Shown here: positions 1 to 64,000 of the stretch, piece after piece
Numbering within the stretch: position 1 is the first letter of the stretch
Layout of the letters: every line of letters begins with the position of its first letter
Assembly (NCBI RefSeq): GCF_014200595.1
Contig: NZ_JACHCG010000001.1
Span: 310,001 to 374,000 of the forward strand
Origin: Pedobacter cryoconitis
Lineage (GTDB): Bacteria > Bacteroidota > Bacteroidia > Sphingobacteriales > Sphingobacteriaceae
Reading direction: 5' to 3'
DNA length: 64,000 nucleotides
Program-made: the position numbers and the translations under genes
The notes under the pieces: generated by a model
Seen by the model: only the letters and a program-made list of their open reading frames with translations
Databases searched by the model: none
What the model was told of the DNA's origin: nothing

Positions 1-167
1 TTATAGAGGTGCCAGCCATTTAAAGTTTTGCCATCGAACAATAATTGATAGCCTTGCTCTTCCTCTTGCTTAGAAAGCTCGTTTTCCTTAGTTTTTGGAG
101 AACTGCATGAAGTAATGATAGCTGCTGTTAATACTGCGACTGTGAATAATGCGGTAATTTTTTTCAT
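1..167 (-). CDS. DUF1080 / 3-keto-disaccharide hydrolase-like lipoprotein, N-terminal part
   Basis: The N-terminal 55 residues of a secreted lipoprotein that runs off the left edge. The start MKKITALFTVAVLTAAIITSC has a Lys-rich n-region, a hydrophobic core and a lipobox ending in Cys, so it is probably lipidated. The mature part reaches LLFDGKTLNGWHLY, the hallmark opening of the DUF1080 concanavalin-like fold (LFDGxxLxGW), known from 3-keto-disaccharide hydrolases and many Bacteroidetes glycan-degradation proteins. The enzyme activity is inferred from the family only, because the catalytic part lies outside the window. Confidence 0.8.
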   Translation of the reverse strand, partial: MKKITALFTVAVLTAAIITSCSSPKTKENELSKQEEEQGYQLLFDGKTLNGWHLY

Positions 168-254
168 AAAAAATACGGTATGACAATTATTTAAATGGAC
201 ACTCTATTTGCGAATATAAGCAATTTTGCATTTATTTGCAATAAGTTGAAATGT

Positions 255-412
255 ATGAAAATTAAAAATATAATATTCGATTTAGGAGATGTCCTGCTCG
301 ACTGGAATCCCAGGTAGCAGCAAAGGAAGTGGGTATTTATGCAATACAGTTCTCAGCTCCACAATCCTTAAAAGGAGCGCTCAGGAACTTTGATATTATT
401 CTGCCTGGATAA
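255..412 (+). pseudogene. HAD-family phosphatase remnant with internal deletion
   Basis: The first 20 codons read MKIKNIIFDLGDVLLDWNPR and then stop. IIFDLGDVLLDWNP is the motif I region (DxDxxG/V type, here FDLGDV) of YihX-like HAD phosphatases. Immediately after, in the next frame, the sequence reads AAKEVGIYAIQF and continues to a stop at 410-412, which matches the C-terminal tail of the same family (AAKxxGxxAIxF). About 150 residues of the normal ~200-residue enzyme are missing and the two ends are out of frame. The 3' end overlaps the last codons of the convergent SnoaL gene by 17 bases, so the deletion scar is packed tightly against it. Confidence 0.7.
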
Positions 413-746
413 CGAAAGCTTTTAATTTGTCCATCTTACCCTCACGAAATTGCCAGACGTCGCAATAGGAATAATGCGTAATTTTTCCATCTTTATCTTT
501 CATGCTGATTTTCCCGACTGCGGTAACAAAATCACTTTCTCCAATGATGTGGTCGACTTCGAACTTTGGAGGTTCTGTATATGCTTTTGACATATATTGC
601 CGAACAGCTTCTTTCCCTTTTAAAGTTTCCTCGCCAACAAATGTCCATACTGTATCTTCAGTACAATAAGAAAGAAATCCTTCATAGTCACCTTCAGTAA
701 TAGCTGCGTTTGCTTTGATTAAAATATCTTTATTATTTTCAATCAT
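396..746 (-). CDS. SnoaL-like / NTF2-fold protein
   Basis: A 116-residue single-domain protein of the SnoaL/NTF2 alpha+beta barrel superfamily. It starts with a helix (IKANAAITEGDYEGFLSYC), then TEDTVWTFVGEETLKGKEAVRQYM, the usual pattern of an NTF2 cone, and ends with strands YSYCDVWQFREGKMDKLKAFV. Length is typical. Members are ketosteroid-isomerase-like enzymes or small-ligand binding proteins; the substrate cannot be read from the sequence. It lies 18 bases downstream of the SDR gene on the same strand, so the two are probably cotranscribed and may act on a common small molecule (inference). Confidence 0.85.
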   Translation of the reverse strand: MIENNKDILIKANAAITEGDYEGFLSYCTEDTVWTFVGEETLKGKEAVRQYMSKAYTEPPKFEVDHIIGESDFVTAVGKISMKDKDGKITHYSYCDVWQFREGKMDKLKAFVIQAE

Positions 747-764
747 TGATTAATTGTTTTTTAA

Positions 765-1487
765 TTATGGGTTCATTTTATTAAAATAGTCATTGATCAC
801 TTCATTGTTCGCATTTGCCCTTGTTTCACTCGTTCCAAATGTTAATTCTGTTTTTCCTTGTTTAAGCTGCTCAAATACAGATTCTACAAAATCGCTTACA
901 GCAGGGTGACCATCGTGTATGCCCTTTGCACCCAGATCTGTATTCAGTGCTGGTGGAATCATTTCAATCACTTCAATAGAAGACGGTTTAAGGAGATGGC
1001 GCAAGGAAAGAGTGAATGAACGCATAAATGCTTTTGTTGCACAATAAATGGGGATTTTTGAAAGTGGTATGAAGGCTAATCCTGAGGTAACATTAATTAT
1101 GGTATTCAGAGATTTTAAGTTGATGAACAGGTTTGCTAAATGAACGGGGGCTACAATATTTGTTGTGATTTCATGAGTAGCCTTTTGGTAAAAGTCAGGG
1201 TCTGAAATATCCATCCAGTTTTGTACACCAGCATTGTTAACCAGTACATTCAGATCATGATGATTTTCTGCAATCCAATTGTACAGGTCTATGCGATTTG
1301 CTTCAATATCCAGATCGCAGACTTTAGTAATTATAGAAGGAAATCTGTCCGCAATTTCTTTTAATGTTGCTTCGCGCCTGCCACAAATAATAACGGTATT
1401 GTTTTCTTTAATGAATCGCTCTGCAAGCCCCAGGCCAATACCACTGGCGCCGCCAGTAATTAAGATTTTATTGTTTGATATTTTCAT
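765..1487 (-). CDS. SDR-family oxidoreductase (DltE-like)
   Basis: A 240-residue classical short-chain dehydrogenase. The Rossmann nucleotide motif TGGASGIG is at residues 11-18, NNAG at about 87-90, and the catalytic YCATK (YxxxK) near 149-153, preceded by a Ser in NVTSG. RR after IICG suggests NADP(H) preference (inference). The tail diverges from sugar epimerases and resembles the DltE-like group common in Bacteroidetes. It is first of a two-gene minus-strand unit with the SnoaL protein. A 22-bp perfect palindrome lies about 85 bases upstream and may be its operator. The window ends in another SDR of the same general type. Confidence 0.9.
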   Translation of the reverse strand: MKISNNKILITGGASGIGLGLAERFIKENNTVIICGRREATLKEIADRFPSIITKVCDLDIEANRIDLYNWIAENHHDLNVLVNNAGVQNWMDISDPDFYQKATHEITTNIVAPVHLANLFINLKSLNTIINVTSGLAFIPLSKIPIYCATKAFMRSFTLSLRHLLKPSSIEVIEMIPPALNTDLGAKGIHDGHPAVSDFVESVFEQLKQGKTELTFGTSETRANANNEVINDYFNKMNP

Positions 1488-1570
1488 CTTTATTATAGCT
1501 TATAAATGATGTACAGTAGACCATTACTAAATATAATAGAATAAATATTCAAATCTTGAAATTTAATTCA

Positions 1571-1592
1571 TATAAACCAAATTTGGTTTATA
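1571..1592. promoter_or_regulatory. 22-bp perfect palindrome, candidate orphan operator
   Basis: The arms TATAAACCAAA/TTTGGTTTATA pair over all 22 bases. It lies between the divergent SDR and GGCT-like genes. The size and symmetry suit a dimeric TetR, MarR or HxlR type repressor, but no such regulator gene is adjacent. There is no T-run, so it is not a terminator. Confidence 0.5.
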
Positions 1593-1593
1593 G

Positions 1594-1734
1594 CTAAAAG
1601 GTAACCTTGATAAATTTTGCGGGGAAAATGGTTTTGGTAACTATATTCGCAATCTTCTTGATCCGGGATCTTTATATTCCTTTTGGAGAAGATATAGTAC
1701 AGTTAAAAAATTGAGTAAAAAACATGAATACTGA
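1594..1734 (+). pseudogene. Possible gene remnant (46-residue open tail, no start codon)
   Basis: An open frame of 46 codons directly after the palindrome contains CGENGFGNYIRNLLDPGSL and then YSFWRRYSTVKKLSKKHEY before a stop. The composition looks protein-like (aromatic and charged residues in plausible spacing), yet no ATG, GTG or TTG start precedes it and a stop is just upstream. It could be the 3' end of a gene lost by deletion. I do not recognise the family. It overlaps the first codons of the next gene in another frame. Confidence 0.22.
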
Positions 1735-2062
1735 AAATTTATTTTCCTACGGAACTCTACAGCACAAAAGTGTACAGATAGAAAACTACGGCAGAACGCT
1801 GGAAGGGCAATTGGATAAGCTAACTGGATATACCCTGTCTATGATTGAAATTACTGATGCAGCAGTAATAGCCTTAAGTGGGGCTGCACATCATCCTATG
1901 GTCAAACATACAGGTATTGTAACCGATGTAGTTGATGGGATGGTTTTTGAAATTTCAGCTGATGAACTTAAACGAACAGATGAATATGAAGTTGACGATT
2001 ATAAAAGGGTACAGGTAATACTGGAATCAGGAAAAAAGGCCTGGGTATATATAAATGCATAG
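1724..2062 (+). CDS. Gamma-glutamylcyclotransferase / AIG2-like protein
   Basis: A 112-residue GGCT-fold protein. FSYGTLQ at residues 7-13 is the family's substrate-binding loop (YGTL). It is followed by GYTLSMIEI, VVDGMVFEIS, the acidic DEYEVDDYKR segment, which contains the position of the conserved catalytic Glu in this family, and the final AWVYI. Family members cleave gamma-glutamyl or related amide bonds; the specific substrate is unknown. It is a single gene, 86 bases before the GH97 gene on the same strand. Confidence 0.85.
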   Translation: MNTENLFSYGTLQHKSVQIENYGRTLEGQLDKLTGYTLSMIEITDAAVIALSGAAHHPMVKHTGIVTDVVDGMVFEISADELKRTDEYEVDDYKRVQVILESGKKAWVYINA

Positions 2063-2112
2063 ATTACCAGTACTTCAGCTATTTTTGTAAAAATTGATAA
2101 CCAGGATAATAA

Positions 2113-4290
<2,178 letters not shown>

Positions 4291-4298
4291 TTTATAAC

Positions 4299-4348
4299 CA
4301 TCGCTTTACTTGTAAATATCATTAGTATACTTTGCAAGTAAAGCGATG
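4299..4348. terminator. Convergent inverted repeat between GH97 and serine hydrolase
   Basis: Perfect 14-bp arms CATCGCTTTACTTG (4299-4312) and CAAGTAAAGCGATG (4335-4348) are separated by 22 bases. The right arm lies in the last codons of the serine hydrolase and the left arm at its stop, so the coding end doubles as a stem. There is no clear T-run; it may act as an mRNA 3' end or as a weak bidirectional terminator. Confidence 0.45.
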
Positions 4349-5508
4349 ATTTCTGATTTATCAGCTAAATACCGGTCACACAAAAATACGCCGCCCTGGC
4401 GTGTTGCAGGATTGAAGAAAAGGAAAGAACTTACTCCAGGATCATCTCCATCATGGCCAATAGTACCGTTCGTATAAAGGTTCCAGAATATACCTTTATT
4501 CCGGTTAGCCAAACTAATTCCTTTAGGCGGGTTGTCTTTTGAAAATTGTGGTGTGAACATCGTTTGGTATGACTCTTTGCTTAAAAGGCTTTGATTGCCA
4601 TGATAATCATTAATCAGGGCTATCAGATATTTGCTCAGGTCGGTTGTGTTTGTTCTGAGCCCACCATCGGGATAGGTGATACATTCATAAAATGGGAATG
4701 ACGTTTCCAGATCATAATAGTGTCTGGCATATTGAGCTAACTTCTGAGTATTTAAAAACCAACTGGAATTTTGCATTTTAAGTGGTTTTAAGATATATTT
4801 TTCTGTAAACTCAGCGTAAGTCATGCCTGATTTGACTTCAATAAGGTAAGCCGCCAGGGCAGATCCAATATTGCTGTAATGAGACGAACTACCCGGTTCG
4901 CTGTCAGCAAAGTTGCCCGTGTTATAATATTTTCCATCACCCGAAAGGTAGTCCTGTAAAAATGCTTTGAGTGACGAGCTGTTAACCTTTTTGTGATAGC
5001 CCATATCTTGTAATACTTTATATGCCGAAACATCATATGCAGCAAATCCTTCATCAAATTGGTAGGTATCAGGGAAAATTGCAGGATTATCAAGGATGCT
5101 GGAACTATGGTTACTCAATTCTCTTACCGTAATACCGGCCGTTGGATAACTGGGGTTTATTACTTTGAAAGGGAGTATGTCGTTGATCTTGGTTTCTAAG
5201 TTGAAATAGCCTGACTCCACTGCTTTCATTAAGGCAATCGCAAGAAAAGTTTTACTTACAGAGCCAATAACCTGTATAGTTTGCGCTGAGTATTTGGTTT
5301 TTTTTGCCACATCAGCATAGCCAAAATTCTGTTCGTATATGATTTTCTTTGAATCAACCAATACAACAGACATACCAGTTAAACTTTCTTTTTTAACTAT
5401 TTGAGCTAGTGATGTGGTAAGCGAATCAAATCTGGACTGCCCATGAGCAATCTGTGTGCAAACGCAAAGCAATGTGCTTCCAATAATCAACTGTTTCCAT
5501 TTTTTCAT
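4306..5508 (-). CDS. Serine hydrolase, class C beta-lactamase fold (PF00144)
   Basis: A 400-residue secreted serine hydrolase. The start at 5508 gives a clean signal peptide (MKKWKQLIIGSTLLCVCTQIAHG); a longer frame begins at 5589 inside a palindrome and is unlikely. The catalytic SxxK is SVSK at residues 83-86 of this form, the Tyr motif is YSN in SSSHYSNIG, and the third motif is HDG in IGHDGDDPG. These are the penicillin-binding-protein/esterase elements. Family members include esterases, D-aminopeptidases and beta-lactamases, so the substrate is open. A 53-bp hairpin sits just upstream, between it and the divergent DinB gene. Confidence 0.9.
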   Translation of the reverse strand: MKKWKQLIIGSTLLCVCTQIAHGQSRFDSLTTSLAQIVKKESLTGMSVVLVDSKKIIYEQNFGYADVAKKTKYSAQTIQVIGSVSKTFLAIALMKAVESGYFNLETKINDILPFKVINPSYPTAGITVRELSNHSSSILDNPAIFPDTYQFDEGFAAYDVSAYKVLQDMGYHKKVNSSSLKAFLQDYLSGDGKYYNTGNFADSEPGSSSHYSNIGSALAAYLIEVKSGMTYAEFTEKYILKPLKMQNSSWFLNTQKLAQYARHYYDLETSFPFYECITYPDGGLRTNTTDLSKYLIALINDYHGNQSLLSKESYQTMFTPQFSKDNPPKGISLANRNKGIFWNLYTNGTIGHDGDDPGVSSFLFFNPATRQGGVFLCDRYLADKSEIIALLAKYTNDIYK

Positions 5509-5551
5509 CCTGATCAATCTTAGCAGGCTCATAGAATTGGCCAGCAGGAAG

Positions 5552-5604
5552 ATACTACAATCCATAATGACTAAAGAAACTTTATTCATTATGGATTGTA
5601 GTAT
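5552..5604. repeat. 53-bp near-perfect palindrome
   Basis: The outer 19-bp arms run 5552-5570 and 5586-5604 and pair exactly (ATACTACAATCC... against ...GGATTGTAGTAT). Inside, TAAAG/CTTTA pair again around a three-base loop, so 24 of 25 base pairs match. It lies in the divergent region between the serine hydrolase and DinB genes. No T-run follows on either side. Confidence 0.85.
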
Positions 5605-5647
5605 TAATATTGATTTATAAATTATTACGAATATTTAACTTCATCAA

Positions 5648-6109
5648 ATGGAACTCTTAACTGAAGAACTAAAAAAACTATTAATCAGCGGCGGTGCCCA
5701 TGTGAGTGTAAAAGATGCTATAGCAGATATTCCTTTTGAACTGCTTGGCGAAAGGCCATATGGTTTACCTTATAGTATCTGGCAGCTTGTTGAACATATC
5801 AGAATTGCCCAGTGGGATATGCTGGAATTTAGTAAAGACGGCAACCATAAATCGCCAAAGTGGCCCGATGAATATTGGCCAAAAGAAAATGCTCCGGCAG
5901 ATAAAAATAGTTGGGATAAAACTGTGAAACAGATTGATGATGATTTAAAAGCATTTATTGAATTGGTTGAGCAGCGGGATCTATATGAACCTATTCCGCA
6001 TGGAAGTGGACAAAACATTTTGAGGGAAGCGCTTCAAATTGCCGATCATAATGCCTATCATACTGCTGAAATTATAGTCATCAGGCGTTTATTGGGTATC
6101 TGGAAATAA
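5648..6109 (+). CDS. DinB-family protein (four-helix bundle, metal-binding)
   Basis: A 153-residue DinB/YfiT-like protein. The three conserved metal-ligand histidines are visible: His50 in LVEHIRIAQ, and two in DHNAYHTAEI near residues 133-137. Length is normal. The fold is a four-helix bundle; some relatives are bacillithiol or mycothiol S-transferases, others are uncharacterised. No neighbouring gene fixes its substrate. It is transcribed away from the serine hydrolase, with the 53-bp palindrome in between. Confidence 0.88.
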   Translation: MELLTEELKKLLISGGAHVSVKDAIADIPFELLGERPYGLPYSIWQLVEHIRIAQWDMLEFSKDGNHKSPKWPDEYWPKENAPADKNSWDKTVKQIDDDLKAFIELVEQRDLYEPIPHGSGQNILREALQIADHNAYHTAEIIVIRRLLGIWK

Positions 6110-6131
6110 GCTATTAATGATAAAAAATAAG

Positions 6132-6153
6132 CAGCCTGGTTTATACCAGGCTG
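6132..6153 (-). terminator. Terminator of the ECF42-OYE operon
   Basis: The stem CAGCCTGG/CCAGGCTG has a six-base loop. Read on the minus strand it is followed by TTATTTTTTATC. The stop codon of the OYE gene lies in the loop. Confidence 0.75.
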
Positions 6154-7226
6154 TTCAACGCTTCTTTATTAAATCCCTGGAATTCATTCATCCGGTCTTC
6201 CTTCACTTTTTGGACCCAGTAAGGGTCTGCTAAGATAGATCTGCCAACTGCTACCAGATCAAATTCATTAGTATCCATTCTTCGGATGAGTTCATCAATA
6301 GAGGTTGGCGATGAATTTTCGCCTGTAAAGATTGTTGTAACGTCATTATCCAAACCCACCGAACCAACTGTAATTGTGGCTTTTCCAGTTAGTTTTTTTG
6401 CCCATCCTGCCAGGTTGAGATTTGATCCCGCAAACTCAGGCTCCCAAAACCGGCGGGTCGAACAATGGAAAATATCGATGCCTGCATCTGCCAGTGGGGT
6501 TAACCAGGAGGCTAACTCCTGCGGATTTTTAGCCAGCTTGCTGTGGAAATCACTGAACCGCCATTGTGATAAGCGGATCATCAGTGCAAAATCTTCTCCA
6601 ACCTTTTGACGAACTTCTTTTGTTACTTCTATGGCAAAACGACTTCGCTCTGCTAAAGTTTTTCCGCCAAAAAAATCACTTCTTTTATTGGTGTTTTCCC
6701 AAAAAAACTGATCTATCAAATAGCCATGCGCTCCCTGGATCTCCACGCTATTAAACCCCATTCTTTTTGCATGCGCTGCGGCACACCCAAAAGCAGTAAT
6801 CGTATCTGCAATGTCACTATCGGTCATTGCTTTTCCATTGCCTCGTGTTGAAGGCCCTTCAAATGGGGCGGGAGGCAGCCATCCGGAATGATGATTTTCC
6901 TGGATTCCTATGTGCCATAGTTGCGGTGCCATTTGTCCGCCGGCCTGGAGTACTCCGTCAATAACCTGCTGCCATCCTGCCAGTGAATCATCCTTATAAA
7001 AATCAGGCACATCAGGTTCATTTCCGGCAGATGGACGGTCAATTATCGTTCCTTCAGAGATAATTAAGCCTACTTCTCCTTCAGCTCTTTTTTTATAATA
7101 ATTTGCAACATCGGCTGTTGGAATCCCGGCAGGAGAAAATGACCTTGTCATTGGTGACATTACAAAACGGTTTCTTGTATTTAATGATTTCAGGCGGAAA
7201 GGCCTGAATAAACTTTCAGTGTTCAT
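6141..7226 (-). CDS. Old yellow enzyme family NADH:flavin oxidoreductase
   Basis: A 361-residue FMN-dependent ene-reductase barrel. The N-terminus LFRPFRLKSLNTRNRFVMSPMTR is the classic OYE opening, with PQLWHIG in strand 3 and GAHGYLIDQFFWENTNKRSD in the active-site/phosphate loop region; AVGRSILADPYW near the end binds the FMN phosphate. Members reduce activated C=C bonds or nitro groups with NAD(P)H. Its start overlaps the end of the sigma-factor gene by 11 bases, so it is translationally coupled as the third gene of the ECF42 operon and is a probable effector of that system. Confidence 0.93.
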   Translation of the reverse strand: MNTESLFRPFRLKSLNTRNRFVMSPMTRSFSPAGIPTADVANYYKKRAEGEVGLIISEGTIIDRPSAGNEPDVPDFYKDDSLAGWQQVIDGVLQAGGQMAPQLWHIGIQENHHSGWLPPAPFEGPSTRGNGKAMTDSDIADTITAFGCAAAHAKRMGFNSVEIQGAHGYLIDQFFWENTNKRSDFFGGKTLAERSRFAIEVTKEVRQKVGEDFALMIRLSQWRFSDFHSKLAKNPQELASWLTPLADAGIDIFHCSTRRFWEPEFAGSNLNLAGWAKKLTGKATITVGSVGLDNDVTTIFTGENSSPTSIDELIRRMDTNEFDLVAVGRSILADPYWVQKVKEDRMNEFQGFNKEALNSLV

Positions 7227-8469
7227 TTTCGTCTGATTTTTTCTTATTAAGTTTTTCCATCTCTCTATTTAGGGTTTCTTTTTCAGGGAGAGATTTTGTT
7301 AGGGTAATCGCCTTTTGATAGTAATCAATTGCCTTAGCTGCTGCGGTATCTTTATGCAAGTAGGCGAGTAAAGCATAATATTCACTATGGCCTGTAAGTT
7401 TTAACTTTTCAACTTCTTGTATACCTCTTTCATTTCCATAAACTCTGGCGAGTGCAAAGGTTCTGTTCAGTGCGGTTACCGGAGAATATTCTATCAGGAT
7501 AAGCTGATTGTATAATTGTAAAATGTGTTCCCATTTATGCTGATCTGTAGGGCTGGTATGCCAATAAGCGATGCCGGCCTCTAAATGGTATTTTGAGATT
7601 TCCGTTCCTGAACAAGCATTCACCAGGTAATAATTCCCTTTGTCAATCAGCTCCTGGCTCCATAAACTTTTATCCTGATGCTCATACAAAATAGTCTCTC
7701 CTGAATCATTGGCTCTTGCTGCTAACCTGGAACTCTGAAAACACATTAATGCAAGTAACGCATTAGTCTGAGGGGTATTTGTCCATTCGTTTTCTGTCAA
7801 AAAGAGGGTAAGTCTGATCGCTTCTGAACAAAGCTCTTTTCTAATGGGCTGGTTGTTGGACTTAGAGAAATAACCTTCATTAAACAAAAGATACAAGGTT
7901 CTTAAAACAGTATCAAGTCTGGAAGAAATACTATCTTGTTTTAATGTTCTGATTTGAAAATTATCCTGGCGAAGTACATTTTTTGCTCTGAGTAACCGTT
8001 TCTTGATCGTTTCTTTTTTGCTGAGAAAGGCATCTGCAATTTCCTCTATACTGAATCCGCAAAGAATTTGAAGCGCCAGGCAGATTTGTGCTTCGGTAGA
8101 ATTTCCCGGATTGCAAACTGCGAAAATCATCGCTAGCTGGCTGTCCGAAATACTTTCTTCATTAAAGTCCGGATCGGCCTCCAACTCTTCATGCTTAATT
8201 TCTCTTTTTACCTGCGCTTCAAAGATCGCATGTCTTTTCAGGTAATCCTTAGTTTTGTTTTTAGCAACAGCATAGAGCCAGGCTACTGGATTTTCGGGCA
8301 GACCATTCAAATCCCAGACCTCAGTTGCTTTTAGAAATGTTTCACTCACAATGTCTTCCGCAACCACTATGTTTCCCAATCCAAAATGGCGGCATAATAC
8401 TGCTGTCATCCTGGTATATTCTAACCTGAATAGCTGAGGAATAAGCGCTTGATTTCTAGTTACTGACAT
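7216..8469 (-). CDS. ECF42-type RNA polymerase sigma factor with C-terminal extension
   Basis: A 417-residue sigma factor, far longer than a normal ECF (~180). Region 2 spans roughly residues 10-80 (AEDIVSETFLKATEVWD... NPVAWLYAVAKNKTKDYLKR). Region 4 is near 125-175 (CGFSIEEIADAFLSKKETIKKRLLRAKNVLR). The remaining ~230 residues form an alpha-helical, TPR-like domain (DUF6596 type). This layout plus a YCII/DGPF-type partner immediately upstream identifies group ECF42, where the extension is needed for activity (family knowledge). The partner gene ends five bases before it and the OYE gene overlaps its end, so all three form one operon. Confidence 0.92.
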   Translation of the reverse strand: MSVTRNQALIPQLFRLEYTRMTAVLCRHFGLGNIVVAEDIVSETFLKATEVWDLNGLPENPVAWLYAVAKNKTKDYLKRHAIFEAQVKREIKHEELEADPDFNEESISDSQLAMIFAVCNPGNSTEAQICLALQILCGFSIEEIADAFLSKKETIKKRLLRAKNVLRQDNFQIRTLKQDSISSRLDTVLRTLYLLFNEGYFSKSNNQPIRKELCSEAIRLTLFLTENEWTNTPQTNALLALMCFQSSRLAARANDSGETILYEHQDKSLWSQELIDKGNYYLVNACSGTEISKYHLEAGIAYWHTSPTDQHKWEHILQLYNQLILIEYSPVTALNRTFALARVYGNERGIQEVEKLKLTGHSEYYALLAYLHKDTAAAKAIDYYQKAITLTKSLPEKETLNREMEKLNKKKSDENEH

Positions 8470-8474
8470 TAGCT

Positions 8475-8801
8475 TTACAGTACTTCTCTTACTTCTATAC
8501 TACCACCCGTTTTGAAGATGGGATTACCTTTTGCAAACTCCACTGCTTCATCAATAGTCTCTGTTTTTACGATGATATAACCACTGATAAATTCTTTGAT
8601 TTCCGCATAGGGGCCATCGGTTACTACGTTGCCGGGCTTCACTGTTCTGGCATTTACCGTAGATAAGGTATTGCCTTTGTCAGCCAGTTTGTTTTGAGCA
8701 GCAATACCAGCCAGCCAGTTCATTCTTTCCTGGATTTGTTCAGGTGATGGCTTTACATTAGAAGCATTATTCAGCCTGAAGATTAATAAGAATTCTTTCA
8801 T
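8475..8801 (-). CDS. YCII-related (DGPF-type) protein, ECF42 partner
   Basis: A 108-residue ferredoxin-like YCII-domain protein. The signature of ECF42-linked members, DGPFxE, appears here as DGPYAEIKEF, followed by GYIIVKTETIDEAVEFAKGNP and the C-terminal GGSIEVREV strand. It is the first gene of the minus-strand operon with the sigma factor and OYE. DGPF proteins are often ECF42 targets; their biochemical role is not settled. The Phe-to-Tyr change in the motif is conservative. Confidence 0.9.
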   Translation of the reverse strand: MKEFLLIFRLNNASNVKPSPEQIQERMNWLAGIAAQNKLADKGNTLSTVNARTVKPGNVVTDGPYAEIKEFISGYIIVKTETIDEAVEFAKGNPIFKTGGSIEVREVL

Positions 8802-8832
8802 CGTTTGTAAATTTTAAATGTTTTGCAGCTAT

Positions 8833-8859
8833 GACGATTGAATCTTAAAGATGGGGACA
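8833..8859 (-). promoter_or_regulatory. Candidate ECF-type promoter of the YCII-ECF42-OYE operon
   Basis: On the minus strand the sequence reads TGTCCC, then 17 bases, then CGTC, about 30 bases before the YCII start. TGTC(GA) with a CGA/CGTC-like -10 resembles ECF promoters, including those reported for ECF42. It suggests autoregulation. The match is short, so this is an inference. Confidence 0.3.
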
Positions 8860-8893
8860 AAAAATATTTATTTTTTAAGAATTACGATAGAAG

Positions 8894-9697
8894 CTATTTC
8901 AACGATTCCAACATTCGGGCAAGTTCAGCCGGCATAGTGATCATAGCATCGTGTCCTGTTTTCAGCTCCAGGTACTTCCAATCCTTACTGGTTTTTGTCT
9001 CTTCTGCAAATGGCTTGATAGCGCGGAGTTCAGGATTTGTACAGGCAATATAAGTAAGTGGCAGCTGATTTCCATAAGGATGTTTGAGTACTAAGGGCTG
9101 CGTGAAAGTTCTAAAAGGTTGATTTGTTAGGCGTTCATTTACCCATGTAACATCATGTGCATCGGTTATTCCAAAAAACTCAGCCGACAAAAATGGAAGA
9201 CTTAACCCTTTGTCAAATTGCATAGCGGACTTTATAAAGTTCTCCCGGATATCTTTCGGGCTCACGTCCAGTGCGCTTTGTCCATTTTTCATGAGCATGG
9301 CATCAAGAAACACTAGTTTTGACAATCTTTCCGGAATAAGATCTGCGACACCTGCAATAACAGCGCCGGCATAACTATGACCTACCAGAATGACATTGTG
9401 GAGGTCTTCTGCCAGGATCAGATTGACAATATCTGTAATATGGGTATTCAGATCAACCTTGCTATTCAAAGTATTTTGATGTTCTCCAAGTCCGCTCAAT
9501 GTTGGGGTATAAACAAGATCTCCATCAGCGCGTAGTTGTTTACTCACTTTTTGCCAGCACCAGCTTCCATGAAATGCACCGTGTACCAGTACAAAAGCGG
9601 GTGGATCTTTCATCGGTTGGGCACTGGTCTGGAAAGCGAAAATGACGGAAATTAGCAGGAGGTAAAATGACTTAAGATGAATTAATTTTATTTTCAT
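8894..9697 (-). CDS. Secreted alpha/beta hydrolase (EstC/methylesterase-like)
   Basis: A 267-residue protein with an N-terminal signal peptide ending near FQTSAQ. The oxyanion loop is VHGAFHGSWCW (residues 38-48), the nucleophile elbow is GHSYAG with Ser108, and the catalytic His is in LKTGHDAMIT near the C-terminus. This set is typical of salicylate-esterase/EstC-like enzymes that hydrolyse small esters. The export signal places it in the periplasm. It is divergent from an HxlR gene, with a candidate operator between them, so that regulator probably controls it. Confidence 0.9.
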   Translation of the reverse strand: MKIKLIHLKSFYLLLISVIFAFQTSAQPMKDPPAFVLVHGAFHGSWCWQKVSKQLRADGDLVYTPTLSGLGEHQNTLNSKVDLNTHITDIVNLILAEDLHNVILVGHSYAGAVIAGVADLIPERLSKLVFLDAMLMKNGQSALDVSPKDIRENFIKSAMQFDKGLSLPFLSAEFFGITDAHDVTWVNERLTNQPFRTFTQPLVLKHPYGNQLPLTYIACTNPELRAIKPFAEETKTSKDWKYLELKTGHDAMITMPAELARMLESLK

Positions 9698-9750
9698 AAT
9701 GATTTATTTTGTGAATGTAAATGTCGCTGTGTGCATTTGTTCAGACAATA

Positions 9751-9768
9751 ACTCACCCTAAAGTGAGT
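9751..9768. promoter_or_regulatory. Candidate HxlR operator (6-bp arms, 6-bp spacer)
   Basis: ACTCAC and GTGAGT are separated by six bases, 18 bases before the HxlR start and in the divergent region with the hydrolase. Other HxlR genes in this window have inverted repeats with the same spacer. Confidence 0.5.
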
Positions 9769-9785
9769 ATCAATTCTAATTCATT

Positions 9786-10136
9786 ATGTCAAGTAAACTA
9801 AAATCCGGAACATCGAATGCCAATAATCTGGTGGTATTAAGCTGTAAATGTGAAGTTAATGAGGTATTGCGAAGTATTAGTACAAGGTGGAAAATGCAGA
9901 TTTTGCATAGTATTGCCAGAGATACACGCCAGTTTAGCCTGCTCAAAAATGCTTTTCCTTCTTTATCAGATCAGATGTTGGGTAAGCGGCTTTCGGAGTT
10001 GGTTGCAGACCAGTTGATTGATAAAGTTGTTGTAGAGGAAAAAGCACCTATGAAGATTATATATACTCCAACCGTAAAGGGCATGGAGCTATTGCAGATA
10101 ATTGATGATTTACACCATTGGGGGCTTAAATGGTAA
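9786..10136 (+). CDS. HxlR-family transcriptional regulator
   Basis: A 116-residue winged-helix regulator. RWKMQILHSIARDTRQFSLLKNAFPSLSDQMLGKRLSELVADQLIDK matches the HxlR pattern (WxxxIL, RFxEL, IsxkmLtxxLkeLexdGLi). It ends in TPTVKGMEL...WGLKW, as usual for the family. Two Cys (residues 20 and 22, SCKC) sit in the usual N-terminal region where several HxlR proteins (HypR/YodB type) sense quinones or electrophiles by thiol chemistry; that is inference here. The most likely target is the divergent esterase, plus its own gene. Confidence 0.9.
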   Translation: MSSKLKSGTSNANNLVVLSCKCEVNEVLRSISTRWKMQILHSIARDTRQFSLLKNAFPSLSDQMLGKRLSELVADQLIDKVVVEEKAPMKIIYTPTVKGMELLQIIDDLHHWGLKW

Positions 10137-10146
10137 CCGTAATTTT

Positions 10147-11115
10147 TTATTTACTGGAAGAATACTTCTTCGGTTTTACGCCCATATGCGCTTCAAACAA
10201 TCTTGTGAAGTGGCTAAGGTTTGAAAAACCTAAACGATAACCAACCTCCGAAACGGACAAATTTTCTTCTTTAATCAGATAGGCTGCCTTTTTCATTCTG
10301 AAACTTTGGTAATAGCTGTAAATACTATTTCCGAAAATCTGTTTAAAAAGCCGCTTTAATTTAGATTCACTCATGCCTGAAAGTCTGACAAGTTCAGCAA
10401 GTACAGGAGGGGTATCAATATCCAAAAGAATGCTATCCTTGATCTGGTATACCCTTTTGACATCGGCGGCATTTAGAGTTTGCAGCGTAGTGTCTTGTCT
10501 TTTCAATAACTCTGCAAACAATAAATAAATAAGTTCTTCAGCTTTTATTTTGTAATAAAGATCCTGTAATTCTGTTGCAGGATTTGCGGTGACAATATCA
10601 GCCCCAACTTCTTGTATTTGTGGTGAAATTATTTCCTCAAATAAAAAAGGCTGATTACCTGAGGTGATGAGCTGCAAAAGTGTATTTCCCATTTTTGGTT
10701 TCAGTAATTCTTTTAAATAAGCTGTACTTATTGTGATAATTATTGAATTGATTTTTTTGTTAGCGGGGAGATTTTCAATATTAAAATCGGTAGTTGCAAC
10801 TTGTACCGAGGGTAATGATTTTGTGCCTGAAGATGGTTGTAACAACCATTTTTTCAACTCTTCTTTTGACTGATAAATATGGTGAAAAGCAATCACCACA
10901 AATTTGTTTTCTTCATTACCGATTCCTCTGTCCAGTACCCATTCTTCTTTTAACTCGTATTGCCGTACCAGAATCCGTAATTCAGGATTGATGATAAAGC
11001 CCTTAATATACCCGGTGCCCATATTTGGAGGAATATAAGTCACCCCATTTTCCAGTTTATCTCCGATTTCCTTTGTCGGATCTTTTAAAATTCCACCTTT
11101 TACAATTGACTTCAT
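10147..11115 (-). CDS. AraC-family transcriptional regulator
   Basis: A 322-residue regulator. The C-terminal ~95 residues hold the double helix-turn-helix: LAELVRLSGMSESKLKRLFKQIFG followed by LSVSEVGYRLGFSNLSHFTRLFEAHMGVKPKKY, the classic AraC signature. The N-terminal ~220 residues are a ligand domain (NMGTGYIKGFIINPELRILVRQYEL) of the PchR-like style, without recognisable Cys clusters. It is divergent from the FAD monooxygenase with a 91-base gap, which makes that gene the likely target. Confidence 0.92.
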   Translation of the reverse strand: MKSIVKGGILKDPTKEIGDKLENGVTYIPPNMGTGYIKGFIINPELRILVRQYELKEEWVLDRGIGNEENKFVVIAFHHIYQSKEELKKWLLQPSSGTKSLPSVQVATTDFNIENLPANKKINSIIITISTAYLKELLKPKMGNTLLQLITSGNQPFLFEEIISPQIQEVGADIVTANPATELQDLYYKIKAEELIYLLFAELLKRQDTTLQTLNAADVKRVYQIKDSILLDIDTPPVLAELVRLSGMSESKLKRLFKQIFGNSIYSYYQSFRMKKAAYLIKEENLSVSEVGYRLGFSNLSHFTRLFEAHMGVKPKKYSSSK

Positions 11116-11176
11116 AATTGACCGTTTAGAGCTATTATTTGGACAAAAATAGCTATTTTATTTTATCACGGTCAGG

Positions 11177-11184
11177 TAAATTTG
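11177..11184 (+). promoter_or_regulatory. -7 box TAAATTTG of the monooxygenase promoter
   Basis: An exact match to the Bacteroidetes -7 consensus TAnnTTTG, 22 bases before the start codon. No convincing -33 TTTG is present, which fits an activator-dependent promoter under the divergent AraC protein (inference). Confidence 0.45.
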
Positions 11185-11206
11185 TGTTGTTAACTAAAAA
11201 AGACAT

Positions 11207-12778
11207 ATGGAACGATTAAAGAAAACGCAGGTATTAATTTTAGGTGGTGGGATTACCGGACTTGCTGCTGCACTCTATTTAGCGCAACAGGGGGTTGATT
11301 TTATCCTGATAGAAAAACACAAAGGTACTTCGATCTATCCAAGAGCGAGAACTATTGATGTGAGGACGATGGAGTTATTCAGAGGACTGGGCATCAATGA
11401 AGACCTGCGTGAAGGCGGAAAAGCATTGGCGCCGGCCTGGGGCATTATCCGCGGTAACAACCTGGTGGAGGCACTGGAAAATCCGGTGGGAAAAATTACG
11501 CCGCAACAGCTAATGGAAGCTCAAAAAGAGATAAAATCCTTCGCAGAAAACTCCCCTGAAACTGTGTGTCGCTGTACACAGGATATTAGCGAAGCTATCC
11601 TGTGTGAAACTGCAAAAGAGCAAGGCTTAGCACTTTGTTTTTATCACGAGATGCTATCTTTCGAACCACATGAAAATGAAGTAGCAGTTTTAGTGAAAGA
11701 CAGAATAACTGGAGAAGAATATACAATTTTGGCAGATTATATGATTGCAGCAGATGGCGCGAACAGTATAGTAAGAAAACAACTGGGTATCCAGGTATCC
11801 GGCAATGGTTCCTGGACGGATTTGCTGAATATCTATTTTGAAGCTGATTTAGAGCATTTAGTGAAAGGGCGGGAGTTTAGCCAGTTTCTGATCAATACAC
11901 CAGAAATAACGGGTTTTCTTCTGACCATTAACAATAAAGATAAGTGGGCATTTCATTTACGTTTCCATCCTGAAAATGGAGAGACCATAGCTGATTATCC
12001 AGAAGAAAAACTGATTGCAATTCTTCAGGATATCCTGGGTATTCCGGATCTGAAGATTTCTATACTTAAAGCTTTGCCATGGCAGCTTACTGTAACAATT
12101 GCTGACCAGATGCGTGTCAATAGAGTTTTTCTTGCAGGAGATGCTGCACATACTATGACGCCTTATGCAGGCAAAGGTGCAAATGCAGGTATTCAGGATG
12201 TGCAGAATCTGGCCTGGAAACTGGCAGCAGTTTTGAGTCATGAGGCAGATGACGCTTTATTGGGTACTTACGATAAGGAACGTCAGCCTGTAGGGGCTTA
12301 TTATGCGACGCTTTCGGGTGAGCTGGCGGATAAAAATGGGTTGATAAATGATCAGCTGATGGTTACCAAAGCTAAAGATCTGATGGGTTTACCAGATTAC
12401 GGATATGAGTCGGCAGCCGTTAAAAGAGCAGCTAATTTACCTTTTACCTATTTTATTGGAGAACCAGGAACGCGGATCCCGCACTTATGGCTCAATGAAT
12501 TACATACCATATCGTCACTTGACTGGGTAAAAGGGCAGTTTGTTGTCATAGCTAATAGCGGCGAAGGCTGGCAAGCTGAATTTGATCAGCTACACCAGCA
12601 GTTCAACATCAATATTGAATTAGTTACATTGAACGACGAAACCATATTGGAAAAATGGAAGCAACTTACCCATACAAAGTACGATGAGGCATTATTAATC
12701 AGACCTGATGATTTTGTCGCGGCAAAATTAACAGCAGGTAATTTGCTGAGTGTGATGCAGTCAATTTTAAATAAATAG
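11207..12778 (+). CDS. FAD-dependent aromatic monooxygenase (class A, PF01494)
   Basis: A 523-residue group A flavoprotein hydroxylase. It has the N-terminal FAD Rossmann motif LGGGITGLAAAL (residues 11-22), the DG motif ADGANSIVRKQLG near 182-194, and the GD motif VFLAGDAAHTMTPYAGKGANAGIQDVQNLAWKL around 305-338. The C-terminal thioredoxin-like domain common in PheA/RdmE-type enzymes follows. These enzymes hydroxylate aromatic or polyketide substrates with NAD(P)H and O2. The divergent AraC regulator suggests substrate-induced expression. The substrate is unknown. Confidence 0.93.
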   Translation: MERLKKTQVLILGGGITGLAAALYLAQQGVDFILIEKHKGTSIYPRARTIDVRTMELFRGLGINEDLREGGKALAPAWGIIRGNNLVEALENPVGKITPQQLMEAQKEIKSFAENSPETVCRCTQDISEAILCETAKEQGLALCFYHEMLSFEPHENEVAVLVKDRITGEEYTILADYMIAADGANSIVRKQLGIQVSGNGSWTDLLNIYFEADLEHLVKGREFSQFLINTPEITGFLLTINNKDKWAFHLRFHPENGETIADYPEEKLIAILQDILGIPDLKISILKALPWQLTVTIADQMRVNRVFLAGDAAHTMTPYAGKGANAGIQDVQNLAWKLAAVLSHEADDALLGTYDKERQPVGAYYATLSGELADKNGLINDQLMVTKAKDLMGLPDYGYESAAVKRAANLPFTYFIGEPGTRIPHLWLNELHTISSLDWVKGQFVVIANSGEGWQAEFDQLHQQFNINIELVTLNDETILEKWKQLTHTKYDEALLIRPDDFVAAKLTAGNLLSVMQSILNK

Positions 12779-12808
12779 TGCTAAAGGTCAATGCCAGCCA
12801 AATAATAC

Positions 12809-12838
12809 TTGTCTTATGATGGTGAAATGGTAATTTTG
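12809..12838 (+). promoter_or_regulatory. Bacteroidetes-type promoter for GNAT-LytS-LytTR operon
   Basis: A -33 TTG (12809-12811), a 19-base spacer and an exact -7 box TAATTTTG (12831-12838) lie 38 bases before the GNAT start codon. Both elements and their spacing fit the group consensus. Confidence 0.6.
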
Positions 12839-12876
12839 CCCCGGATATTAATTACGGACCTTACTCAAAAATTATT

Positions 12877-13383
12877 ATGGAAATTATTGCCGCCCAACTA
12901 GAAGATATTGATCAGATTATGCACGTTATTGAACAGGCAAAACATATTATGAGGGCAAATGGTAATCACACACAATGGATCAACGGATATCCGTCAAAAG
13001 AAATCATAACAGCTGATATTCGTAATCAGCATGCTTTTGTGTGTCTGATCAATATGGAAATAGTGGGTTATTTCTGTTTGATCACAGGCAATGATCCTGA
13101 TCCGAATTATAAAGTAATTGAGCAGGGTGCCTGGCTCAACAATGCTCCTTATGGGGTAATACATCGATTGGCCTCTTCAGGAACAGCAAAAGGGATTGCA
13201 AGAAAAGCCTTTGATTTTGCATTTAGCCGCATCAATAATGTTAGAGTAGATACGAACCATGACAATCTTCCAATGCAGAATTTTTTGAAGAACAGCGGTT
13301 TTACCTATTGTGGAATTATTTATGTAAGTGATGGAACTCCAAGAGATGCTTTTCAGAAAACAATAGCTACCGACCAGGCTTAA
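12877..13383 (+). CDS. GNAT-family N-acetyltransferase
   Basis: A 168-residue single GNAT domain. It opens MEIIAAQLEDIDQIMHVIEQA, has the central strand AFVCLINMEIVGYF, the acetyl-CoA loop region HRLASSGTAKGIARKAFDFAF (motif A, R/QxxGxG/A-like) and motif B VRVDTNHDNLPMQNFLKNSGFTYCGI. This is the common small-molecule acetyltransferase type of Bacteroidetes. Its stop is four bases before the sensor-kinase start, so it shares an operon with the LytS/LytTR pair. The acceptor substrate is unknown. Confidence 0.9.
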   Translation: MEIIAAQLEDIDQIMHVIEQAKHIMRANGNHTQWINGYPSKEIITADIRNQHAFVCLINMEIVGYFCLITGNDPDPNYKVIEQGAWLNNAPYGVIHRLASSGTAKGIARKAFDFAFSRINNVRVDTNHDNLPMQNFLKNSGFTYCGIIYVSDGTPRDAFQKTIATDQA

Positions 13384-13387
13384 ACCA

Positions 13388-14458
13388 ATGAAAAGGAGTA
13401 GAATGAAGAGATTATTGATGATTGCATTCACTTGTATATTTTCTTATGCAACAGGATTCGTCATATTTCCCTATTCCTATTGGATAGATTATTTTGGTAT
13501 GCCAACTTCCAGGATAATCATGGACATCCTGGTCAACCTGTTATTTTATGCGGCCATAGTGGAGTTGAGTCTCTTTGCCGATAAGAGATTGAATAAGAGG
13601 ATTTCGTGGATGGTGCGTCCCTTAAAACGTTTACTCGTCCAGGCACTTTATCAAATTCTGGGGGTGTTGCTTATTGTCATTTGTATGGCCTCCATTTATC
13701 TGATATTTGCAGATTTTGTAGGTAAGCCTTCGCCTTATATTGGTCTGAGAGAAGCATTTTACACGCTTATTTTAGTGATGTTCTGGGGCTTGATGATCAG
13801 TGCGGTGAATACTGGTGATTTTCTGCTGAAAAATTGGAAAGCTGAAGCTTTAAAGGTAGCTGAATTTGAGATCAAGGAAGCCCAAAATAAGCAATTGGCA
13901 GCCGAAATAGAGTTACAGGCACTAAAGTTACAACTTGATCCGCATTTTGTTTTCAATAACCTAAGTGTGCTTTCAGAATTGATATTGAAGGATCAGCAGT
14001 TAGGACATGAATACACGGAGAATTTTGCGAAAGTTTACCGGTACCTGTTAATCAATTCAAAAAAGAAACTGATCACATTGCGTGAAGAACTCAAATTTCT
14101 TGATGCCTATCTTTTTTTGATCAGGAACCGGATGGGAGAGGGATGTGTTTTTCAGTTAAACATTGATGAGTCAAGGCTTAATATGCTGATCCCACCAGTT
14201 ACGTTGCAACTTTTCATTGAAAATGCCATAAAGTATAACCGTACAGAAGAAGAAAATCCTTTGGTTGTCCGCATTTATTCAAATGATAATGATGAACTTG
14301 TCGTATCAAATACATTATTGCCTTTGATAAAAATGCCGGATTCTACAGGACTGGGCTTGAAAAATATCAGGAGCCGTTACGCTTTATTAGGTGAGAGAAA
14401 GCCTGTTATAGAAAAAGATACTCAGAATTTTACCATAAAAGTACCTTTGATCAAATGA
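13388..14458 (+). CDS. LytS/YehU-type sensor histidine kinase
   Basis: A 356-residue membrane kinase of the His_kinase (PF06580) family. Four hydrophobic segments occupy roughly residues 8-140; the phosphoacceptor His186 is in LQLDPHFVFNNL. The ATPase domain shows an N box (ENAIKYNR) and GLGLKNIRSRY. There is no periplasmic ligand domain, so the signal is probably perceived in or near the membrane. Its last four bases overlap the ATG of the response regulator gene, a sign of translational coupling. An alternative start is Met6. Confidence 0.92.
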   Translation: MKRSRMKRLLMIAFTCIFSYATGFVIFPYSYWIDYFGMPTSRIIMDILVNLLFYAAIVELSLFADKRLNKRISWMVRPLKRLLVQALYQILGVLLIVICMASIYLIFADFVGKPSPYIGLREAFYTLILVMFWGLMISAVNTGDFLLKNWKAEALKVAEFEIKEAQNKQLAAEIELQALKLQLDPHFVFNNLSVLSELILKDQQLGHEYTENFAKVYRYLLINSKKKLITLREELKFLDAYLFLIRNRMGEGCVFQLNIDESRLNMLIPPVTLQLFIENAIKYNRTEEENPLVVRIYSNDNDELVVSNTLLPLIKMPDSTGLGLKNIRSRYALLGERKPVIEKDTQNFTIKVPLIK

Positions 14459-15219
14459 ATGTAATAAAGAATATTCTGATTTTGGAAGATGAGAAGCCCA
14501 ATTCAGATCGAATACAAAGGCTGATGCTCAAAATAAGACCTGATATTAAAATTCTTGGTGTTTTACCCAGTGTTAAAAAGACGGTAGAATGGTTTTTAGC
14601 AAATGAAGGCCCTGATCTGGTACTGATGGATATACAATTAGCAGACGGGGTAAGTTTTGATATCTTCAGCCTGGCAGATATAAAATGCCCGGTAATCTTT
14701 ACAACAGCCTATGACGAATATGCTGTAAAGGCGTTTAAATACAATAGCATAGACTACCTGCTTAAGCCAATTGAAAAGGATGAACTGGAAGCCGCCTTTA
14801 TAAAATTTGAAACTTCAATACACCAGTCGTACCAGCAATATCCTTCGATCGAAGAATTGCTCAGTCAGATCCGGCCGAAAGAATACAGGACACGTTTCTT
14901 TCTTCCCTACCGTGACGGTTACAGAAAAATCAATGTGGAAGACATTGCTTTTTTTTATTCCCAGCTGAACATTAGTTATGCAAATTTATTTAGCGGAGAG
15001 CAAGTTGTAGTACCACAGACCCTGGAAATGCTGGAACAGGAATTGGAACCCAAAAATTTCTTCAGAGTAAACCGTCAGTATATTGTACATGTTAACGCTA
15101 TTGAAAAGGTGCATAATTTTTTCAATGGTAAGTTAAAGCTTATAGTGAAAAACCATGAACAGGATGTCATTGTGAGCAGAACAAAAGCACCTTTATTCAA
15201 AACCTGGTTAGACTATTAA
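14455..15219 (+). CDS. LytTR-family response regulator
   Basis: A 254-residue regulator with an N-terminal receiver domain (acidic pocket EDE at 11-13, phosphoacceptor Asp59 in LVLMDIQL, Lys in LLKPIEK) and a C-terminal LytTR DNA-binding domain (RTRFFLPYRDGYRKINVEDIAFF..., FFRVNRQYIVHVNAIEKVHN). It is the partner of the upstream LytS-like kinase. LytTR proteins bind direct repeats upstream of targets; the next gene, a secreted protein with its own -7 box, is a candidate target (inference from position). Confidence 0.93.
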   Translation: MNVIKNILILEDEKPNSDRIQRLMLKIRPDIKILGVLPSVKKTVEWFLANEGPDLVLMDIQLADGVSFDIFSLADIKCPVIFTTAYDEYAVKAFKYNSIDYLLKPIEKDELEAAFIKFETSIHQSYQQYPSIEELLSQIRPKEYRTRFFLPYRDGYRKINVEDIAFFYSQLNISYANLFSGEQVVVPQTLEMLEQELEPKNFFRVNRQYIVHVNAIEKVHNFFNGKLKLIVKNHEQDVIVSRTKAPLFKTWLDY

Positions 15220-15312
15220 TTCCAAAATCATTTCAATATATCCTATCTGCAATTCACCGGACCTTTTCGCTGTTTCACTCAGAAAGTCAAATTAAGGAGC
15301 TTGTGTTCATTC

Positions 15313-15320
15313 TAATTTTG
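15313..15320 (+). promoter_or_regulatory. -7 box TAATTTTG upstream of the secreted protein
   Basis: An exact TAnnTTTG match, 33 bases before the first possible ATG (15353). It separates the following gene from the two-component operon. Confidence 0.4.
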
Positions 15321-15448
15321 TGTTATTAAGTCATAATAAATAACATAAAAAAATGAAAAACACAAACGCAATGACATTGGCGAACTCAGAGGTTGGAACA
15401 ATCGGAGTTGCTGATTATAAGCAAAAGAAGTTTGAAGTAGAAGGTCGT

Positions 15449-16138
15449 ATGATAAAGACGCTGTTGATTCTTTTTATTCTGGTAGTATCCACACTACATG
15501 TTTCAGCCCAAAAAACAGTAGTACTGGATGCCTTTTCCAAACATGGTATTGATGCTGGTATCCTCAGCCCGGCTAATTTACAGGAGCCAGATGATTACGC
15601 CTTCGACTTCAGGCAAACTACGATAGCTGCCAACAAAACAACTGTTACGATAGCCAAATTTGACCCATCCGGTCCAAAAGAGGAACAATGGACTGTAATT
15701 TCTGTAAATGGAAAATCTCCATCGAAGGGAGATATCAGTTCCTTTCGGAAAAATAAAGTTAAAGAGGGGGCTTCGGGACAGGCCGATGACGCAAGCTACA
15801 AGATTGAAAAAGAATCAGCAGACTATCTGGTGGTTAGTTATAAGCCTAATGCCACAACTGTTTCAAAGGATGCTGCTTTTATGAAAGACTGTAGATTGTA
15901 CATGACCATTAACCTCAAAAGCTGTAAGCTGGAGCAAGTACAGGCCTTGAATGAAAAGCCGCTGAAAATTAAAATCCTGAATGCTGAAAAGCTTGACCTG
16001 ATTACAAAATATAGCCATAATGACCAGGCGAAGCGTTATTTTCCGATAAATGAAGATCTTAATATACAAGCTAAATTTATGGGACAGGCAGTAAATGTAC
16101 AGACAGTCACAGAACGTTCAAACTTTACTAAGAAATAA
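15449..16138 (+). CDS. Secreted protein of unknown function
   Basis: A 229-residue protein with signal peptide MIKTLLILFILVVSTLHVSAQ. I do not recognise the family. The mature part has alternating strands and conserved-looking segments such as YAFDFRQTTI, EQWTVISVNGKSPSKGDISSFRK and DYLVVSYKPNATTVSKDAAFMKDCRLYMTINL, suggestive of a beta-rich periplasmic or outer-membrane protein. The frame is open upstream to an ATG at 15353, which would add 32 hydrophilic residues in front of the signal peptide; I prefer the inner start for that reason. It follows the LytTR regulator and ends at a strong hairpin terminator. Confidence 0.7.
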   Translation: MIKTLLILFILVVSTLHVSAQKTVVLDAFSKHGIDAGILSPANLQEPDDYAFDFRQTTIAANKTTVTIAKFDPSGPKEEQWTVISVNGKSPSKGDISSFRKNKVKEGASGQADDASYKIEKESADYLVVSYKPNATTVSKDAAFMKDCRLYMTINLKSCKLEQVQALNEKPLKIKILNAEKLDLITKYSHNDQAKRYFPINEDLNIQAKFMGQAVNVQTVTERSNFTKK

Positions 16139-16174
16139 GGATAGGGTATTTAGTTGAACATGAACTTTGATCCT

Positions 16175-16213
16175 AAATTCTCCTGAGTTTTTTATAAGCT
16201 CAGGAGAATTTTT
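16175..16213 (+). terminator. Intrinsic terminator after the secreted protein
   Basis: A 13-bp perfect stem, AAATTCTCCTGAG with CTCAGGAGAATTT, and an 11-base loop, followed by T residues. It may also serve the convergent HxlR gene. Confidence 0.8.
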
Positions 16214-16221
16214 GTTTATGA

Positions 16222-16560
16222 TCATGTTCCAATGACTTCTTTGCGATGCGCGAGACCCCAGGTCCAGAGTTCGTATAAAACTTTCTTAAGTGACATACCG
16301 TGGGTAGTCATCGTATATTCCACCGTTGGAGGGAAAGTATTATGCACATCTCTTTGAATCAATTTGTTCGCTTGTAAACTTTTTAATTCCTTAGATAAGG
16401 TTTTATCTGTTATTCCATTTACCTCTCTTGAAATTTCTTTGAATCGTTTAGGCCCGCCGCACAGCGAATACAGGATAAGCAATTTCCATCTGCCATCAAC
16501 AGCTTCCAGGGCGTCTTTGATAGAAAGCATTGCTTTTGAACAATCATTTTCTAATAACAT
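16222..16560 (-). CDS. HxlR-family regulator, divergent to a DHA2 exporter
   Basis: A 112-residue winged-helix regulator from the chosen start. MLLENDCSKAMLSIKDALEAVDGRWKLLILYSLCGGPKRFKEISREVNGITDKTLSKELKSLQANKLIQRD is the canonical HxlR N-half with the conserved Cys7. The frame is open upstream to 16668, but the extra residues run through a 32-bp palindrome and lack family similarity, so the start at 16560 is preferred. The operator between it and the exporter implies repression of both. Confidence 0.9.
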   Translation of the reverse strand: MLLENDCSKAMLSIKDALEAVDGRWKLLILYSLCGGPKRFKEISREVNGITDKTLSKELKSLQANKLIQRDVHNTFPPTVEYTMTTHGMSLKKVLYELWTWGLAHRKEVIGT

Positions 16561-16580
16561 GGTATTAATTTTAAAGTTAC

Positions 16581-16630
16581 TTCCCCTTTGGATAGCACTA
16601 TCCAAAGGGGAAGCGCTATCGTTTGGATAG
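16581..16630. promoter_or_regulatory. Operator cluster: 32-bp palindrome plus a third TTTGGATAG box
   Basis: Arms of 15 bp pair perfectly around a two-base centre (16581-16612; each half contains TTTGGATAG). A third TTTGGATAG copy lies at 16622-16630, just before the exporter's -7 box. The site covers the divergent promoters of the HxlR and MFS genes. Confidence 0.75.
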
Positions 16631-16640
16631 TAAAGGTAGC

Positions 16641-16648
16641 TACTTTTG
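16641..16648 (+). promoter_or_regulatory. -7 box TACTTTTG of the DHA2 exporter
   Basis: An exact TAnnTTTG match, 18 bases before the ATG at 16667 and 10 bases after the last TTTGGATAG box, so a bound HxlR protein would block it. Confidence 0.55.
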
Positions 16649-16666
16649 TGATTGAAAGAAAATGAC

Positions 16667-18178
16667 ATGATAAAGAAAACACCTTTTGATCAGCACAAGC
16701 GCCAGAGGCGCATAATTTTAATAACCGTGTGTATCGCTCTCATGGCGGTCATCGCTTCAGTGAGTGGTTTAAATGTTGCTCAGCCCAAGCTCGCAGCAGA
16801 GTTCAATGCCTCACAGCATACCATCCTATGGATGATCAATATATATACTATAAGTTTGGCAGCACTGCTGCTGCCCCTGGGAGCGGTTGGAGATCGGATG
16901 GGTCGCAAACCCATGTTGCTTGCAGGCCTGGTTATTTTCGGCGCAGCAAGTGTAATGTCCGGCTTAGCCACTTCTTCTATTATTATGCTTGCGGCACGGC
17001 TTTTAAGTGGCATTGGTGCTGCAATGATTATGCCGGTCACTCTAGCTGTTATTACTTCGACTTTTCCGAATGAAGAACGTTCAAAGGCTATTGGTGTGTG
17101 GACTGGCGTGGCGGGGGGCGGGGGGATTCTGGGGATGTACCTCTCTGCCGTGCTGGTTGACCTGGCCAACTGGCGCTGGCTCTTTGCGCTCCCGATACTA
17201 TTGGCCATTGTGGCTATTGCGCTGACATTGCGCTTTATTCCTGACTCACGAGAAAAGACGGTGCACAGGTTCGATATTGTTGGTTCACTGTTATCAATAA
17301 TTGCAATGATCGGAATTGTTTTTACACTCCATGAGGCGCCCGGTCAGGGCTGGGATAATCCGATGACGCTTATAAGCTTAATCATTGGTATAGCAGCTGT
17401 CTTTGGTTTTGTGCTATGGGAATTGCGTCAGCAGGAACCCCTTCTTGATATACGCCTTTTTCGCAAACGGGGTCTTTCCAGCGGGTCTGTTTCTTTGCTA
17501 ACCATCTTTGGAGTGCAGGCCGGAATATTTGTAGTTCTCTTTCCTTATTTTCAAGGAGTTCTAGGTTGGTCCGGTCTTCGCTCCACACTCGCAATGATGC
17601 CAATGGCGCTGCTAATGATGCTCGCTTCAGGCTTGGCGCCAGTAGCGGCCGCCCGTATTGGAAGCCGTTCTACTATGGCTGTGGGAGTAATATTTGGCGG
17701 TGTGGGGGCAGCTCTTATGGCAACGCTTGTTTCTGTTGACGGTGGCTACCTGTCAGTTCTTCCTGGCATGCTCGCTATGGGATTTGGCATGGGATTAACA
17801 ATGACCCCTTCTACCGAGGCCATTACTTTAGCGTTGCCTATTGAACGTCAGGGTGTTGCCTCTGCGCTCAATGATGTGACCCGTGAACTGGGCACGGCTC
17901 TTGGTGTTGCGCTGCTTGGCGCCCTTGTTACTGCCGGTTATAGTAACGCTATTGATTGCCGGTTGGATCAGATTCCCACTGGCACGGCGGCTTTAGCCCG
18001 TGAAGGTATTGCGAATGCTTTGATAGCAGCAGAAGGCACCGGTTCTCAATCTGCAATTCTGATCCGTATTGCCCGGGAGTCTTTTGTTTATGGCTGGCAG
18101 CAGGCCATGTGGGCCGGTGCAGGTGTGATGGCAATCTTGTTTGTTTATATTCTTGCACGTGGCCCGCGCGGACAGTAA
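16667..18178 (+). CDS. MFS drug exporter, DHA2 family (14 TMS)
   Basis: A 503-residue proton-driven exporter. Motif A GDRMGRKPMLLAG follows TM2, WRWLFALPILLA is in the TM6 region, and the helix count fits 14 TMS. QacA/EmrB-like members export lipophilic drugs. The ATG at 16667 follows the -7 box at a sensible distance; an in-frame TTG at 16652 is less likely. Base composition is unlike its neighbours: hand counts of 60-base lines reach 60-68% G+C, and two G6 tracts occur at 17113-17125, so recent transfer from a higher-GC genome is likely (inference). It has a divergent HxlR regulator and a methyltransferase 41 bases downstream. Confidence 0.93.
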   Translation: MIKKTPFDQHKRQRRIILITVCIALMAVIASVSGLNVAQPKLAAEFNASQHTILWMINIYTISLAALLLPLGAVGDRMGRKPMLLAGLVIFGAASVMSGLATSSIIMLAARLLSGIGAAMIMPVTLAVITSTFPNEERSKAIGVWTGVAGGGGILGMYLSAVLVDLANWRWLFALPILLAIVAIALTLRFIPDSREKTVHRFDIVGSLLSIIAMIGIVFTLHEAPGQGWDNPMTLISLIIGIAAVFGFVLWELRQQEPLLDIRLFRKRGLSSGSVSLLTIFGVQAGIFVVLFPYFQGVLGWSGLRSTLAMMPMALLMMLASGLAPVAAARIGSRSTMAVGVIFGGVGAALMATLVSVDGGYLSVLPGMLAMGFGMGLTMTPSTEAITLALPIERQGVASALNDVTRELGTALGVALLGALVTAGYSNAIDCRLDQIPTGTAALAREGIANALIAAEGTGSQSAILIRIARESFVYGWQQAMWAGAGVMAILFVYILARGPRGQ

Positions 18179-18219
18179 AATTGGAAAAAGATAAGCATAC
18201 AATTTAATAGACAGGAAAA

Positions 18220-19098
18220 ATGAATAAGATAGAGATTTTTAAAACAAATATTCAAGAGCAAAGTCAGGCTGAGCAAGTACGCAGTACACTGCTAAACATT
18301 TTGCCGGATGCCAGGATTAATTTTGACCTCGATGATTGCGATAAAATACTTCGGATCGAAAATTTAAACTTTGATCCAGGTATCGTCGTATCAGTTGTCG
18401 AAGACCTTGGTTTTTTATGTAAAGTGATGCCCGACCGGGTCTGTAAAGCTGCAGCCAATCCGGCAGAGGAGATGAAAGGATTCTGGGATTCCAGTTTTAT
18501 TGAACATAAAGCAATGTGGGGTTTTGAACCGACCAATTCTGCGGTCATTGCTAAAGATATGTTTATAGCACAAGGGATTAAAGATGTGCTTATACCAGGT
18601 ATTGGTTATGGTAGAAATGCACGCGTTTTTATGGAGAACGATATCAAAGTAACAGGGATTGAAATATCTCCCACAGCAATCGAAATGGCAAAAGAATATT
18701 ATAGTTCCGATATGGAAATCTTCCAGGGATCGGTTACTGATATGCCATTTGATACCCATTTATATGAAGGGATTTTTTGTTACGGACTTGTTTATTTATT
18801 GAATCCTGGGCAAAGAAAGAAAATGATCAGTGATTCTTATAATCAATTGAAGCCCGGAGGCTGGATGATCTTTTCTGTAGTTTCTAAAAGTTCCCCGAAC
18901 TATGGAAAAGGTAAAGAGGTTGGAAAGGATACATTTGAGATTGGGAAAGGTGGGCAGATTTTCTTCTATGATATGGATACAGCCAGGCAGGATTTTGAAA
19001 AATACGGGTTAACAGATCTTTTCGAAATTGACGAACCAAACAACACTTCAACAAATAAATCATCCTTTAAGTTTATACTTATTAAGTGTAAAAAATAA
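18220..19098 (+). CDS. Class I SAM methyltransferase with N-terminal HMA-like domain
   Basis: A 292-residue fusion. Residues 1-75 (IEIFKTNIQEQSQAEQVRSTLL...ILRIENLNFDPGIVVSVVEDLGF) follow the beta-alpha-beta-beta-alpha-beta rhythm of heavy-metal-associated (HMA) domains but have no CxxC. Residues 90-290 are a Rossmann methyltransferase: motif I LIPGIGYGRNARVFMENDIKVTGIEIS, motif post-I, then GIFCYGLVYLLNP and LKPGGWMIFSV. The methyl acceptor is unknown. It lies 41 bases after the DHA2 exporter on the same strand and may be cotranscribed, yet its AT-rich composition matches the host rather than the exporter. Confidence 0.85.
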   Translation: MNKIEIFKTNIQEQSQAEQVRSTLLNILPDARINFDLDDCDKILRIENLNFDPGIVVSVVEDLGFLCKVMPDRVCKAAANPAEEMKGFWDSSFIEHKAMWGFEPTNSAVIAKDMFIAQGIKDVLIPGIGYGRNARVFMENDIKVTGIEISPTAIEMAKEYYSSDMEIFQGSVTDMPFDTHLYEGIFCYGLVYLLNPGQRKKMISDSYNQLKPGGWMIFSVVSKSSPNYGKGKEVGKDTFEIGKGGQIFFYDMDTARQDFEKYGLTDLFEIDEPNNTSTNKSSFKFILIKCKK

Positions 19099-19113
19099 TC
19101 CAGGCGCTGAGGA

Positions 19114-19515
19114 TTAAAAACCCTTCATATAAAAAACATTGAACCGGTGGCCATCCGGGTCTGCAAAGATAAAACCGTAATACTCTTTGCCGAATTCTTC
19201 TGGACTGGAAATAATTTCCCCGCCTGCTTTTTTAACCTCTTCTGCCCAACTGTTTACCTGATCTTTACTTTTAGCAGAAAGCGTGAACACAACTTCGTTT
19301 CCTTTGTGTGCGTCTGCTATTTTACCTTTTATATTGGTTTCGAGGATCTCTTTTAAAAAAAAGTGAATAACGAAGTCACGTTCCCCAACAAGGAAGCTTG
19401 TCAATTCTTTAGAGGGGTGTGAGTTGTTGGATTTAAATCCCAACTCGGTATAGAATTTCGTTGTTCGCTCTAAATCACTTACGGCCAGATTTGACCAGAT
19501 CATTTTTGGATTCAT
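19114..19515 (-). CDS. VOC-family (glyoxalase-fold) protein
   Basis: A 133-residue protein with two beta-alpha-beta-beta-beta modules: MIWSNLAVSDLERTTKFYTELGFK and, after the linker, VNSWAEEVKKAGGEIISSPEEFGKEYYGFIFADPDGHRFNVFYM. DPDGHRFNV is the usual VOC C-terminal metal-ligand strand. Members include glyoxalases, dioxygenases and antibiotic-binding proteins; nothing here assigns a substrate. It is convergent with the methyltransferase gene, with no obvious terminator in the 15-base gap. Confidence 0.88.
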   Translation of the reverse strand: MNPKMIWSNLAVSDLERTTKFYTELGFKSNNSHPSKELTSFLVGERDFVIHFFLKEILETNIKGKIADAHKGNEVVFTLSAKSKDQVNSWAEEVKKAGGEIISSPEEFGKEYYGFIFADPDGHRFNVFYMKGF

Positions 19516-19589
19516 AATGCTTATCTTTTAATAAACTGTCTTACTAAAGTATAACTTAATATACGAGTTTTCTAGTTCAAAAACGCCAA

Positions 19590-19787
19590 TTAATGGGTGT
19601 GTTTGAGACAATTAAAGATAGCTAACGGTTTAACCACTGTTTTAATAAATACTTCAGACAGATCAAATTTAGCCTCAGCTGGAAGTTTGGCAAAAGCAGG
19701 AAAAACGAAAATTGCCGGAGTAATCCTCAGAAGATGATCACCTGTCTTCAGGTAAAAGCAAGCAGGCTCCGGAAATACTAAAACCAT
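19590..19787 (-). CDS. Possible small ORF in a 337-base gap
   Basis: A 65-codon frame reading MVLVFPEPACFYLKTGD and later AKFDLSEVFIKTVVKPLAIFN. It resembles no family I know, has no clear RBS or promoter, and is listed because the gap between the VOC gene and the next gene holds nothing else. It could be a chance frame. Confidence 0.2.
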   Translation of the reverse strand: MVLVFPEPACFYLKTGDHLLRITPAIFVFPAFAKLPAEAKFDLSEVFIKTVVKPLAIFNCLKHTH

Positions 19788-19852
19788 AATGCTGGAAATT
19801 TTAAAATAGAGTTTGACATTTTAAATATTACTTTTAAATAAATTCAATTTAT

Positions 19853-20113
19853 ATGTTCAAGTACACGCTCTCAGAAAAAGATATAATAACCTATATGTTA
19901 TACTATTTATCATCAAATAGAAAAACAAGAAACATGAGTAAAAAAACATTATGGATTTATAGTGGGTGTTTAATAATGATGGCAATTATATGTTATGCAA
20001 TAGGGGATATAATTGCAAGTATTGTTATTTCCTGGTTGACTATCTTTTTAGTCATTTATACTTTGTTCTTAAGAAATTATCTGATGACTAAGGCCATGAA
20101 AGAATTGCAGTAA
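19853..20113 (+). CDS. YcxB-like membrane protein, N-terminal part (split gene)
   Basis: An 86-residue protein beginning MFKYTLSEKDIITYMLYYLSSNRK, then two transmembrane helices (LWIYSGCLIMMAIICYAIG and ASIVISWLTIFLVIYTLFL) and the polar YLMTKAMKEL. This is the first half of YcxB-like proteins (about 165 residues). The next frame begins five bases after its stop and continues with the second half, so a +1 change near 20100-20118 has probably split one gene. Separate expression of two subunits is possible but less likely. Confidence 0.6.
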   Translation: MFKYTLSEKDIITYMLYYLSSNRKTRNMSKKTLWIYSGCLIMMAIICYAIGDIIASIVISWLTIFLVIYTLFLRNYLMTKAMKELQ

Positions 20114-20118
20114 GAGAT

Positions 20119-20379
20119 ATGAAAGACATGATCGGATCTAATATTCAATTAGAAATTAACGAAGACCATTTACACTTTACAGATCAGGCCGGCGAGTATA
20201 AATATCTATATTCTGGCTTTATTTTAATTAGTGAATCGAGTTCATATTACTTTATTAAACTGAATAATTCACAGTGTATAATCATACCAAAAATAAATAA
20301 TGAAATGGAACAAAGTATGAAATCTATGATTGCCAGGTATAGTTTAGCTCATAAATTACAATTAGACATTAAAGTTTAA
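20119..20379 (+). CDS. YcxB-like protein, C-terminal part (split gene)
   Basis: An 86-residue soluble segment: SNIQLEINEDHLHFTDQ, a YKYLYSGFILISES strand pair, then YYFIKLNNSQCIIIPK. The last element, an aromatic strand followed by IIPK, is the typical end of YcxB-like domains. It lacks the membrane helices, which are encoded by the frame just upstream. Read as one protein with a frameshift, the two parts give the normal family length. Confidence 0.6.
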   Translation: MKDMIGSNIQLEINEDHLHFTDQAGEYKYLYSGFILISESSSYYFIKLNNSQCIIIPKINNEMEQSMKSMIARYSLAHKLQLDIKV

Positions 20380-20398
20380 ATATACAAGATGAAGAAAT

Positions 20399-21103
20399 TT
20401 AATCAATACGAATAGGTACATTCATATTTACCCTTACATTCTTCCCATTCTGAATACCGGGTTCCCATTTTGGAAGAGATTTAACTACGCGCAATGCTTC
20501 CTTGTCAATGGAAGGGTGAACGCTTTGCGCTATTTGAACATCTACAATACTACCATCCCGATCTACAATAAATTTAATGACAACTTTTCCCGGTGAATAC
20601 TGTACATTTTCAGGCATTATAAATTTTGCAGAAATGAACTTATAAAGCTCTGACATTCCCCCGGGATATTTTGGGAATTTATCCATGGTCACATATTCAT
20701 AGGTTTCCTTTCCATCTTTTATAAGGTTAAGTTTCTGATACTCCTTCTGTAAAGTTTGCTTACCATTGGCATCCCAACTCATCTCAGATTGCAATTCATC
20801 ACGCTTATAAAAGTTCTTAGCTTTTTGTTTGCCATTTTTATAATACCAGTTGAATTCTCCGTCCCATACATTGGGATTAAGTGATGAATAGTTCCCTGTC
20901 ATTTGAAGTTCACCAGTTTTGTAGTAATCAGAGATTTCATATTTCTTTCCTTCCTCAATGGTCTTTGTAACCCGGAAATAGGAACTCAGTTGTTTAGTAG
21001 ATGGTTTCCAGTCTGAACCCAGATAGGTAGTGTCTGTCTTTTGCCCGAAAGCATTGATACCAATCATTAAGAGTAGAAAGAGAAAGATTTTGAGCATTTT
21101 CAT
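20399..21103 (-). CDS. Energy transducer TonB with MORN-like repeat region
   Basis: A 234-residue exported protein. A signal peptide (MKMLKIFLFLLLMIGINAFG) is followed by MORN-like strands (YYKTGELQMTGNYSSLNPNVWDGEFNWYYKNGKQKAKNFYKRDELQSE), then a TonB C-terminal domain (SPGKVVIKFIVDRDGSIVDVQIAQSVHPSIDKEALRVVKSLPKWEPGIQNGKNVRVNMNVPI). It lacks the usual transmembrane-Pro-rich TonB anchor, so it is a Bacteroidetes-type soluble or lipid-free TonB-domain protein. It may interact with outer-membrane receptors; no partner is adjacent. Confidence 0.88.
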   Translation of the reverse strand: MKMLKIFLFLLLMIGINAFGQKTDTTYLGSDWKPSTKQLSSYFRVTKTIEEGKKYEISDYYKTGELQMTGNYSSLNPNVWDGEFNWYYKNGKQKAKNFYKRDELQSEMSWDANGKQTLQKEYQKLNLIKDGKETYEYVTMDKFPKYPGGMSELYKFISAKFIMPENVQYSPGKVVIKFIVDRDGSIVDVQIAQSVHPSIDKEALRVVKSLPKWEPGIQNGKNVRVNMNVPIRID

Positions 21104-21221
21104 GATTTAATAATGGCCAGGCCGAATGTACATTTTTAAATTTTATTGAAAGATATGCAGCTGTTGTTATGGTAATGCAAAACAGTATTTATATTATTGC
21201 ACTCCTATAAATAAAATAAAT

Positions 21222-22085
21222 ATGGCTTCAGGTATTTTTGCGATTTTAGATGATATTGCTTCTTTAATGGACGATGTTGCAGTAACAGCTAAAATAGCTG
21301 CCAGAAAAACTGCTGGTATTTTGGGTGATGATTTAGCGGTGAATGCAGAAAAAGCCACTGGTTTTATGGCTTCCCGTGAATTACCTGTCCTTTGGGCAAT
21401 CACCAAAGGATCATTAGTTAACAAGCTTATAATTGTCCCTATTGCACTAATACTAAATGCGTTTTTTCCTGTTGCTATTAAAGTCATCCTGGTTTTAGGA
21501 GGATTTTATCTGGCTTATGAAGGAGTTGAAAAAATAATCGAATACCTTTTCCATCGCTCAAAAGAAGGACATGAAGCACCAGTTACAAGTAAACAAGAAG
21601 ATAGCGATCCGGAAAAAACAAAGATCAGATCTGCGGTAACAACCGATTTTATTCTATCTGTAGAGATCGTCATTATTGCATTAGGAACTGTTTTACAAGA
21701 AAATATAACGGTACAGATTCTGACAGTTTCAATTGTTGCATTATTGGCAACAATTGGTGTCTATGGCATAGTTGCGCTCATTGTAAGAATGGATGATGCT
21801 GGTTACAAACTGATCCGGAGTTCCAATGAAAAAGGTTTTCTTGCAAGTCTGGGTCTTTTGCTGGTTAAATCTCTTCCTGTGATTATCAGAATTCTGGCTG
21901 TAGTTGGAACCATTGCTTTAATCTTGGTTTCGGGTGGTATTTTTGTTCATAACATTGATTATTTACATCATTTACTTCCAGAAACAGCATCGATAATTAA
22001 GGAGTTAGTTATTGGCTTAATGGCAGGAATAATTGCAGTTGCAATTATTACAGGTAGTAAAAAGGTAATTTCATTATTCAGGTAA
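21222..22085 (+). CDS. DUF808-family inner-membrane protein (YedI-like)
   Basis: A 287-residue polytopic protein. The opening ASGIFAILDDIASLMDDVAVTAKIAARKTAGILGDDLAVNAEKATGF is the DUF808 hallmark (LDDIA.LMDDVA...KTAGvlGDDLAvn). About six to seven hydrophobic segments follow. The function is unknown; E. coli YedI is the nearest named relative. It is a single gene with terminal codons ending before the epimerase-like gene on the same strand. Confidence 0.92.
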   Translation: MASGIFAILDDIASLMDDVAVTAKIAARKTAGILGDDLAVNAEKATGFMASRELPVLWAITKGSLVNKLIIVPIALILNAFFPVAIKVILVLGGFYLAYEGVEKIIEYLFHRSKEGHEAPVTSKQEDSDPEKTKIRSAVTTDFILSVEIVIIALGTVLQENITVQILTVSIVALLATIGVYGIVALIVRMDDAGYKLIRSSNEKGFLASLGLLLVKSLPVIIRILAVVGTIALILVSGGIFVHNIDYLHHLLPETASIIKELVIGLMAGIIAVAIITGSKKVISLFR

Positions 22086-22126
22086 TTCCTCTCGTTTTCT
22101 TACAATTTTTACCGGCTGGACTATTT

Positions 22127-22134
22127 TAATTTTG
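22127..22134 (+). promoter_or_regulatory. -7 box TAATTTTG
   Basis: An exact match to TAnnTTTG, 35 bases before the epimerase-like gene. The -33 element is weak. Confidence 0.35.
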
Positions 22135-22168
22135 GTTAACAAATCAGAGGTAATAAAAAAAGAAAGCC

Positions 22169-23098
22169 ATGAAATTACATACCATTTTAGGTGCCACCGG
22201 TACCATCGCTACAGAATTAATACCAGTTTTAAAATCACACCAATTGAATATCAGGTTGGTATCCAGGACCCCGCAGCAAATTGAAGGTACGGAATCGATA
22301 GCGGCAAACATGCTTAACTATGATCAGGTACTGAAAGCTGTAACTGGCTCAGAAGTCGTTTACCTTATTATCGGTATCACCTACAATGCTGTGATATGGA
22401 AAAAGGAATGGCCGGTGATTATGCGCAACGTTATTGATGCGTGTATAGCTACAGGAGCTAAACTGATCTTTTTTGATAATGTATACATGTATGGCAGGGT
22501 AAACGGAGCCATGACCGAAAATACACCTTACTTTCCTTCTAGCAAAAAAGGAAGGGTACGTATCGAAATTGCCCGTATGTTATTACAGGAAATGGCTGCC
22601 GGAACAATTAAGGCTACCATAGCCAGAGCTGTGGATTTTTACGGCCCCGGGGTTACGGACAAAAGTGCTGCCGGTACACTGGTTTTTAACAATATGAAAA
22701 AAGGAAAAACCGCTCAATGGCCTATAAATGCAGACGTACCACGCTCGTATAATTATACTCCTGATGCCGCTGAAGCTCTTTATATCCTCGCAAGCCATGA
22801 AAAATCATTCGGACAGGTTTGGCATCTGCCTTCAGTAAGTCCGCTTACCGGAAGACAATTTATTAAACTTGCAGCGAAATACATGAATAGTTCTGATCAG
22901 GTGACTGTACTGCCTAAATGGTTGTTAAAAGTAATCGGCTTTTTCAATCCTTTTATGAAAGAAGCATATGAAATGAATTACCAGGACGAATTTCCATTTC
23001 AATTCAGCTCGGCCAAGTTTGAAAAAGCTTTCAACTTTACACCGACATCTTATGAAGATGCAGTAAAAGTGACTGCCGAATGGTTTCTGAAAAACTAA
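22169..23098 (+). CDS. NAD-dependent epimerase/dehydratase-like protein
   Basis: A 309-residue extended-SDR protein. The nucleotide loop is LGATGTIATELIPVL (residues 6-20, GxxGxxG with one Ala replaced by Ile/Ala spacing), with LIFFDNVYMYGRV at the position of the YxxxK region and ARAVDFYGPGVTD as the substrate loop. The Tyr of the classical catalytic pair is not clearly in YxxxK form, so it may be an atypical SDR acting as a reductase or NAD(P)-binding sensor like NmrA. It is convergent with the DyP peroxidase. Confidence 0.85.
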   Translation: MKLHTILGATGTIATELIPVLKSHQLNIRLVSRTPQQIEGTESIAANMLNYDQVLKAVTGSEVVYLIIGITYNAVIWKKEWPVIMRNVIDACIATGAKLIFFDNVYMYGRVNGAMTENTPYFPSSKKGRVRIEIARMLLQEMAAGTIKATIARAVDFYGPGVTDKSAAGTLVFNNMKKGKTAQWPINADVPRSYNYTPDAAEALYILASHEKSFGQVWHLPSVSPLTGRQFIKLAAKYMNSSDQVTVLPKWLLKVIGFFNPFMKEAYEMNYQDEFPFQFSSAKFEKAFNFTPTSYEDAVKVTAEWFLKN

Positions 23099-23112
23099 GT
23101 CCGGGATGCCAG

Positions 23113-24060
23113 CTAATCCGACGTACTATCAGCTGTATACGCTTTCAAAATTCGTAATGACGGGGCAAAGAACAGACTTCCTGTATGGGCGGTACTAAAA
23201 TCCAGTATTCTGTCATAATTTCCTGATGGAACTCCTATAAACATGCGCTCTAACATTTTATGGGTGGTACTGAACGTGTTGGCATATGCAATAAAGTATG
23301 TGCCAACCTCGTTTTTAGAAGGATTTCCAAAAGGCATATTGTCCCTTACGATCTTCAGTTCGTTGCCTTTTTCATCTTCTATAGCAGCCAGAGCACTATG
23401 TGAATTATCGGGCTTTATAGCATCGGGTAACTCAATGTCACTTGTCTTATGCCGCCCGATTACTTTTTCCTGTGCTTCGACAGGCAGCTTTGTCCAGTCC
23501 TGCATATTGTGCAGATATTTTTGTATAAAAAGATAACTTCCTCCTTTAAAGGCCGCATCCTCATCACCGACAATGGCAAATAATTCGCGTTGGTCGCCTA
23601 TAGGATTTTCTGTGCCATCTACAAAGCCCAGAATAGAACGTCCATCCCAATATCTGAAGCCATGTATTTCTTCCAGTGCATCGGCAACGGGGTATAATAT
23701 TTCTGTTATAGCAGTGAGCATATCAAAGCAAACTGACATATCCGTACCACGTAAATGAAAATGCAGGTCTCCGGGAGTAGCTACGGCTGTATGTTTTGAT
23801 CCGGTAATTGCTTCGAAAGTTTTCAATTCTTTAGGCAGTGGTGTGGGTAAGGAAAGTTGAATCCAGGCATCATGGCCAATACCCATTACACAGCTTATAC
23901 GTCCGTCTGGAATTCGTACTGCATAAGAATGATTTAAATTAGCGACCAGCGCACAAAGGTTTTCGAAAGCGGGTTTGATTTCTATATTCGCTTTAAATTT
24001 CCAAACAGAGAAGATTGTATTTGTATTCGGGTAGTCAGTGACATTTTGTGATTCTTGCAT
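23113..24060 (-). CDS. Dye-decolourising (DyP-type) haem peroxidase
   Basis: A 315-residue cytoplasmic DyP of the YfeX-like class B size. The family motif GxxDG is GFVDG at residues 145-149, with Asp148 as the catalytic acid; the probable proximal haem ligand is His204 in IGRHKTSD, and RDNMPFG marks the distal Arg region. There is no Tat signal and no encapsulin gene nearby. DyPs oxidise phenols, dyes or porphyrinogens with hydrogen peroxide. It is divergent from the YdeI-like gene. Confidence 0.93.
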   Translation of the reverse strand: MQESQNVTDYPNTNTIFSVWKFKANIEIKPAFENLCALVANLNHSYAVRIPDGRISCVMGIGHDAWIQLSLPTPLPKELKTFEAITGSKHTAVATPGDLHFHLRGTDMSVCFDMLTAITEILYPVADALEEIHGFRYWDGRSILGFVDGTENPIGDQRELFAIVGDEDAAFKGGSYLFIQKYLHNMQDWTKLPVEAQEKVIGRHKTSDIELPDAIKPDNSHSALAAIEDEKGNELKIVRDNMPFGNPSKNEVGTYFIAYANTFSTTHKMLERMFIGVPSGNYDRILDFSTAHTGSLFFAPSLRILKAYTADSTSD

Positions 24061-24156
24061 TATTGCTCTTTTTGTATATTGCTCTGCAAAAATGAAAAAA
24101 TTAAAGCCGTAAAATGAATAATAATTATTTAAATGCGTACTAATTGAAGGTATTTC

Positions 24157-24170
24157 CTAATTTAAATTAG
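24157..24170. promoter_or_regulatory. 14-bp AT-rich palindrome CTAATTTAAATTAG
   Basis: A perfect dyad in the divergent region between the DyP and YdeI-like genes. A small operator is possible, but AT-rich dyads of this size can arise by chance. Confidence 0.25.
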
Positions 24171-24206
24171 CGTTTTAATTACGTCTGAAAAGAATATCAT
24201 TTGATC

Positions 24207-24791
24207 ATGGATAAAAAAGAGACAGAAACTTTTTGCCCGGCAAGTCAGCAAGACTGGAGAAATTGGTTAAACGAAAACCATAGCTCAAAACAAGCTGTCT
24301 GGCTTATTTATTATAAAAAGAAGGCGAATATTCCATCAATTACTTATAGCGATGCGGTTGATCAGGCACTTTGCTTTGGGTGGATCGACAGTACCAGGAA
24401 ATCTCTTGGCGAGGAAACATTCATGCAGTTTTTTTGCAGGCGAAAACCAAATAGTGTCTGGTCAAAAGTTAATAAAGGAAAGGTGCAGCTATTAATTGAT
24501 AGCGGATTGATGACTAAGGCGGGGTTTGACAGTATTGAAACTGCAAAACAGAATAATTCGTGGACAATTTTAGACGAGGTAGAAGAAGTTGTGATACCAA
24601 TAGATCTGATCAGGGAGTTCGAAAGTAAATCAGGATCCGGTGAATATTTTTTGAGCTTAAGCAGGTCTGTAAGAAAAAGTATTTTACAATGGCTTGTTCT
24701 GGCCAGACGTCCGGAAACCAGGCAAAAAAGAATTACCGAAATAGCAGAGCTTGCAGCCCAAAAACTGAAACCCAAACAATTCAGGATTTAA
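24207..24791 (+). CDS. YdeI/OmpD-associated family protein
   Basis: A 194-residue protein beginning MDKKETETFCPASQQDWRNWLNENH. The core segment AVWLIYYKKKANIPSITYSDAVDQALCFGWIDSTRK is the YdeI signature (WL...K....S.tY.eaveeALCfGWID), and the tail SLSRSVRKSILQWLVLARRPETRQKRITEI fits the C-terminal helical pair. Function is unknown, with loose links to stress and antimicrobial tolerance in relatives. The ATG at 24207 is preferred to an in-frame TTG two codons earlier. Its stop codon lies in a terminator stem shared with the convergent gene. Confidence 0.9.
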   Translation: MDKKETETFCPASQQDWRNWLNENHSSKQAVWLIYYKKKANIPSITYSDAVDQALCFGWIDSTRKSLGEETFMQFFCRRKPNSVWSKVNKGKVQLLIDSGLMTKAGFDSIETAKQNNSWTILDEVEEVVIPIDLIREFESKSGSGEYFLSLSRSVRKSILQWLVLARRPETRQKRITEIAELAAQKLKPKQFRI

Positions 24792-24840
24792 ATAAAATTA
24801 ACCCCTCCCTACAAGCAGTAGAGAGGGGTTAATTTTATTT
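24790..24840. terminator. Bidirectional terminator between convergent genes
   Basis: An 18-bp perfect stem (AAATAAAATTAACCCCTC with GAGGGGTTAATTTTATTT), 15-base loop. A-rich and T-rich flanks are built into the stem, and both stop codons overlap it. Confidence 0.85.
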
Positions 24841-26067
24841 CTTAGCGACTCTGTAAAATCTGCCGCTGTCAGTTATTGCATATAATGCGCCATCTTTACC
24901 AACAGCAACCGCCCGAAAGCGTTCTCCTTCGCTCTTCAGTAGGCGCTCTTCACCAACTATCTTATTATTTTTAATGACTAATCTGGCAATATGCATACTG
25001 CTCAGACCGCTTACAAATAAGTTACCTTTCCATTCAGGGATCACATTGCTATTGTAAAAGGCAATTCCTGCGGGTGAAACTACAGGATCCCAGTAATAAA
25101 TAGGTTGTTGAGTTCCGGCTTTTTGCTGAATACCAGCTCCTACTTTTTCACCACTGTATTCTATTCCGTAAGTAACTACAGGCCATCCGTAATTTTTCCC
25201 CGGACGAATAATGTTGATTTCATCACCACCTCTTGGCCCGAATTCTGATTCCCATAATTCGCCGGTTGCAGGGTTTATTGCTAAACCTTCAGGATTACGA
25301 AGACCATAGGCATAAATTTCAGGTCTCGCATTGGGTGTTTTTGCAAATGGGCCACCTGGAACGGCTTTTCCATTTTTAGTAATATGAATAATCTTTCCGA
25401 TAGATGCATTCAGCGATTGTGCCTGCATACGGATGTCTGCTCCTGAACGCTCACCAGTACTTACAAATAAGTTTCCATTTTTATCAAATACGATACGGGA
25501 GCCGAATTGAAGACTTCCTTTATAGGCAGGTGTGGCACGGTATATGACTTCAATATTTTCTACCTTACTTTCATCTGCCGCTAATTTTCCTTTAGCAATA
25601 GCTAGTAAACTGCCTCCTGAAGCCTGTTCCGAATAAGCCCAGTAGATCATTTTATTGGTCGGAAACTGTGGATCAATATTTACATCCAGCAAGCCGCCCT
25701 GTCCGTCTGGAACCACTGCTGGTAAACCTGTGATTTTCTTCACTACTTTACCTGCTGTGTTTACGATAGCCATCGTGCCCATCTTTTCGGAAATTAAAAA
25801 ACGTCCGTCAGGCAATAGGCAAATTCCCCAGGGATGTTCTAAAGTTTTAGTTAACAGGGTAACGGTAAAAGGTGTTTTGGTTTTTACACCAGCAATTCTT
25901 GTTTGTCCGGCAAAAGCAGGCTTGTATTTTGAATTGGCGGGCTGGGTTTCTACAGGTGGATTCAGACTACCGGCAGCTTTAGTTTGTGCATAACTGCTTG
26001 TACAGGCAAACAGCAGAGGCAGGAGAGTGGCATAAACAGCCGTGGTTCTTTTATAAGATCGCATCAT
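24835..26067 (-). CDS. PQQ-dependent sugar (glucose/sorbosone) dehydrogenase
   Basis: A 410-residue exported beta-propeller of the soluble aldose dehydrogenase (Asd/sGDH-B) family. After a signal peptide with a possible weak lipobox (LLFACTSS) come HPWGICLLPDGRFLISEK, QGGLLDVNIDPQF, FGSRIVFDKNGNLFVSTGE, YGLRNPEGLAINPATGELWESEFGPRGGDEINII and YYWDPVVSPAGIAFY, which carry the PQQ and Ca-binding residues of the family. It would oxidise sugars in the periplasm with quinone acceptors. No PQQ-synthesis genes are in the window, so the cofactor is made elsewhere or imported. Confidence 0.93.
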   Translation of the reverse strand: MMRSYKRTTAVYATLLPLLFACTSSYAQTKAAGSLNPPVETQPANSKYKPAFAGQTRIAGVKTKTPFTVTLLTKTLEHPWGICLLPDGRFLISEKMGTMAIVNTAGKVVKKITGLPAVVPDGQGGLLDVNIDPQFPTNKMIYWAYSEQASGGSLLAIAKGKLAADESKVENIEVIYRATPAYKGSLQFGSRIVFDKNGNLFVSTGERSGADIRMQAQSLNASIGKIIHITKNGKAVPGGPFAKTPNARPEIYAYGLRNPEGLAINPATGELWESEFGPRGGDEINIIRPGKNYGWPVVTYGIEYSGEKVGAGIQQKAGTQQPIYYWDPVVSPAGIAFYNSNVIPEWKGNLFVSGLSSMHIARLVIKNNKIVGEERLLKSEGERFRAVAVGKDGALYAITDSGRFYRVAKK

Positions 26068-26114
26068 GAGCTAATAAATATGGTTGGGTAAAACTACTTA
26101 AATCTACAATTTTT

Positions 26115-26660
26115 TTACTTCTCTCTCAATTCCTTCGCTACTCCTTTGATAAAAAGATAATTAACAGTTCCGCCAATCACACCACCAACTACCGGTATCA
26201 GCCGTCGGCTTGCTTTACTACCTAAGCCCATCAGGATTTTCTCTGCAACTTCTTCCATCACATTTTTGCTGATGGCTAGTTTAGTATCCGCTTTGACTGA
26301 GGAGGCAACAATCTTAAAAAAGTCATCAAAACTGATCTTATATTTGCCCGTACTGTGATAAGAAATGGCCAGTGTTACTCTGAACTGCTGAGCAATGATG
26401 TTGATCACATCCAGCGGAGTGCCGATTAACATCGTTCCAATACCACCTACACCGGTGATTAAACCAGAGCCGGCTGCCAGCAGTGCACATTGATTGATAA
26501 ATTTGTCGACACCCATGGTATCCACGCCTTTCTTGATATTCAATTGATCAATCTGGTTGAAGATTTGTTTAAAACCACCTTCAGCAAGCTGCTTAAAGCC
26601 TTCCTTCGCGTCTTTCTTTACTTTTCCAAAACTTACATTCTTCAACGATGGTAATTTCAT
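26115..26660 (-). CDS. EcsC-family protein
   Basis: A 181-residue member of the EcsC family. Hydrophobic, Gly-rich central helices (QCALLAAGSGLITGVGGIGTMLIGTPLDVINIIAQQFRVTLAI) and a C-terminal segment (GLGSKASRRLIPVVGGVIGGTVNYLFIKGVAKELREK) match the pattern, in which GG-rich amphipathic helices associate with membranes. The function is unknown; B. subtilis EcsC lies near an ABC transporter. It follows the PQQ dehydrogenase on the same strand in the opposite order of transcription, 47 bases upstream of it, so the two may be cotranscribed. Confidence 0.85.
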   Translation of the reverse strand: MKLPSLKNVSFGKVKKDAKEGFKQLAEGGFKQIFNQIDQLNIKKGVDTMGVDKFINQCALLAAGSGLITGVGGIGTMLIGTPLDVINIIAQQFRVTLAISYHSTGKYKISFDDFFKIVASSVKADTKLAISKNVMEEVAEKILMGLGSKASRRLIPVVGGVIGGTVNYLFIKGVAKELREK

Positions 26661-26734
26661 TATTTCTGATTTATAGCAATGTATACACCACTTTCATGCC
26701 AGAGCAGAGATTAGCAGATGATGACCTCGTTTTT

Positions 26735-27265
26735 TTACAAAGCTTCCAGGAATGAAATATAATCCAGCGTACTTTTCTCTATTCTTTCTGTACTAAGTTG
26801 ATGCTCTGTTCCATAGAAAGCGAAGAGTGGTTTGTAATCAGCTTTCACATAGTCAAAAGTAAGCTCAAATGGAGCTGTCAATTGCTTTAAGGTGTATTTG
26901 TACCTACCCAATTCCTGGTAGTCTTCTTCGTTGATACCAACAGAAATGCTTAAGGCGATCTTTTTGTTGCTGAGTTTATAAGGACTTCCATTGCCATATG
27001 CCCACCCATGATTTAATACTACATCCAGCCATTTCTTGAAAAATGGTGGACAATTAAACCAATAGAATGGAAATTGAAATATAATTTTGTCATGCGCTTC
27101 TAACAGGAGCTGCTCTTGAATAATATCGATCTTTTCATCCGGATATAAATTATGCAGATCACGTACAGTATACTTTTCGGGATATTTATTTAATTCTTCC
27201 ATCCAACGTTTGTTGACCACTGAATTTTCAGGATCCGGGTGAATGATAATAATCAGAGTTTTCAT
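26735..27265 (-). CDS. NAD(P)H-dependent oxidoreductase (flavodoxin-like, MdaB/YwrO type)
   Basis: A 176-residue flavodoxin-fold quinone reductase. It opens MKTLIIIIHPDPENSVVNKRWME, which is the FMN/FAD phosphate loop, then shows KIIFQFPFYWFNCPPFFKKWLDVVLNHGWAYG, the hallmark segment (FPlyWf..Pa.lK.w.D.v...G..yg). Family members reduce quinones or drugs by two electrons and protect against electrophiles. The divergent HxlR gene and the inverted repeat between them strongly suggest quinone- or electrophile-responsive regulation (inference). Confidence 0.92.
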   Translation of the reverse strand: MKTLIIIIHPDPENSVVNKRWMEELNKYPEKYTVRDLHNLYPDEKIDIIQEQLLLEAHDKIIFQFPFYWFNCPPFFKKWLDVVLNHGWAYGNGSPYKLSNKKIALSISVGINEEDYQELGRYKYTLKQLTAPFELTFDYVKADYKPLFAFYGTEHQLSTERIEKSTLDYISFLEAL

Positions 27266-27354
27266 CTTACAGTTTTTAATGTACCTTATTTAATTTGTCG
27301 GGACAAAAGTGAATTTAAAAGAGGGGTTGGTCAATAAGTGGTTAATTAATCAGT

Positions 27355-27374
27355 TGGTGATCATTTAATCACCA
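27355..27374. promoter_or_regulatory. Candidate HxlR operator (7-bp arms, 6-bp spacer)
   Basis: TGGTGAT (27355-27361) and ATCACCA (27368-27374) are separated by six bases, in the gap between the divergent oxidoreductase and HxlR genes. Confidence 0.6.
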
Positions 27375-27428
27375 TGCATTAAACTGTCCGTTTGCTTACT
27401 TTTATGGCTTTAAAAATATAATTAGCTG

Positions 27429-27791
27429 ATGTATCAACGAAAAATTCCAATTGATTATGAATGTGGCCTTAGTGTGGCTATGGAAGTAGTGGGCTCTAAA
27501 TGGAAATTTTGTTTACTTGATGAAATTGCAAAAGGGACAACGCGTCCCAGGGATCTGGTTAATGCCATCAATGGAATTACCAAAAGGGTCTTGCAAAAAC
27601 AATTGAGTGAATTGGAATTACATGGGCTCCTGGGAAAAACAATTTATGCAGAAGTTCCATTAAGAGTGGAATACTTTCTAACTGAATCAGGAAGATCTAT
27701 ATTACCTCTGGTTTCGGCTGTCGATAAATGGGGATTAAGTTTTGCACCGCAGCTAAAAAATATAATAGAAAAAGGACAGATAGAAATATAA
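27429..27791 (+). CDS. HxlR-family regulator of the oxidoreductase
   Basis: A 120-residue winged-helix regulator. CGLSVAMEVVGSKWKFCLLDEIAKGTTRPRDLVNAINGITKRVLQKQLSELELHGLLGK is the full HxlR HTH plus wing start, with a conserved-position Cys near residue 12. It ends VDKWGLSFAPQLKNII. It is divergent from an NAD(P)H oxidoreductase, the standard arrangement for quinone-sensing members. The 20-bp inverted repeat upstream is the probable site. Confidence 0.92.
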   Translation: MYQRKIPIDYECGLSVAMEVVGSKWKFCLLDEIAKGTTRPRDLVNAINGITKRVLQKQLSELELHGLLGKTIYAEVPLRVEYFLTESGRSILPLVSAVDKWGLSFAPQLKNIIEKGQIEI

Positions 27792-27885
27792 ATTTGAAAT
27801 CAAATAGTGTCTATAATCTTATTTACACAGAACCAATAACAGTATTTGGTTATATTTATGAGTAACTATTCTAATTATAGAAATC

Positions 27886-28281
27886 ATGGAAATTAAACGT
27901 AGTGGCTCGCAGCCTTCAGGTAAAGGTCCCGCAGAATATTTTACCGGATCAGTAAGGATCGATCCATTGATCAGTCCGCCGGAACCATCCCGTGTGGCAA
28001 TGGCACTTGTAACTTTTGAACCTGGGGCACGCACCGCATGGCATACCCATCCTTTCGGACAAACGTTAATCGTGACTTCAGGATCAGGTTGGGTGCAACG
28101 TGAGGGCGGTACAAGAGAAGACATTCATCAAGGCGATGTGGTCTACTTTTTGCCTGCTGAAAAACATTGGCATGGAGCTACTAATACTACTGCGATGAGC
28201 CATATAGCCATTCAGGAAAAGCTGGACGGCTCACCAGTCGATTGGATGGAGCAGGTAACCGACGAACAGTACAATAATTAA
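27886..28281 (+). CDS. Cupin protein, (R)-hydroxynitrile-lyase-like (GtHNL type)
   Basis: A 131-residue single cupin. The N-terminus [21 protein letters not shown], the strand [20 protein letters not shown] and the end [22 protein letters not shown] match the compact cupins whose best-known members are bacterial (R)-hydroxynitrile lyases. The metal ligands fall at His53, His55, Gln59 and His94, the numbers known for the Granulicella tundricola enzyme. The metal-binding site is seen in the sequence; cyanohydrin chemistry in this host is inference, and many homologues may have other roles. It lies after the HxlR gene and ends at a strong terminator. Confidence 0.88.
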
Positions 28282-28315
28282 AGATCAAAAAGAGGAGTTG
28301 GATTTCAGCTTATAA

Positions 28316-28347
28316 AAAAAGCCGCTTAACTAATTAAGCGGCTTTTT
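28316..28347. terminator. Bidirectional intrinsic terminator
   Basis: Stem GCCGCTTAA/TTAAGCGGC with a four-base loop, flanked by A5 and T5. It serves the cupin gene and the convergent DUF2383 gene. Confidence 0.9.
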
Positions 28348-28366
28348 ATGTTAAAATATGTTGAGC

Positions 28367-28831
28367 CTAGCTTACTGCTTTCGCTGCATCACGAAGGACT
28401 TTAATCGCATCATGTGCAGATTTAATATCTCCAGCTTGTCTGGTTACTGTTTCTAACGCGTCAGCGCTTAATTCTCCTTCTTCCAGAGCCAGTTTGTAAG
28501 CTGCTTTAATTGCATCTTCACCTCTTTCAGCTTCTGAAAGGATACTTGCACGGTCGCTGCCGCCAAATAAAGATTTAACATCGATCCAGGCACGGTGTAA
28601 AGTACCTGATACACTATTACCAGTTTCTACATCTTCTCCGTAACCTGCTACAATTGCAGTAAGTTCCTGGCTGAATTTGCGGCTTTGCTCACTGTATTTC
28701 AGAAATACTGCTTTCAAGTCGATATTTTCATCCTTGATGTCTGCAATTGCTTTTTCAAATCCCGCTACACGGTCATTGTTGATTTCTGTAAGATCGTTTA
28801 AAGTTGATATTGTTTTTTCTGATACGCTCAT
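28367..28831 (-). CDS. PA2169/DUF2383-type four-helix-bundle protein
   Basis: A 154-residue all-helical protein. The pattern STLNDLTEINNDRVAGFEKAIADI, LKAVFLKYSEQSRKFSQEL and GSVSGTLHRAWIDVKSLFGG-like (here SGTLHRAWIDVKSLFGG) is the DUF2383 (ferritin-like) signature. RGEDAIKAAYKLALEEGELS follows. Members are stress-associated proteins of unknown chemistry, often near CsbD and small membrane proteins. An Lmo0937-like small membrane protein lies upstream on the same strand, which fits a general-stress group. Confidence 0.9.
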   Translation of the reverse strand: MSVSEKTISTLNDLTEINNDRVAGFEKAIADIKDENIDLKAVFLKYSEQSRKFSQELTAIVAGYGEDVETGNSVSGTLHRAWIDVKSLFGGSDRASILSEAERGEDAIKAAYKLALEEGELSADALETVTRQAGDIKSAHDAIKVLRDAAKAVS

Positions 28832-28934
28832 AGTAGTATTTGTTTTTGAATTAGAAGAACAACGTAATGCTGTGTTAGTTTTAAAAAAAATCGATTAACT
28901 GTTTTTATGGGTTGAAATAACCCCTGTAATCTTA

Positions 28935-29096
28935 TTAAGATGCTCTATTAATTACTTTGAGTATAATTGCGATTACGGCAATCACTAAAAGCACATGTAT
29001 TAAGCCACCGGCACCTGGTCCGAAGCCGTTAAAAAAGAATCCGAAAATCCATAATAAGATTAATATTACGGCGACGATGTAAAGTAGATTTCCCAT
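28935..29096 (-). CDS. Lmo0937-family small membrane protein
   Basis: A 53-residue protein: MGNLLYIVAVILILLWIFGF, then FFNGFGPGAGGLIHVLLVIA and a final AIILKVINRAS. Two hydrophobic helices flank a GPGAGG turn, the pattern of Lmo0937-type small inner-membrane proteins. It is below common gene-calling length limits but the family match is clear. It is 103 bases upstream of the DUF2383 gene on the same strand. No function is established. Confidence 0.88.
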   Translation of the reverse strand: MGNLLYIVAVILILLWIFGFFFNGFGPGAGGLIHVLLVIAVIAIILKVINRAS

Positions 29097-29358
29097 AAGT
29101 TTGATTTAATAAGTTTAACCCGTCATAGCGCATTCAGTTCTTTTATTTAGAGGAATAAAGCTGACGGATTGATTAAACATGGGGGCGCACTAAATGTTTT
29201 ACATTTTTATTTTGAATCGGTTAATATCGATAAACAACTGGACGATATGAACCCAGAAAATGTCTGATTCAAGGTTAAAATAGGCTTATTAATACATTAT
29301 TATCTGGCTTAATAATGCTTATTGAAATATCTTGGAGTCAATATTTCAATTAAAAGTT

Positions 29359-29463
29359 ATGAAAAAGCAACTAGAGATTACTTTGAGAATTGTGATTATT
29401 TTATTAGTTATCTTACTAATTTATCTGGAGTTAGTTTCAGATGCAAAGTGCTGGGTGAGTTAG
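29359..29463 (+). CDS. Possible 34-residue single-span membrane peptide
   Basis: The frame MKKQLEITLRIVIILLVILL continues IYLELVSDAKCWVS and stops one base before the end of the opposing kinase gene. It has a positive N-terminus and one strong hydrophobic span. A 10-bp inverted repeat (ATTGAAATAT/ATATTTCAAT, 29321-29350) lies just upstream. The remaining ~230 bases of this 630-base gap hold nothing else I can support. Confidence 0.35.
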   Translation: MKKQLEITLRIVIILLVILLIYLELVSDAKCWVS

Positions 29464-30987
29464 TTACTCAACAGGCAATGTAAACCAGAAAGTACTGCCC
29501 TTACCTAATTCACTTTCAGCTCCGATCTGGCCATTATGTTTTTTAATGATTTCTGAGCAAATATAAAGTCCAAGTCCCAAACCTGTATAGTGGCTTCCAG
29601 AACTTTCTGCACGGTAATAACGGTCAAAAACATACCGAAGTTTTTCTGGTGGAATACCCGGGCCTTTGTCAATCACTGATACTTTGACTACGGTATCAGC
29701 CTTATCTATTCGGATGCGTATTTCTTTTGATTCAGGAGCATATTTTATCGCATTATTAATAAAATTAGCAACTATCTGTTCTATTCGTACATGATCAGCA
29801 TAGACCTCTATTTCCATGTCACCTTCAATACTGACTGTATATAGGCCATCTCTGATGATGTCCTGATAACAATCCTTAATCACTTCCGAAAGATTGAAAT
29901 GCTGCTGACGGATATGAAGCTGACCCTGATTGGCCATGCTGGAATTCAGCAGATCTTCGATAAGCGTATTTACTTTTTCCAAGCCTCTGTTTGCCTGCCC
30001 GATCAATTTTGGCAAAGCACCCGCAGGAGGATTATCCTTAATTCTATCCAAAAGCTGAAGAGATCCTCTTAAACTGGTTATCGGTGTCTTAAGCTCGTGA
30101 CTGGCAATAATGATAAAATCGTCTTTATACTGTTGCAGTAACCTGAGTTCCTGTATATCTGTCGCTGTACCTACCCAAAGCTGCATCAATCCTTGTTGAT
30201 CCATAATCGGCATTAAGCGGATCAGGTGCCATCTGTAAAGCTCATCTGCCCGTTTTACACGGATTTGAAACTCACCACCATTACCAGTTTTAAGGATAGA
30301 ACTGAACTGGTCAAAACCAATTTTCAGGTCATCAGGGTGGACTACTGCTTTAAAGCCCAGAGCTCTTGTCTGCTGATCGTTGAACCCGGTATAATCATAC
30401 CATCGCTGATTATAGAAAACGACATCTCCTTTAATTGTATTTGTCCAGGCAATCTGTGGAATTGTTTCCATCATACTGCGGAACCGGCTTTCACTTTCAG
30501 CAAGGGCTTCAGTACGGCGCGTAACCCTTGCTTCCAGCTCCTGATTTAGTTCTAAAAGCTCCTGATTGATAACTTTTAACTTTTCATCAGTGATTAATTT
30601 TTCTTTTCGTGCCTGCGTATCATTTAGCGCTCTGTTAATCTTTGTGGATAATGTAAATAGCTTACTTTTAGAAACATAGTCGGTTACTCCAGCCTTAATC
30701 AGCTCCACAGCATTCTCCTCTCCAATTGTACCGGAAATAATGATAAATGGAATATGAGGATGTTTATTCTGTTTGATTTGGAATGCCTCAGCCGCATCAA
30801 AAGATGGGAGTGAGTAATCCGATAAGATAAGATCGGGATCGAAACTGTTCAGTACGTTTTCAAAAGTTGTACGTGTCTGGACAATTTCAGCCGTAAAGTT
30901 CAGTCCTGATTTTTTTAACTCACGTTTAAGCAGATCAGCATCACTTTCGTTATCTTCAAGAATAAGTATTTTAAGATTTAGTGCCAT
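29464..30987 (-). CDS. Hybrid histidine kinase: receiver-PAS-HisKA-HATPase
   Basis: A 507-residue cytoplasmic sensor from the ATG at 30987 (an in-frame TTG lies two codons earlier). In order: receiver domain (residues ~5-125; acceptor Asp in LILSDYSLPSF, Asp57 in this numbering), a coiled coil (LLELNQELEARV), a PAS domain (RFRSMMETIPQIAWTN... TGTATDI), HisKA with the phosphoacceptor His in ASHELKTPITSL (His297) and HATPase (NNAIKYAPES, DKGPGIPPEKL, GLGLGLYICSEIIKKHNG). An N-terminal receiver feeding a kinase suggests it is a downstream relay step of the two genes transcribed before it. Confidence 0.93.
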   Translation of the reverse strand: MALNLKILILEDNESDADLLKRELKKSGLNFTAEIVQTRTTFENVLNSFDPDLILSDYSLPSFDAAEAFQIKQNKHPHIPFIIISGTIGEENAVELIKAGVTDYVSKSKLFTLSTKINRALNDTQARKEKLITDEKLKVINQELLELNQELEARVTRRTEALAESESRFRSMMETIPQIAWTNTIKGDVVFYNQRWYDYTGFNDQQTRALGFKAVVHPDDLKIGFDQFSSILKTGNGGEFQIRVKRADELYRWHLIRLMPIMDQQGLMQLWVGTATDIQELRLLQQYKDDFIIIASHELKTPITSLRGSLQLLDRIKDNPPAGALPKLIGQANRGLEKVNTLIEDLLNSSMANQGQLHIRQQHFNLSEVIKDCYQDIIRDGLYTVSIEGDMEIEVYADHVRIEQIVANFINNAIKYAPESKEIRIRIDKADTVVKVSVIDKGPGIPPEKLRYVFDRYYRAESSGSHYTGLGLGLYICSEIIKKHNGQIGAESELGKGSTFWFTLPVE

Positions 30988-31035
30988 TATCAATACGACA
31001 TGAAAATTAGAGTAGGGAAATCAGTGTAAATGATG

Positions 31036-31476
31036 TTAATGTGCTGGCTGGCTTAAAACCATCCAGTATAAACCGATCTCTTTTACCGCATTAAAAAAGT
31101 TATCACTGTCAACTGGTTTAACGATATAACTATTTGCACCCAGCGCGAAACATTTTTCAATATCCGGGCCTTCATTGGATGATGTTAACATTACAATAGG
31201 GATAGATTTAAGATGCTGATCCGCTTTTAATTTTTCCAGTACTTGTAAACCAGATACCTTAGGCATTTTTAAATCCAGTAAGATAAGTTTGGGAAATTCT
31301 TTATCGCTTCTATCTGCATAAGCTCCTTTGCAATAAATAAAATCCAATGCTTCTGCACCATTAATAACATGGTATAGCTTATGGGTAAAGCCACTTTTTT
31401 TAAGCGCACGAATAGTTAATGCAGCATCATCAGTACTGTCTTCAACAAATAAAATTTCAACGTTATGATAGCTCAT
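31036..31476 (-). CDS. CheY-like single-domain response regulator (Rcp1 type)
   Basis: A 146-residue stand-alone receiver: acidic pair in FVEDSTDDAAL, acceptor Asp68 in LILLDLKMPKVSG, switch Thr in VMLTSSNE, Lys in SYIVKPVDSDNF. The DLKMPK form with an extended loop before it (YCKGAYADRSDKEFPK) is the Rcp1-like class often paired with phytochrome-like or PAS kinases. It has no output domain, so it probably passes phosphate between the kinases on either side. Gaps to its neighbours are 18 and 48 bases. Confidence 0.92.
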   Translation of the reverse strand: MSYHNVEILFVEDSTDDAALTIRALKKSGFTHKLYHVINGAEALDFIYCKGAYADRSDKEFPKLILLDLKMPKVSGLQVLEKLKADQHLKSIPIVMLTSSNEGPDIEKCFALGANSYIVKPVDSDNFFNAVKEIGLYWMVLSQPAH

Positions 31477-31494
31477 TTCTCTTTTTTTTATGAT

Positions 31495-32616
31495 TTATGC
31501 CAGCAGACTAAAATAGAAACACGACCCCTCATCTACTTTTGATTCGGCCCAGACTGTTCCATTATGGCGCTGCACTATTTTTTGCACTATGGCCAGACCT
31601 ATGCCTGTGCCCTCAAACTCTTCCTGAGAATGCAATCTTTGAAAAACCCCGAAAAGCTTATCATAATATTGCATATCAAATCCAGCTCCGTAGTCTTTTA
31701 CATAATATACAATGAGATTGTCTTTGGTATAAGCACCGATTTCAATCTTAGTTTGTGTTTTATTTCTGGAATATTTAACAGCATTGGAAATGAGGTTGAT
31801 CCATACCTGTTTAATCAGAGATTTGTCCCCTTTAGCATTTGGAAGTGTGCCCATTTCAAATTCAGGTATATTTTCATCATCTTCGAACAATAATTCTTCC
31901 CGAACCATATTCACCAGACCGGTCATTTGAATATCAGATACAGTAACCTGTTTCCTTCCAAGTTTTGAAAATGCGAGTAAATCATCAATCAGTTCGCCCA
32001 TCTTTTTTGAATTACTGATGATAGCCTGAAGGATTTTTACTCCATCTGCATCGAATGTTTCCGCATAATCTTCCTTCAGAATTTTCGTATAGCCATTGAT
32101 CGCTCTGATCGGTGCGCGTAAATCGTGTGATACAGAATAAGAAAAAGATTCTAGTTCTTTGTTCACAGACTCCAATTGTGCCGTACGTTCAATTACTTTT
32201 TGCTCTAATTCGTCATTTAATTTACGAATATCATCCTGTGCATTTTTAAGTTCCCTGTTCGCTATACTGAGTTCTTCAGCTCTTTTTTCTTTCTCTTCAT
32301 TCTGAAAAGCAAGTTCCTTATTGGCGATGATCAGTTCAGCTGCCCGGTTTTCTTTTTCTTCATTCTGAAAAGCAAGCTCCTTATTGGCGATGATCAGCTC
32401 TGCTGCCCGGTTTTCTTTTTCTTCGTTCTGAAAAGCAAGCTCTTTATTCGCAATAACCAATTCTGCTGCCCGGTTTTCCTTCTCTTCATTTTGAAAAAGC
32501 AACTCCTTGTTCGCAATGATCAGTTCCGCTGCCCGGCTTTCGATTTCCTTGTTTTGAAGGACGATCTCTCTGTTCGCAATGATTAATTCATCAGAATCGT
32601 TTTTTTTCATATGCAT
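31495..32616 (-). CDS. Histidine kinase with tandem 21-residue coiled-coil sensor
   Basis: A ~373-residue soluble kinase without transmembrane or PAS domains. The N-terminal ~135 residues are six units of a 21-residue (three-heptad) repeat built from AAELIIANKEL and AFQNEEKENR; then HisKA (FSYSVSHDLRAPIRAINGYT, His167 counted from an in-frame TTG at 32625) and HATPase (NLISNAVKYSRN, VKDYGAGFDMQYYDKLFG, GTGIGLAIVQKIVQRHNG). The kinase core is of the phytochrome/LOV-linked HWE-free type. Six Asn/Glu-rich heptad blocks would form a long parallel rod. It heads the relay operon with the CheY-like protein and the REC-PAS kinase. Confidence 0.92.
   Translation of the reverse strand: MHMKKNDSDELIIANREIVLQNKEIESRAAELIIANKELLFQNEEKENRAAELVIANKELAFQNEEKENRAAELIIANKELAFQNEEKENRAAELIIANKELAFQNEEKEKRAEELSIANRELKNAQDDIRKLNDELEQKVIERTAQLESVNKELESFSYSVSHDLRAPIRAINGYTKILKEDYAETFDADGVKILQAIISNSKKMGELIDDLLAFSKLGRKQVTVSDIQMTGLVNMVREELLFEDDENIPEFEMGTLPNAKGDKSLIKQVWINLISNAVKYSRNKTQTKIEIGAYTKDNLIVYYVKDYGAGFDMQYYDKLFGVFQRLHSQEEFEGTGIGLAIVQKIVQRHNGTVWAESKVDEGSCFYFSLLA
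32218..32595 (-). repeat. 63-bp in-frame tandem repeat within the kinase gene
   Basis: Six 63-bp units encode 21-residue blocks. The four central units are nearly identical at the protein level (e.g. AAELIIANKELAFQNEEKEN), the outer two are diverged. Third-position changes between units show the array is not brand new. Confidence 0.85.
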
Positions 32617-32821
32617 AACTTGCAAGGTCGTATTTAAAAATATGGTGGAAATAAAATGTAATGAAACCTATTAATTCGGGCAGGAAGGAAAAAACCTTTT
32701 ATTAGTTTCTAAAGCTACCATAATATTAGCCGGTATTTGTTTAAAACAACATATATATGTTTTTAAGCTATCTCAGGGATTTGCTGCTGCGTAACCTGTT
32801 CATCCCTTATATTTTAATTTG

Positions 32822-32847
32822 ATCACAAAGTGATATAACTTTGTAAT
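32822..32847. promoter_or_regulatory. Candidate HxlR operator with embedded -7 box
   Basis: Arms ATCACAAAGT and ACTTTGTAAT (9 of 10 pairs) with a six-base spacer. The -7 box TAACTTTG (32836-32843) lies in the right half, 15 bases before the HxlR start, so the protein probably represses itself. Confidence 0.6.
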
Positions 32848-32858
32848 CAGTTATACCA

Positions 32859-33224
32859 ATGAAATCTGCTGAAAAAATTGAAAGAGATCAAAAACAAGAG
32901 GTGCAAGCACTAAAAGATACACTTTACGTACTCGGAGGGAAATGGAAACTCCCAATTATCAATTCCATATGTAATGGCAATAAACGCTTCAGGGAAATAG
33001 AAAGAAGTATTCCCGGCATTACGACAAGGATGTTGTCCAGGGAGCTGAAAAATATGGAGCTGAATAACCTGGTGAAAAGAACTGTTGACAGAGATGCAGA
33101 TATCCAGGTGATTTATGAATCTACAGACTACTGTAAATCATTTGGCCCAATTATCCTGGAGATGATCAAATGGGGGACAGCACACAGGAAAATTATAGCA
33201 GGAAAAGATCCGGCCGGTAAATAA
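32859..33224 (+). CDS. HxlR-family transcriptional regulator
   Basis: A 121-residue winged-helix regulator. ALKDTLYVLGGKWKLPIINSICNGNKRFREIERSIPGITTRMLSRELKNMELNNLVKRTV is a full HxlR domain; the tail is YCKSFGPIILEMIKWGTAHRKII. It has no Cys near its N-terminus, unlike quinone sensors of the family. No enzyme gene sits next to it; both neighbours are on the opposite strand and are kinase or LytTR genes. The upstream inverted repeat suggests autoregulation, so the real target may be elsewhere. Confidence 0.9.
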   Translation: MKSAEKIERDQKQEVQALKDTLYVLGGKWKLPIINSICNGNKRFREIERSIPGITTRMLSRELKNMELNNLVKRTVDRDADIQVIYESTDYCKSFGPIILEMIKWGTAHRKIIAGKDPAGK

Positions 33225-33227
33225 GTT

Positions 33228-33989
33228 TTATCTGTTTTCAAGCCAGCTTAAAAAACCACTCGTCTTTTCTTTACCGATCAGTAACTTATCAGGGCTGGGA
33301 ATAACCAGGTTAACAAATAGTTTCCTGTCGAAATAATGCTCTACTTCTTTAATCGCACTAAAGTTGATCAGGTACTGTCTGTTTAACCTGAAAAATTGTT
33401 TGGATGAAAGTAAGCTCTGTACCTGATCCATAGACTGCGTGATTGCATATTCCTGACCTTGAAAAGTCATCAACGTAGCAGAATCGTTCCTGATATAAAT
33501 AAAAGCAATAATTTCTGTTTGTATAGTCAGATACTTGTTGTTTTTAAAAACCAGGAAGCTTTTCTTTCCTTCATCCAGGCCAATCTTCTTTAGTAATCCA
33601 TCTAAATCAGGCTGGGAATGCTGCTGAAAAAAGTTTTTGAAATTCTCTACTTTTTCAAAAGCCGCATTCAACTCTTCCTTAGAAAAAGGCTTCAGTAAAT
33701 AATCAATTCCATTTGCTTTGATCGCGTCCATTGAATATTCACCATAGGCAGTACAGAAGATGACAGGGCACTGGATTTTAACCGATTTTAAGATTTCGAA
33801 AGAAAGACCATCAGAAAGCTGAATATCCATGAAAATAAGATCGGGCTGCTCATGCTCAGAAAAATAACTGACTGCACTCTCAATACTTTGCAGCTGCGCA
33901 ATAATTGTAGCCGCAGGTCTTAATTTGGAAATCATATTAGCCAATGATTTTGCTGCTTTAAGCTCGTCTTCAATGATGATTATTTTCAT
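33228..33989 (-). CDS. LytTR-family response regulator (second pair)
   Basis: A 253-residue regulator from the Met at 33989 (MKIIIIEDELKAAKSLANM); the frame opens 12 codons earlier but that would only lengthen the overlap with the kinase gene. Receiver: Asp55 in LIFMDIQLSDG, Lys in LLKPFSKEEL. LytTR domain: FLVFKNNKYLTIQTEIIAFIYIRND, then FFRLNRQYLINFSAIKEVEHYF. It overlaps the kinase gene by 20 bases and is translated with it. It is the same architecture as the pair near 14 kb but clearly diverged from it. Confidence 0.93.
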   Translation of the reverse strand: MKIIIIEDELKAAKSLANMISKLRPAATIIAQLQSIESAVSYFSEHEQPDLIFMDIQLSDGLSFEILKSVKIQCPVIFCTAYGEYSMDAIKANGIDYLLKPFSKEELNAAFEKVENFKNFFQQHSQPDLDGLLKKIGLDEGKKSFLVFKNNKYLTIQTEIIAFIYIRNDSATLMTFQGQEYAITQSMDQVQSLLSSKQFFRLNRQYLINFSAIKEVEHYFDRKLFVNLVIPSPDKLLIGKEKTSGFLSWLENR

Positions 33990-34989
33990 AGATAATAGGG
34001 AGTTTGATACTGAATAAGGTTTCACTGACCTGTATTTCGATTGCCTTATTTAAAAGATGTGTATAGCGCTGATTAATGTTCTCTAATCCCAGTCCCGTGG
34101 AAATTTCGCGGGTAGTTTTCAGCTGAAGCCTGTTTTCAACAACCAGTATATCCTTTTCTGAGTATAATTTGATTTTAAGGGGCTTATCAAAAGATACAAT
34201 GTTATGCTTGATACAATTTTCAACCAGAAGCTGAAGCGTAAAAGGAGGGATAAGAGACTGCTCATAATCCGGATTGATATCAATAGAAAGATCAATTCCC
34301 TCTTCAAAGCGCGCCTTCAACAGGAACACATAAGCATCCAGTATTTCCAGTTCTTCAGCAAGCCTGATCAGGTCAAGTTTACGGCTTTCCAGCGTAAACC
34401 GGTAAAAGTTAGAAAGTTTAAGGATAAAATCTACACTATGCTCATCCTCACTCTCCACCATATATTTTAAGGTGTTCAGGCTATTGAACAAGAAATGTGG
34501 ATTTACCTGCTGTTTAAGCAGTTCATATTGTGCACCAAGATTATCTGCTTTAGTTCTTTCCAGCTCTATACCTACCTGTTGATTTTGATAACTCTGATGT
34601 AAAAGATGAAGAAACATATAAAAAGCAATATTGACCAGGATACCCCTCACTTCAAACATTAACATCACCGGGCCAAAATTCAGATGTGATAACAGATATT
34701 GCTGGATACAAGCCAGGATAAACATCACTGCGATCCCGAAAAATAAGCCCTTAACCAAACGCATAACAGAAAAACCATTACTTACATCCTTTGAAGAATA
34801 AACCGGAAGCGTAAGGATATTATAATACCAGATCAGCACTGCAAACAGAAAGGTTACAGTGGAATCGACCAGTGCTTCATAAGGGTTAAAATGATGTTCG
34901 GCAATTTTTGGAACAGACGTTAATATGCCTAATAGAAGAGAGCTAAGCCATATTATTTTATTCGAAATCTTAAATGTTTTCTTATTCAT
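33970..34989 (-). CDS. LytS/YehU-type sensor histidine kinase (second pair)
   Basis: A 339-residue membrane kinase. Four transmembrane segments (about residues 12-30, 46-62, 82-102, 118-138) precede the phosphoacceptor His165 in LKQQVNPHFLFNSL; the ATPase shows VENCIKHNI and GLGLENINQRY. No extracytoplasmic ligand domain is visible. It is first in the operon with its LytTR partner. The short upstream region separates it from the divergent haem protein gene. Confidence 0.92.
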   Translation of the reverse strand: MNKKTFKISNKIIWLSSLLLGILTSVPKIAEHHFNPYEALVDSTVTFLFAVLIWYYNILTLPVYSSKDVSNGFSVMRLVKGLFFGIAVMFILACIQQYLLSHLNFGPVMLMFEVRGILVNIAFYMFLHLLHQSYQNQQVGIELERTKADNLGAQYELLKQQVNPHFLFNSLNTLKYMVESEDEHSVDFILKLSNFYRFTLESRKLDLIRLAEELEILDAYVFLLKARFEEGIDLSIDINPDYEQSLIPPFTLQLLVENCIKHNIVSFDKPLKIKLYSEKDILVVENRLQLKTTREISTGLGLENINQRYTHLLNKAIEIQVSETLFSIKLPIIYENNHH

Positions 34990-35256
34990 ATCGCCACATC
35001 AAATATAGTATTTACAACGAAAGTATGATTTGGGAGGGAGATATAATTTATGGATCAAGCTGGAATAGACAATGTTGATCCTGTAATTGGCATAAGCCGG
35101 GTTCAAGCTCCAGTTCTAATTTATGCCTTGTTTATTCTGATTTCAAGGCTCATCATCAGCTTGTCCATTTCAACTCTCAATTCGCCGGATTCAACTGAAT
35201 ATTACAAACTGCGGGGGTTGCTGATAGGGTACTTTTATGGAAAAAAAACAAGCAAA

Positions 35257-36207
35257 ATGAAACTTTCAAAACGACACAAAATCATAGCGGTAATGCTAAC
35301 CATATGCTTAACTATTATCATAATTGTCTCCTTAACTAATGCGCGCGCCATATCTAATCCGCCCGTTACCGGTGAAATTCAGGTTCCACCGGGGGTTAAG
35401 CAGATCTTTGAGCGTGCCTGCTACAACTGTCATTCTAACGAAACTCAACTGCAATGGTATGATAAACTACCAATTATTTCTTCTGTAGTAGCCAGGGATG
35501 TTACAGAAGCCAGAAAGCATATTAATTTTTCCGAATGGGCCAGCTTATCTCCGGCCGATCAGAAGGTTACACTTTGGGAGATCTGTAATATGGTGAATGC
35601 CGGTAAAATGCCGTTAAAATCTTATACCACCTTCCACCCTTCAGCAAAAGTTTCTTCAGCAGAGCTTTCTGTTTTAAAAAGCTATCTCTATACTTTGAAA
35701 ATCACGCCTGTAGAAGATACCAGCAGAATAAACAGCGCGATTATCCAGTATCGTCAATGGCAAAAGAAGCAAGTTGTTCAGCAGACGGTTCCGGTTTCTG
35801 TAAATGGAATCAAGCACATGCCTGAGTACAGAAACTGGCAGGTCATGAGTACGACCTCCCGTTTTGACAATGGAACAATGCGTGTGATGTATGCAAATCC
35901 GATCGCAGCTCAGGCCATCAGAGATAAAAATATCAATCCATGGCCGCAAGGCGCTGTGATTGTAAAAGTAGTCTGGGAAAAACTAGAAGATAAAGAAGGA
36001 AATATCCGTCCGGGAAAATTTATAAATATCCAATATATGGTTAGGGATAAAGAAAAATTCAGTGCTACAGAAGGGTGGGGCTTTGCAAGATTCGATACAC
36101 CAGGATTAAAACCTTACGGTACACTGGCAAGCTTTAAAAAATGTATCGCTTGTCACCAGGCCGTAAAGCCAACAGGATTCGTGTTTGATTTATCCACTAA
36201 AAAATAA
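35257..36207 (+). CDS. Dihaem protein: haem-binding domain plus cytochrome P460-like domain
   Basis: A 316-residue exported protein. The chosen ATG gives MKLSKRHKIIAVMLTICLTI, a membrane anchor or signal; a frame open to 35050 has no domain similarity. Domain 1 is a Haem_bd domain (PF14376 type) with c-type haem motif CYNCH (residues 55-59) in ERACYNCHSNETQLQWYDKLPIIS. Domain 2 is P460-like (MPEYRNWQVMSTTSRFDNGTMRVMYAN... PWPQGAVIVKVVWEK) with a second motif CIACH (296-300). It probably transfers electrons or oxidises a small molecule in the periplasm; P460-type chemistry (hydroxylamine) is not established for this group. Confidence 0.85.
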   Translation: MKLSKRHKIIAVMLTICLTIIIIVSLTNARAISNPPVTGEIQVPPGVKQIFERACYNCHSNETQLQWYDKLPIISSVVARDVTEARKHINFSEWASLSPADQKVTLWEICNMVNAGKMPLKSYTTFHPSAKVSSAELSVLKSYLYTLKITPVEDTSRINSAIIQYRQWQKKQVVQQTVPVSVNGIKHMPEYRNWQVMSTTSRFDNGTMRVMYANPIAAQAIRDKNINPWPQGAVIVKVVWEKLEDKEGNIRPGKFINIQYMVRDKEKFSATEGWGFARFDTPGLKPYGTLASFKKCIACHQAVKPTGFVFDLSTKK

Positions 36208-36242
36208 CCTGTTAAAAATTAACCTTTTAAATATCAAAATAT

Positions 36243-36698
36243 ATGAAAACTTATCTGTTATACTTATTAACCGGATTCCTGCTGATCAGCAATGGTTGCG
36301 TACCAGCAGCAAATAAAAAGATTACGATCAGGGCGCTTGAATTCAACAGCGGCAAACTAAAAGTTGTGACCAGTTATGCCAATGAAAAATTAAATATCAT
36401 GTCTATGCTATATGGTAATGAATCAGCATTAAAGTATAGTATCAAAGGGGATCATGGACATGTAGCTGGTGAAGTTTTTAAACTGGCCACGTTTGAGCAG
36501 CAGGATCATGAACTTTGGTATGGCAGTAAAATTAATGGGGCATTGCTCCGGGTTGAAACTATTCGTACCGTACAGCAGAAGGAGGGTATAACCCCTTTAT
36601 ATACCATTGAATATTACGGTACAGCCAAGCCTGATCAACCGGATAAGAATGCCAGGATTAAATTTATCCTTGAACAAAAAGCTTCTTTATTTCCATAA
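36243..36698 (+). CDS. Lipoprotein of unknown function
   Basis: A 151-residue protein with signal sequence MKTYLLYLLTGFLLISNGC, in which Cys19 is a plausible lipidation site though Asn at -2 is not ideal. The mature part is beta-rich (KKITIRALEFNSGKLKVVTSY, ALLRVETIRTV, GITPLYTIEYYGT). I do not recognise the family. It starts 35 bases after the dihaem protein on the same strand, so the two are probably cotranscribed. Confidence 0.7.
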   Translation: MKTYLLYLLTGFLLISNGCVPAANKKITIRALEFNSGKLKVVTSYANEKLNIMSMLYGNESALKYSIKGDHGHVAGEVFKLATFEQQDHELWYGSKINGALLRVETIRTVQQKEGITPLYTIEYYGTAKPDQPDKNARIKFILEQKASLFP

Positions 36699-36807
36699 AC
36701 AGGAATATTTTTTTTATTCGTCTGTTTTTTAGTTAGTTACTGGTATATGGCGTTTTCTTATTAAATAACGATATATGATGACAGATTTATCAATTAAATA
36801 ATGCTGA

Positions 36808-36815
36808 TACTTTTG
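36808..36815 (+). promoter_or_regulatory. -7 box TACTTTTG, candidate promoter of the lanthipeptide precursors
   Basis: An exact TAnnTTTG match about 90 bases before the first precursor. The -33 element is weak (TTTA, about 18 bases upstream). This gap (36699-36904) holds no other clear signal. Confidence 0.4.
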
Positions 36816-36904
36816 TAACATAAAAATGACATGTTTTGATTTTAGAAAAAAATCAATATTTTAGATCAACATATTTATTTTATTTAACCTAAAATCATTA
36901 CAAA

Positions 36905-37072
36905 ATGAAAAAAATTAAATTAAATTCAGAAAGATTGCGCCTTAAAAAAGAAAAAGTTGCTTCTTTAACTACTGATCAAATGGGTAAAGTTTATGGTGGA
37001 ATACCAGAAACAACTGCTACAAGAAGATTTTGCTGTGACTTTTCAGATGTGATCTGCCCTGAAGTGCCTTAG
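36905..37072 (+). CDS. Class I lanthipeptide precursor 1
   Basis: A 55-residue precursor, too short for common length cut-offs. The leader MKKIKLNSERLRLKKEKVAS LTTDQMGKVYGG has the LxLxK...V..L...Q(M)..V.GG pattern of Bacteroidetes lanthipeptides, ending in the double Gly for C39 cleavage. The 23-residue core begins IPETTATRRFCCDF and ends SDVICPEVP: Thr4, Thr5, Thr7, Ser15 can be dehydrated, and Cys11, Cys12, Cys19 can close rings. It is first in a five-gene array feeding the LanC/LanB/exporter genes downstream. Ring pattern and activity are not known. Confidence 0.92.
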   Translation: MKKIKLNSERLRLKKEKVASLTTDQMGKVYGGIPETTATRRFCCDFSDVICPEVP

Positions 37073-37145
37073 GATGTTGCGTTTAATACGTAGCATTAAA
37101 ATTCTAACTAAACACAATTTTTATTTAACCTAAAATCATTGCCAA

Positions 37146-37316
37146 ATGAAAAAAATTAAATTGAATTCAGAAAGACTTCGTTTGAAGAAAGAAAAAGTTG
37201 CTTCATTGACTACAGATCAAATGGGTAAAGTTTATGGTGGATTACCAGTGACAACGCTGACAAGACAATTCTGCTGCCACATCACAGATCCAGTAATCTG
37301 CTCTCTTGAACCTTAA
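37146..37316 (+). CDS. Class I lanthipeptide precursor 2
   Basis: A 56-residue precursor with the same 32-residue leader as precursor 1. The 24-residue core begins LPVTTLTRQFCCHI and ends TDPVICSLEP. Three Cys are kept in place, with Thr4, Thr5, Thr7, Thr15 and an extra Ser after the last Cys. Two substitutions set it apart: Gln for Arg/Lys before Phe, and His-Ile after the Cys pair. It is one residue longer between Thr15 and the last Cys than precursors 1 and 3. Confidence 0.92.
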   Translation: MKKIKLNSERLRLKKEKVASLTTDQMGKVYGGLPVTTLTRQFCCHITDPVICSLEP

Positions 37317-37390
37317 ACTTTATACTTCAACAAGTCACGTTAAAATTTTAATTAAACACAATTATTTATCTAACCTAAAATCATTGCCAA

Positions 37391-37558
37391 ATGAAAAAAA
37401 TTAAATTAAACTCAGAAAGACTACGTCTGAAAAAAGAAAAAGTTGCTTCATTGACCACGGAGCAAATGGGTAAAGTTTATGGTGGAATACCAGTTACGAC
37501 TATTACCAGAAGATTCTGCTGCGACCTGTCAGATTCGATCTGTCCTGTTGAGCCTTAG
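37391..37558 (+). CDS. Class I lanthipeptide precursor 3
   Basis: A 55-residue precursor; the leader differs from its neighbours only by Glu for Asp in TTEQMGKVYGG. The core begins IPVTTITRRFCCDL and ends SDSICPVEP. It has the largest number of dehydratable residues of the set (three Thr, two Ser) and the usual Cys11, Cys12, Cys19. The conserved (S/T)-D-x-(x)-I-C-P segment suggests a common C-terminal ring across the family (inference). Confidence 0.92.
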   Translation: MKKIKLNSERLRLKKEKVASLTTEQMGKVYGGIPVTTITRRFCCDLSDSICPVEP

Positions 37559-37630
37559 TCTTAAATTTAAACACATCACGTTTAAATCTTCGCAAAACAC
37601 AATTTTTATTTAACCTAAAATCATTATCAA

Positions 37631-37801
37631 ATGAAAAAAATTAAATTGAATTCAGAAAGACTACGCCTGAAAAAGGAAAAAGTTGCTTCATTGACTACAG
37701 ATCAAATGGGTAAAGTTTATGGTGGAATACCATTAACGACTATTACCAGGAAATTCTGCTGCGACTTTACAGATATTTTAATCTGTCCAGTTGAACCTTA
37801 G
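37631..37801 (+). CDS. Class I lanthipeptide precursor 4
   Basis: A 56-residue precursor with the common leader. The core begins IPLTTITRKFCCDF and ends TDILICPVEP. Like precursor 2 it has one extra residue before the last Cys. It has four Thr, no core Ser, three Cys. Arg-Lys before Phe keeps the basic pair of precursors 1 and 3. The product would be distinct in mass but probably share the ring topology of the others. Confidence 0.92.
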   Translation: MKKIKLNSERLRLKKEKVASLTTDQMGKVYGGIPLTTITRKFCCDFTDILICPVEP

Positions 37802-37876
37802 TCTTTTAGATTAAACTAACCATGTTTAAATCTTAACAAAACAGAACTAATTTATTTAACCTAAAATCATTACAAA

Positions 37877-38062
37877 ATGAAAAAAATTAAATTGAATTCA
37901 GAAAGACTGCGCCTGAAAAAGGAAAAAGTTGCTTCATTGACAACAGGAGAAATGAGTAAAATTTATGGTGGAGTAATCCCACCAATTACACTTGTTACCA
38001 GGAGAATCTGTTGTGAATTTACAGATATAGCAATGTGCGGTGTTGAACCCGTAGGCAATTAA
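37877..38062 (+). CDS. Class I lanthipeptide precursor 5 (diverged)
   Basis: A 61-residue precursor, the most diverged copy. The leader changes to TTGEMSKIYGG and the core begins VIPPITLVTRRICC, continues EFTDIAMCGVEPVGN. One of the paired Thr is lost, leaving three Thr for three Cys, so each Thr could have one partner. The C-terminus is extended past the conserved EP by VGN. It lies directly before the 34-bp palindrome and the LanC gene. It may be a specialised second peptide rather than a simple paralogue (inference). Confidence 0.92.
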   Translation: MKKIKLNSERLRLKKEKVASLTTGEMSKIYGGVIPPITLVTRRICCEFTDIAMCGVEPVGN

Positions 38063-38080
38063 GTTTAAAAACTTAAGGAT

Positions 38081-38114
38081 GAAGAATAGCCAGTTTATAA
38101 ACTGGCTATTCTTC
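38081..38114 (+). promoter_or_regulatory. 34-bp perfect palindrome between precursors and LanC
   Basis: Arms GAAGAATAGCCAGTTTA and its exact complement pair without mismatch. No T-run follows directly (a T8 stretch lies 24 bases later, just before the LanC start). It probably acts as an attenuator or mRNA-stability hairpin that keeps precursor mRNA in excess over enzyme mRNA. Confidence 0.75.
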
Positions 38115-38145
38115 CGTACTAAACAGTTGACGGCTAATTTTTTTT

Positions 38146-39342
38146 ATGAAAGACGAAATTCAAACTATACTTGATAAAATATATTTATCACTCAAAACCC
38201 ATGATTATTATCAGCCATCGCTCCTTGACGGAGAAGCAGGATATTGTCTTTTCGACCAGTTTTATATCAGCTATACTGGTATCGATGCGGTAAACCACGC
38301 TGACAATGTAGAGGATTTCGAAAATAATCTCCAAACACTTTCTGAAGATTCAATTGGTTGTCCCAGTCCTTTCTTTTCCTCTGGTAAAGCAGGGGTTAAC
38401 TGGTTTTTTTCCTATTTAAAAGCTAAGGATGTATTAGACGAAGAGAACTGGGAAATACTATGCGATGATGACCCTGAATTATTTGAGCAGGCTATTCTTT
38501 ACCTGAAAGATGGAAATTATGACTTTCTTCATGGTTCCATCGGAATAGCTTACCATTCATTATATGCGCAAACAAATCAATACACTACATTTCAGGAAAC
38601 ATTTTTTCAGCTGCTGTATAAGCTTGCCTATCAGTCACCAGATAAAATGTTTATTGCCCATTTTGATCTGACCAATCTAGTACCTGTACCCAATAAAATT
38701 AACCTGGGTATGGCACACGGTTTAATCAGTGTTTTAAAATTCTGTCTGCAATGTTATCAAAAGAATATCTGTTCTGTAGCTGCTAAAAAACTGGCACTGG
38801 ATATCGCAGACCTGTTCAGGTCAACTATCAACAGAAATACCAATAACAGCCTGTTCCCTAATATATTGATGCTCGATGAGCCGGCAAAAGGATACAGTCG
38901 TGTGGGATGGTGTTATGGAGACTTAAGCATAGGTTTTGTACTCTACCAGGCCGGGGTGGTTTTTGAAGACACTGCCCTGAAAGATTTGGGTACAGAAATA
39001 CTTATACATACCTCCAAAAGAAGAAGTGAAGAACAAACTATGGTCAGGGACGCCGGGATTTGTCATGGCAGTGCAGGTATAGCTCATGTTTACAATAAAA
39101 TGTGGCATTACACTAAAAACCCTGTTTTCAAAGAAGCCTGCGACTTTTGGATACAGCAAACATTAGACTTTTCCATCCACCCGGATGGCTATGCAGGTTT
39201 CAAATCCTATTCACCAGATGCCAGTGGAAAATATACAAACTCTTATGGATTATTAAATGGAATAAGTGGAATTGGATTGGTACTTCTCAGCTACCTCACC
39301 GGAGATTTTAGCTGGGATTACTGCATCATGCTTAATGATTAA
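38146..39342 (+). CDS. lanC: LanC-like lanthionine synthetase (cyclase)
   Basis: A 398-residue LanC-fold alpha/alpha-barrel protein. Zn ligands are visible: Cys256 in GWCYGD and the pair Cys306-His307 in GICHGSAG. Repeats of the GxxG type (FLHGSIGIAYHSLY, NLGMAHGLISVL, GLLNGISGIGLVLL) mark the barrel turns. It would catalyse Michael addition of precursor Cys thiols to dehydrated Ser/Thr. It follows the five precursors and the palindrome, and its stop is four bases before the LanB start. The order precursors-LanC-LanB is unusual compared with nisin-type clusters, where LanB precedes LanC. Confidence 0.95.
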   Translation: MKDEIQTILDKIYLSLKTHDYYQPSLLDGEAGYCLFDQFYISYTGIDAVNHADNVEDFENNLQTLSEDSIGCPSPFFSSGKAGVNWFFSYLKAKDVLDEENWEILCDDDPELFEQAILYLKDGNYDFLHGSIGIAYHSLYAQTNQYTTFQETFFQLLYKLAYQSPDKMFIAHFDLTNLVPVPNKINLGMAHGLISVLKFCLQCYQKNICSVAAKKLALDIADLFRSTINRNTNNSLFPNILMLDEPAKGYSRVGWCYGDLSIGFVLYQAGVVFEDTALKDLGTEILIHTSKRRSEEQTMVRDAGICHGSAGIAHVYNKMWHYTKNPVFKEACDFWIQQTLDFSIHPDGYAGFKSYSPDASGKYTNSYGLLNGISGIGLVLLSYLTGDFSWDYCIMLND

Positions 39343-39346
39343 ATAT

Positions 39347-42300
39347 ATGATTAAAAGTTATTCCTTTGTTTTACTGCGCGCTCCATTGCAGAGCCTGAAC
39401 TTAGCCAATGACTTTTCGGCAAACAGACAAACCCTGCTTCAGGAAGGAATCTATTTATCCTCACCCGAATTCTGGAAAGAACTGTTAAAAGAGAATGATC
39501 TTAGCACAAAAGAAAAGGAAAAACTGGAGCTGTCCTTTGCCAAATACTGGCTGCGCAGTTGTAGCAGATGTACACCATATGGTACATTGGCGGGCGTTAA
39601 ATTGGTAGACATCAAAGCAGAAGAAACTAACCTTCAGCTGGGTCATGCCGATCAGCATATCCGTAGTGTCCGTTTGGATATGAACTATCTTAACGAAATT
39701 ATCACTTACCTGAACACTGTTCCTGAAATTGTCAGACAGCTTAAGTTCTTTACGAACAATAGCCTATACGAACTCCCGGACAGTTATCGCTATGCAACTT
39801 ATTCTTTGATAGATACGCAGCGTGTTTACGAGCTCACCTCTATAGAAAAGACAAATTATATAACAGAAATTCTTCTGGCAGCCCAAAAAGGCGCTACACT
39901 GGAAAGTCTGGCACAAATACTTAAAAGTCATGAAAATATAAGTCTGGAAGAGGCTGCTGAATTTATTACCGATATGGTTGATTCGCAACTTATCTTATCA
40001 GACTTAGAACCCTGTGTTACCGGTAAAGATCCCCTGGATCTGTTAATTGAGCGCTTAGAAACGCTTCATCATGTCGATGAATTACTTGTGAAATTAAAGG
40101 AAGGTCAACAGCTGATCAAGAACCCGAAGGCAGGAGTGAGCTACTATAAAGAAATAGAAAATAGCTTAAAAGCACTCGATTTCCCGATAGAAATTCCACC
40201 AAATCTATTGCAAACTGATCTTTTCTTTGCTGCAAAAGGGCAGACAATCGATCAAAGTATTATTGACCGTATTCTTAAACAAACCGAAGACTTATACGCG
40301 CTGAGCTTGTCGGGCGAAGGCAGGGATCTGAATAACTTTAAAACTAAGTTTTCGGCGCGTTATGAATTTGAAGAAGTCCCGTTATCATTAGCATTAGATG
40401 CAGAGCTGGGCATAGGTTATGCCGGGAGTGACCAATCCTCAGCCGGCGAAAACAGGCTGGTTGAAAACCTCATTTTAAAAGGCCCTGTTGCCGGAAAAAC
40501 TATAAATTTTGACTACATACAGGAATTTGTTCTGCATAAACATAACGACTATCTTCAACATCAAAAAAGCACTATTGAAATAACTGAGGAAGAATTAAAA
40601 TCATTCAGGCCCAGGATTGCAAACTATAAATTTTCAAACAGCTTACACCTGATGGGAAGTTTGTTGAAATCTGACGGTAAGCTGGATGCAGAAAATTTCA
40701 TTTTTGAGCTTTTCAGTTTTGGAGGGACTTCTTCAGGTAATCTCCTGTCCAGATTTGCTCATGGAGATCAGCAGCTCTGTGATTTTACAAAGGACATCCT
40801 TAAAGAAGAAGAGAAGGAATTCCCGGATCATATTTATGCAGATATTGTACACCTTCCGCAAGCCAGGGTCGGTAATGTATTGCTCAGACCTCTATTGCGT
40901 AACTATGAAATACCTTATATCGGGAAATCTGGTTTAACACCAGAAAATCAAATACCTATAGAAGATATCATGGTTTGCGTTAAAAACAATAAAGTACTTT
41001 TGAGGAGTAAAAAACATAATAAATATATCCTTCCCAAGCTTACTTCTGCTCATAATTTCTCCACCCGGAGTTTACCCGTTTATAAGTTCTTATGTGACTT
41101 GCAAACGCAGGGACAAGCACAACCTGATGCCTGGAACTGGGGCGTATTATCTTCGCTGACTTATCTGCCAAGGGTTGTTTACAAAAATTTAATCGTCAGA
41201 AAAGCACGATGGATCCTTAAAAAAGAAGAGTTGCCAGCTATTCCAAAAGAGAGGAATGACTATTTGAGCTATTGCCAGGCACTGAGAACTCAATACCAGA
41301 TCCCGCAGAAAGTTGCTTATGTGGAACACGACAATAAGCTTTTACTTGACCTGGAACAACAAGCAGGTGCTGACTTGTTTATTCATTATCTGAAACGTTA
41401 TGAAAGTGTGCAGCTTGAAGAATTCCTGTTTACCAATGAAAACTGTATCGTTTACGACGCAAATGGAAATCCGCATACCAATGAATTGATCATCCCCTTA
41501 AAAAGGGAACAAGGCGTTTCAGATCATAGTGTGGTAAAACGTACCGTGAAAATTGACCTGGCCTCTCCAAAGAATGAGATCCAGGTTAAAAGAAAGTTTT
41601 CTCCATTTAGTGAGTGGTTGTTTTTCAAAATTTATTGCGGGCCGACAGCAGGTGAAAAAATACTGAAAAACGAACTGCTGGAATTTGTGGAAGACGGTAT
41701 CGATCAAAACTTATTTGAGAAATTTCATTTCATCCGGTACATCGATGAATCTTTTCACATCCGGGTCAGATTTTACAACTCAGACTTAGCAAAGCAATTG
41801 AAAGTTCAGCAACAATTCATGGAAAAACTGGAACCGTTGCTTGCCAATAACCTGATCAGTAAAGTAGTGCTGGATACTTATTCAAGAGAGCTGGAACGTT
41901 ATGGCGCGCCCATTATAACAGAAGTAGAATCTCTGTTTTTCAATGATAGCCTGGCAGTACTCAAATTTGCCAGACTGCTGGACAGTCCTGAATTAGAAGA
42001 ATACCGGTTTTTATTTGCACTTAGAGGAGCAGATATGCTTTTAACCGATTTTGGTTATACAACTCTTGAGAAAAAAGAGCTGTTAAAAAGGCTCCAGATG
42101 GGGTTTTTCAGAGAATTTGGCAGTGATCCAGGATTACAAAAACAACTGAATGAGAAATATCGCCAAAAACAGAAAAGTATCTTTTTGCATATGAATGCTG
42201 ATCTGGATGAATTAAATGAGATTGAAGAAGCGGTGGCCGTTTATCAAAAAAGGTCGGCCATGAACAGCGTGGTTTATCAAACTATTCTGCTTAAACAAGG

Positions 42301-42475
42301 TAACCATACACCTCCCGACGACCTTATGGAAAGCCTCTTGCATATGTATCTGAATCGTTTGCTGGTCAATAATCCGCGGAAACATGAATTGGTTATATAT
42401 CATTTTCTGGAAAAATATTACAGCTCACAACTGGCTATCTCAACCCATGTACCTAAATTAGCTATTACTCAATAA
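39347..42475 (+). CDS. lanB: LanB-type lantibiotic dehydratase (full length)
   Basis: A 1042-residue class I dehydratase. The start at 39347 (MIKSYSFVLLRAPLQSLN) matches the family opening; the frame open to 39266 lies inside LanC. Residues ~1-700 form the tRNA-Glu-dependent glutamylation domain (FAKYWLRSCSRCTPYGTLAGV near 60-80; HKHNDYLQHQKST; PQARVGNVLLRPLLRNYEIPYIG; KYILPKLTSAHNFS). Residues ~755-1042 form the elimination (SpaB_C, thiopeptide-type) domain (EWLFFKIYCGPTAGEKILKN, FHFIRYIDESFHIRVRFY). Both halves are in one chain, so Ser/Thr dehydration should need no extra subunit. It is encoded between LanC and the exporter. Confidence 0.95.
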   Translation: MIKSYSFVLLRAPLQSLNLANDFSANRQTLLQEGIYLSSPEFWKELLKENDLSTKEKEKLELSFAKYWLRSCSRCTPYGTLAGVKLVDIKAEETNLQLGHADQHIRSVRLDMNYLNEIITYLNTVPEIVRQLKFFTNNSLYELPDSYRYATYSLIDTQRVYELTSIEKTNYITEILLAAQKGATLESLAQILKSHENISLEEAAEFITDMVDSQLILSDLEPCVTGKDPLDLLIERLETLHHVDELLVKLKEGQQLIKNPKAGVSYYKEIENSLKALDFPIEIPPNLLQTDLFFAAKGQTIDQSIIDRILKQTEDLYALSLSGEGRDLNNFKTKFSARYEFEEVPLSLALDAELGIGYAGSDQSSAGENRLVENLILKGPVAGKTINFDYIQEFVLHKHNDYLQHQKSTIEITEEELKSFRPRIANYKFSNSLHLMGSLLKSDGKLDAENFIFELFSFGGTSSGNLLSRFAHGDQQLCDFTKDILKEEEKEFPDHIYADIVHLPQARVGNVLLRPLLRNYEIPYIGKSGLTPENQIPIEDIMVCVKNNKVLLRSKKHNKYILPKLTSAHNFSTRSLPVYKFLCDLQTQGQAQPDAWNWGVLSSLTYLPRVVYKNLIVRKARWILKKEELPAIPKERNDYLSYCQALRTQYQIPQKVAYVEHDNKLLLDLEQQAGADLFIHYLKRYESVQLEEFLFTNENCIVYDANGNPHTNELIIPLKREQGVSDHSVVKRTVKIDLASPKNEIQVKRKFSPFSEWLFFKIYCGPTAGEKILKNELLEFVEDGIDQNLFEKFHFIRYIDESFHIRVRFYNSDLAKQLKVQQQFMEKLEPLLANNLISKVVLDTYSRELERYGAPIITEVESLFFNDSLAVLKFARLLDSPELEEYRFLFALRGADMLLTDFGYTTLEKKELLKRLQMGFFREFGSDPGLQKQLNEKYRQKQKSIFLHMNADLDELNEIEEAVAVYQKRSAMNSVVYQTILLKQGNHTPPDDLMESLLHMYLNRLLVNNPRKHELVIYHFLEKYYSSQLAISTHVPKLAITQ

Positions 42476-42492
42476 TAAATACAAAGCGCTTC

Positions 42493-44667
42493 ATGAGTTT
42501 TCCCTTTTACAAACAATTCGATCTGATGGACTGCGGTCCCACCTGTCTTCGCATGGTAGCTAAACATTACGGGCGCAGTTTTAAAGTGCAAACATTGAGG
42601 CAATACTGCGAAATCAACAGAGAAGGAGTATCCCTGTTAGGTATTCATAATGCTGCGGAAAAGATTGGATTTGAGTCCGATGCGATTATAACCAGTTTGA
42701 AGGGATTGGGAGAAACCCAATTGCCGGTAATTTTGCACTGGAGACAGAATCACTTTGTGGTACTTCATAAAATAAAGAACGATAAATACTTCATTGTTGA
42801 CCCTGGAAATGGACATGTCAAACTTAACGCAGAAGACTTTTCCCGGAATTGGATAGATAAGGAAAGTACTGAAGGTATAGCCCTCACCTTAACTCCAACT
42901 CCTGAATTTTATGCACATGAAAATGAAGCAGGCAGTGAAGTTCGCTGGTCATTTTTATTTGGCTATTTCAAAACTTACCGCAAGCTGGTTATTCAACTGG
43001 TTTTTGGTCTGGCTGCGGGAAGTATATTACAATTGATTGCTCCATTTTTAACGCAATCCATTGTGGATGTCGGAATTAATACCCGTAACCTTAATTTTAT
43101 CTATATCATTCTTATCGCACAAGGAGCATTGATTATTGGACGTATCAGTGTAGACTTTATCCGGTCATGGATATTATTGCATATCAGTATCCGGGTTAAT
43201 ATTTCTATCCTGACCGACTTCATTATCAAGCTGATGAAGCTCCCAATGGTCTTTTTTGATACCAAGATGACTGGTGATATTATGCAGCGGATGAATGATC
43301 AGAAGAAGATAGAAACCTTTTTGACAGGAACGGCATTAACTACCCTGTTTTCTATCTTTAACTTATTGATTTTCTCCGTAGTGATTGCTTATTATAATCT
43401 CACTATCTTTTTTGTCTTTCTGATCAGCAGTTCATTATACATGGGCTGGATTGTCCTGTTTCTTAATCGCCGGAAGATACTTAACTATAAAAGTTTTGAA
43501 ATATCAGCAAAAAACCAGAGCAATGTAGTACAGCTGGTTACCGGGATGCAGGAAATCAAACTCAACAACTGCGAACAGCAGAAACGGTGGGAATGGGAAG
43601 ATATTCAAGCAAGTCTGTTTAATGTTAATGTAAAAAACCTGGCTTTGAGCCAGTATCAGCAAGGCGGATCAACACTAATTAACGAAGGAAAAAATCTGCT
43701 GATCGCATTTTTAAGCGCTAAAGCAGTGATAGACGGAGATATGACGCTGGGTGCTATGGTCGCAGTACAATATATTATTGGACAACTGAACGGGCCCATA
43801 GAACAAATGCTTGGTTTCATACAAGGCTTTCAGGATGCGAGGATCAGTTTGGAACGGCTAAATGAAATTTATCAGATGGATGATGAAGAGCAGCCGGATA
43901 AAGAATGGAACGACACCCTTCCAGCTCAGAAAGATATCAGTATTGAGCAGTTATCATTTCGTTATCCCGGTACAGGAAATCTGCCCGTACTCCGGAACAT
44001 TGATCTGAAAATCCCACAAGGCAAAACAACTGCAATTGTAGGGATGAGCGGTAGTGGAAAAACTACAATCCTGAAGTTATTGTTAAGGTTTTATCAACCC
44101 GATCATGGTGAAATCAACATTGGAACTGAATCATTGAACAGTATCAGCTATAAAGCATGGCGTGAGGAATGCGGCGTAGTGATGCAGGACGGCTTTATAT
44201 TTTCTGATACGATTGAACGTAATATTGCTGTAGGTGAAATCCCTGCTGATCCGGTGAAATTGAACCACGCCATCAGAGTAGCTAACATCCAGGATTTTAT
44301 TGATGGTTTGCCGCGTGGCTTAAATACAATGATCGGTGCCGAAGGTAATGGCGTAAGTCAGGGACAGCTACAGCGGATGTTAATAGCCCGTGCCGTATAC
44401 AAAGATCCCGAGTATATCTTTTTTGATGAAGCTACTAATTCACTGGACGCTAATAACGAGTGGACGATCATGAATAATCTCAAAGAATTTTTTACGGGAA
44501 GAACTGTAATTATCGTAGCCCACCGGTTGAGTACAGTCAGGGATGCTGATAATATCATTGTACTGGATAAGGGGCGTATCATTGAACAAGGGACACACCA
44601 GGAATTGAGCCAGTTAAAAGGGGCTTATTATCTGCTTGTCAAAAATCAGCTGGAGTTAGGAACATAA
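42493..44667 (+). CDS. Peptidase-containing ABC exporter (C39, lanthipeptide leader peptidase)
   Basis: A 724-residue bifunctional exporter. N-terminal C39 peptidase: Gln8, Cys14 in QFDLMDCGPTC, His87 in RQNHFVVLHKI and Asp103 in VDPGNG complete the triad. Six transmembrane helices lie about 155-450. The ATPase has Walker A GMSGSGKTT (~516-524), signature VSQGQ (a variant of LSGGQ), Walker B YIFFDEATNSLD and H-loop AHRLS. It would cut after the YGG of the leaders and export the modified cores, replacing both LanP and LanT. The first five residues are followed at once by the peptidase, so there is no inactive leader domain. Confidence 0.95.
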   Translation: MSFPFYKQFDLMDCGPTCLRMVAKHYGRSFKVQTLRQYCEINREGVSLLGIHNAAEKIGFESDAIITSLKGLGETQLPVILHWRQNHFVVLHKIKNDKYFIVDPGNGHVKLNAEDFSRNWIDKESTEGIALTLTPTPEFYAHENEAGSEVRWSFLFGYFKTYRKLVIQLVFGLAAGSILQLIAPFLTQSIVDVGINTRNLNFIYIILIAQGALIIGRISVDFIRSWILLHISIRVNISILTDFIIKLMKLPMVFFDTKMTGDIMQRMNDQKKIETFLTGTALTTLFSIFNLLIFSVVIAYYNLTIFFVFLISSSLYMGWIVLFLNRRKILNYKSFEISAKNQSNVVQLVTGMQEIKLNNCEQQKRWEWEDIQASLFNVNVKNLALSQYQQGGSTLINEGKNLLIAFLSAKAVIDGDMTLGAMVAVQYIIGQLNGPIEQMLGFIQGFQDARISLERLNEIYQMDDEEQPDKEWNDTLPAQKDISIEQLSFRYPGTGNLPVLRNIDLKIPQGKTTAIVGMSGSGKTTILKLLLRFYQPDHGEINIGTESLNSISYKAWREECGVVMQDGFIFSDTIERNIAVGEIPADPVKLNHAIRVANIQDFIDGLPRGLNTMIGAEGNGVSQGQLQRMLIARAVYKDPEYIFFDEATNSLDANNEWTIMNNLKEFFTGRTVIIVAHRLSTVRDADNIIVLDKGRIIEQGTHQELSQLKGAYYLLVKNQLELGT

Positions 44668-44679
44668 TCAACATTTAAA

Positions 44680-45198
44680 ATGCCATCAGTAAAAAAACAA
44701 AATAGTCAGCAGGTAGTTCATAGCCCTGCAATTCAAGCAATTATTACCTCAGTTCCTTCGTGGTTACTGCGCTGGGGGATCTTTATGTTTTTTGTGCTCC
44801 TGATTTTAATCACAGGACTTTCTGCTTTTATTAAATATCCTGACCTTGTGATCACTACATTGAAAATTGATACTTCAGCCGATCAGAAATTTTATGGACA
44901 AATGGCTGTTCCGCAAAATATGCTGACCAAAGTTAAAGAAGGGCAGGAAGTACTGATTAAGTTAAGAAGATATCCTTATCAAACTTATGGTACTATCAGA
45001 GGTACTATTAAATACATAGATCCGATTCCTCAGCGGGATAGTATTTTCATTTCAAAGGTTGATTTTAACAATGATTTATCCGCATTGCCGGGACATATAT
45101 TATTAAAAGATAAAATGATGGCTGATGCAGAAATCATTACGCAAGATGTTACTATCTTGCAGCGACTGAGCAGGAGTATATTTAAAAGCGATAATTAA
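44680..45198 (+). CDS. Short HlyD-like membrane adaptor (no coiled-coil hairpin)
   Basis: A 172-residue protein: cytoplasmic tail, one transmembrane helix (LLRWGIFMFFVLLILITGLSAFI), the usual post-helix IKYPDLVITTLKI, then directly GQMAVPQNMLTKVKEGQEVLIKLRRYPYQTYGTIRGTIKYIDPIP and AEIITQDVTILQRLSRS. Full HlyD-type adaptors of Bacteroidetes exporters have ~430 residues, with lipoyl and long coiled-coil parts between the first and second segments; these ~250 residues are absent. The junction is in frame and both ends are intact, so it could be a natural minimal adaptor. It starts 12 bases after the exporter. Confidence 0.85.
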   Translation: MPSVKKQNSQQVVHSPAIQAIITSVPSWLLRWGIFMFFVLLILITGLSAFIKYPDLVITTLKIDTSADQKFYGQMAVPQNMLTKVKEGQEVLIKLRRYPYQTYGTIRGTIKYIDPIPQRDSIFISKVDFNNDLSALPGHILLKDKMMADAEIITQDVTILQRLSRSIFKSDN

Positions 45199-45222
45199 GG
45201 AAATGTGCCAGTAAAACAGAAG

Positions 45223-45852
45223 ATGTCCGGACAAATTACAACGTTAAATCATTACCATTCCATTTGCGATCAACTGGCAAAAGCGGACGAAGACCTTGGC
45301 AATATTATCATTGCTTATGGCTATCCACCACTGTGGACCAGGCCGAATACATTTGAAAGCTTGGTCCATATTATCCTGGAGCAGCAAGTTTCTCTGGCAT
45401 CCGCTTTAGCTGCCTTAAACAAGTTGAAAGAGCGGTTACCAGAACTTACACCTGCAAATATATTGTCCCTGACCAATGAAGAGTTGAAAGCGTGTTACTT
45501 TAGCCGGCAAAAAATATTGTATACCAGGTCTTTAGCTGAAGCCCTGTTAAATGGACAAATTGATCTTGAAGAATTAAATCAGCTGGACAATGAAGCAGTG
45601 CGTGATGCTTTAACCAAACTAAAAGGCATTGGTAACTGGACCGTAGATGTTTACCTGATGTTTGTACTCGGCCGTGCAGATATTTTTCCTGTTGGAGATC
45701 TGGCAGCTGTAAATGCACTGAAAAGGATTAAATTACTTCCACTAAGTACGACTAAGGACGAAATTCTGGACATTTCTGTAAAATGGAAGCCCTACAGGAC
45801 AGTTGCTAGCATGATGCTCTGGCATTACTACTTAAGTCACAAAGTGTTATAA
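45223..45852 (+). CDS. DNA-3-methyladenine glycosylase II-like (AlkA/HhH-GPD)
   Basis: A 209-residue HhH-GPD glycosylase. The helix-hairpin-helix is LTKLKGIGNWTVDVYLM (residues ~140-156), with catalytic Asp159 in FPVGDLAAV. FESLVHIILEQQVSLASALAALNKL is the usual first half. It would excise alkylated bases. The start at 45223 follows family length; a GTG at 45205 would add six residues. It lies 24 bases after the adaptor gene and may be read through from the lanthipeptide operon, but a role there is not expected. Confidence 0.9.
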   Translation: MSGQITTLNHYHSICDQLAKADEDLGNIIIAYGYPPLWTRPNTFESLVHIILEQQVSLASALAALNKLKERLPELTPANILSLTNEELKACYFSRQKILYTRSLAEALLNGQIDLEELNQLDNEAVRDALTKLKGIGNWTVDVYLMFVLGRADIFPVGDLAAVNALKRIKLLPLSTTKDEILDISVKWKPYRTVASMMLWHYYLSHKVL

Positions 45853-45882
45853 ACGATGAAGAGGGGAAATTGAGAATTTCCT

Positions 45883-46257
45883 ATGAAATATGTTTTGCCT
45901 CTTTGTTCTTATCGGGGGGCCAGTGTGATCACAACTGTAGTCAGAATTGTTGTTGAAACCGTATATAATTTGGTTAAGATACATCCAGCCAAGATAATCC
46001 AGGAATTATTAAAAGCAGTTGCTTCCATCCTGGGATTAGCATTCCTATGGTTTCTGATCTGGTATTTTATAGTTAAGTTTTTAACCACGATGCTCCTCAA
46101 AAACCGGAACGAAGAACAGGAGATGAGTAGCAATGGAACTGCTTATTTCATACTAAAAGGAAGTATTCTTCTCGGAACAACGCGGAGTCTTACCGCTGTA
46201 TTAAAACTGATACTTCGCATATTTATCCCTAATGCAGAAGTCCATTTTTATCATTAG
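45883..46257 (+). CDS. Small membrane protein, uncertain
   Basis: A 124-residue frame with two hydrophobic stretches (ITTVVRIVVETVYNLV and ILGLAFLWFLIWYFIVKFLTTMLL) and a basic, loop-rich middle (KNRNEEQEMSSNGTAYFILKGSILLG). I do not recognise a family. The codon pattern is plausible and no better frame exists on either strand. It sits alone between the glycosylase and the hybrid kinase. Confidence 0.45.
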   Translation: MKYVLPLCSYRGASVITTVVRIVVETVYNLVKIHPAKIIQELLKAVASILGLAFLWFLIWYFIVKFLTTMLLKNRNEEQEMSSNGTAYFILKGSILLGTTRSLTAVLKLILRIFIPNAEVHFYH

Positions 46258-46386
46258 CTCAGCTCATAGCTGATTCAAAATTGTTCCGTTTATCTGATTT
46301 AATATCCTGATATTATGTAGATAACGACTCTTTGGCTGATTAATTGTTATATCAGGTTGTTGACAACGCAAATCTAATCAGGGAAA

Positions 46387-48342
46387 ATGGAGTATTTACA
46401 AGGAATTAGTGAGACGGGTACTTATGCCGGCCAACCAACCAGGGCAAAACTTTTAGAAAAAATTACTATTCTTCAATCTGTTCTGGAAAGTACTAGTGCC
46501 AGTATTTTCGCTTTCGATAAAAACTTTAATTATACAGCCTTTAATAAATCACATCAGCAGACGGTGAAGACAGGAAGAGGTATTGATCTCAAAATTGGAG
46601 ATAACTACCTGGATCTGGCCAGGATGAATGGCGGTACAGATGGAGACAAAACCCTGAAAATATTCAAGCGGGTGATGGCAGGTGAAACAGTCGAAGTTGT
46701 CGAAGAATTTGGTAATCCGGAATTACACAGGGCATCTTTCAGCATGATCTGTAACCCAATGTATAACGAGCAAGGTCAGGTAAACGGTATGACTGTATTC
46801 TGTCAGGATGTTTCAGAACAAGTAGCCTTGCAAAAAGAAGTGGAAGAGAAAAGCCACCTGTTAAATGGAGTACTGGATAACCTGCCAGTTATTATTTATG
46901 AAGTTGATTCACAGGGGATATTTACGAGGTCTATCGGTTCGGGATTACAAGCTGTAGGTTTGGAGAACAATGAACTTGTTGGCAAAAATGCTTTTGAATC
47001 TTTTCCTGCGGCAGCTGGTGAATTGCAAAAAGCATTAGCCGGTATGCCTGGCCAGTTTATAAGCAAAATTAATTGTGATGGTAAAGAATTCGTTTATCAA
47101 AACAATGTTTTCCCGAGTCCTGATCAGCAAGGGGCTATAACTGGCTTTGCTTTAGACATTACCCAGCAATATCATGCCGAAATAGCGCTGTTGCAAGCCA
47201 AAGAGAAAGCAGAACAAGCTATGTTAGCTAAACAACAATTTCTTACCAACATGAGTCACGAAATTCGTACACCCATGAATGCAGTAATTGGCATGACTCA
47301 TTTGCTTTTACAGGAAGACCCGAGGCCCGATCAGCTTGAAAATCTGAATATACTAAAGTTTTCAAGTGAGAGTTTATTAAGTCTTATCAATGATATATTA
47401 GATTATAGCAAAATTGAACTCGGTAAAGTTACCCTTGAAAAGATAGATTTCAATTTAGTCGAACTGATCAACAGTATCAGGCAAGCCCATAATCTGCATG
47501 CACAGGGGAAAGAAATCTTTTTTAATATCAACATAGATTCAAATCTGCCTGAAATTTTGATCGGAGATCCGGTCAGGTTAACTCAGATATTAAATAATCT
47601 GATCAGTAATGCACTGAAATTTACCAATGAAGGTTATGTAATTGTAGACCTTGCACTAAAGAAATTAACGGGCGATCTGGTTGATATCAGTTTTACAATT
47701 ACCGATACAGGAATTGGTATTGAGCCTGCCCTGAAAGATTATATTTTCGAAAGCTTTACACAAGCCAGTGCGGATATCTCCCGGCGTTTTGGTGGCACAG
47801 GACTTGGACTGGCCATTACCAAAAGGTTAATTGAACTAAAAGGCGGTGAAATTTCTGTAGACAGTACTTTAGGTAAGGGATCAACTTTCTTTTTTGATTT
47901 GCAGTTTAAAAAAAGCAAGAAGAAATCAGGTTATACCATGCCAGCTTTAGTTTTTGAAAGTCTTGCCGGTTTTAAGGTGTTGCTTGTGGAAGACAATGAG
48001 ATCAATACCATAGTAGCAGGTAAATTTATGAAGAAATGGGATCTGGAGATCGATTATGCAATTCATGGAGTTGAAGCATTGGAAAAGGTAAAAGAAAATG
48101 AGTATGATGTGGTATTGATGGATTTGCAAATGCCAAAAATGGATGGTTATGAAGCCAGTACGGCCATCAGAAATTTACCTGGCAAACGATTTAAAGAATT
48201 ACCAATTATCGCCTTAACAGCATCTGTTTTGGCCGAAATCAATAAACAGGTAGTGGACGCAGGGATGAATGATTATATCTCTAAACCCTTTAACCCGATG
48301 GAACTATATTCAAAAATTGCTAAATATGTCCATAAAAGATAA
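46387..48342 (+). CDS. Hybrid histidine kinase: PAS-PAS-HisKA-HATPase-receiver
   Basis: A 651-residue soluble kinase. Two PAS domains (about residues 20-145, [21 protein letters not shown]; and 155-265, [19 protein letters not shown]), HisKA with His291 in [18 protein letters not shown], HATPase ([51 protein letters not shown]), and a C-terminal receiver with Asp579 in [13 protein letters not shown] and Lys in [10 protein letters not shown]. Order and motifs match ArcB/BarA-like sensors, but no membrane segment is present. No HPt protein is adjacent; one elsewhere would be needed for a full relay. Confidence 0.94.
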
Positions 48343-48345
48343 TAC

Positions 48346-48387
48346 AATTGAATAGCTGCATACTGATCAGCAAACAGCTATTCAATT
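48346..48387. terminator. Hairpin between the hybrid kinase and the RHH gene
   Basis: 13-bp perfect arms, AATTGAATAGCTG and CAGCTATTCAATT, 16-base loop, between convergent genes. T-run weak. Confidence 0.55.
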
Positions 48388-48405
48388 CTCTGTAAGGCTA
48401 TCAAT

Positions 48406-48663
48406 TTATACCTCGTATTCCTTCTCTACCAGCGACAGGATCAATTCTCTTACAGTTACTCCCCGCTGTGCACCTAATATTTTTAATGCCTTTAAAGAGC
48501 TCTTTTTAAGTCTTAAAGGGTAAGTTACTATTTCTTCATCAGGTTGAACAACCTGCTTCTCCTCTTTAGTATTGTTATCTTTTAATGGAGAATTGAATAA
48601 GGCAGATACACCTCCTAAGTTTTTGTTATTATCTTCTATATCCCCTAAGTTTTTCTTTGCCAT
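48406..48663 (-). CDS. Ribbon-helix-helix-like partner of ParA (ParG-like)
   Basis: An 85-residue protein. The N-terminal half is polar and unstructured (NNKNLGGVSALFNSPLKDNN). The C-terminal ~40 residues (EEIVTYPLRLKKSSLKALKILGAQRGVTVRELILSLVEKEY) show a beta strand followed by two helices, the RHH fold used by ParG/Omega-type centromere-binding proteins. It starts four bases after the ParA gene. A flexible N-terminus plus RHH end is exactly the ParG layout. DNA target and function are inferred. Confidence 0.8.
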   Translation of the reverse strand: MAKKNLGDIEDNNKNLGGVSALFNSPLKDNNTKEEKQVVQPDEEIVTYPLRLKKSSLKALKILGAQRGVTVRELILSLVEKEYEV

Positions 48664-48667
48664 GTGC

Positions 48668-49411
48668 TTATATTTTAGCTATAATTTCATCTGTCAGATT
48701 TGCATAATCTGTTGCAGCATTTGATGCCGGAGCATATTCGAAAATATCTATCCCTTTTAACTGCGCTTCTACCAAGGCTACATTTATACGGATAGAAGTA
48801 TCAAATAATTTATCATTGAAATATTTTTTGATGCTCTCGGTAATTTGCTCGGTAATAATTCTTCTTGGATTGATTTTAGTGATAAACACACCGCCAATCG
48901 TCAGGTTTTCATTGTAATGTTTTCTGACATCAGAAATAATAGAAACCAGGCGGTCAATTCCTCTGTAAGCAAAATACTCAGCCTCTAATGGGATCATTAC
49001 CGTGTCTGCCGCAACCAATGCATTAACCGTCAGCATACCTAAAGCAGGTGCACAATCGATCAGTATATAATCATACTTTCCTTCTACAGCTTTCAGCAAT
49101 CTTTTCAGAATAGTTTCTCTTCCAAGCCTGGAAACCAGTTCAATTTCAGCTCCCAGTAAATCTAAAGAAGAGGGGATGATATCCAGGTATTCCGAGATTG
49201 ATTCAATAGGTAATGCAGTATCATCTTTTATACTATCATAAATAGATACTTTAACATCCCTCAGGCCTAAACCCTCTGTTAAATTTGATTGAGGATCAAT
49301 ATCAATCAATAAAGTTTTCTTTTTTGCACGTGCTAAACCCGCACCAATATTCAGTGTAGAGGTCGTTTTTCCTGTACCACCTTTATGGTTTATAATCGCT
49401 ATAATCTTCAT
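48668..49411 (-). CDS. parA: ParA-family ATPase (type Ib-like, no N-terminal HTH)
   Basis: A 247-residue deviant Walker A ATPase. NHKGGTGKTTSTLN (Lys10 and Lys15 present), switch I region LLIDIDPQSNLTEGLG, Walker B YDYILIDCAPALG and VMIPLEAEYFAYRG. It lacks the N-terminal HTH of large plasmid ParA (type Ia), so with the small RHH partner it resembles the type Ib ParF-ParG plasmid partition system. On a chromosome such pairs occur in integrated elements or as position-control systems. No replication gene is near. Confidence 0.92.
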   Translation of the reverse strand: MKIIAIINHKGGTGKTTSTLNIGAGLARAKKKTLLIDIDPQSNLTEGLGLRDVKVSIYDSIKDDTALPIESISEYLDIIPSSLDLLGAEIELVSRLGRETILKRLLKAVEGKYDYILIDCAPALGMLTVNALVAADTVMIPLEAEYFAYRGIDRLVSIISDVRKHYNENLTIGGVFITKINPRRIITEQITESIKKYFNDKLFDTSIRINVALVEAQLKGIDIFEYAPASNAATDYANLTDEIIAKI

Positions 49412-49498
49412 GTGAATGTGTCTTTATACAATGAGACAATGATACAAAGATGTACTGATATCTAAATGTATTTATGGTTATTTTTTACAGATAAACAT

Positions 49499-49526
49499 TC
49501 ATTTATTGTTAATCATTTATAAATGA
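49499..49526. repeat. TCATTTAT repeats with a 14-bp palindrome upstream of parA
   Basis: TCATTTAT occurs at 49499-49506 and 49513-49520; the second copy is half of the perfect dyad TCATTTATAAATGA (49513-49526). It lies about 100 bases before the parA start and could be an operator or a centromere-like site for the RHH protein. Confidence 0.4.
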
Positions 49527-49698
49527 GACTAAAAGAAATTTGAATAGACATAAAGCAAAATTGATGCTAACAGAGAAAAAACAAAGCTGATTTTCATTTT
49601 GGTTAAATTTTAACCCGGATTTTTATACTAAAACGGTCTATGATTTTCTTGTTATAATTAGTTTCTTTGTCGTTTAATTGGAATTAGTCTAAATAAAT

Positions 49699-52422
49699 TT
49701 GAGAAGATTATTATTTTTAATGTTGATCTCCACTACAAGTTATGCCCAGACCATATCAGGCAGCTTAAATGGAAAAGTGGTAGACACTAAGAACAGGCCG
49801 GTACAATATGCATCGGTTTATGTAAATGAAAGAGAAATAAATACCTATACAACTGAAACCGGTATATTCAGTCTGCGGCAAAGTCAATTGGGTGATGAAC
49901 CAGTGACCCTGCGGATTTCCTTTGTTGGCAAACAAACCATCACTAAAACAATTCCAAAAGAAGCATGGAATACCCCGGAAATTTTCGTGCTGCAAGAACT
50001 GAGTTTGACCTTAGAAAATGTAAATGTTTCCTCAGAGCGTAAAAAGAGTGACATTTCGAACTCCGCTATAATTTTTGACCGGCAGGCTATCGAGCAGGTT
50101 CAAGCCTACAGTCTGGCTGATATCTTAAACAATCTGCCCGGTAAAAAGATGGCCGCACCCGACCTGCAATACCGTCAGAATATAACATTGCGCTCTGCTG
50201 TTTCCGGAGATCCTACACAAGAAGCGAATAACTCTTTGGGTGTAGCCATTTATGTAGATGGCTTCAGGCAAGCGAACGATGCAAATATGCAGACCCGGAA
50301 TGTAGGTATGCGTGGTCTTACTGGAGGAGCCATTATCAACCATAAAGATCCGGGTACCGGTAATCCGGCCTATGATTCGCCATTTGGAGGCTTGGACATC
50401 AGAAATATTCCATCTGATAACATTGAAAGTATAGAAGTTATTTCTGGTGTAGCCTCAGCAAAATATGGTGAAATTACCGACGGTGCTATTATTATTCAGC
50501 GAAAAGCAGGTGAAACACCTTATGAATTTACGATGCGGATGAATGGCAGTTCAACCAATTATTCCTTATCCAAAGGATTGAACCTTGGTAAAAAAGCAGG
50601 GGCATTAAACATCAGTATGAATTACCTGAATAGTATACAAGACCCGCGTAACAGTGTGAAAAACTATAGAAGAATAAACGGAGGCCTGATGTGGAGCGTA
50701 AACATGTTATCAAATCTTCGTAATACACTCTCATTAGATTATTCCTATAAAAAAGATAACTCGAAGGTTGATCCCGATGACAATGAACAACGGGCAACGT
50801 TCTCTATGGATCGCAGGTTATCAGTAACTAACAGAACAAGTTTAAGCCTTCGAAGCCCTTATCTGAAAAATATTACCCTGGGAATGAGCTTTGATAAAGG
50901 ATATAGCAATAGTTATACACAGTCTCAGTTGAACAAGGCTGTAGAGGGGGTGGCAGATAAAGACACAACTGGAACTTATGAAGGTTATTATATACCTGGA
51001 AATTATCTCGCTATAGATCATATTATAGGTGAACCTTATAATTTTAGTGCTAATCTGAGCTTGGACAACAACTTTAATACCGGAGCGGTTAAACATACCG
51101 TCTCTTTAGGTGGCAATTTTTATGTGGCAGGTAATAGTGGTCAGGGGGTAATTGCAGATCCTAAATTTCCTGGTGCAAACACTGACAGAACAAAAAGTGA
51201 ACGTCCTTATAATTTCGATCTGCAAAACAATATTTTAAACGCTGGATTTTATTTACAAGATAAAGCGGACTATTTGTTATTCAATCATTTGCTGACAACC
51301 AATGCAGGGATCAGGTATGATCTGCAAAATGGTTCCGCAAGTGTTCAACCACGAATTAACCTTTCTTATCAACTGAGTAAAACCTGGTCTTTAAGAGCTG
51401 CCTATGGACTTTCTGCAAAGGCACCAGGGATGTCGCAACGTTATCCTGCGCCAACTTATTTTGATATTCCTTTGCTTAATGTATACAATGGTAATGTTAA
51501 TCAAAGCCTGTACCTGGTTCACACAGAAAGAGTAACCCATGATAACAGTAAGCTGAAACCGTCCTTGTCGAAACAATTAGAACTGGGGGCATCTGCGAAT
51601 TATTCGTTTTTCACGACTTCTGTATACGGCTATATCAAAAAAAACAGAGATGGATTTACGTCAGAGAAAAATTTTATACAGCTTGTACTTCCAGAATACA
51701 GTTATACTCCCGTTGAAGGAGGAAAACCTATTTATCAGGCTACCGGAAATTATAAAAGATATACTGGGTTAACTGATAACGCTATTACCAATAATTCGCA
51801 ATCTGATAACTATGGTATAGAACTATTTTTCAGCACAAAGAAGATTGCGGCTATACAAACTTCCTTCAATATGAATACCTCCGTTGGTTATAGTTATTAT
51901 AAGAATCAGGGGTATGAAATTAATGAGGCGGGTATTAGTTTTCAAGAGCAGGGGAGAAAAGCCTGGTATGGTATTTTCAAAGCGAGTGAATTCAGCCAAT
52001 TAGACATTACCACCAAAATAAGTACAGACACACATATCCCTAAGTTAGGTTTTGTAGTCAGTGTACTCGCTGATATTTACTGGAAAAACAGGAGAAATTC
52101 GCTCGGCCGTACTGGTGAGCCCATCGCTTATCTTGATAAAGATGGAGGTTATCATGCTATTGAACAATTTAGTCCTGATAATTATGACTATGGCTTTCTT
52201 TCTCCATTTTCAGCAAAAGCCAATAGTTCCCAGTCTCCTCCCTTTGCCTATGTAAATATGAGCCTTCGTATTGCAAAAGAAGTGAAAAAGAAATTCAGGA
52301 TTTCCGTATACGCCTATAACTTTTTAAACCTGATGCCAAAGTATTATAATCCTATAGCCAATTCTTTTACAACCTATAATAATCCGGTAAATGTTGGCGG
52401 AGAAATAGCTTTCAAATTTTAA
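49699..52422 (+). CDS. TonB-dependent outer-membrane receptor
   Basis: A 907-residue receptor. The signal peptide RRLLFLMLISTTSYAQ requires the TTG at 49699 as start; the first ATG would remove its charged end. An N-terminal carboxypeptidase-regulatory-like domain (GKVVDTKNRPVQYASVYVNEREINTYTTETGIFSL) is followed by the plug (LADILNNLPGKKM... IPSDNIESIEVISGVASAKYGEITDGAIII) and the 22-strand barrel ending in aromatic FKF. It does not have a SusD partner. It heads an operon with a DUF4876 lipoprotein, a barrel protein and a dihaem peroxidase, so the ligand may be a metal or metal complex (inference). Confidence 0.94.
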   Translation: MRRLLFLMLISTTSYAQTISGSLNGKVVDTKNRPVQYASVYVNEREINTYTTETGIFSLRQSQLGDEPVTLRISFVGKQTITKTIPKEAWNTPEIFVLQELSLTLENVNVSSERKKSDISNSAIIFDRQAIEQVQAYSLADILNNLPGKKMAAPDLQYRQNITLRSAVSGDPTQEANNSLGVAIYVDGFRQANDANMQTRNVGMRGLTGGAIINHKDPGTGNPAYDSPFGGLDIRNIPSDNIESIEVISGVASAKYGEITDGAIIIQRKAGETPYEFTMRMNGSSTNYSLSKGLNLGKKAGALNISMNYLNSIQDPRNSVKNYRRINGGLMWSVNMLSNLRNTLSLDYSYKKDNSKVDPDDNEQRATFSMDRRLSVTNRTSLSLRSPYLKNITLGMSFDKGYSNSYTQSQLNKAVEGVADKDTTGTYEGYYIPGNYLAIDHIIGEPYNFSANLSLDNNFNTGAVKHTVSLGGNFYVAGNSGQGVIADPKFPGANTDRTKSERPYNFDLQNNILNAGFYLQDKADYLLFNHLLTTNAGIRYDLQNGSASVQPRINLSYQLSKTWSLRAAYGLSAKAPGMSQRYPAPTYFDIPLLNVYNGNVNQSLYLVHTERVTHDNSKLKPSLSKQLELGASANYSFFTTSVYGYIKKNRDGFTSEKNFIQLVLPEYSYTPVEGGKPIYQATGNYKRYTGLTDNAITNNSQSDNYGIELFFSTKKIAAIQTSFNMNTSVGYSYYKNQGYEINEAGISFQEQGRKAWYGIFKASEFSQLDITTKISTDTHIPKLGFVVSVLADIYWKNRRNSLGRTGEPIAYLDKDGGYHAIEQFSPDNYDYGFLSPFSAKANSSQSPPFAYVNMSLRIAKEVKKKFRISVYAYNFLNLMPKYYNPIANSFTTYNNPVNVGGEIAFKF

Positions 52423-52530
52423 TTTAATATAAATACATACAATGAAACCAGCATGATTTTTCAAATCACATAACGAAGTGGATATAAAATCATGATAGCT
52501 TCATAACCATTAAAAAACAATTATATAAAA

Positions 52531-53886
52531 ATGAAAAAAAACAGTTACTATCTGATCTTAATTCTTTTACTGAGTGTGACAGCCTGTAAAAAAGACAATT
52601 CCTCAACAAATTCGGATGTAAAGCCGGTTACTATAAATATCAAATTGAGTTATGAAACTGAGCAGACCGACCTTGGTTTGAGCCTGGAAAAGACACAGGT
52701 GAAAATAACCAATATTACGACCACACAAGCTTATACCGGGGTTACCGCAGCAGATGGAACCGTTGAATTTAAGAATGTGGCGCCTGGTAATTATGATATT
52801 GCCGCAGTGCAGACCATCGCTGCCGCTGATTACAATGCGAAAGCAGGTACTAACCTCACTGAAGCGATTGTTTTTAATGGGACCCTGAGCCGTCAGAGCC
52901 TGTCGCAGAATAGCAGCCTGTCTATCGTTTTAAAAACCGGACGTGTTGGTGATCTGGTGATTAAACAAATTTATTATGCTGGTTCACACGTTACTAACGG
53001 AGCCCTTTTCCGTGATCAATTCATCGAGATTTACAACAATTCAAATGTAACGCTCTATGCAGATAGCCTGTATTTTGGTCAGACAATCAACGTCAGTACC
53101 GCACTTAATAAAATAGACTTTAACAAAGGATATTATTTACCTACAGGACAATACGACTGGACTAAATCTATTCAGATGAATAACAGTAAAGCCAATTCAG
53201 ATTACGTTTATATGTCTGCGTTATTTATGATTCCCGGAACAGGTAAACAATATCCGATTTTACCAGGAACGAGCATAATCATTGCAGCGAATGCACTCAA
53301 CCATAAAGTACCCTATACCGGAGCTGACGGAAAAGCAATTGGTGTTAAAGATCCATCGCTGACTGTTGATTTAAGTAAAGCTGATTTTGAAGTATATCTT
53401 GGTGATCAGCCTGGCATCAACAGGCTGGCTTCAGATTTAGATAACCCGGCTGTACCTAATGTAACTGTAATAGATGCCGGAGCGAACCGGGATCTTGTAT
53501 TAGATAACAATGGACGTGATGGAGTAGTTATCTTTAAAAGTGCCATTAGTCCTAAAATATGGGGCAGATTTCCAACTCCGGATGTAGTACAGATCATTGC
53601 ATCTACAAAAACTTATATCCAGGTTCTGGTTAATGTATTGATTGATGGTGTAGGTTTAAACCAGACTACTGCAATTAACAGAGTACCAAAATATATGAAT
53701 GATAGCGTTGATGCAGGTGAAACCTATGTCACAAAGGGAGCTTACTCTTCTCAATCAGTAGCCCGTAGAACAAATAAAACTATTAACGGTCGTGTAGTTT
53801 TAAAGGATACGAATAACTCTACCAATGATTTCGGTGTATTGAATATGGCAGATGCCTCTAAATCTGCCGCTTCATTTATCAATTAA
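52531..53886 (+). CDS. DUF4876 lipoprotein
   Basis: A 451-residue lipoprotein with signal MKKNSYYLILILLLSVTAC, then KKD, the usual surface-exposed start. An Ig/prealbumin-like domain (TQVKITNITTTQAYTGVTAADGTVEFKNVAPGNYDIAAVQ) precedes the DUF4876 core (GDLVIKQIYYAGSHVTNGALFRDQFIEIYNNSNVTLYADSLYFGQ), which resembles lamin-tail-like beta-sandwiches. The function is unknown. It follows the receptor by 108 bases and precedes the barrel gene by three. It may be a surface accessory of the receptor. Confidence 0.9.
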   Translation: MKKNSYYLILILLLSVTACKKDNSSTNSDVKPVTINIKLSYETEQTDLGLSLEKTQVKITNITTTQAYTGVTAADGTVEFKNVAPGNYDIAAVQTIAAADYNAKAGTNLTEAIVFNGTLSRQSLSQNSSLSIVLKTGRVGDLVIKQIYYAGSHVTNGALFRDQFIEIYNNSNVTLYADSLYFGQTINVSTALNKIDFNKGYYLPTGQYDWTKSIQMNNSKANSDYVYMSALFMIPGTGKQYPILPGTSIIIAANALNHKVPYTGADGKAIGVKDPSLTVDLSKADFEVYLGDQPGINRLASDLDNPAVPNVTVIDAGANRDLVLDNNGRDGVVIFKSAISPKIWGRFPTPDVVQIIASTKTYIQVLVNVLIDGVGLNQTTAINRVPKYMNDSVDAGETYVTKGAYSSQSVARRTNKTINGRVVLKDTNNSTNDFGVLNMADASKSAASFIN

Positions 53887-53889
53887 TTC

Positions 53890-55434
53890 ATGAAAGGATT
53901 TTTTATAGGATGCTTTTTTATGACCCTGTCTGTTGGAGTTCTTGCACAAAAGCAAGAACCCGCAGACAGTATTTACCTGTTTAAGCAAAGCCTGCTTAAA
54001 CTCAATGATAGTGAGCAGAACGCCGCATCATTGCTTGCCAATGATGAGCAGAATGTAAGTATAGTTTCTCTGAATTATAAAATGCAAAAAGGCCACTTTC
54101 GTACTGCGCAGACTGCCGAAAGCGGTCATGGCATTGCATTCCAATCCAGTGGGATCAAAACCCTGGGAAGGTTTAAAATGGCCGGATATTTTGATTTCGA
54201 AAGAACCTGGCAGGATAGCCTGGCCTGGACTATGCAAGGCGTACCCGATGAGGCTACCCCATATTATTTTGCTGCTGGTAAGGCAGGGAAATATGAACGG
54301 CTCCATTATAAATTTGGTGGACTGCTGACTTACAGATTAATAAAAGATAAACTTTTTTTAGCTGCGGGTGCAGACTATGATTACAATACAGCCTCACGTT
54401 CGGTTGACCCGCGTCCTTCGGTACAAACTTTCCAGTTACTTGTTAATCCGCAGCTTTTATATCAGCAGGGTAACCATGTGATCGGAGCAGAGCTTAACCT
54501 GGGTTATGGTAAAGAGAACAATTCTATTTCCTATATGAGTAAACAATATTCTGCTCAGAGTCCGGATTATCCTGACCGTATTAACTATCTGCTGATGGGC
54601 TATGGTTATCAAATTCCTTTTGGAGCTGGTAAAATAGAGCGTCAGAACAAGATCAGCGGATTTGGTATAAACTATGCTTATCATACCAATCAGGCCTATA
54701 TCAATACAGGTATAAATTATACGAAACAAACACAGGATAACCTGAATGCAAAAGATCAATCTGCAAATAACAATAAATACGGAACTTTTATACTCAATAG
54801 TTATAACGCCAGATTATTAGCTGGATTGAATACATTCAATTATCAGCATCAACTGCAAGTAACACTGCAACTCCAGGATGGATATGACCATAATTATCTG
54901 GAATTATTTGGGTTAAGCAATTATAAATATAACCATCAAAAGATAGTTGTAGAATATACAATATTGAGGAACTCTAATGCAGCTAAAAAGATAGAATTAG
55001 GTTTTAACGTGCTTTATAACACCGTTAATAAAAAAGATATCGCATCTGATATTTCTACTGTATTTGGTTATATCCAACCAGGGCTGAGCGGGACTTTATA
55101 TAATTCTTTCTCAGACAAAAGCAGGCTATCAATAACCCTTTCACCTGGCTTAAGGTTACCCGCAGGCAATGAAATCAATGTACCCGTTACCGATAATGTA
55201 TTTGCAAATAATATCATTTATCCGGATTATACTTATTACACTTCAACCGCAGGAACCCTTGATTTCAAGGTGAAATATAGCAGTCCCCGTTTAATCAGGA
55301 ATACTAAAAGCGGCTTAAGCCTGAATGTATTTTATATCAATTCATTATCCGATGGAAAAAGACCAATTACCACAGGTTTTAATCCATCAAAAAACAGATT
55401 AGATGTCTCTCTGGGCTTTAATCTTTACTTTTAA
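53890..55434 (+). CDS. DUF6850-type outer-membrane beta-barrel protein
   Basis: A 514-residue exported barrel. Signal peptide MKGFFIGCFFMTLSVGVLAQ, then repeated amphipathic strands with aromatic girdles (FKMAGYFDFERTWQDSLAWTMQG, KYERLHYKFGGLLTYRLI, KLFLAAGADYDYNTASR), ending in Phe (DVSLGFNLYF), the C-terminal signal for BAM insertion. I place it in the DUF6850 group by context and pattern. It starts three bases after the DUF4876 gene and is followed by the peroxidase after six. The function is unknown. Confidence 0.82.
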   Translation: MKGFFIGCFFMTLSVGVLAQKQEPADSIYLFKQSLLKLNDSEQNAASLLANDEQNVSIVSLNYKMQKGHFRTAQTAESGHGIAFQSSGIKTLGRFKMAGYFDFERTWQDSLAWTMQGVPDEATPYYFAAGKAGKYERLHYKFGGLLTYRLIKDKLFLAAGADYDYNTASRSVDPRPSVQTFQLLVNPQLLYQQGNHVIGAELNLGYGKENNSISYMSKQYSAQSPDYPDRINYLLMGYGYQIPFGAGKIERQNKISGFGINYAYHTNQAYINTGINYTKQTQDNLNAKDQSANNNKYGTFILNSYNARLLAGLNTFNYQHQLQVTLQLQDGYDHNYLELFGLSNYKYNHQKIVVEYTILRNSNAAKKIELGFNVLYNTVNKKDIASDISTVFGYIQPGLSGTLYNSFSDKSRLSITLSPGLRLPAGNEINVPVTDNVFANNIIYPDYTYYTSTAGTLDFKVKYSSPRLIRNTKSGLSLNVFYINSLSDGKRPITTGFNPSKNRLDVSLGFNLYF

Positions 55435-55440
55435 ACACAC

Positions 55441-56577
55441 ATGAAGCGCGTATTATTAATTATAGGTCTTTTTCTGTTGATTTTAACCCAACTATCGTTT
55501 GATAGTTTTAACCAGAATGATGGTATCTCAGCAGATTCACTCCGAAACATATACAATCAATCACCTTCCAGCTGGCCAAAACCTTTAATTGATTCCGGTG
55601 TAAAATGGCAGGAACTAGGTGTTGTTCCTAATGCTCCAATCAGTGAAGGAAGTCCTTTAACCAAGAATCTGGTCGCATTGGGCAAAGTACTTTTTTATGA
55701 CCCCAGACTATCAGGATCTAATCAGATCTCCTGTATCAGCTGCCATGCACCCGAAATGAACTGGTCTGATGGCAGACAAGTATCTTTAGGACACGATCAG
55801 GCTGCAAACTCCCGCAATGCACCCTCCCTTGAAAATATCTGGTATTTTAAAAACCTGTTCTGGGATGGAAGGGCTAACTCATTGGAAAAACAGTTAGAGG
55901 GGCCAATTGGATCAGACATTGAAATGCACCAGGATTTTAAACTGTTACCCGCTAAATTAAGAGCAATCAAAGGATATGCTGCGCTATTTTCTTCTGCTTA
56001 TGGGGATGCAAAAATCACACAAGAGCGTATAGCCAAGGCGATTGCAGGTTATGAACTTACCTTTACCAGCCGTAAAAGCAGCTTCGATTACTTTTTGGAA
56101 GGCAATACCAAAAGAATGACTGATCAGCAAATTCAGGGTTTACACCTGTTTCGTACCAAAGCCCGTTGCATGAACTGTCACAGTGGCCCTTTATTTACGG
56201 ACGATGATTTTCATAATCTAGGATTAACTTACTATAAACGGGCAAAATACGAAGACCTTGGCCGTTATAATGTGACTAAAAACCCTGAAGACGTTGGCAA
56301 GTTCAGGACACCGGGGTTACGTAACGTATTGCGGACGCGTCCATGGTTCCACAATGGCTTATTTGATAATATCGAGGGCGTAATGAATATGTACAATAAT
56401 GGTATGCCTCAGCCAAAACAAAAACCAGAGGAATTGAATGATCCGCTTTTTCCAAAAACAGATGTACATATCAAAAGATTAAATCTGACAAAAACAGAAA
56501 GGGATGCTATTATTTCCTTTTTAGCTGCTATTACTACTGAGCCATGGAGAATAACAACACCCGAATTACCTAAATAG
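55441..56577 (+). CDS. Dihaem cytochrome-c peroxidase (CCP/MauG family)
   Basis: A 378-residue exported protein with two c-type haem motifs: CISCH (residues 98-102, in QISCISCHAPEMNWSDG) and CMNCH (243-247, in RCMNCHSGPLFTDDDFHNLG). FRTPGLRNVLRTRPWFHNGLFDNIEGVMNMYNNG is the conserved C-terminal signature. A short N-terminal signal or anchor precedes. It would reduce peroxide in the periplasm or oxidise a protein or metal substrate. Its place at the end of a TonB-receptor operon suggests a part in uptake or processing of the ligand; this association is inferred. Convergent with the EamA gene, three bases apart. Confidence 0.93.
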   Translation: MKRVLLIIGLFLLILTQLSFDSFNQNDGISADSLRNIYNQSPSSWPKPLIDSGVKWQELGVVPNAPISEGSPLTKNLVALGKVLFYDPRLSGSNQISCISCHAPEMNWSDGRQVSLGHDQAANSRNAPSLENIWYFKNLFWDGRANSLEKQLEGPIGSDIEMHQDFKLLPAKLRAIKGYAALFSSAYGDAKITQERIAKAIAGYELTFTSRKSSFDYFLEGNTKRMTDQQIQGLHLFRTKARCMNCHSGPLFTDDDFHNLGLTYYKRAKYEDLGRYNVTKNPEDVGKFRTPGLRNVLRTRPWFHNGLFDNIEGVMNMYNNGMPQPKQKPEELNDPLFPKTDVHIKRLNLTKTERDAIISFLAAITTEPWRITTPELPK

Positions 56578-56580
56578 AAT

Positions 56581-57483
56581 TTATACAACTCTTTGTGTTC
56601 TGAACTTCTTGTGCAGATAATCAGAAAGAATAATCATAATCACTGCGATCAGGATCAATAACATCCCTAGTACAAGATTTTGTGTAATAGCCTCTTGAAA
56701 CGCGATTACACCAACTGCAACAGCAACCAAAGGCTCCAAAGCCCCCAATATTGCAGTTACCGTAGAACCCACATACTGCACGGCAAATATCATGGCAACG
56801 CATGATATTGCTGTGGTGGGTAAGGCCAGCATAACCAATTCGACAATTGATCTGGTGTCTGGTAATGGCTGTAAACCCACAGTCAATTGTGCTTTAAACA
56901 GAAAAAAAACAGCACTGGAAGCCATCACATATAAAGTGAGTTTATATCCCGACATGAATTGTATTCTTGATTTGTTCACTGCTACAATATAAACTGAATA
57001 CGAAAGTGCTGCAATTAAGATTGCGCCAAGTCCTAATAAATTCAGTGTCATTCCATTATCGCCCTTATACAATAAGGAAACGCCCAAAAAGGCAATTACA
57101 ATGGCTGCGATAGTGATCAGACTTATCTTTTCTTTAAAGAATACCGCCATTAAAATAGCGACAAAGACCGGATATATAAATAGGATAGTAGAAGCAGTAC
57201 CTACGCCCAGATAATCATAACCTACCAGTAAATATTGTGCGGATAAAGCATACAATATCCCCAGAATAGCCATCGGGACAATTTCCCTTTTTGCAATTCT
57301 GAAGGACTCCTTTTTAAACAGCATAAAGAGCGCAAGCAACAAAGATGCGCAGGCAAAACGATAACACAAAAGGGAATCATGAGGAATCCCTTTGCGCATT
57401 AAAGGTAGGGCAAACAACGGTATCAGGCCAAAAGTTGCGGACGAAATACATCCCCAAAAATAGCCCTTGACTTTAGTATTCAT
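56581..57483 (-). CDS. EamA-family (DMT) transporter
   Basis: A 300-residue inner-membrane protein with ten hydrophobic helices in two EamA repeats. The first starts YFWGCISSATFGLIPLFALPLM, the second LNLLGLGAILIAALSYSVYIVAVNKSRIQ. GALEPLVAVAVGVIAFQEAITQNLVLGMLLILIAVIMI is the typical last-helix pair (EPvva...G...l.E.l....liG..lIl.g). Such carriers export or import metabolites or drugs; the substrate is unknown. It is followed on the other strand by a TetR gene. Confidence 0.9.
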   Translation of the reverse strand: MNTKVKGYFWGCISSATFGLIPLFALPLMRKGIPHDSLLCYRFACASLLLALFMLFKKESFRIAKREIVPMAILGILYALSAQYLLVGYDYLGVGTASTILFIYPVFVAILMAVFFKEKISLITIAAIVIAFLGVSLLYKGDNGMTLNLLGLGAILIAALSYSVYIVAVNKSRIQFMSGYKLTLYVMASSAVFFLFKAQLTVGLQPLPDTRSIVELVMLALPTTAISCVAMIFAVQYVGSTVTAILGALEPLVAVAVGVIAFQEAITQNLVLGMLLILIAVIMIILSDYLHKKFRTQRVV

Positions 57484-57607
57484 TCAAATGTCAGGTTAGA
57501 ATTTATTGGTGTCGGATTGACGACGAAAGATATAATAATTTTCTGATTATCTTTTCTTCATTGAGGCAATAAAACTTCCTTCGTTAAAACATTAAATAAA
57601 AAACTAA

Positions 57608-57638
57608 TTGGAACAATCGTTCTGATTATGTACTTTTG
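57608..57638 (+). promoter_or_regulatory. TetR promoter with operator between -33 and -7
   Basis: -33 TTG (57608-57610), 20-base spacer, -7 box TACTTTTG (57631-57638). The near-dyad GAACAATCGTTC (57611-57622) lies between them and differs by one base from the centre of the palindrome in front of the LLM gene. The ATG follows seven bases after the box. Confidence 0.65.
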
Positions 57639-57644
57639 CTCCTG

Positions 57645-58220
57645 ATGGCACGTATTAAAGAATTCGATCCGACAGAGAAATTAGAAAAAGCCCGTGATTT
57701 ATTCTGGGAAAAGGGTTATCACGCTACCTCTATGCAAGACCTGGTAGGGCAGATGGAGATTAACCGGGGGAGTATGTATGATACTTATGGAGATAAGCAC
57801 AAGCTATTTATGGAAAGCCTTCAAAGTTATGCGCTGGAAACCTACAGCGAATATAAAAAAGCAGCTCTTGGACAAAAATCTCCATTTAAAGCTATCGGGC
57901 AAATTGTGAAAAAGGCATTGGAACGGTCTTTTGATGAAGGTAAAGTCTGTATGGTTGTTAAATCATCTTTTGAAATGGCCCGGCTGGATGCGGAGATCAG
58001 AGAACTTTTAAAACAGTTAACCAATGCACTAATTTCAATTTTTGAAGACTTAATCCTGAAAGCACAAAAAGCAGGGGAAATAGACGAGAAAAAGAATGCA
58101 AGGCAAGCCGCACAGTTTATTGCAGGCTCATTTGCAGGATTATGGCACATGCAGTCTTTATACGATGACAGAGCAATGATAGAACACATGGCAAAAAATA
58201 TTATCGGTAGTTTAAGATAA
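57645..58220 (+). CDS. TetR/AcrR-family regulator of an LLM oxidoreductase
   Basis: A 191-residue repressor. ARIKEFDPTEKLEKARDLFWEKGYHATSMQDLVGQMEINRGSMYDTYGDKHKLFME is the TetR HTH; the rest is the helical ligand domain. An in-frame TTG at 57636 lies inside the -7 box, so the ATG is preferred; the transcript is then nearly leaderless. Its own promoter and the downstream LLM gene both carry the same operator motif, so it should repress itself and the oxidoreductase. Confidence 0.92.
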   Translation: MARIKEFDPTEKLEKARDLFWEKGYHATSMQDLVGQMEINRGSMYDTYGDKHKLFMESLQSYALETYSEYKKAALGQKSPFKAIGQIVKKALERSFDEGKVCMVVKSSFEMARLDAEIRELLKQLTNALISIFEDLILKAQKAGEIDEKKNARQAAQFIAGSFAGLWHMQSLYDDRAMIEHMAKNIIGSLR

Positions 58221-58237
58221 TATTTTTTTTTGACTTA

Positions 58238-58259
58238 TAATAGAACGATCGTTCTATTA
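58238..58259. promoter_or_regulatory. 22-bp perfect palindrome, TetR operator of the LLM gene
   Basis: TAATAGAACGA/TCGTTCTATTA pair over all 22 bases, 28 bases before the LLM start. The core GAACGATCGTTC matches the site in the TetR promoter at 11 of 12 bases. Confidence 0.85.
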
Positions 58260-58287
58260 ATACACTATAACAATTAAACAAACAAAT

Positions 58288-59343
58288 ATGGAATTAGGCA
58301 TAAGTATGTTCGGCGATTTACATGTCGACCCGGCAACAGGTAAAATACAATCCACACAAAAACGACTGGCAGAACTGATGGAAGAAATCAAGCTTGCTGA
58401 CGAAGTTGGCTTGGATATTTTGGGAGTAGGAGAGCATCATCGGCCGGAGTATGCCATACCAAGCCCTGAAATTATATTGGCTGCTGCTGCTGTGGTAACC
58501 AAAAATATCAAACTGACCAGTTCTGTAACTGTGCTCAGCTCTTCAGATCCAGTTAAACTTTATCAGAACTTTGCTATGGTAGACTTGCTTTCTGAAGGCC
58601 GGGCAGAAATTATGGCGGGAAGAGGAAGTTTCACTGAATCATTTCCATTATTTGGTTATGACTTACAAGATTATAGTGCATTATATGAGGAAAAATTAGA
58701 CTTGCTACTCAAAATCAATGCAGTGCAAAAGATAAACTGGGAAGGTCGTTTTCGTCCGTCCCTGGTGAACCAGGAGGTATTCCCCAGAGCAACAAATAAC
58801 AACCTCGCCGTTTGGGTTGCCGCTGGTGGTACACCTGAATCCGTGTTTCGTGCCGGGCGTTTAGGTTTGCCATTGATTTTTGCTATTGTCGCTGGTACAC
58901 CGCTTGAAAGATTTAAACCCTTATTTGAACTCTATAAAAATACTTACCAGCAATTTGGACATGATATGGCCGAATTTAAAGTTGGTATGTTTTCACACGC
59001 TTTATTTGGCGAAGACTCTCAGGCGATCGGAGATTATTACTATCCGCTTTACGCCAGACAAATGGATAGAATCGGACTGAGCAGAGGCTGGTCACTTTTT
59101 CAAAGGCACCAATACGACTACGGGCGTACTAAAGCAGGGGCTATGTTTGTCGGAGATGCAGCAGAGACTATAGATAAAATCCTGTATGCGAAAGACCTGT
59201 ATGGAATTACCCGTTTTATTGCACATCTGGACGTTGGTGCACCCTCTCATAGTCATCTGATGAAAGCTATCGAAATTTACGGAACCCAGATTGCACCTAA
59301 AGTACGTGAATTCTCTGGCAACTCCCAAAGTGATCACATTTAA
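58288..59343 (+). CDS. LLM-class flavin-dependent oxidoreductase
   Basis: A 351-residue luciferase-like monooxygenase barrel. MELGISMFGDLHVDP, GEHHRPEYAIPSPEIILAAAAVVTKNIKLTSSVTVLSSSDPVKLYQNFAMVDLLSEGRAEIMAGRGSF and VWVAAGGTPESVFRAGRLGLPLIFAIVAGTP fit the bacterial luciferase family (probable atypical-family-B type). It would use reduced FMN or F420-like flavin and O2; the substrate is unknown. It sits 68 bases after the TetR gene, directly behind its operator, so expression should be induced by the TetR ligand. Confidence 0.92.
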   Translation: MELGISMFGDLHVDPATGKIQSTQKRLAELMEEIKLADEVGLDILGVGEHHRPEYAIPSPEIILAAAAVVTKNIKLTSSVTVLSSSDPVKLYQNFAMVDLLSEGRAEIMAGRGSFTESFPLFGYDLQDYSALYEEKLDLLLKINAVQKINWEGRFRPSLVNQEVFPRATNNNLAVWVAAGGTPESVFRAGRLGLPLIFAIVAGTPLERFKPLFELYKNTYQQFGHDMAEFKVGMFSHALFGEDSQAIGDYYYPLYARQMDRIGLSRGWSLFQRHQYDYGRTKAGAMFVGDAAETIDKILYAKDLYGITRFIAHLDVGAPSHSHLMKAIEIYGTQIAPKVREFSGNSQSDHI

Positions 59344-59481
59344 CCCATAATACGTAAAGAAACTATTTAAATTTATTTGACCTTTTAATAGCTCAAATGG
59401 ATATAAGTTTACATTTTTGTTGGAATTTAGTATATAGTGCCTAATTAACTCTCATTTACAATCAGATTAATTCCATAAAAA

Positions 59482-60918
59482 TTGAAACAACTCAACGAAA
59501 AACCTGACGATAATAAGCTTAAAAGAGGCTTACAGAACAGGCATATCCAATTAATAGCACTTGGTGGCGCGATAGGAACAGGCTTGTTTTTAGGGATAGG
59601 CCCTGCTGCGGTACTTGCGGGCCCTTCCGTGATTTTAGGTTATGCAGTAGCTGGTATCATCGCCTTTTTTATTATGCGCCAACTCGGCGAAATGGTCGTA
59701 GAAGAACCCGTATCAGGAAGTTTCAGTCACTTTGCCTATAAATATTGGGGTTCATTTGCGGGCTTTGCTTCCGGCTGGAATTACTGGGTACTCTATATCC
59801 TGGTAAGTATGTCCGAATTAACAGCGATCGGGATTTATGTCCATTTCTGGTGGCCATCCATTCCTTTATGGTCGTCAAGTCTTTTCTTTTTTCTAACCAT
59901 TAATGCGCTTAACCTCACTTCAGTTAAAGTTTATGGCGAAGTAGAATTCTGGTTCTCCATTGTTAAAGTGGTAGCCATCATTGCTATGATCTTTTTTGGC
60001 TGTTACTTATTGGTTAGCGGATCTGGCGGAGAACAGGCCAGTATACAAAACCTCTGGAATGACGGCGGATTTTTTGCGAAAGGGCTGTTAAGCTCAGACG
60101 GAAAAGGCGGTTATCAAGGTTTGCTTTCTGCAATCGCATTGATTATGTTCTCATTTGGCGGATTAGAACTCATTGGAATTACAGCTGCTGAAGCTGAAAA
60201 TCCTGAAAAAACTATCCCTAAAGCAACAAATCAGGTTATTTACCGTATCCTTATTTTCTATGTAGGTGCGCTGGTTATACTTTTCTCTTTATCCCCATGG
60301 AAAAACATTACCACAGACAGCAGTCCATTTGTAATGGTATTTGAAAGCTTGAAAGGTTTTCAATTCAGCCTGTTAGGAAAGACCTTCTTCTTTACCAGTA
60401 TTATTGCCAATGTATTGAATATGATTGTTTTAACCGCAGCTTTGTCCGTGTATAACAGTTGTGTCTACAGTAACAGCCGGATGCTTTTTGGACTAGCAGA
60501 ACAAGGAAATGCCCCTGCTTTTTTATCAAAGCTGAATAAAAATCATGTGCCCTTAAAAGCTATTCTGGTTTCGGGATTATTTGTAGCGATCAGTATTGTT
60601 ATCAATAAACTGATGCCAGAAAAAGCGCTGGGTATTTTGATGTCGCTGGTCGTTTCCTCACTAATGATTAACTGGCTGATGATTAGTATCACGCACTTAA
60701 AATTCAGAAAACAAAAACAAGCTGAACAGGTAAAAACCAAGTTCCCTTCCTTTATCTATCCATTATCCAATTATATCTGCCTGATCTTTTTAGTTGGTAT
60801 CCTGGTCATCATGTGGATTACAGGAATGAAACTTCCGGTGGAACTTATTCCGGGCTGGCTTATACTTTTATATCTTTGCTATCTGCTCGTTAAGCGTAAA
60901 AAACAACAACAAGCTTAA
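59482..60918 (+). CDS. Amino-acid permease, AAT family (AroP/PheP-like)
   Basis: A 478-residue 12-TMS APC transporter. KLKRGLQNRHIQLIALGGAIGTGLFLGIGPAAVLAGPSVILGYAVAG is the signature first helix region, and GWNYWVLYILVSMSELTAIGIYVHFWWP resembles the aromatic amino-acid carriers AroP and PheP. The start is TTG: an in-frame TAA is only one codon upstream and no ATG is near the N-terminus. Proton symport of an amino acid is inferred; specificity is not proven. It ends at a strong terminator. Confidence 0.92.
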   Translation: MKQLNEKPDDNKLKRGLQNRHIQLIALGGAIGTGLFLGIGPAAVLAGPSVILGYAVAGIIAFFIMRQLGEMVVEEPVSGSFSHFAYKYWGSFAGFASGWNYWVLYILVSMSELTAIGIYVHFWWPSIPLWSSSLFFFLTINALNLTSVKVYGEVEFWFSIVKVVAIIAMIFFGCYLLVSGSGGEQASIQNLWNDGGFFAKGLLSSDGKGGYQGLLSAIALIMFSFGGLELIGITAAEAENPEKTIPKATNQVIYRILIFYVGALVILFSLSPWKNITTDSSPFVMVFESLKGFQFSLLGKTFFFTSIIANVLNMIVLTAALSVYNSCVYSNSRMLFGLAEQGNAPAFLSKLNKNHVPLKAILVSGLFVAISIVINKLMPEKALGILMSLVVSSLMINWLMISITHLKFRKQKQAEQVKTKFPSFIYPLSNYICLIFLVGILVIMWITGMKLPVELIPGWLILLYLCYLLVKRKKQQQA

Positions 60919-60923
60919 ATATT

Positions 60924-60959
60924 AAAAAGGGGTTCTGAAAATATTCAGAACCCCTTTTT
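60924..60959. terminator. Bidirectional intrinsic terminator
   Basis: 16-bp perfect stem AAAAAGGGGTTCTGAA/TTCAGAACCCCTTTTT, four-base loop, with built-in A and T runs. Serves the permease and the convergent small secreted protein. Confidence 0.92.
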
Positions 60960-60984
60960 CAATTACATAAGAAACGAACAACTT

Positions 60985-61380
60985 TTAATTCGTTACAAAT
61001 ACATAAATGCTTTCCAATGTATTGCCATACTGATCTTCGATCCAGATGCGCTGAGAGCCTCTTAAATTGCTAAAACTAGACCCATAAACTTCAATATCGG
61101 CACTGCCACCCGCATCAGGAAAGACTATATACTGTTCTCCCTGTATTTTATCTCCACAAAACAGCGAATTCCCACTTTCTGAAACAGGAAGGCCGGTTAC
61201 CTTAATCAGGTAAGGGCCACCATTTGCACTGATGATATTGGGGCCGCTCATTCCAAAAAAGCGGGCACTTAAGCTTTTCGAAATCACAGGCTTTAACAAA
61301 CCATGCTTTGCAGGGCTGAAACTTGAAAGTAAAACGAATAACAGCAGGGACAAAATTGTAGTTGTACTTCTTCTCATCAT
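60985..61380 (-). CDS. Small secreted protein of unknown function
   Basis: A 131-residue exported protein: signal MMRRSTTTILSLLLFVLLSS, then a beta-rich domain with NGGPYLIKVTGLPVSESGN, GEQYIVFPDAGGSADIEVYG and GSQRIWIEDQYGNTLESIYVFVTN. It looks like a single Ig-like sandwich. I do not recognise a family. There is one Cys in the mature part. No operon partner; it faces the TetR gene across a 154-base gap. Confidence 0.7.
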   Translation of the reverse strand: MMRRSTTTILSLLLFVLLSSFSPAKHGLLKPVISKSLSARFFGMSGPNIISANGGPYLIKVTGLPVSESGNSLFCGDKIQGEQYIVFPDAGGSADIEVYGSSFSNLRGSQRIWIEDQYGNTLESIYVFVTN

Positions 61381-61498
61381 AATTGGTTTAGGTTTTTAAG
61401 AATTAATAATTAACTACAAATTAGTTAATATTCGGATAATCCCATATTTTTCTATGTATTAATTAATTGCCATACAGAAGTAATAAAAATAGCTATAC

Positions 61499-61530
61499 TT
61501 GTTTTTATAATACCAATCGGTATATATTTG
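61499..61530 (+). promoter_or_regulatory. TetR promoter with operator between -33 and -7
   Basis: -33 TTG (61499-61501), 21-base spacer, -7 box TATATTTG (61523-61530). ATACCAATCGGTAT (61510-61523), arms ATACC/GGTAT, lies between them. The ATG begins five bases after the box. Confidence 0.65.
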
Positions 61531-61534
61531 TACT

Positions 61535-62137
61535 ATGAATAAGTCATACACCAAAGCTGAACGTACCCGGAACTTTATCATTGAGAGTACTGCGGTGATA
61601 TTTAATAAAAAAGGGTATGCCGGGACGTCCTTAACCGACCTGACCAACGCGACCGGCCTGACTAAAGGAAGTATTTATGGCAACTTTGAAAATAAAGAAG
61701 AAGTGGCAGTCGCAGTTTTTGATTATAACTGTTCAAGAATCGCCCGGCTAACAAGTCAGGAAGTTAACCAGGCAACCACCTGTTACGATAAACTGATGGC
61801 CTATGTCAGAGTTTATCAAACGATTATTAAAGAAACCATGAACAGGGGAGGTTGTCCAGTACTCAATACGGCAACGGAAGCCGATGATACCAACGGATTG
61901 TTAAGAAAACGAGCTGCGAACGCGGTGTTAACATGGGAAGGTGATCTGACGACAATTATAAAAAAAGGTATACTAAATGGTGAATTTAAAACAAATACAG
62001 ATCCGCGTAAAACAGCCTTGTCCATCATTGCACTTATAGAAGGAGGAATTATGATTTCCAAAGTTACCGGTGATGCGACTGCAATGGATCATATACTCAG
62101 TACAGTAGAAACCCTTATTGATCAAATTGAGCGTTAA
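61535..62137 (+). CDS. TetR/AcrR-family regulator of a DHA2 exporter
   Basis: A 200-residue repressor. TRNFIIESTAVIFNKKGYAGTSLTDLTNATGLTKGSIYGNFENKEEVAVAVF is the TetR HTH with the common GSIYxxFxxKEE ending. The ligand domain includes RGGCPVLNTATEADDTNGLLRKRA, the AcrR-like TetR_C segment with one Cys. It shares a probable operator with the exporter 36 bases downstream, so drug-inducible efflux is the likely function. The transcript is predicted nearly leaderless. Confidence 0.93.
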   Translation: MNKSYTKAERTRNFIIESTAVIFNKKGYAGTSLTDLTNATGLTKGSIYGNFENKEEVAVAVFDYNCSRIARLTSQEVNQATTCYDKLMAYVRVYQTIIKETMNRGGCPVLNTATEADDTNGLLRKRAANAVLTWEGDLTTIIKKGILNGEFKTNTDPRKTALSIIALIEGGIMISKVTGDATAMDHILSTVETLIDQIER

Positions 62138-62155
62138 TTTTTTTTATCCTAAAAT

Positions 62156-62169
62156 ATACCAATCAGTAT
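62156..62169. promoter_or_regulatory. TetR operator of the DHA2 exporter
   Basis: ATACCAATCAGTAT, 13 of 14 bases identical to the site in the TetR promoter. It ends three bases before the exporter start. Confidence 0.75.
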
Positions 62170-62172
62170 AAT

Positions 62173-63723
62173 ATGAGCCCTTTAAAACGTCAGATTCTGT
62201 TAATCACTGTAATTGCAGCAGCAATAATGGAATTAATTGACACCTCGATTGTGAACGTTGCCCTGAATTATATGAGTGGGAATTTAGGGGCAACCTTAGA
62301 AGATATCTCCTGGGTAATCACGTCTTACGCAATCGCCAATGTGATTATTATTCCCATGACCAGTTTCTTAGTTAACAACCTGGGCAGGAGAAACTACTAT
62401 ATCGGCTCTATTATCCTGTTCACCTTCTGTTCTTTCATGTGCGGTAATGCCACCGGAATCTGGGAACTTGTTGCCTTCCGCTTTCTGCAAGGTTTAGGAG
62501 GAGGGGCTTTACTTTCTGTCTCAGCTGTGGTAGTTTACGAACTGTTTCCGAAAGAAAAACAAGCGACTGCAAGTGCACTATTTGGCATAGGCATTTTTAT
62601 CGGGCCAACCATCGGTCCAACTTTAGGAGGCTTTATTACCGAAAACTATTCCTGGCCATGGATCTTTTACATTAATATTCCCATTGGTATCGCTGCTGCT
62701 ATATCCTGTATGTTTCTTTTAGGAGAATCACCTATCAAACAGCAATTAAAAAGGATAGACTGGATCGGTATATTTCTACTGATAGCCGGCGTTGGATCAC
62801 TGCAAACCGTATTAGAAAGAGGGGAGACCGATGACTGGTTTGCAGCAGGCTATATTATTGTCCTTTCCGTCATTGCCACACTCTCCATCATCGGATTTAT
62901 AGTATGGGAATTAAGTATTGAAAACCCTATCGTTAACCTGAGGATCCTAAAATACAGATCTTTAAGTATAGCTGCCATTCTGACTTTTATTACAGGAATG
63001 GGCATGTATACCTCTATCTATTTAACCCCTGTAGTTGCCCAGCGTTTACTCGGATTTACCCCAACGCAGTCCGGTTTATTACTCCTGCCCGGATCAATCG
63101 TAGCTGTTCTGGCACTAATCATTACCGGTAAATTGCTGCAAAAAGGAGTGGCTCCCGCTTTCATGATCCTGTTAGGCTTTCTCTGCTTTATTTACTTCAA
63201 CTGGTCGATGTCCAGGATCAACCTGGAAACCCCGGCTATTGATATCACCCTGAACTTGATATTCAGAGCTATAGGCATGGCACTGCTCACTGTCCCTTTA
63301 TCTACACTTGCTGTGTCTTCACTGGAAGCCAAAGACATGCCTCAGGGTACATCTCTCAATAATATGATGCGTCAGCTGGGAGGGTCATTCGGCATCTCTA
63401 TCATTAACACCTATGTGGCCAGGCGCGTTGCCTTACACCGGATGGATCTGATCACTCACATTAAAGTAGAGAACCCAGTAGCCGTAGAAAGAATTAATAC
63501 CTATACCCACTTATTCCAGCAGAAAGGTTTCGGACTGCTTGACGCTAAACAAAAGGCCATGCAGCTGATTGAAAATGTAGTCGTCAAACAATCCTTCTTT
63601 TCCAGTTACCTCGATGCTTATTTATTAATCGGGCTGTTTTTTGCCATTGTATTGCCCCTGCTCATTTTTGTTGCCAAACGTGATAAAGCAAAACCGCTGG
63701 TTATCCCTTCCTCAGATCATTAA
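62173..63723 (+). CDS. MFS drug exporter, DHA2 family (EmrB/QacA type)
   Basis: A 516-residue, 14-TMS proton antiporter. IMELIDTSIVNVALNYMSGNLG is motif D1 (LDxTIVNVALP type, with Ile-Asp-Thr), FLQGLGGGALLSVSA and GPTIGPTLGGFI are motif B/C elements of exporters. QGTSLNNMMRQLGGSFGISI fits late helices. It has no EmrA adaptor in the window. It is regulated by the TetR gene directly upstream and followed 23 bases later by an SDR gene. Unlike the exporter near 17 kb its base composition matches the host. Confidence 0.94.
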   Translation: MSPLKRQILLITVIAAAIMELIDTSIVNVALNYMSGNLGATLEDISWVITSYAIANVIIIPMTSFLVNNLGRRNYYIGSIILFTFCSFMCGNATGIWELVAFRFLQGLGGGALLSVSAVVVYELFPKEKQATASALFGIGIFIGPTIGPTLGGFITENYSWPWIFYINIPIGIAAAISCMFLLGESPIKQQLKRIDWIGIFLLIAGVGSLQTVLERGETDDWFAAGYIIVLSVIATLSIIGFIVWELSIENPIVNLRILKYRSLSIAAILTFITGMGMYTSIYLTPVVAQRLLGFTPTQSGLLLLPGSIVAVLALIITGKLLQKGVAPAFMILLGFLCFIYFNWSMSRINLETPAIDITLNLIFRAIGMALLTVPLSTLAVSSLEAKDMPQGTSLNNMMRQLGGSFGISIINTYVARRVALHRMDLITHIKVENPVAVERINTYTHLFQQKGFGLLDAKQKAMQLIENVVVKQSFFSSYLDAYLLIGLFFAIVLPLLIFVAKRDKAKPLVIPSSDH

Positions 63724-63746
63724 CAAAAACATAAATAAATAAAAAG

Positions 63747-64000
63747 ATGAAATCAACAAATAATACTATTCTGATTGCTGGCGGAACTGCTGGGATCGGA
63801 TTTGAAATCGCTAAACTATTAACAGAAAAAGGTAATCATGTGATCATTACCGGCCGCGATCAGAAACGCCTTGACGCAGCAGTAGCTAAACTCGATAATG
63901 TGACAGGTATTGTTTTCGATACCACACAAGAAGCAGAAGTTGATCTTTTAGTGGATAGGATTGCCACTGATTTTCCTACCCTGAACGTGGTGATCAATAA
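63747..64000 (+). CDS. SDR-family oxidoreductase, N-terminal part
   Basis: The first 84 residues of a short-chain dehydrogenase that runs off the right edge. NNTILIAGGTAGIGFEIAKLL carries the Rossmann motif with Ala for Thr at its start (AGGTAGIG), and ITGRDQKRLDAAVAKLDN follows with Arg typical of NADP(H) users. TDFPTLNVVIN leads into the NNAG motif. It is of the same DltE-like type as the SDR near 1 kb. It is 23 bases after the DHA2 exporter and probably in the TetR-controlled operon. Confidence 0.85.
   Translation, partial: MKSTNNTILIAGGTAGIGFEIAKLLTEKGNHVIITGRDQKRLDAAVAKLDNVTGIVFDTTQEAEVDLLVDRIATDFPTLNVVIN

Follow-up and report, generated by a model that had tools for sequence, protein, structure and literature searches.

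The 64,000 nucleotides of Pedobacter cryoconitis analysed here (the window) contain, judged by gene content, a complete class I lanthipeptide operon of Pedobacter. This cluster type is already known, and the unexpected feature is the short HlyD-type adaptor and not the cluster itself. The whole is best explained, with good probability, as a lanthipeptide operon with three-ring products whose exporter is paired with a barrel-only cap adaptor.

Organization and conservation of the cluster

The cluster extends from 36905 to 45198 on the + strand and comprises five precursors (55-61 aa), a LanC, a full-length LanB, a C39-ABC exporter and a 172-aa HlyD-like protein. Adjacent precursors are separated by 72-75 bases, a gap of 83 bases precedes lanC, and the remaining gaps measure 4, 17 and 12 bases. 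The same gene order was identified in five further Pedobacter genomes and, in a whole-genome search, the leader profile matched six places, five of them within the cluster; these two observations together argue against a chance layout. Every element and coordinate listed by the sequence-only reading was confirmed: five precursors with YGG leaders, a LanC with Cys256, Cys306 and His307, a LanB of 1042 residues, a C39 exporter and a short HlyD-like protein. Its assignment to class I, with GG leaders processed by the C39 exporter, is likewise supported by family models, intact enzyme motifs and the Bacteroidetes leader pattern published in PMC7268733 (portion cited). The records of related clusters already carry a class I lanthipeptide annotation. 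None of the genes of the cluster could be recognised as conferring immunity or as specifying an outer-membrane component of its own. If its genes are a guide, the cluster looks set to yield five related peptides with rings, all belonging to a class already known.

Precursors, leaders and predicted rings

The five precursors are lanA1 (36905..37072, core IPETTATRRFCCDFSDVICPEVP), lanA2 (37146..37316, core LPVTTLTRQFCCHITDPVICSLEP), lanA3 (37391..37558, core IPVTTITRRFCCDLSDSICPVEP), lanA4 (37631..37801, core IPLTTITRKFCCDFTDILICPVEP) and lanA5 (37877..38062, core VIPPITLVTRRICCEFTDIAMCGVEPVGN), all on the + strand. The leader model NF038153 (lant_leader_L1a) was above its cut-off of 22 in precursors 1, 2 and 5, the three scanned, with 34.3 bits for lanA1, and the genome leader search recovered all five. 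The lanA5 core has exactly three Thr/Ser and exactly three Cys. The lanA3 core is identical in four species, one of which has two copies. The leader ends in YGG in all five and throughout the 22 precursors compared from six species, and its L-R-L-K-K-EKVAS-L segment is an exact fit to LxLxKx5L, the pattern described for Bacteroidetes class I leaders, many with a GG end and with C39 proteases in their clusters (Walker 2020, PMC7268733, in the portion cited).

The 22 precursors share, without exception, three dehydratable Ser/Thr positions (T4, T7 or S7, and S/T15) and three Cys positions (11, 12 and 19/20; core numbering). From these, three (methyl)lanthionine rings are the most likely outcome. 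A topology of T7-C11, T4-C12 and S/T15-C19/20 is plausible, in which the two N-terminal rings would overlap, and Thr5, Ser17 and Ser21 could be reactive as well in some cores.

Non-coding elements

A 26-nt module, TTTATTTAACCTAAAATCATTACAAA, lies directly 5' of the first precursor (36879..36904, +), and near-identical copies precede precursors 2-5, as seen by eye in the 60 nt upstream of the five starts. Between the last precursor and lanC, covariation and folding identified a conserved RNA stem-loop (38081..38114, +; z = -4.7) with 13 bp common to six orthologs and 15 bp in this genome. Both sides changed in 5 of the 13 pairs across the six sequences, a level reached by none of 500 shuffles. 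Comparison with Rfam families gave no match. An intrinsic terminator was rejected, as the stem-loop has no T-run directly 3' of it and the scan of 36600-38200 contained no + strand terminator. The promoter scan returned 11 sites against 8.0 expected.

Modification enzymes

LanC (38146..39342, +) is a cyclase of 398 aa (Pfam LANC_like, E=1.6e-34) containing both the WCxG and CHG motifs; the pattern C256 / C306-H307 presumably binds Zn, by analogy with NisC. LanB (39347..42475, +) has 1042 aa when read from the internal ATG at 39347, the ORF lister beginning 81 bases upstream at a GTG, and both dehydratase domains were matched over their whole length: Lant_dehydr_N (PF04738, E=2e-134) and Lant_dehydr_C (PF14028, E=6e-58). 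It carries RSCSRCTPYG (70), HIRVR (804), ERYG (850) and HMYLNR (999), motifs whose roles we take to be those of NisB. LanB would dehydrate Ser/Thr of the five cores and LanC would couple the dehydrated residues to the three Cys. LanB-type chemistry might also serve a non-lanthionine product, such as dehydroamino acids only or thiopeptide-like rings, and the C-terminal half of LanB does exceed the cut-off of the NCBIfam thiopeptide-type model TIGR03891. However, this model spans the same stretch as the Pfam dehydratase C-terminal domain, the Zn pattern is present in LanC, no YcaO turned up when nine proteins in and around the cluster were scanned against Pfam, and Cys and Ser/Thr are co-conserved in the precursors, all of which makes such a product highly improbable.

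The C39 exporter

The exporter (42493..44667, +; 724 aa) is formed by a C39 peptidase domain and an ABC transporter (PF03412, PF00664, PF00005). The C39 triad C14/H87/D103 is intact, and Walker A, a signature-like VSQGQ, Walker B and the H-loop were found. Residues 6-717 matched structure 4ry2 (E=4.6e-104), which we take to be PCAT1. With C39 fused to ABC and double-Gly substrate leaders, it corresponds to a PCAT (AMS) exporter, and leader cleavage is predicted: the C39 domain would cut after YGG and the ABC part would carry the peptide out of the cytoplasm.

A barrel-only adaptor

The last protein (44680..45198, +; 172 aa) had been mentioned by the sequence-only reading with nothing concluded from it, and turned out to be the least ordinary component. 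Profile alignment and an AF2 model assign it a TM segment, the inner-membrane anchor, and a beta-barrel, two domains joined cleanly by an internal deletion of 259 profile positions (64-322). Both lipoyl halves are gone (alignment), as is the TolC-reaching alpha-hairpin (alignment and model). The deleted hairpin region is the part normally thought to dock on the outer-membrane channel, TolC. The protein is 60% shorter than its full-length relatives, scores 28.5 bits against TIGR01843 (curated cut-off 208.65) and is 34-43% identical to a full-length HlyD homologue of its own genome over the two shared parts. Confidence in the AF2 model is intermediate (pLDDT 67, pTM 0.50). Its match to HlyD in 7sgr is weak: the rmsd is 9.2, and the Z barely exceeds the one that unrelated helicases reach in the same comparison (8.9).

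The adaptor is conserved in six species with an intact reading frame and under purifying selection (dN/dS 0.03-0.12), on which ground decay or sequencing error was rejected as the origin of its length. Nine relatives of 169-174 aa and 60-99% identity were identified in the protein database, several of them metagenomic. Searches for adaptors in an open library of papers, and the portions cited of PMC4446572 and PMC8277102, yielded no peptide-exporter adaptor that lacks both hairpin and lipoyl domain.

Export route

The reduced HlyD homologue would work with the exporter through its membrane anchor and beta-barrel, the barrel sitting on the transporter. A transporter-side cap or activator, itself building no tunnel to the outer membrane, is its most likely role. 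On this reading the peptides would be delivered to the periplasm and exit from there separately; alternatively, the cap and another adaptor would belong to one complex. A shared canonical complex is conceivable given the own genome, which encodes two or more full-length HlyD homologues (a 431-aa frame next to a different C39 exporter, and one of 455 aa) and many TolC-type proteins (63 OEP-domain matches).

These full-length homologues, and the barrel retained in the short protein, would also suit mixed rings in which the short adaptor joins a full-length HlyD encoded elsewhere and one-step TolC export is kept. We consider this unlikely, though a serious contender: the short adaptor lacks the lipoyl domain, which stabilises adaptor self-assembly according to the cited part of a review (PMC8277102), and the nearest full-length homologue has just the modest identity given above. 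The length of the protein might otherwise mark it as a decaying remnant beside an exporter acting alone, and an exporter may manage without an adaptor, since none was detected for 9 of 36 LanB-linked exporters (within 3.5 kb, same strand), even if for one of the nine, L135, the opposite strand encodes a homologue of 430 aa. The selection on its frame, the clean joining of its domains and its relatives of near-equal length in the database make a remnant very unlikely. The cap or activator role can be extended into a broader reading, put forward tentatively and with less than even confidence: that double-glycine exporters of Sphingobacteriaceae, chiefly the lanthipeptide ones, have lost, more than once, the half of the adaptor that extends to TolC, and that the 170-residue barrel-only end state regulates the transporter, forms no trans-envelope tunnel and so implies two-step export through the periplasm.

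Adaptors across C39 exporters

For the Pedobacter C39 exporters that were sampled and had a detected adaptor, this adaptor was below 350 aa in 21 of 27 cases next to LanB and in 1 of 73 without LanB, the single case (L084) having been chosen for being short. The exporters without LanB taken from the C39 list alone (n=76) comprise 70 with full adaptors, 6 with none and 0 with reduced ones. Two loci were left out of the count: L155, where the adaptor frame runs into the contig end, and the LanB locus L083, where the exporter is cut off in the stretch examined; the genome of the latter has a 442-aa adaptor nearby (G137:C39:10197), contrary to the trend. If L083 and L135 are scored as full, the LanB side stands at 21 reduced to 8 full adaptors (raw p 3e-14). 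Of the 61 loci in which a LanB-like gene was present, 25 are uninformative on adaptors, as the stretch examined does not include an entire C39 exporter.

The reduced adaptors of this survey represent only 3-4 origins. After merging C39 proteins, the contrast has p 0.10 at 60% identity, 0.02 at 70% and 0.0009 at 80%, and an independent-pairs test yielded 2 to 4 pairs only, too few to reach significance. Short adaptors also occur without LanB: at L219, L220, L221, L222, L225 and L227, loci from genera g14 and g21 that were selected for short adaptors, the stretches examined gave no LanB match. That adaptor reduction is uniquely tied to LanB clusters is thus not supported as a general statement, the contrast being non-significant after 60% merging. 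Three loci were not used: L223 and L224, with only 214-aa C-terminal adaptor pieces and no exporter in the stretch, and L226, where the adaptor frame begins at the contig end and a LanC and a two-piece LanB are present. The proteins of L096, L098, L100, L101 and L107-L111 were classed as short adaptors by position, length and N-terminus. In L096, L100 and L101 (160-170 aa) and L107-L111 (230 aa) the adaptor profile is significant at the N-terminal part only, the barrel match being non-significant, and the 166-aa protein of L098 was picked up by the second-round profile only.

Comparison with known systems

The pinensins, produced by Chitinophaga pinensis, are class I lanthipeptides of Bacteroidetes like those predicted here. 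Their LanB is split (PMC7268733, portion cited), whereas the window encodes one full-length LanB. With the Bacteroidetes class I lanthipeptides of the same source (Walker 2020) the cluster shares leader motif, GG end, LanB and LanC, and C39 protease; the portion cited says nothing of its cores, stem-loop or barrel-only adaptor, and the word HlyD is absent from the main text of the paper. The adaptor of the window shares its N-terminal TM segment and C-terminal barrel with HlyD-type adaptors of type I secretion, but not their lipoyl domain and alpha-hairpin. BesA, adaptor of a Borrelia RND pump, also lacks the hairpin; its partner is an RND transporter (PMC4446572, portion cited), whereas the adaptor of the window adjoins a C39-ABC exporter. 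The BesA chains have 262-275 residues, and the window's adaptor lacks the lipoyl domain as well.

To our knowledge, the only characterised class I lanthipeptides of Pedobacter are those of PedA15 in P. lusitanus (Bothwell 2021); the cluster, in strain NL19, reportedly has several precursors and a LanC without Zn motifs. L096 is probably this cluster, as it has several precursors and a LanC with neither WCxG nor CHG, both of which are present in the LanC of the window. Genus and class are the same and L096 also has an adaptor-like protein (167 aa), but its AKQGLSCITGDNSC-type cores are unlike those of the window. The P. lusitanus orthologue of the window's cluster is L079, with one precursor and an adaptor recorded on 'Contig34', and the PedA15 lanthipeptides probably come from a different cluster. 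PedA15.2 was cleaved with the GG protease LahT150 (PMC12328550, portion cited).

Implications

The lanthipeptides of the window would add to a class from Gram-negative bacteria that is known and still growing. At 172 residues, a protein reduced to the part that faces the transporter would be convenient for structural work on exporter-adaptor contacts. In the standard picture of type I export a continuous tunnel leads from the transporter through the adaptor hairpin to TolC. The conservation in nature of an adaptor with nothing beyond the barrel points to the portion on which the transporter itself may depend, and such a protein allows the need for one-step peptide export to be tested in a natural system.

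Composition of the cluster and its relatives

The cluster (window positions 36905-45198) is a single plus-strand run in which five precursors are followed by LanC and LanB, then by a C39-ABC exporter and an HlyD-like protein of 172 aa, as described in the sequence-only reading. The residues proposed there were likewise identified: C256, C306 and H307 in LanC, and the Cys/His/Asp triad as C14, H87 and D103 in the C39 domain of the exporter. LanB contains the motifs RSCSRCTPYG, HIRVR, ERYG and HMYLNR, and the functional roles of the LanC, LanB and C39 motifs are presumed to be those known from work on NisC, NisB and ComA/PCAT. Pfam matches were LANC_like, both lantibiotic dehydratase halves, Peptidase_C39, ABC_membrane and ABC_tran. 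The NCBIfam class I lanthipeptide leader model, NF038153, was above cut-off in 3/3 precursors scanned and matched six places in the whole 6.35-Mb genome (G000), five being this cluster and the sixth (G000:C1:1426682) lying directly downstream of a different LanB. The LanB elimination domain also had six matches in G000 (C3:556732, C1:1425723, C1:351615, C1:3063867, C7:124248 and C6:171100); L087, one of the five loci outside the cluster, has the lanthipeptide-type leader at C1:1426682 just downstream.

The closest named LanB record is that of Pedobacter cryoconitis DSM 14825 (96% identity). Precursor 1 matched twelve proteins, three of them the window's own and the named ones all from Pedobacter; several of these relatives already carry a class I lanthipeptide label. 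Among 145 genomes of the genus, including its own, LanB orthologues (71-96% identity) were identified in G013, G127, G014, G015 and G042 (P. lusitanus), and the gene order LanA-LanC-LanB-C39-short HlyD is identical in all five orthologous clusters. This cluster adds a new member to an already known class, and its lanthipeptide part is as expected for Pedobacter.

Upstream, on the minus strand (window 33228-34989), a putative LytTR-type response regulator and sensor kinase were recognized by eye. Regulators of similar look were found near several other Pedobacter LanB loci, but the stretches examined around the orthologous clusters showed no such pair. Locus L096 of P. lusitanus (G042, C1:1118000-1134000), presumably the published ped15 cluster, comprises seven GG-leader precursors, LanB, a 405-aa LanC-like protein without WCxG and CHG motifs, and a 167-aa adaptor-like protein adjoining LanB; its C39 exporter lies at a distance of 2 kb.

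Precursor peptides and intergenic elements

The six clusters contain 5, 5, 5, 5, 1 and 1 precursors, 22 in total with 17 distinct cores. The leader is almost invariant and includes LxLxKx5L, a leader motif published in PMC7268733. After YGG the core consensus is P-x-T-x-x-T-x-x-x-C-C-x-x-[ST]-x(3,4)-C, with two additional residues close to the start in core 5 of the window. The CC...C pattern noticed earlier extends to 22/22 precursors (Cys11, Cys12 and Cys19/20), as do Thr4, Thr7 and Ser/Thr15; one additional relative beyond the 22 has Ser at position 7. Since these residues are invariant, and core 5 of the window and of three other clusters has no Ser/Thr beyond those three, three rings are predicted, one for each Cys. 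Core 3 (window 37391-37558) is identical in four species while the other cores diverge, and at the DNA level its three orthologues differ from the window at silent sites only, so its product may be under the strongest constraint. Core 3 is present twice in G014 (L077).

Nearly identical copies of a 26-nt module precede every precursor, and a stem-loop was identified between precursor 5 and lanC in 6/6 clusters. In the alignment of the six sequences 98.7% of cells are paired. Both sides are changed in 5/13 pairs, a value reached by 0/500 shuffles and by no slid register (at most 1), the five double changes stemming from two rows only (four from P. lusitanus, one from G015) and the remaining four sequences being closely related. 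Further pair types occur in unexceptional number (equally high in 88/500 shuffles). Stem-loops in other lantibiotic operons set the precursor to enzyme mRNA ratio, and by analogy this one probably does the same.

Distribution of reduced adaptors

The adaptor of the exporter is unusual. LanB loci were taken from a LanB search of the 145 genomes, and a further 80 C39 loci in list order from the C39 matches of 60 genomes, skipping loci already in the set; four loci without LanB were also counted (L084, chosen for its short adaptor, L090, L094 and L095). This gave 117 C39-ABC proteins, one of which, L155, was left out because of a contig end. Exporters were scored as LanB-linked when a LanB-like gene lay no more than 10 kb away, and adaptors as reduced below 350 aa or as none when the 3.5 kb searched on the exporter's strand showed no adaptor. 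The 36 LanB-linked exporters comprised 21 with a reduced adaptor, 6 with a full one and 9 with none; the 80 without LanB comprised 1 (L084), 72 and 7, respectively. The raw Fisher p for reduced adaptor versus LanB linkage is 3e-15. Two loci go against the trend, L083 (outside the count, 442-aa adaptor nearby) and L135 (430-aa adaptor on the opposite strand); scoring both as full gives 21 to 8 and p 3e-14. Kinship among exporters weighs more than such single cases: after merging proteins at 90, 80, 70 and 60% identity, p is 7e-8, 9e-4, 0.02 and 0.10.

On an LG+G4 tree of the exporters, built by quick search, 4 changes are required to explain the reduced state, and 3 or more of these fall on starred branches. 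Reduced adaptors fall into size steps of 317-319 aa (hairpin shortened), 230-242 aa (no hairpin matched; five of 230 aa with a significant match for the N-terminal part only) and 160-178 aa. The window exporter, its orthologues and L084 group together (support 94, not starred) next to two exporters whose adaptors measure 364 aa, all within a larger group that has full-length adaptors; because of this nesting, loss is the likely direction of change.

Similar short adaptors were identified in other genera among 301 genomes of the family; these loci were picked for shortness and therefore give no rate, and no LanB was found near the short adaptor in the six judgeable ones. In L219 (G336, another genus, C1:2988000-3006000) a C39 exporter is accompanied by a barrel-only 186-aa adaptor; three peptides of this locus are Cys-rich and have leaders of the double-glycine type, and there is no LanB match in that stretch. 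L084 (G093, C25:206000-224000), also without a LanB match in its stretch, contains a barrel-only 178-aa adaptor beside a C39 exporter, a Cys-containing GG peptide and a 526-aa protein resembling, by eye, a VKOR/thioredoxin fusion. In the LanB/LanC/C39 clusters L119, L122, L127 and L130, where no adaptor was detected, LanC and the exporter are separated by a 317-aa protein, putatively of the luciferase-like monooxygenase type.

Implications for export

The short adaptor is best read as a transporter cap that would be unable by itself to bridge to TolC. A mixed complex of the short adaptor with an unlinked full-length HlyD is also possible, because full-length HlyD homologues are encoded in the same genome. 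The adaptor part of the cluster turns a mechanistic question into a testable one.
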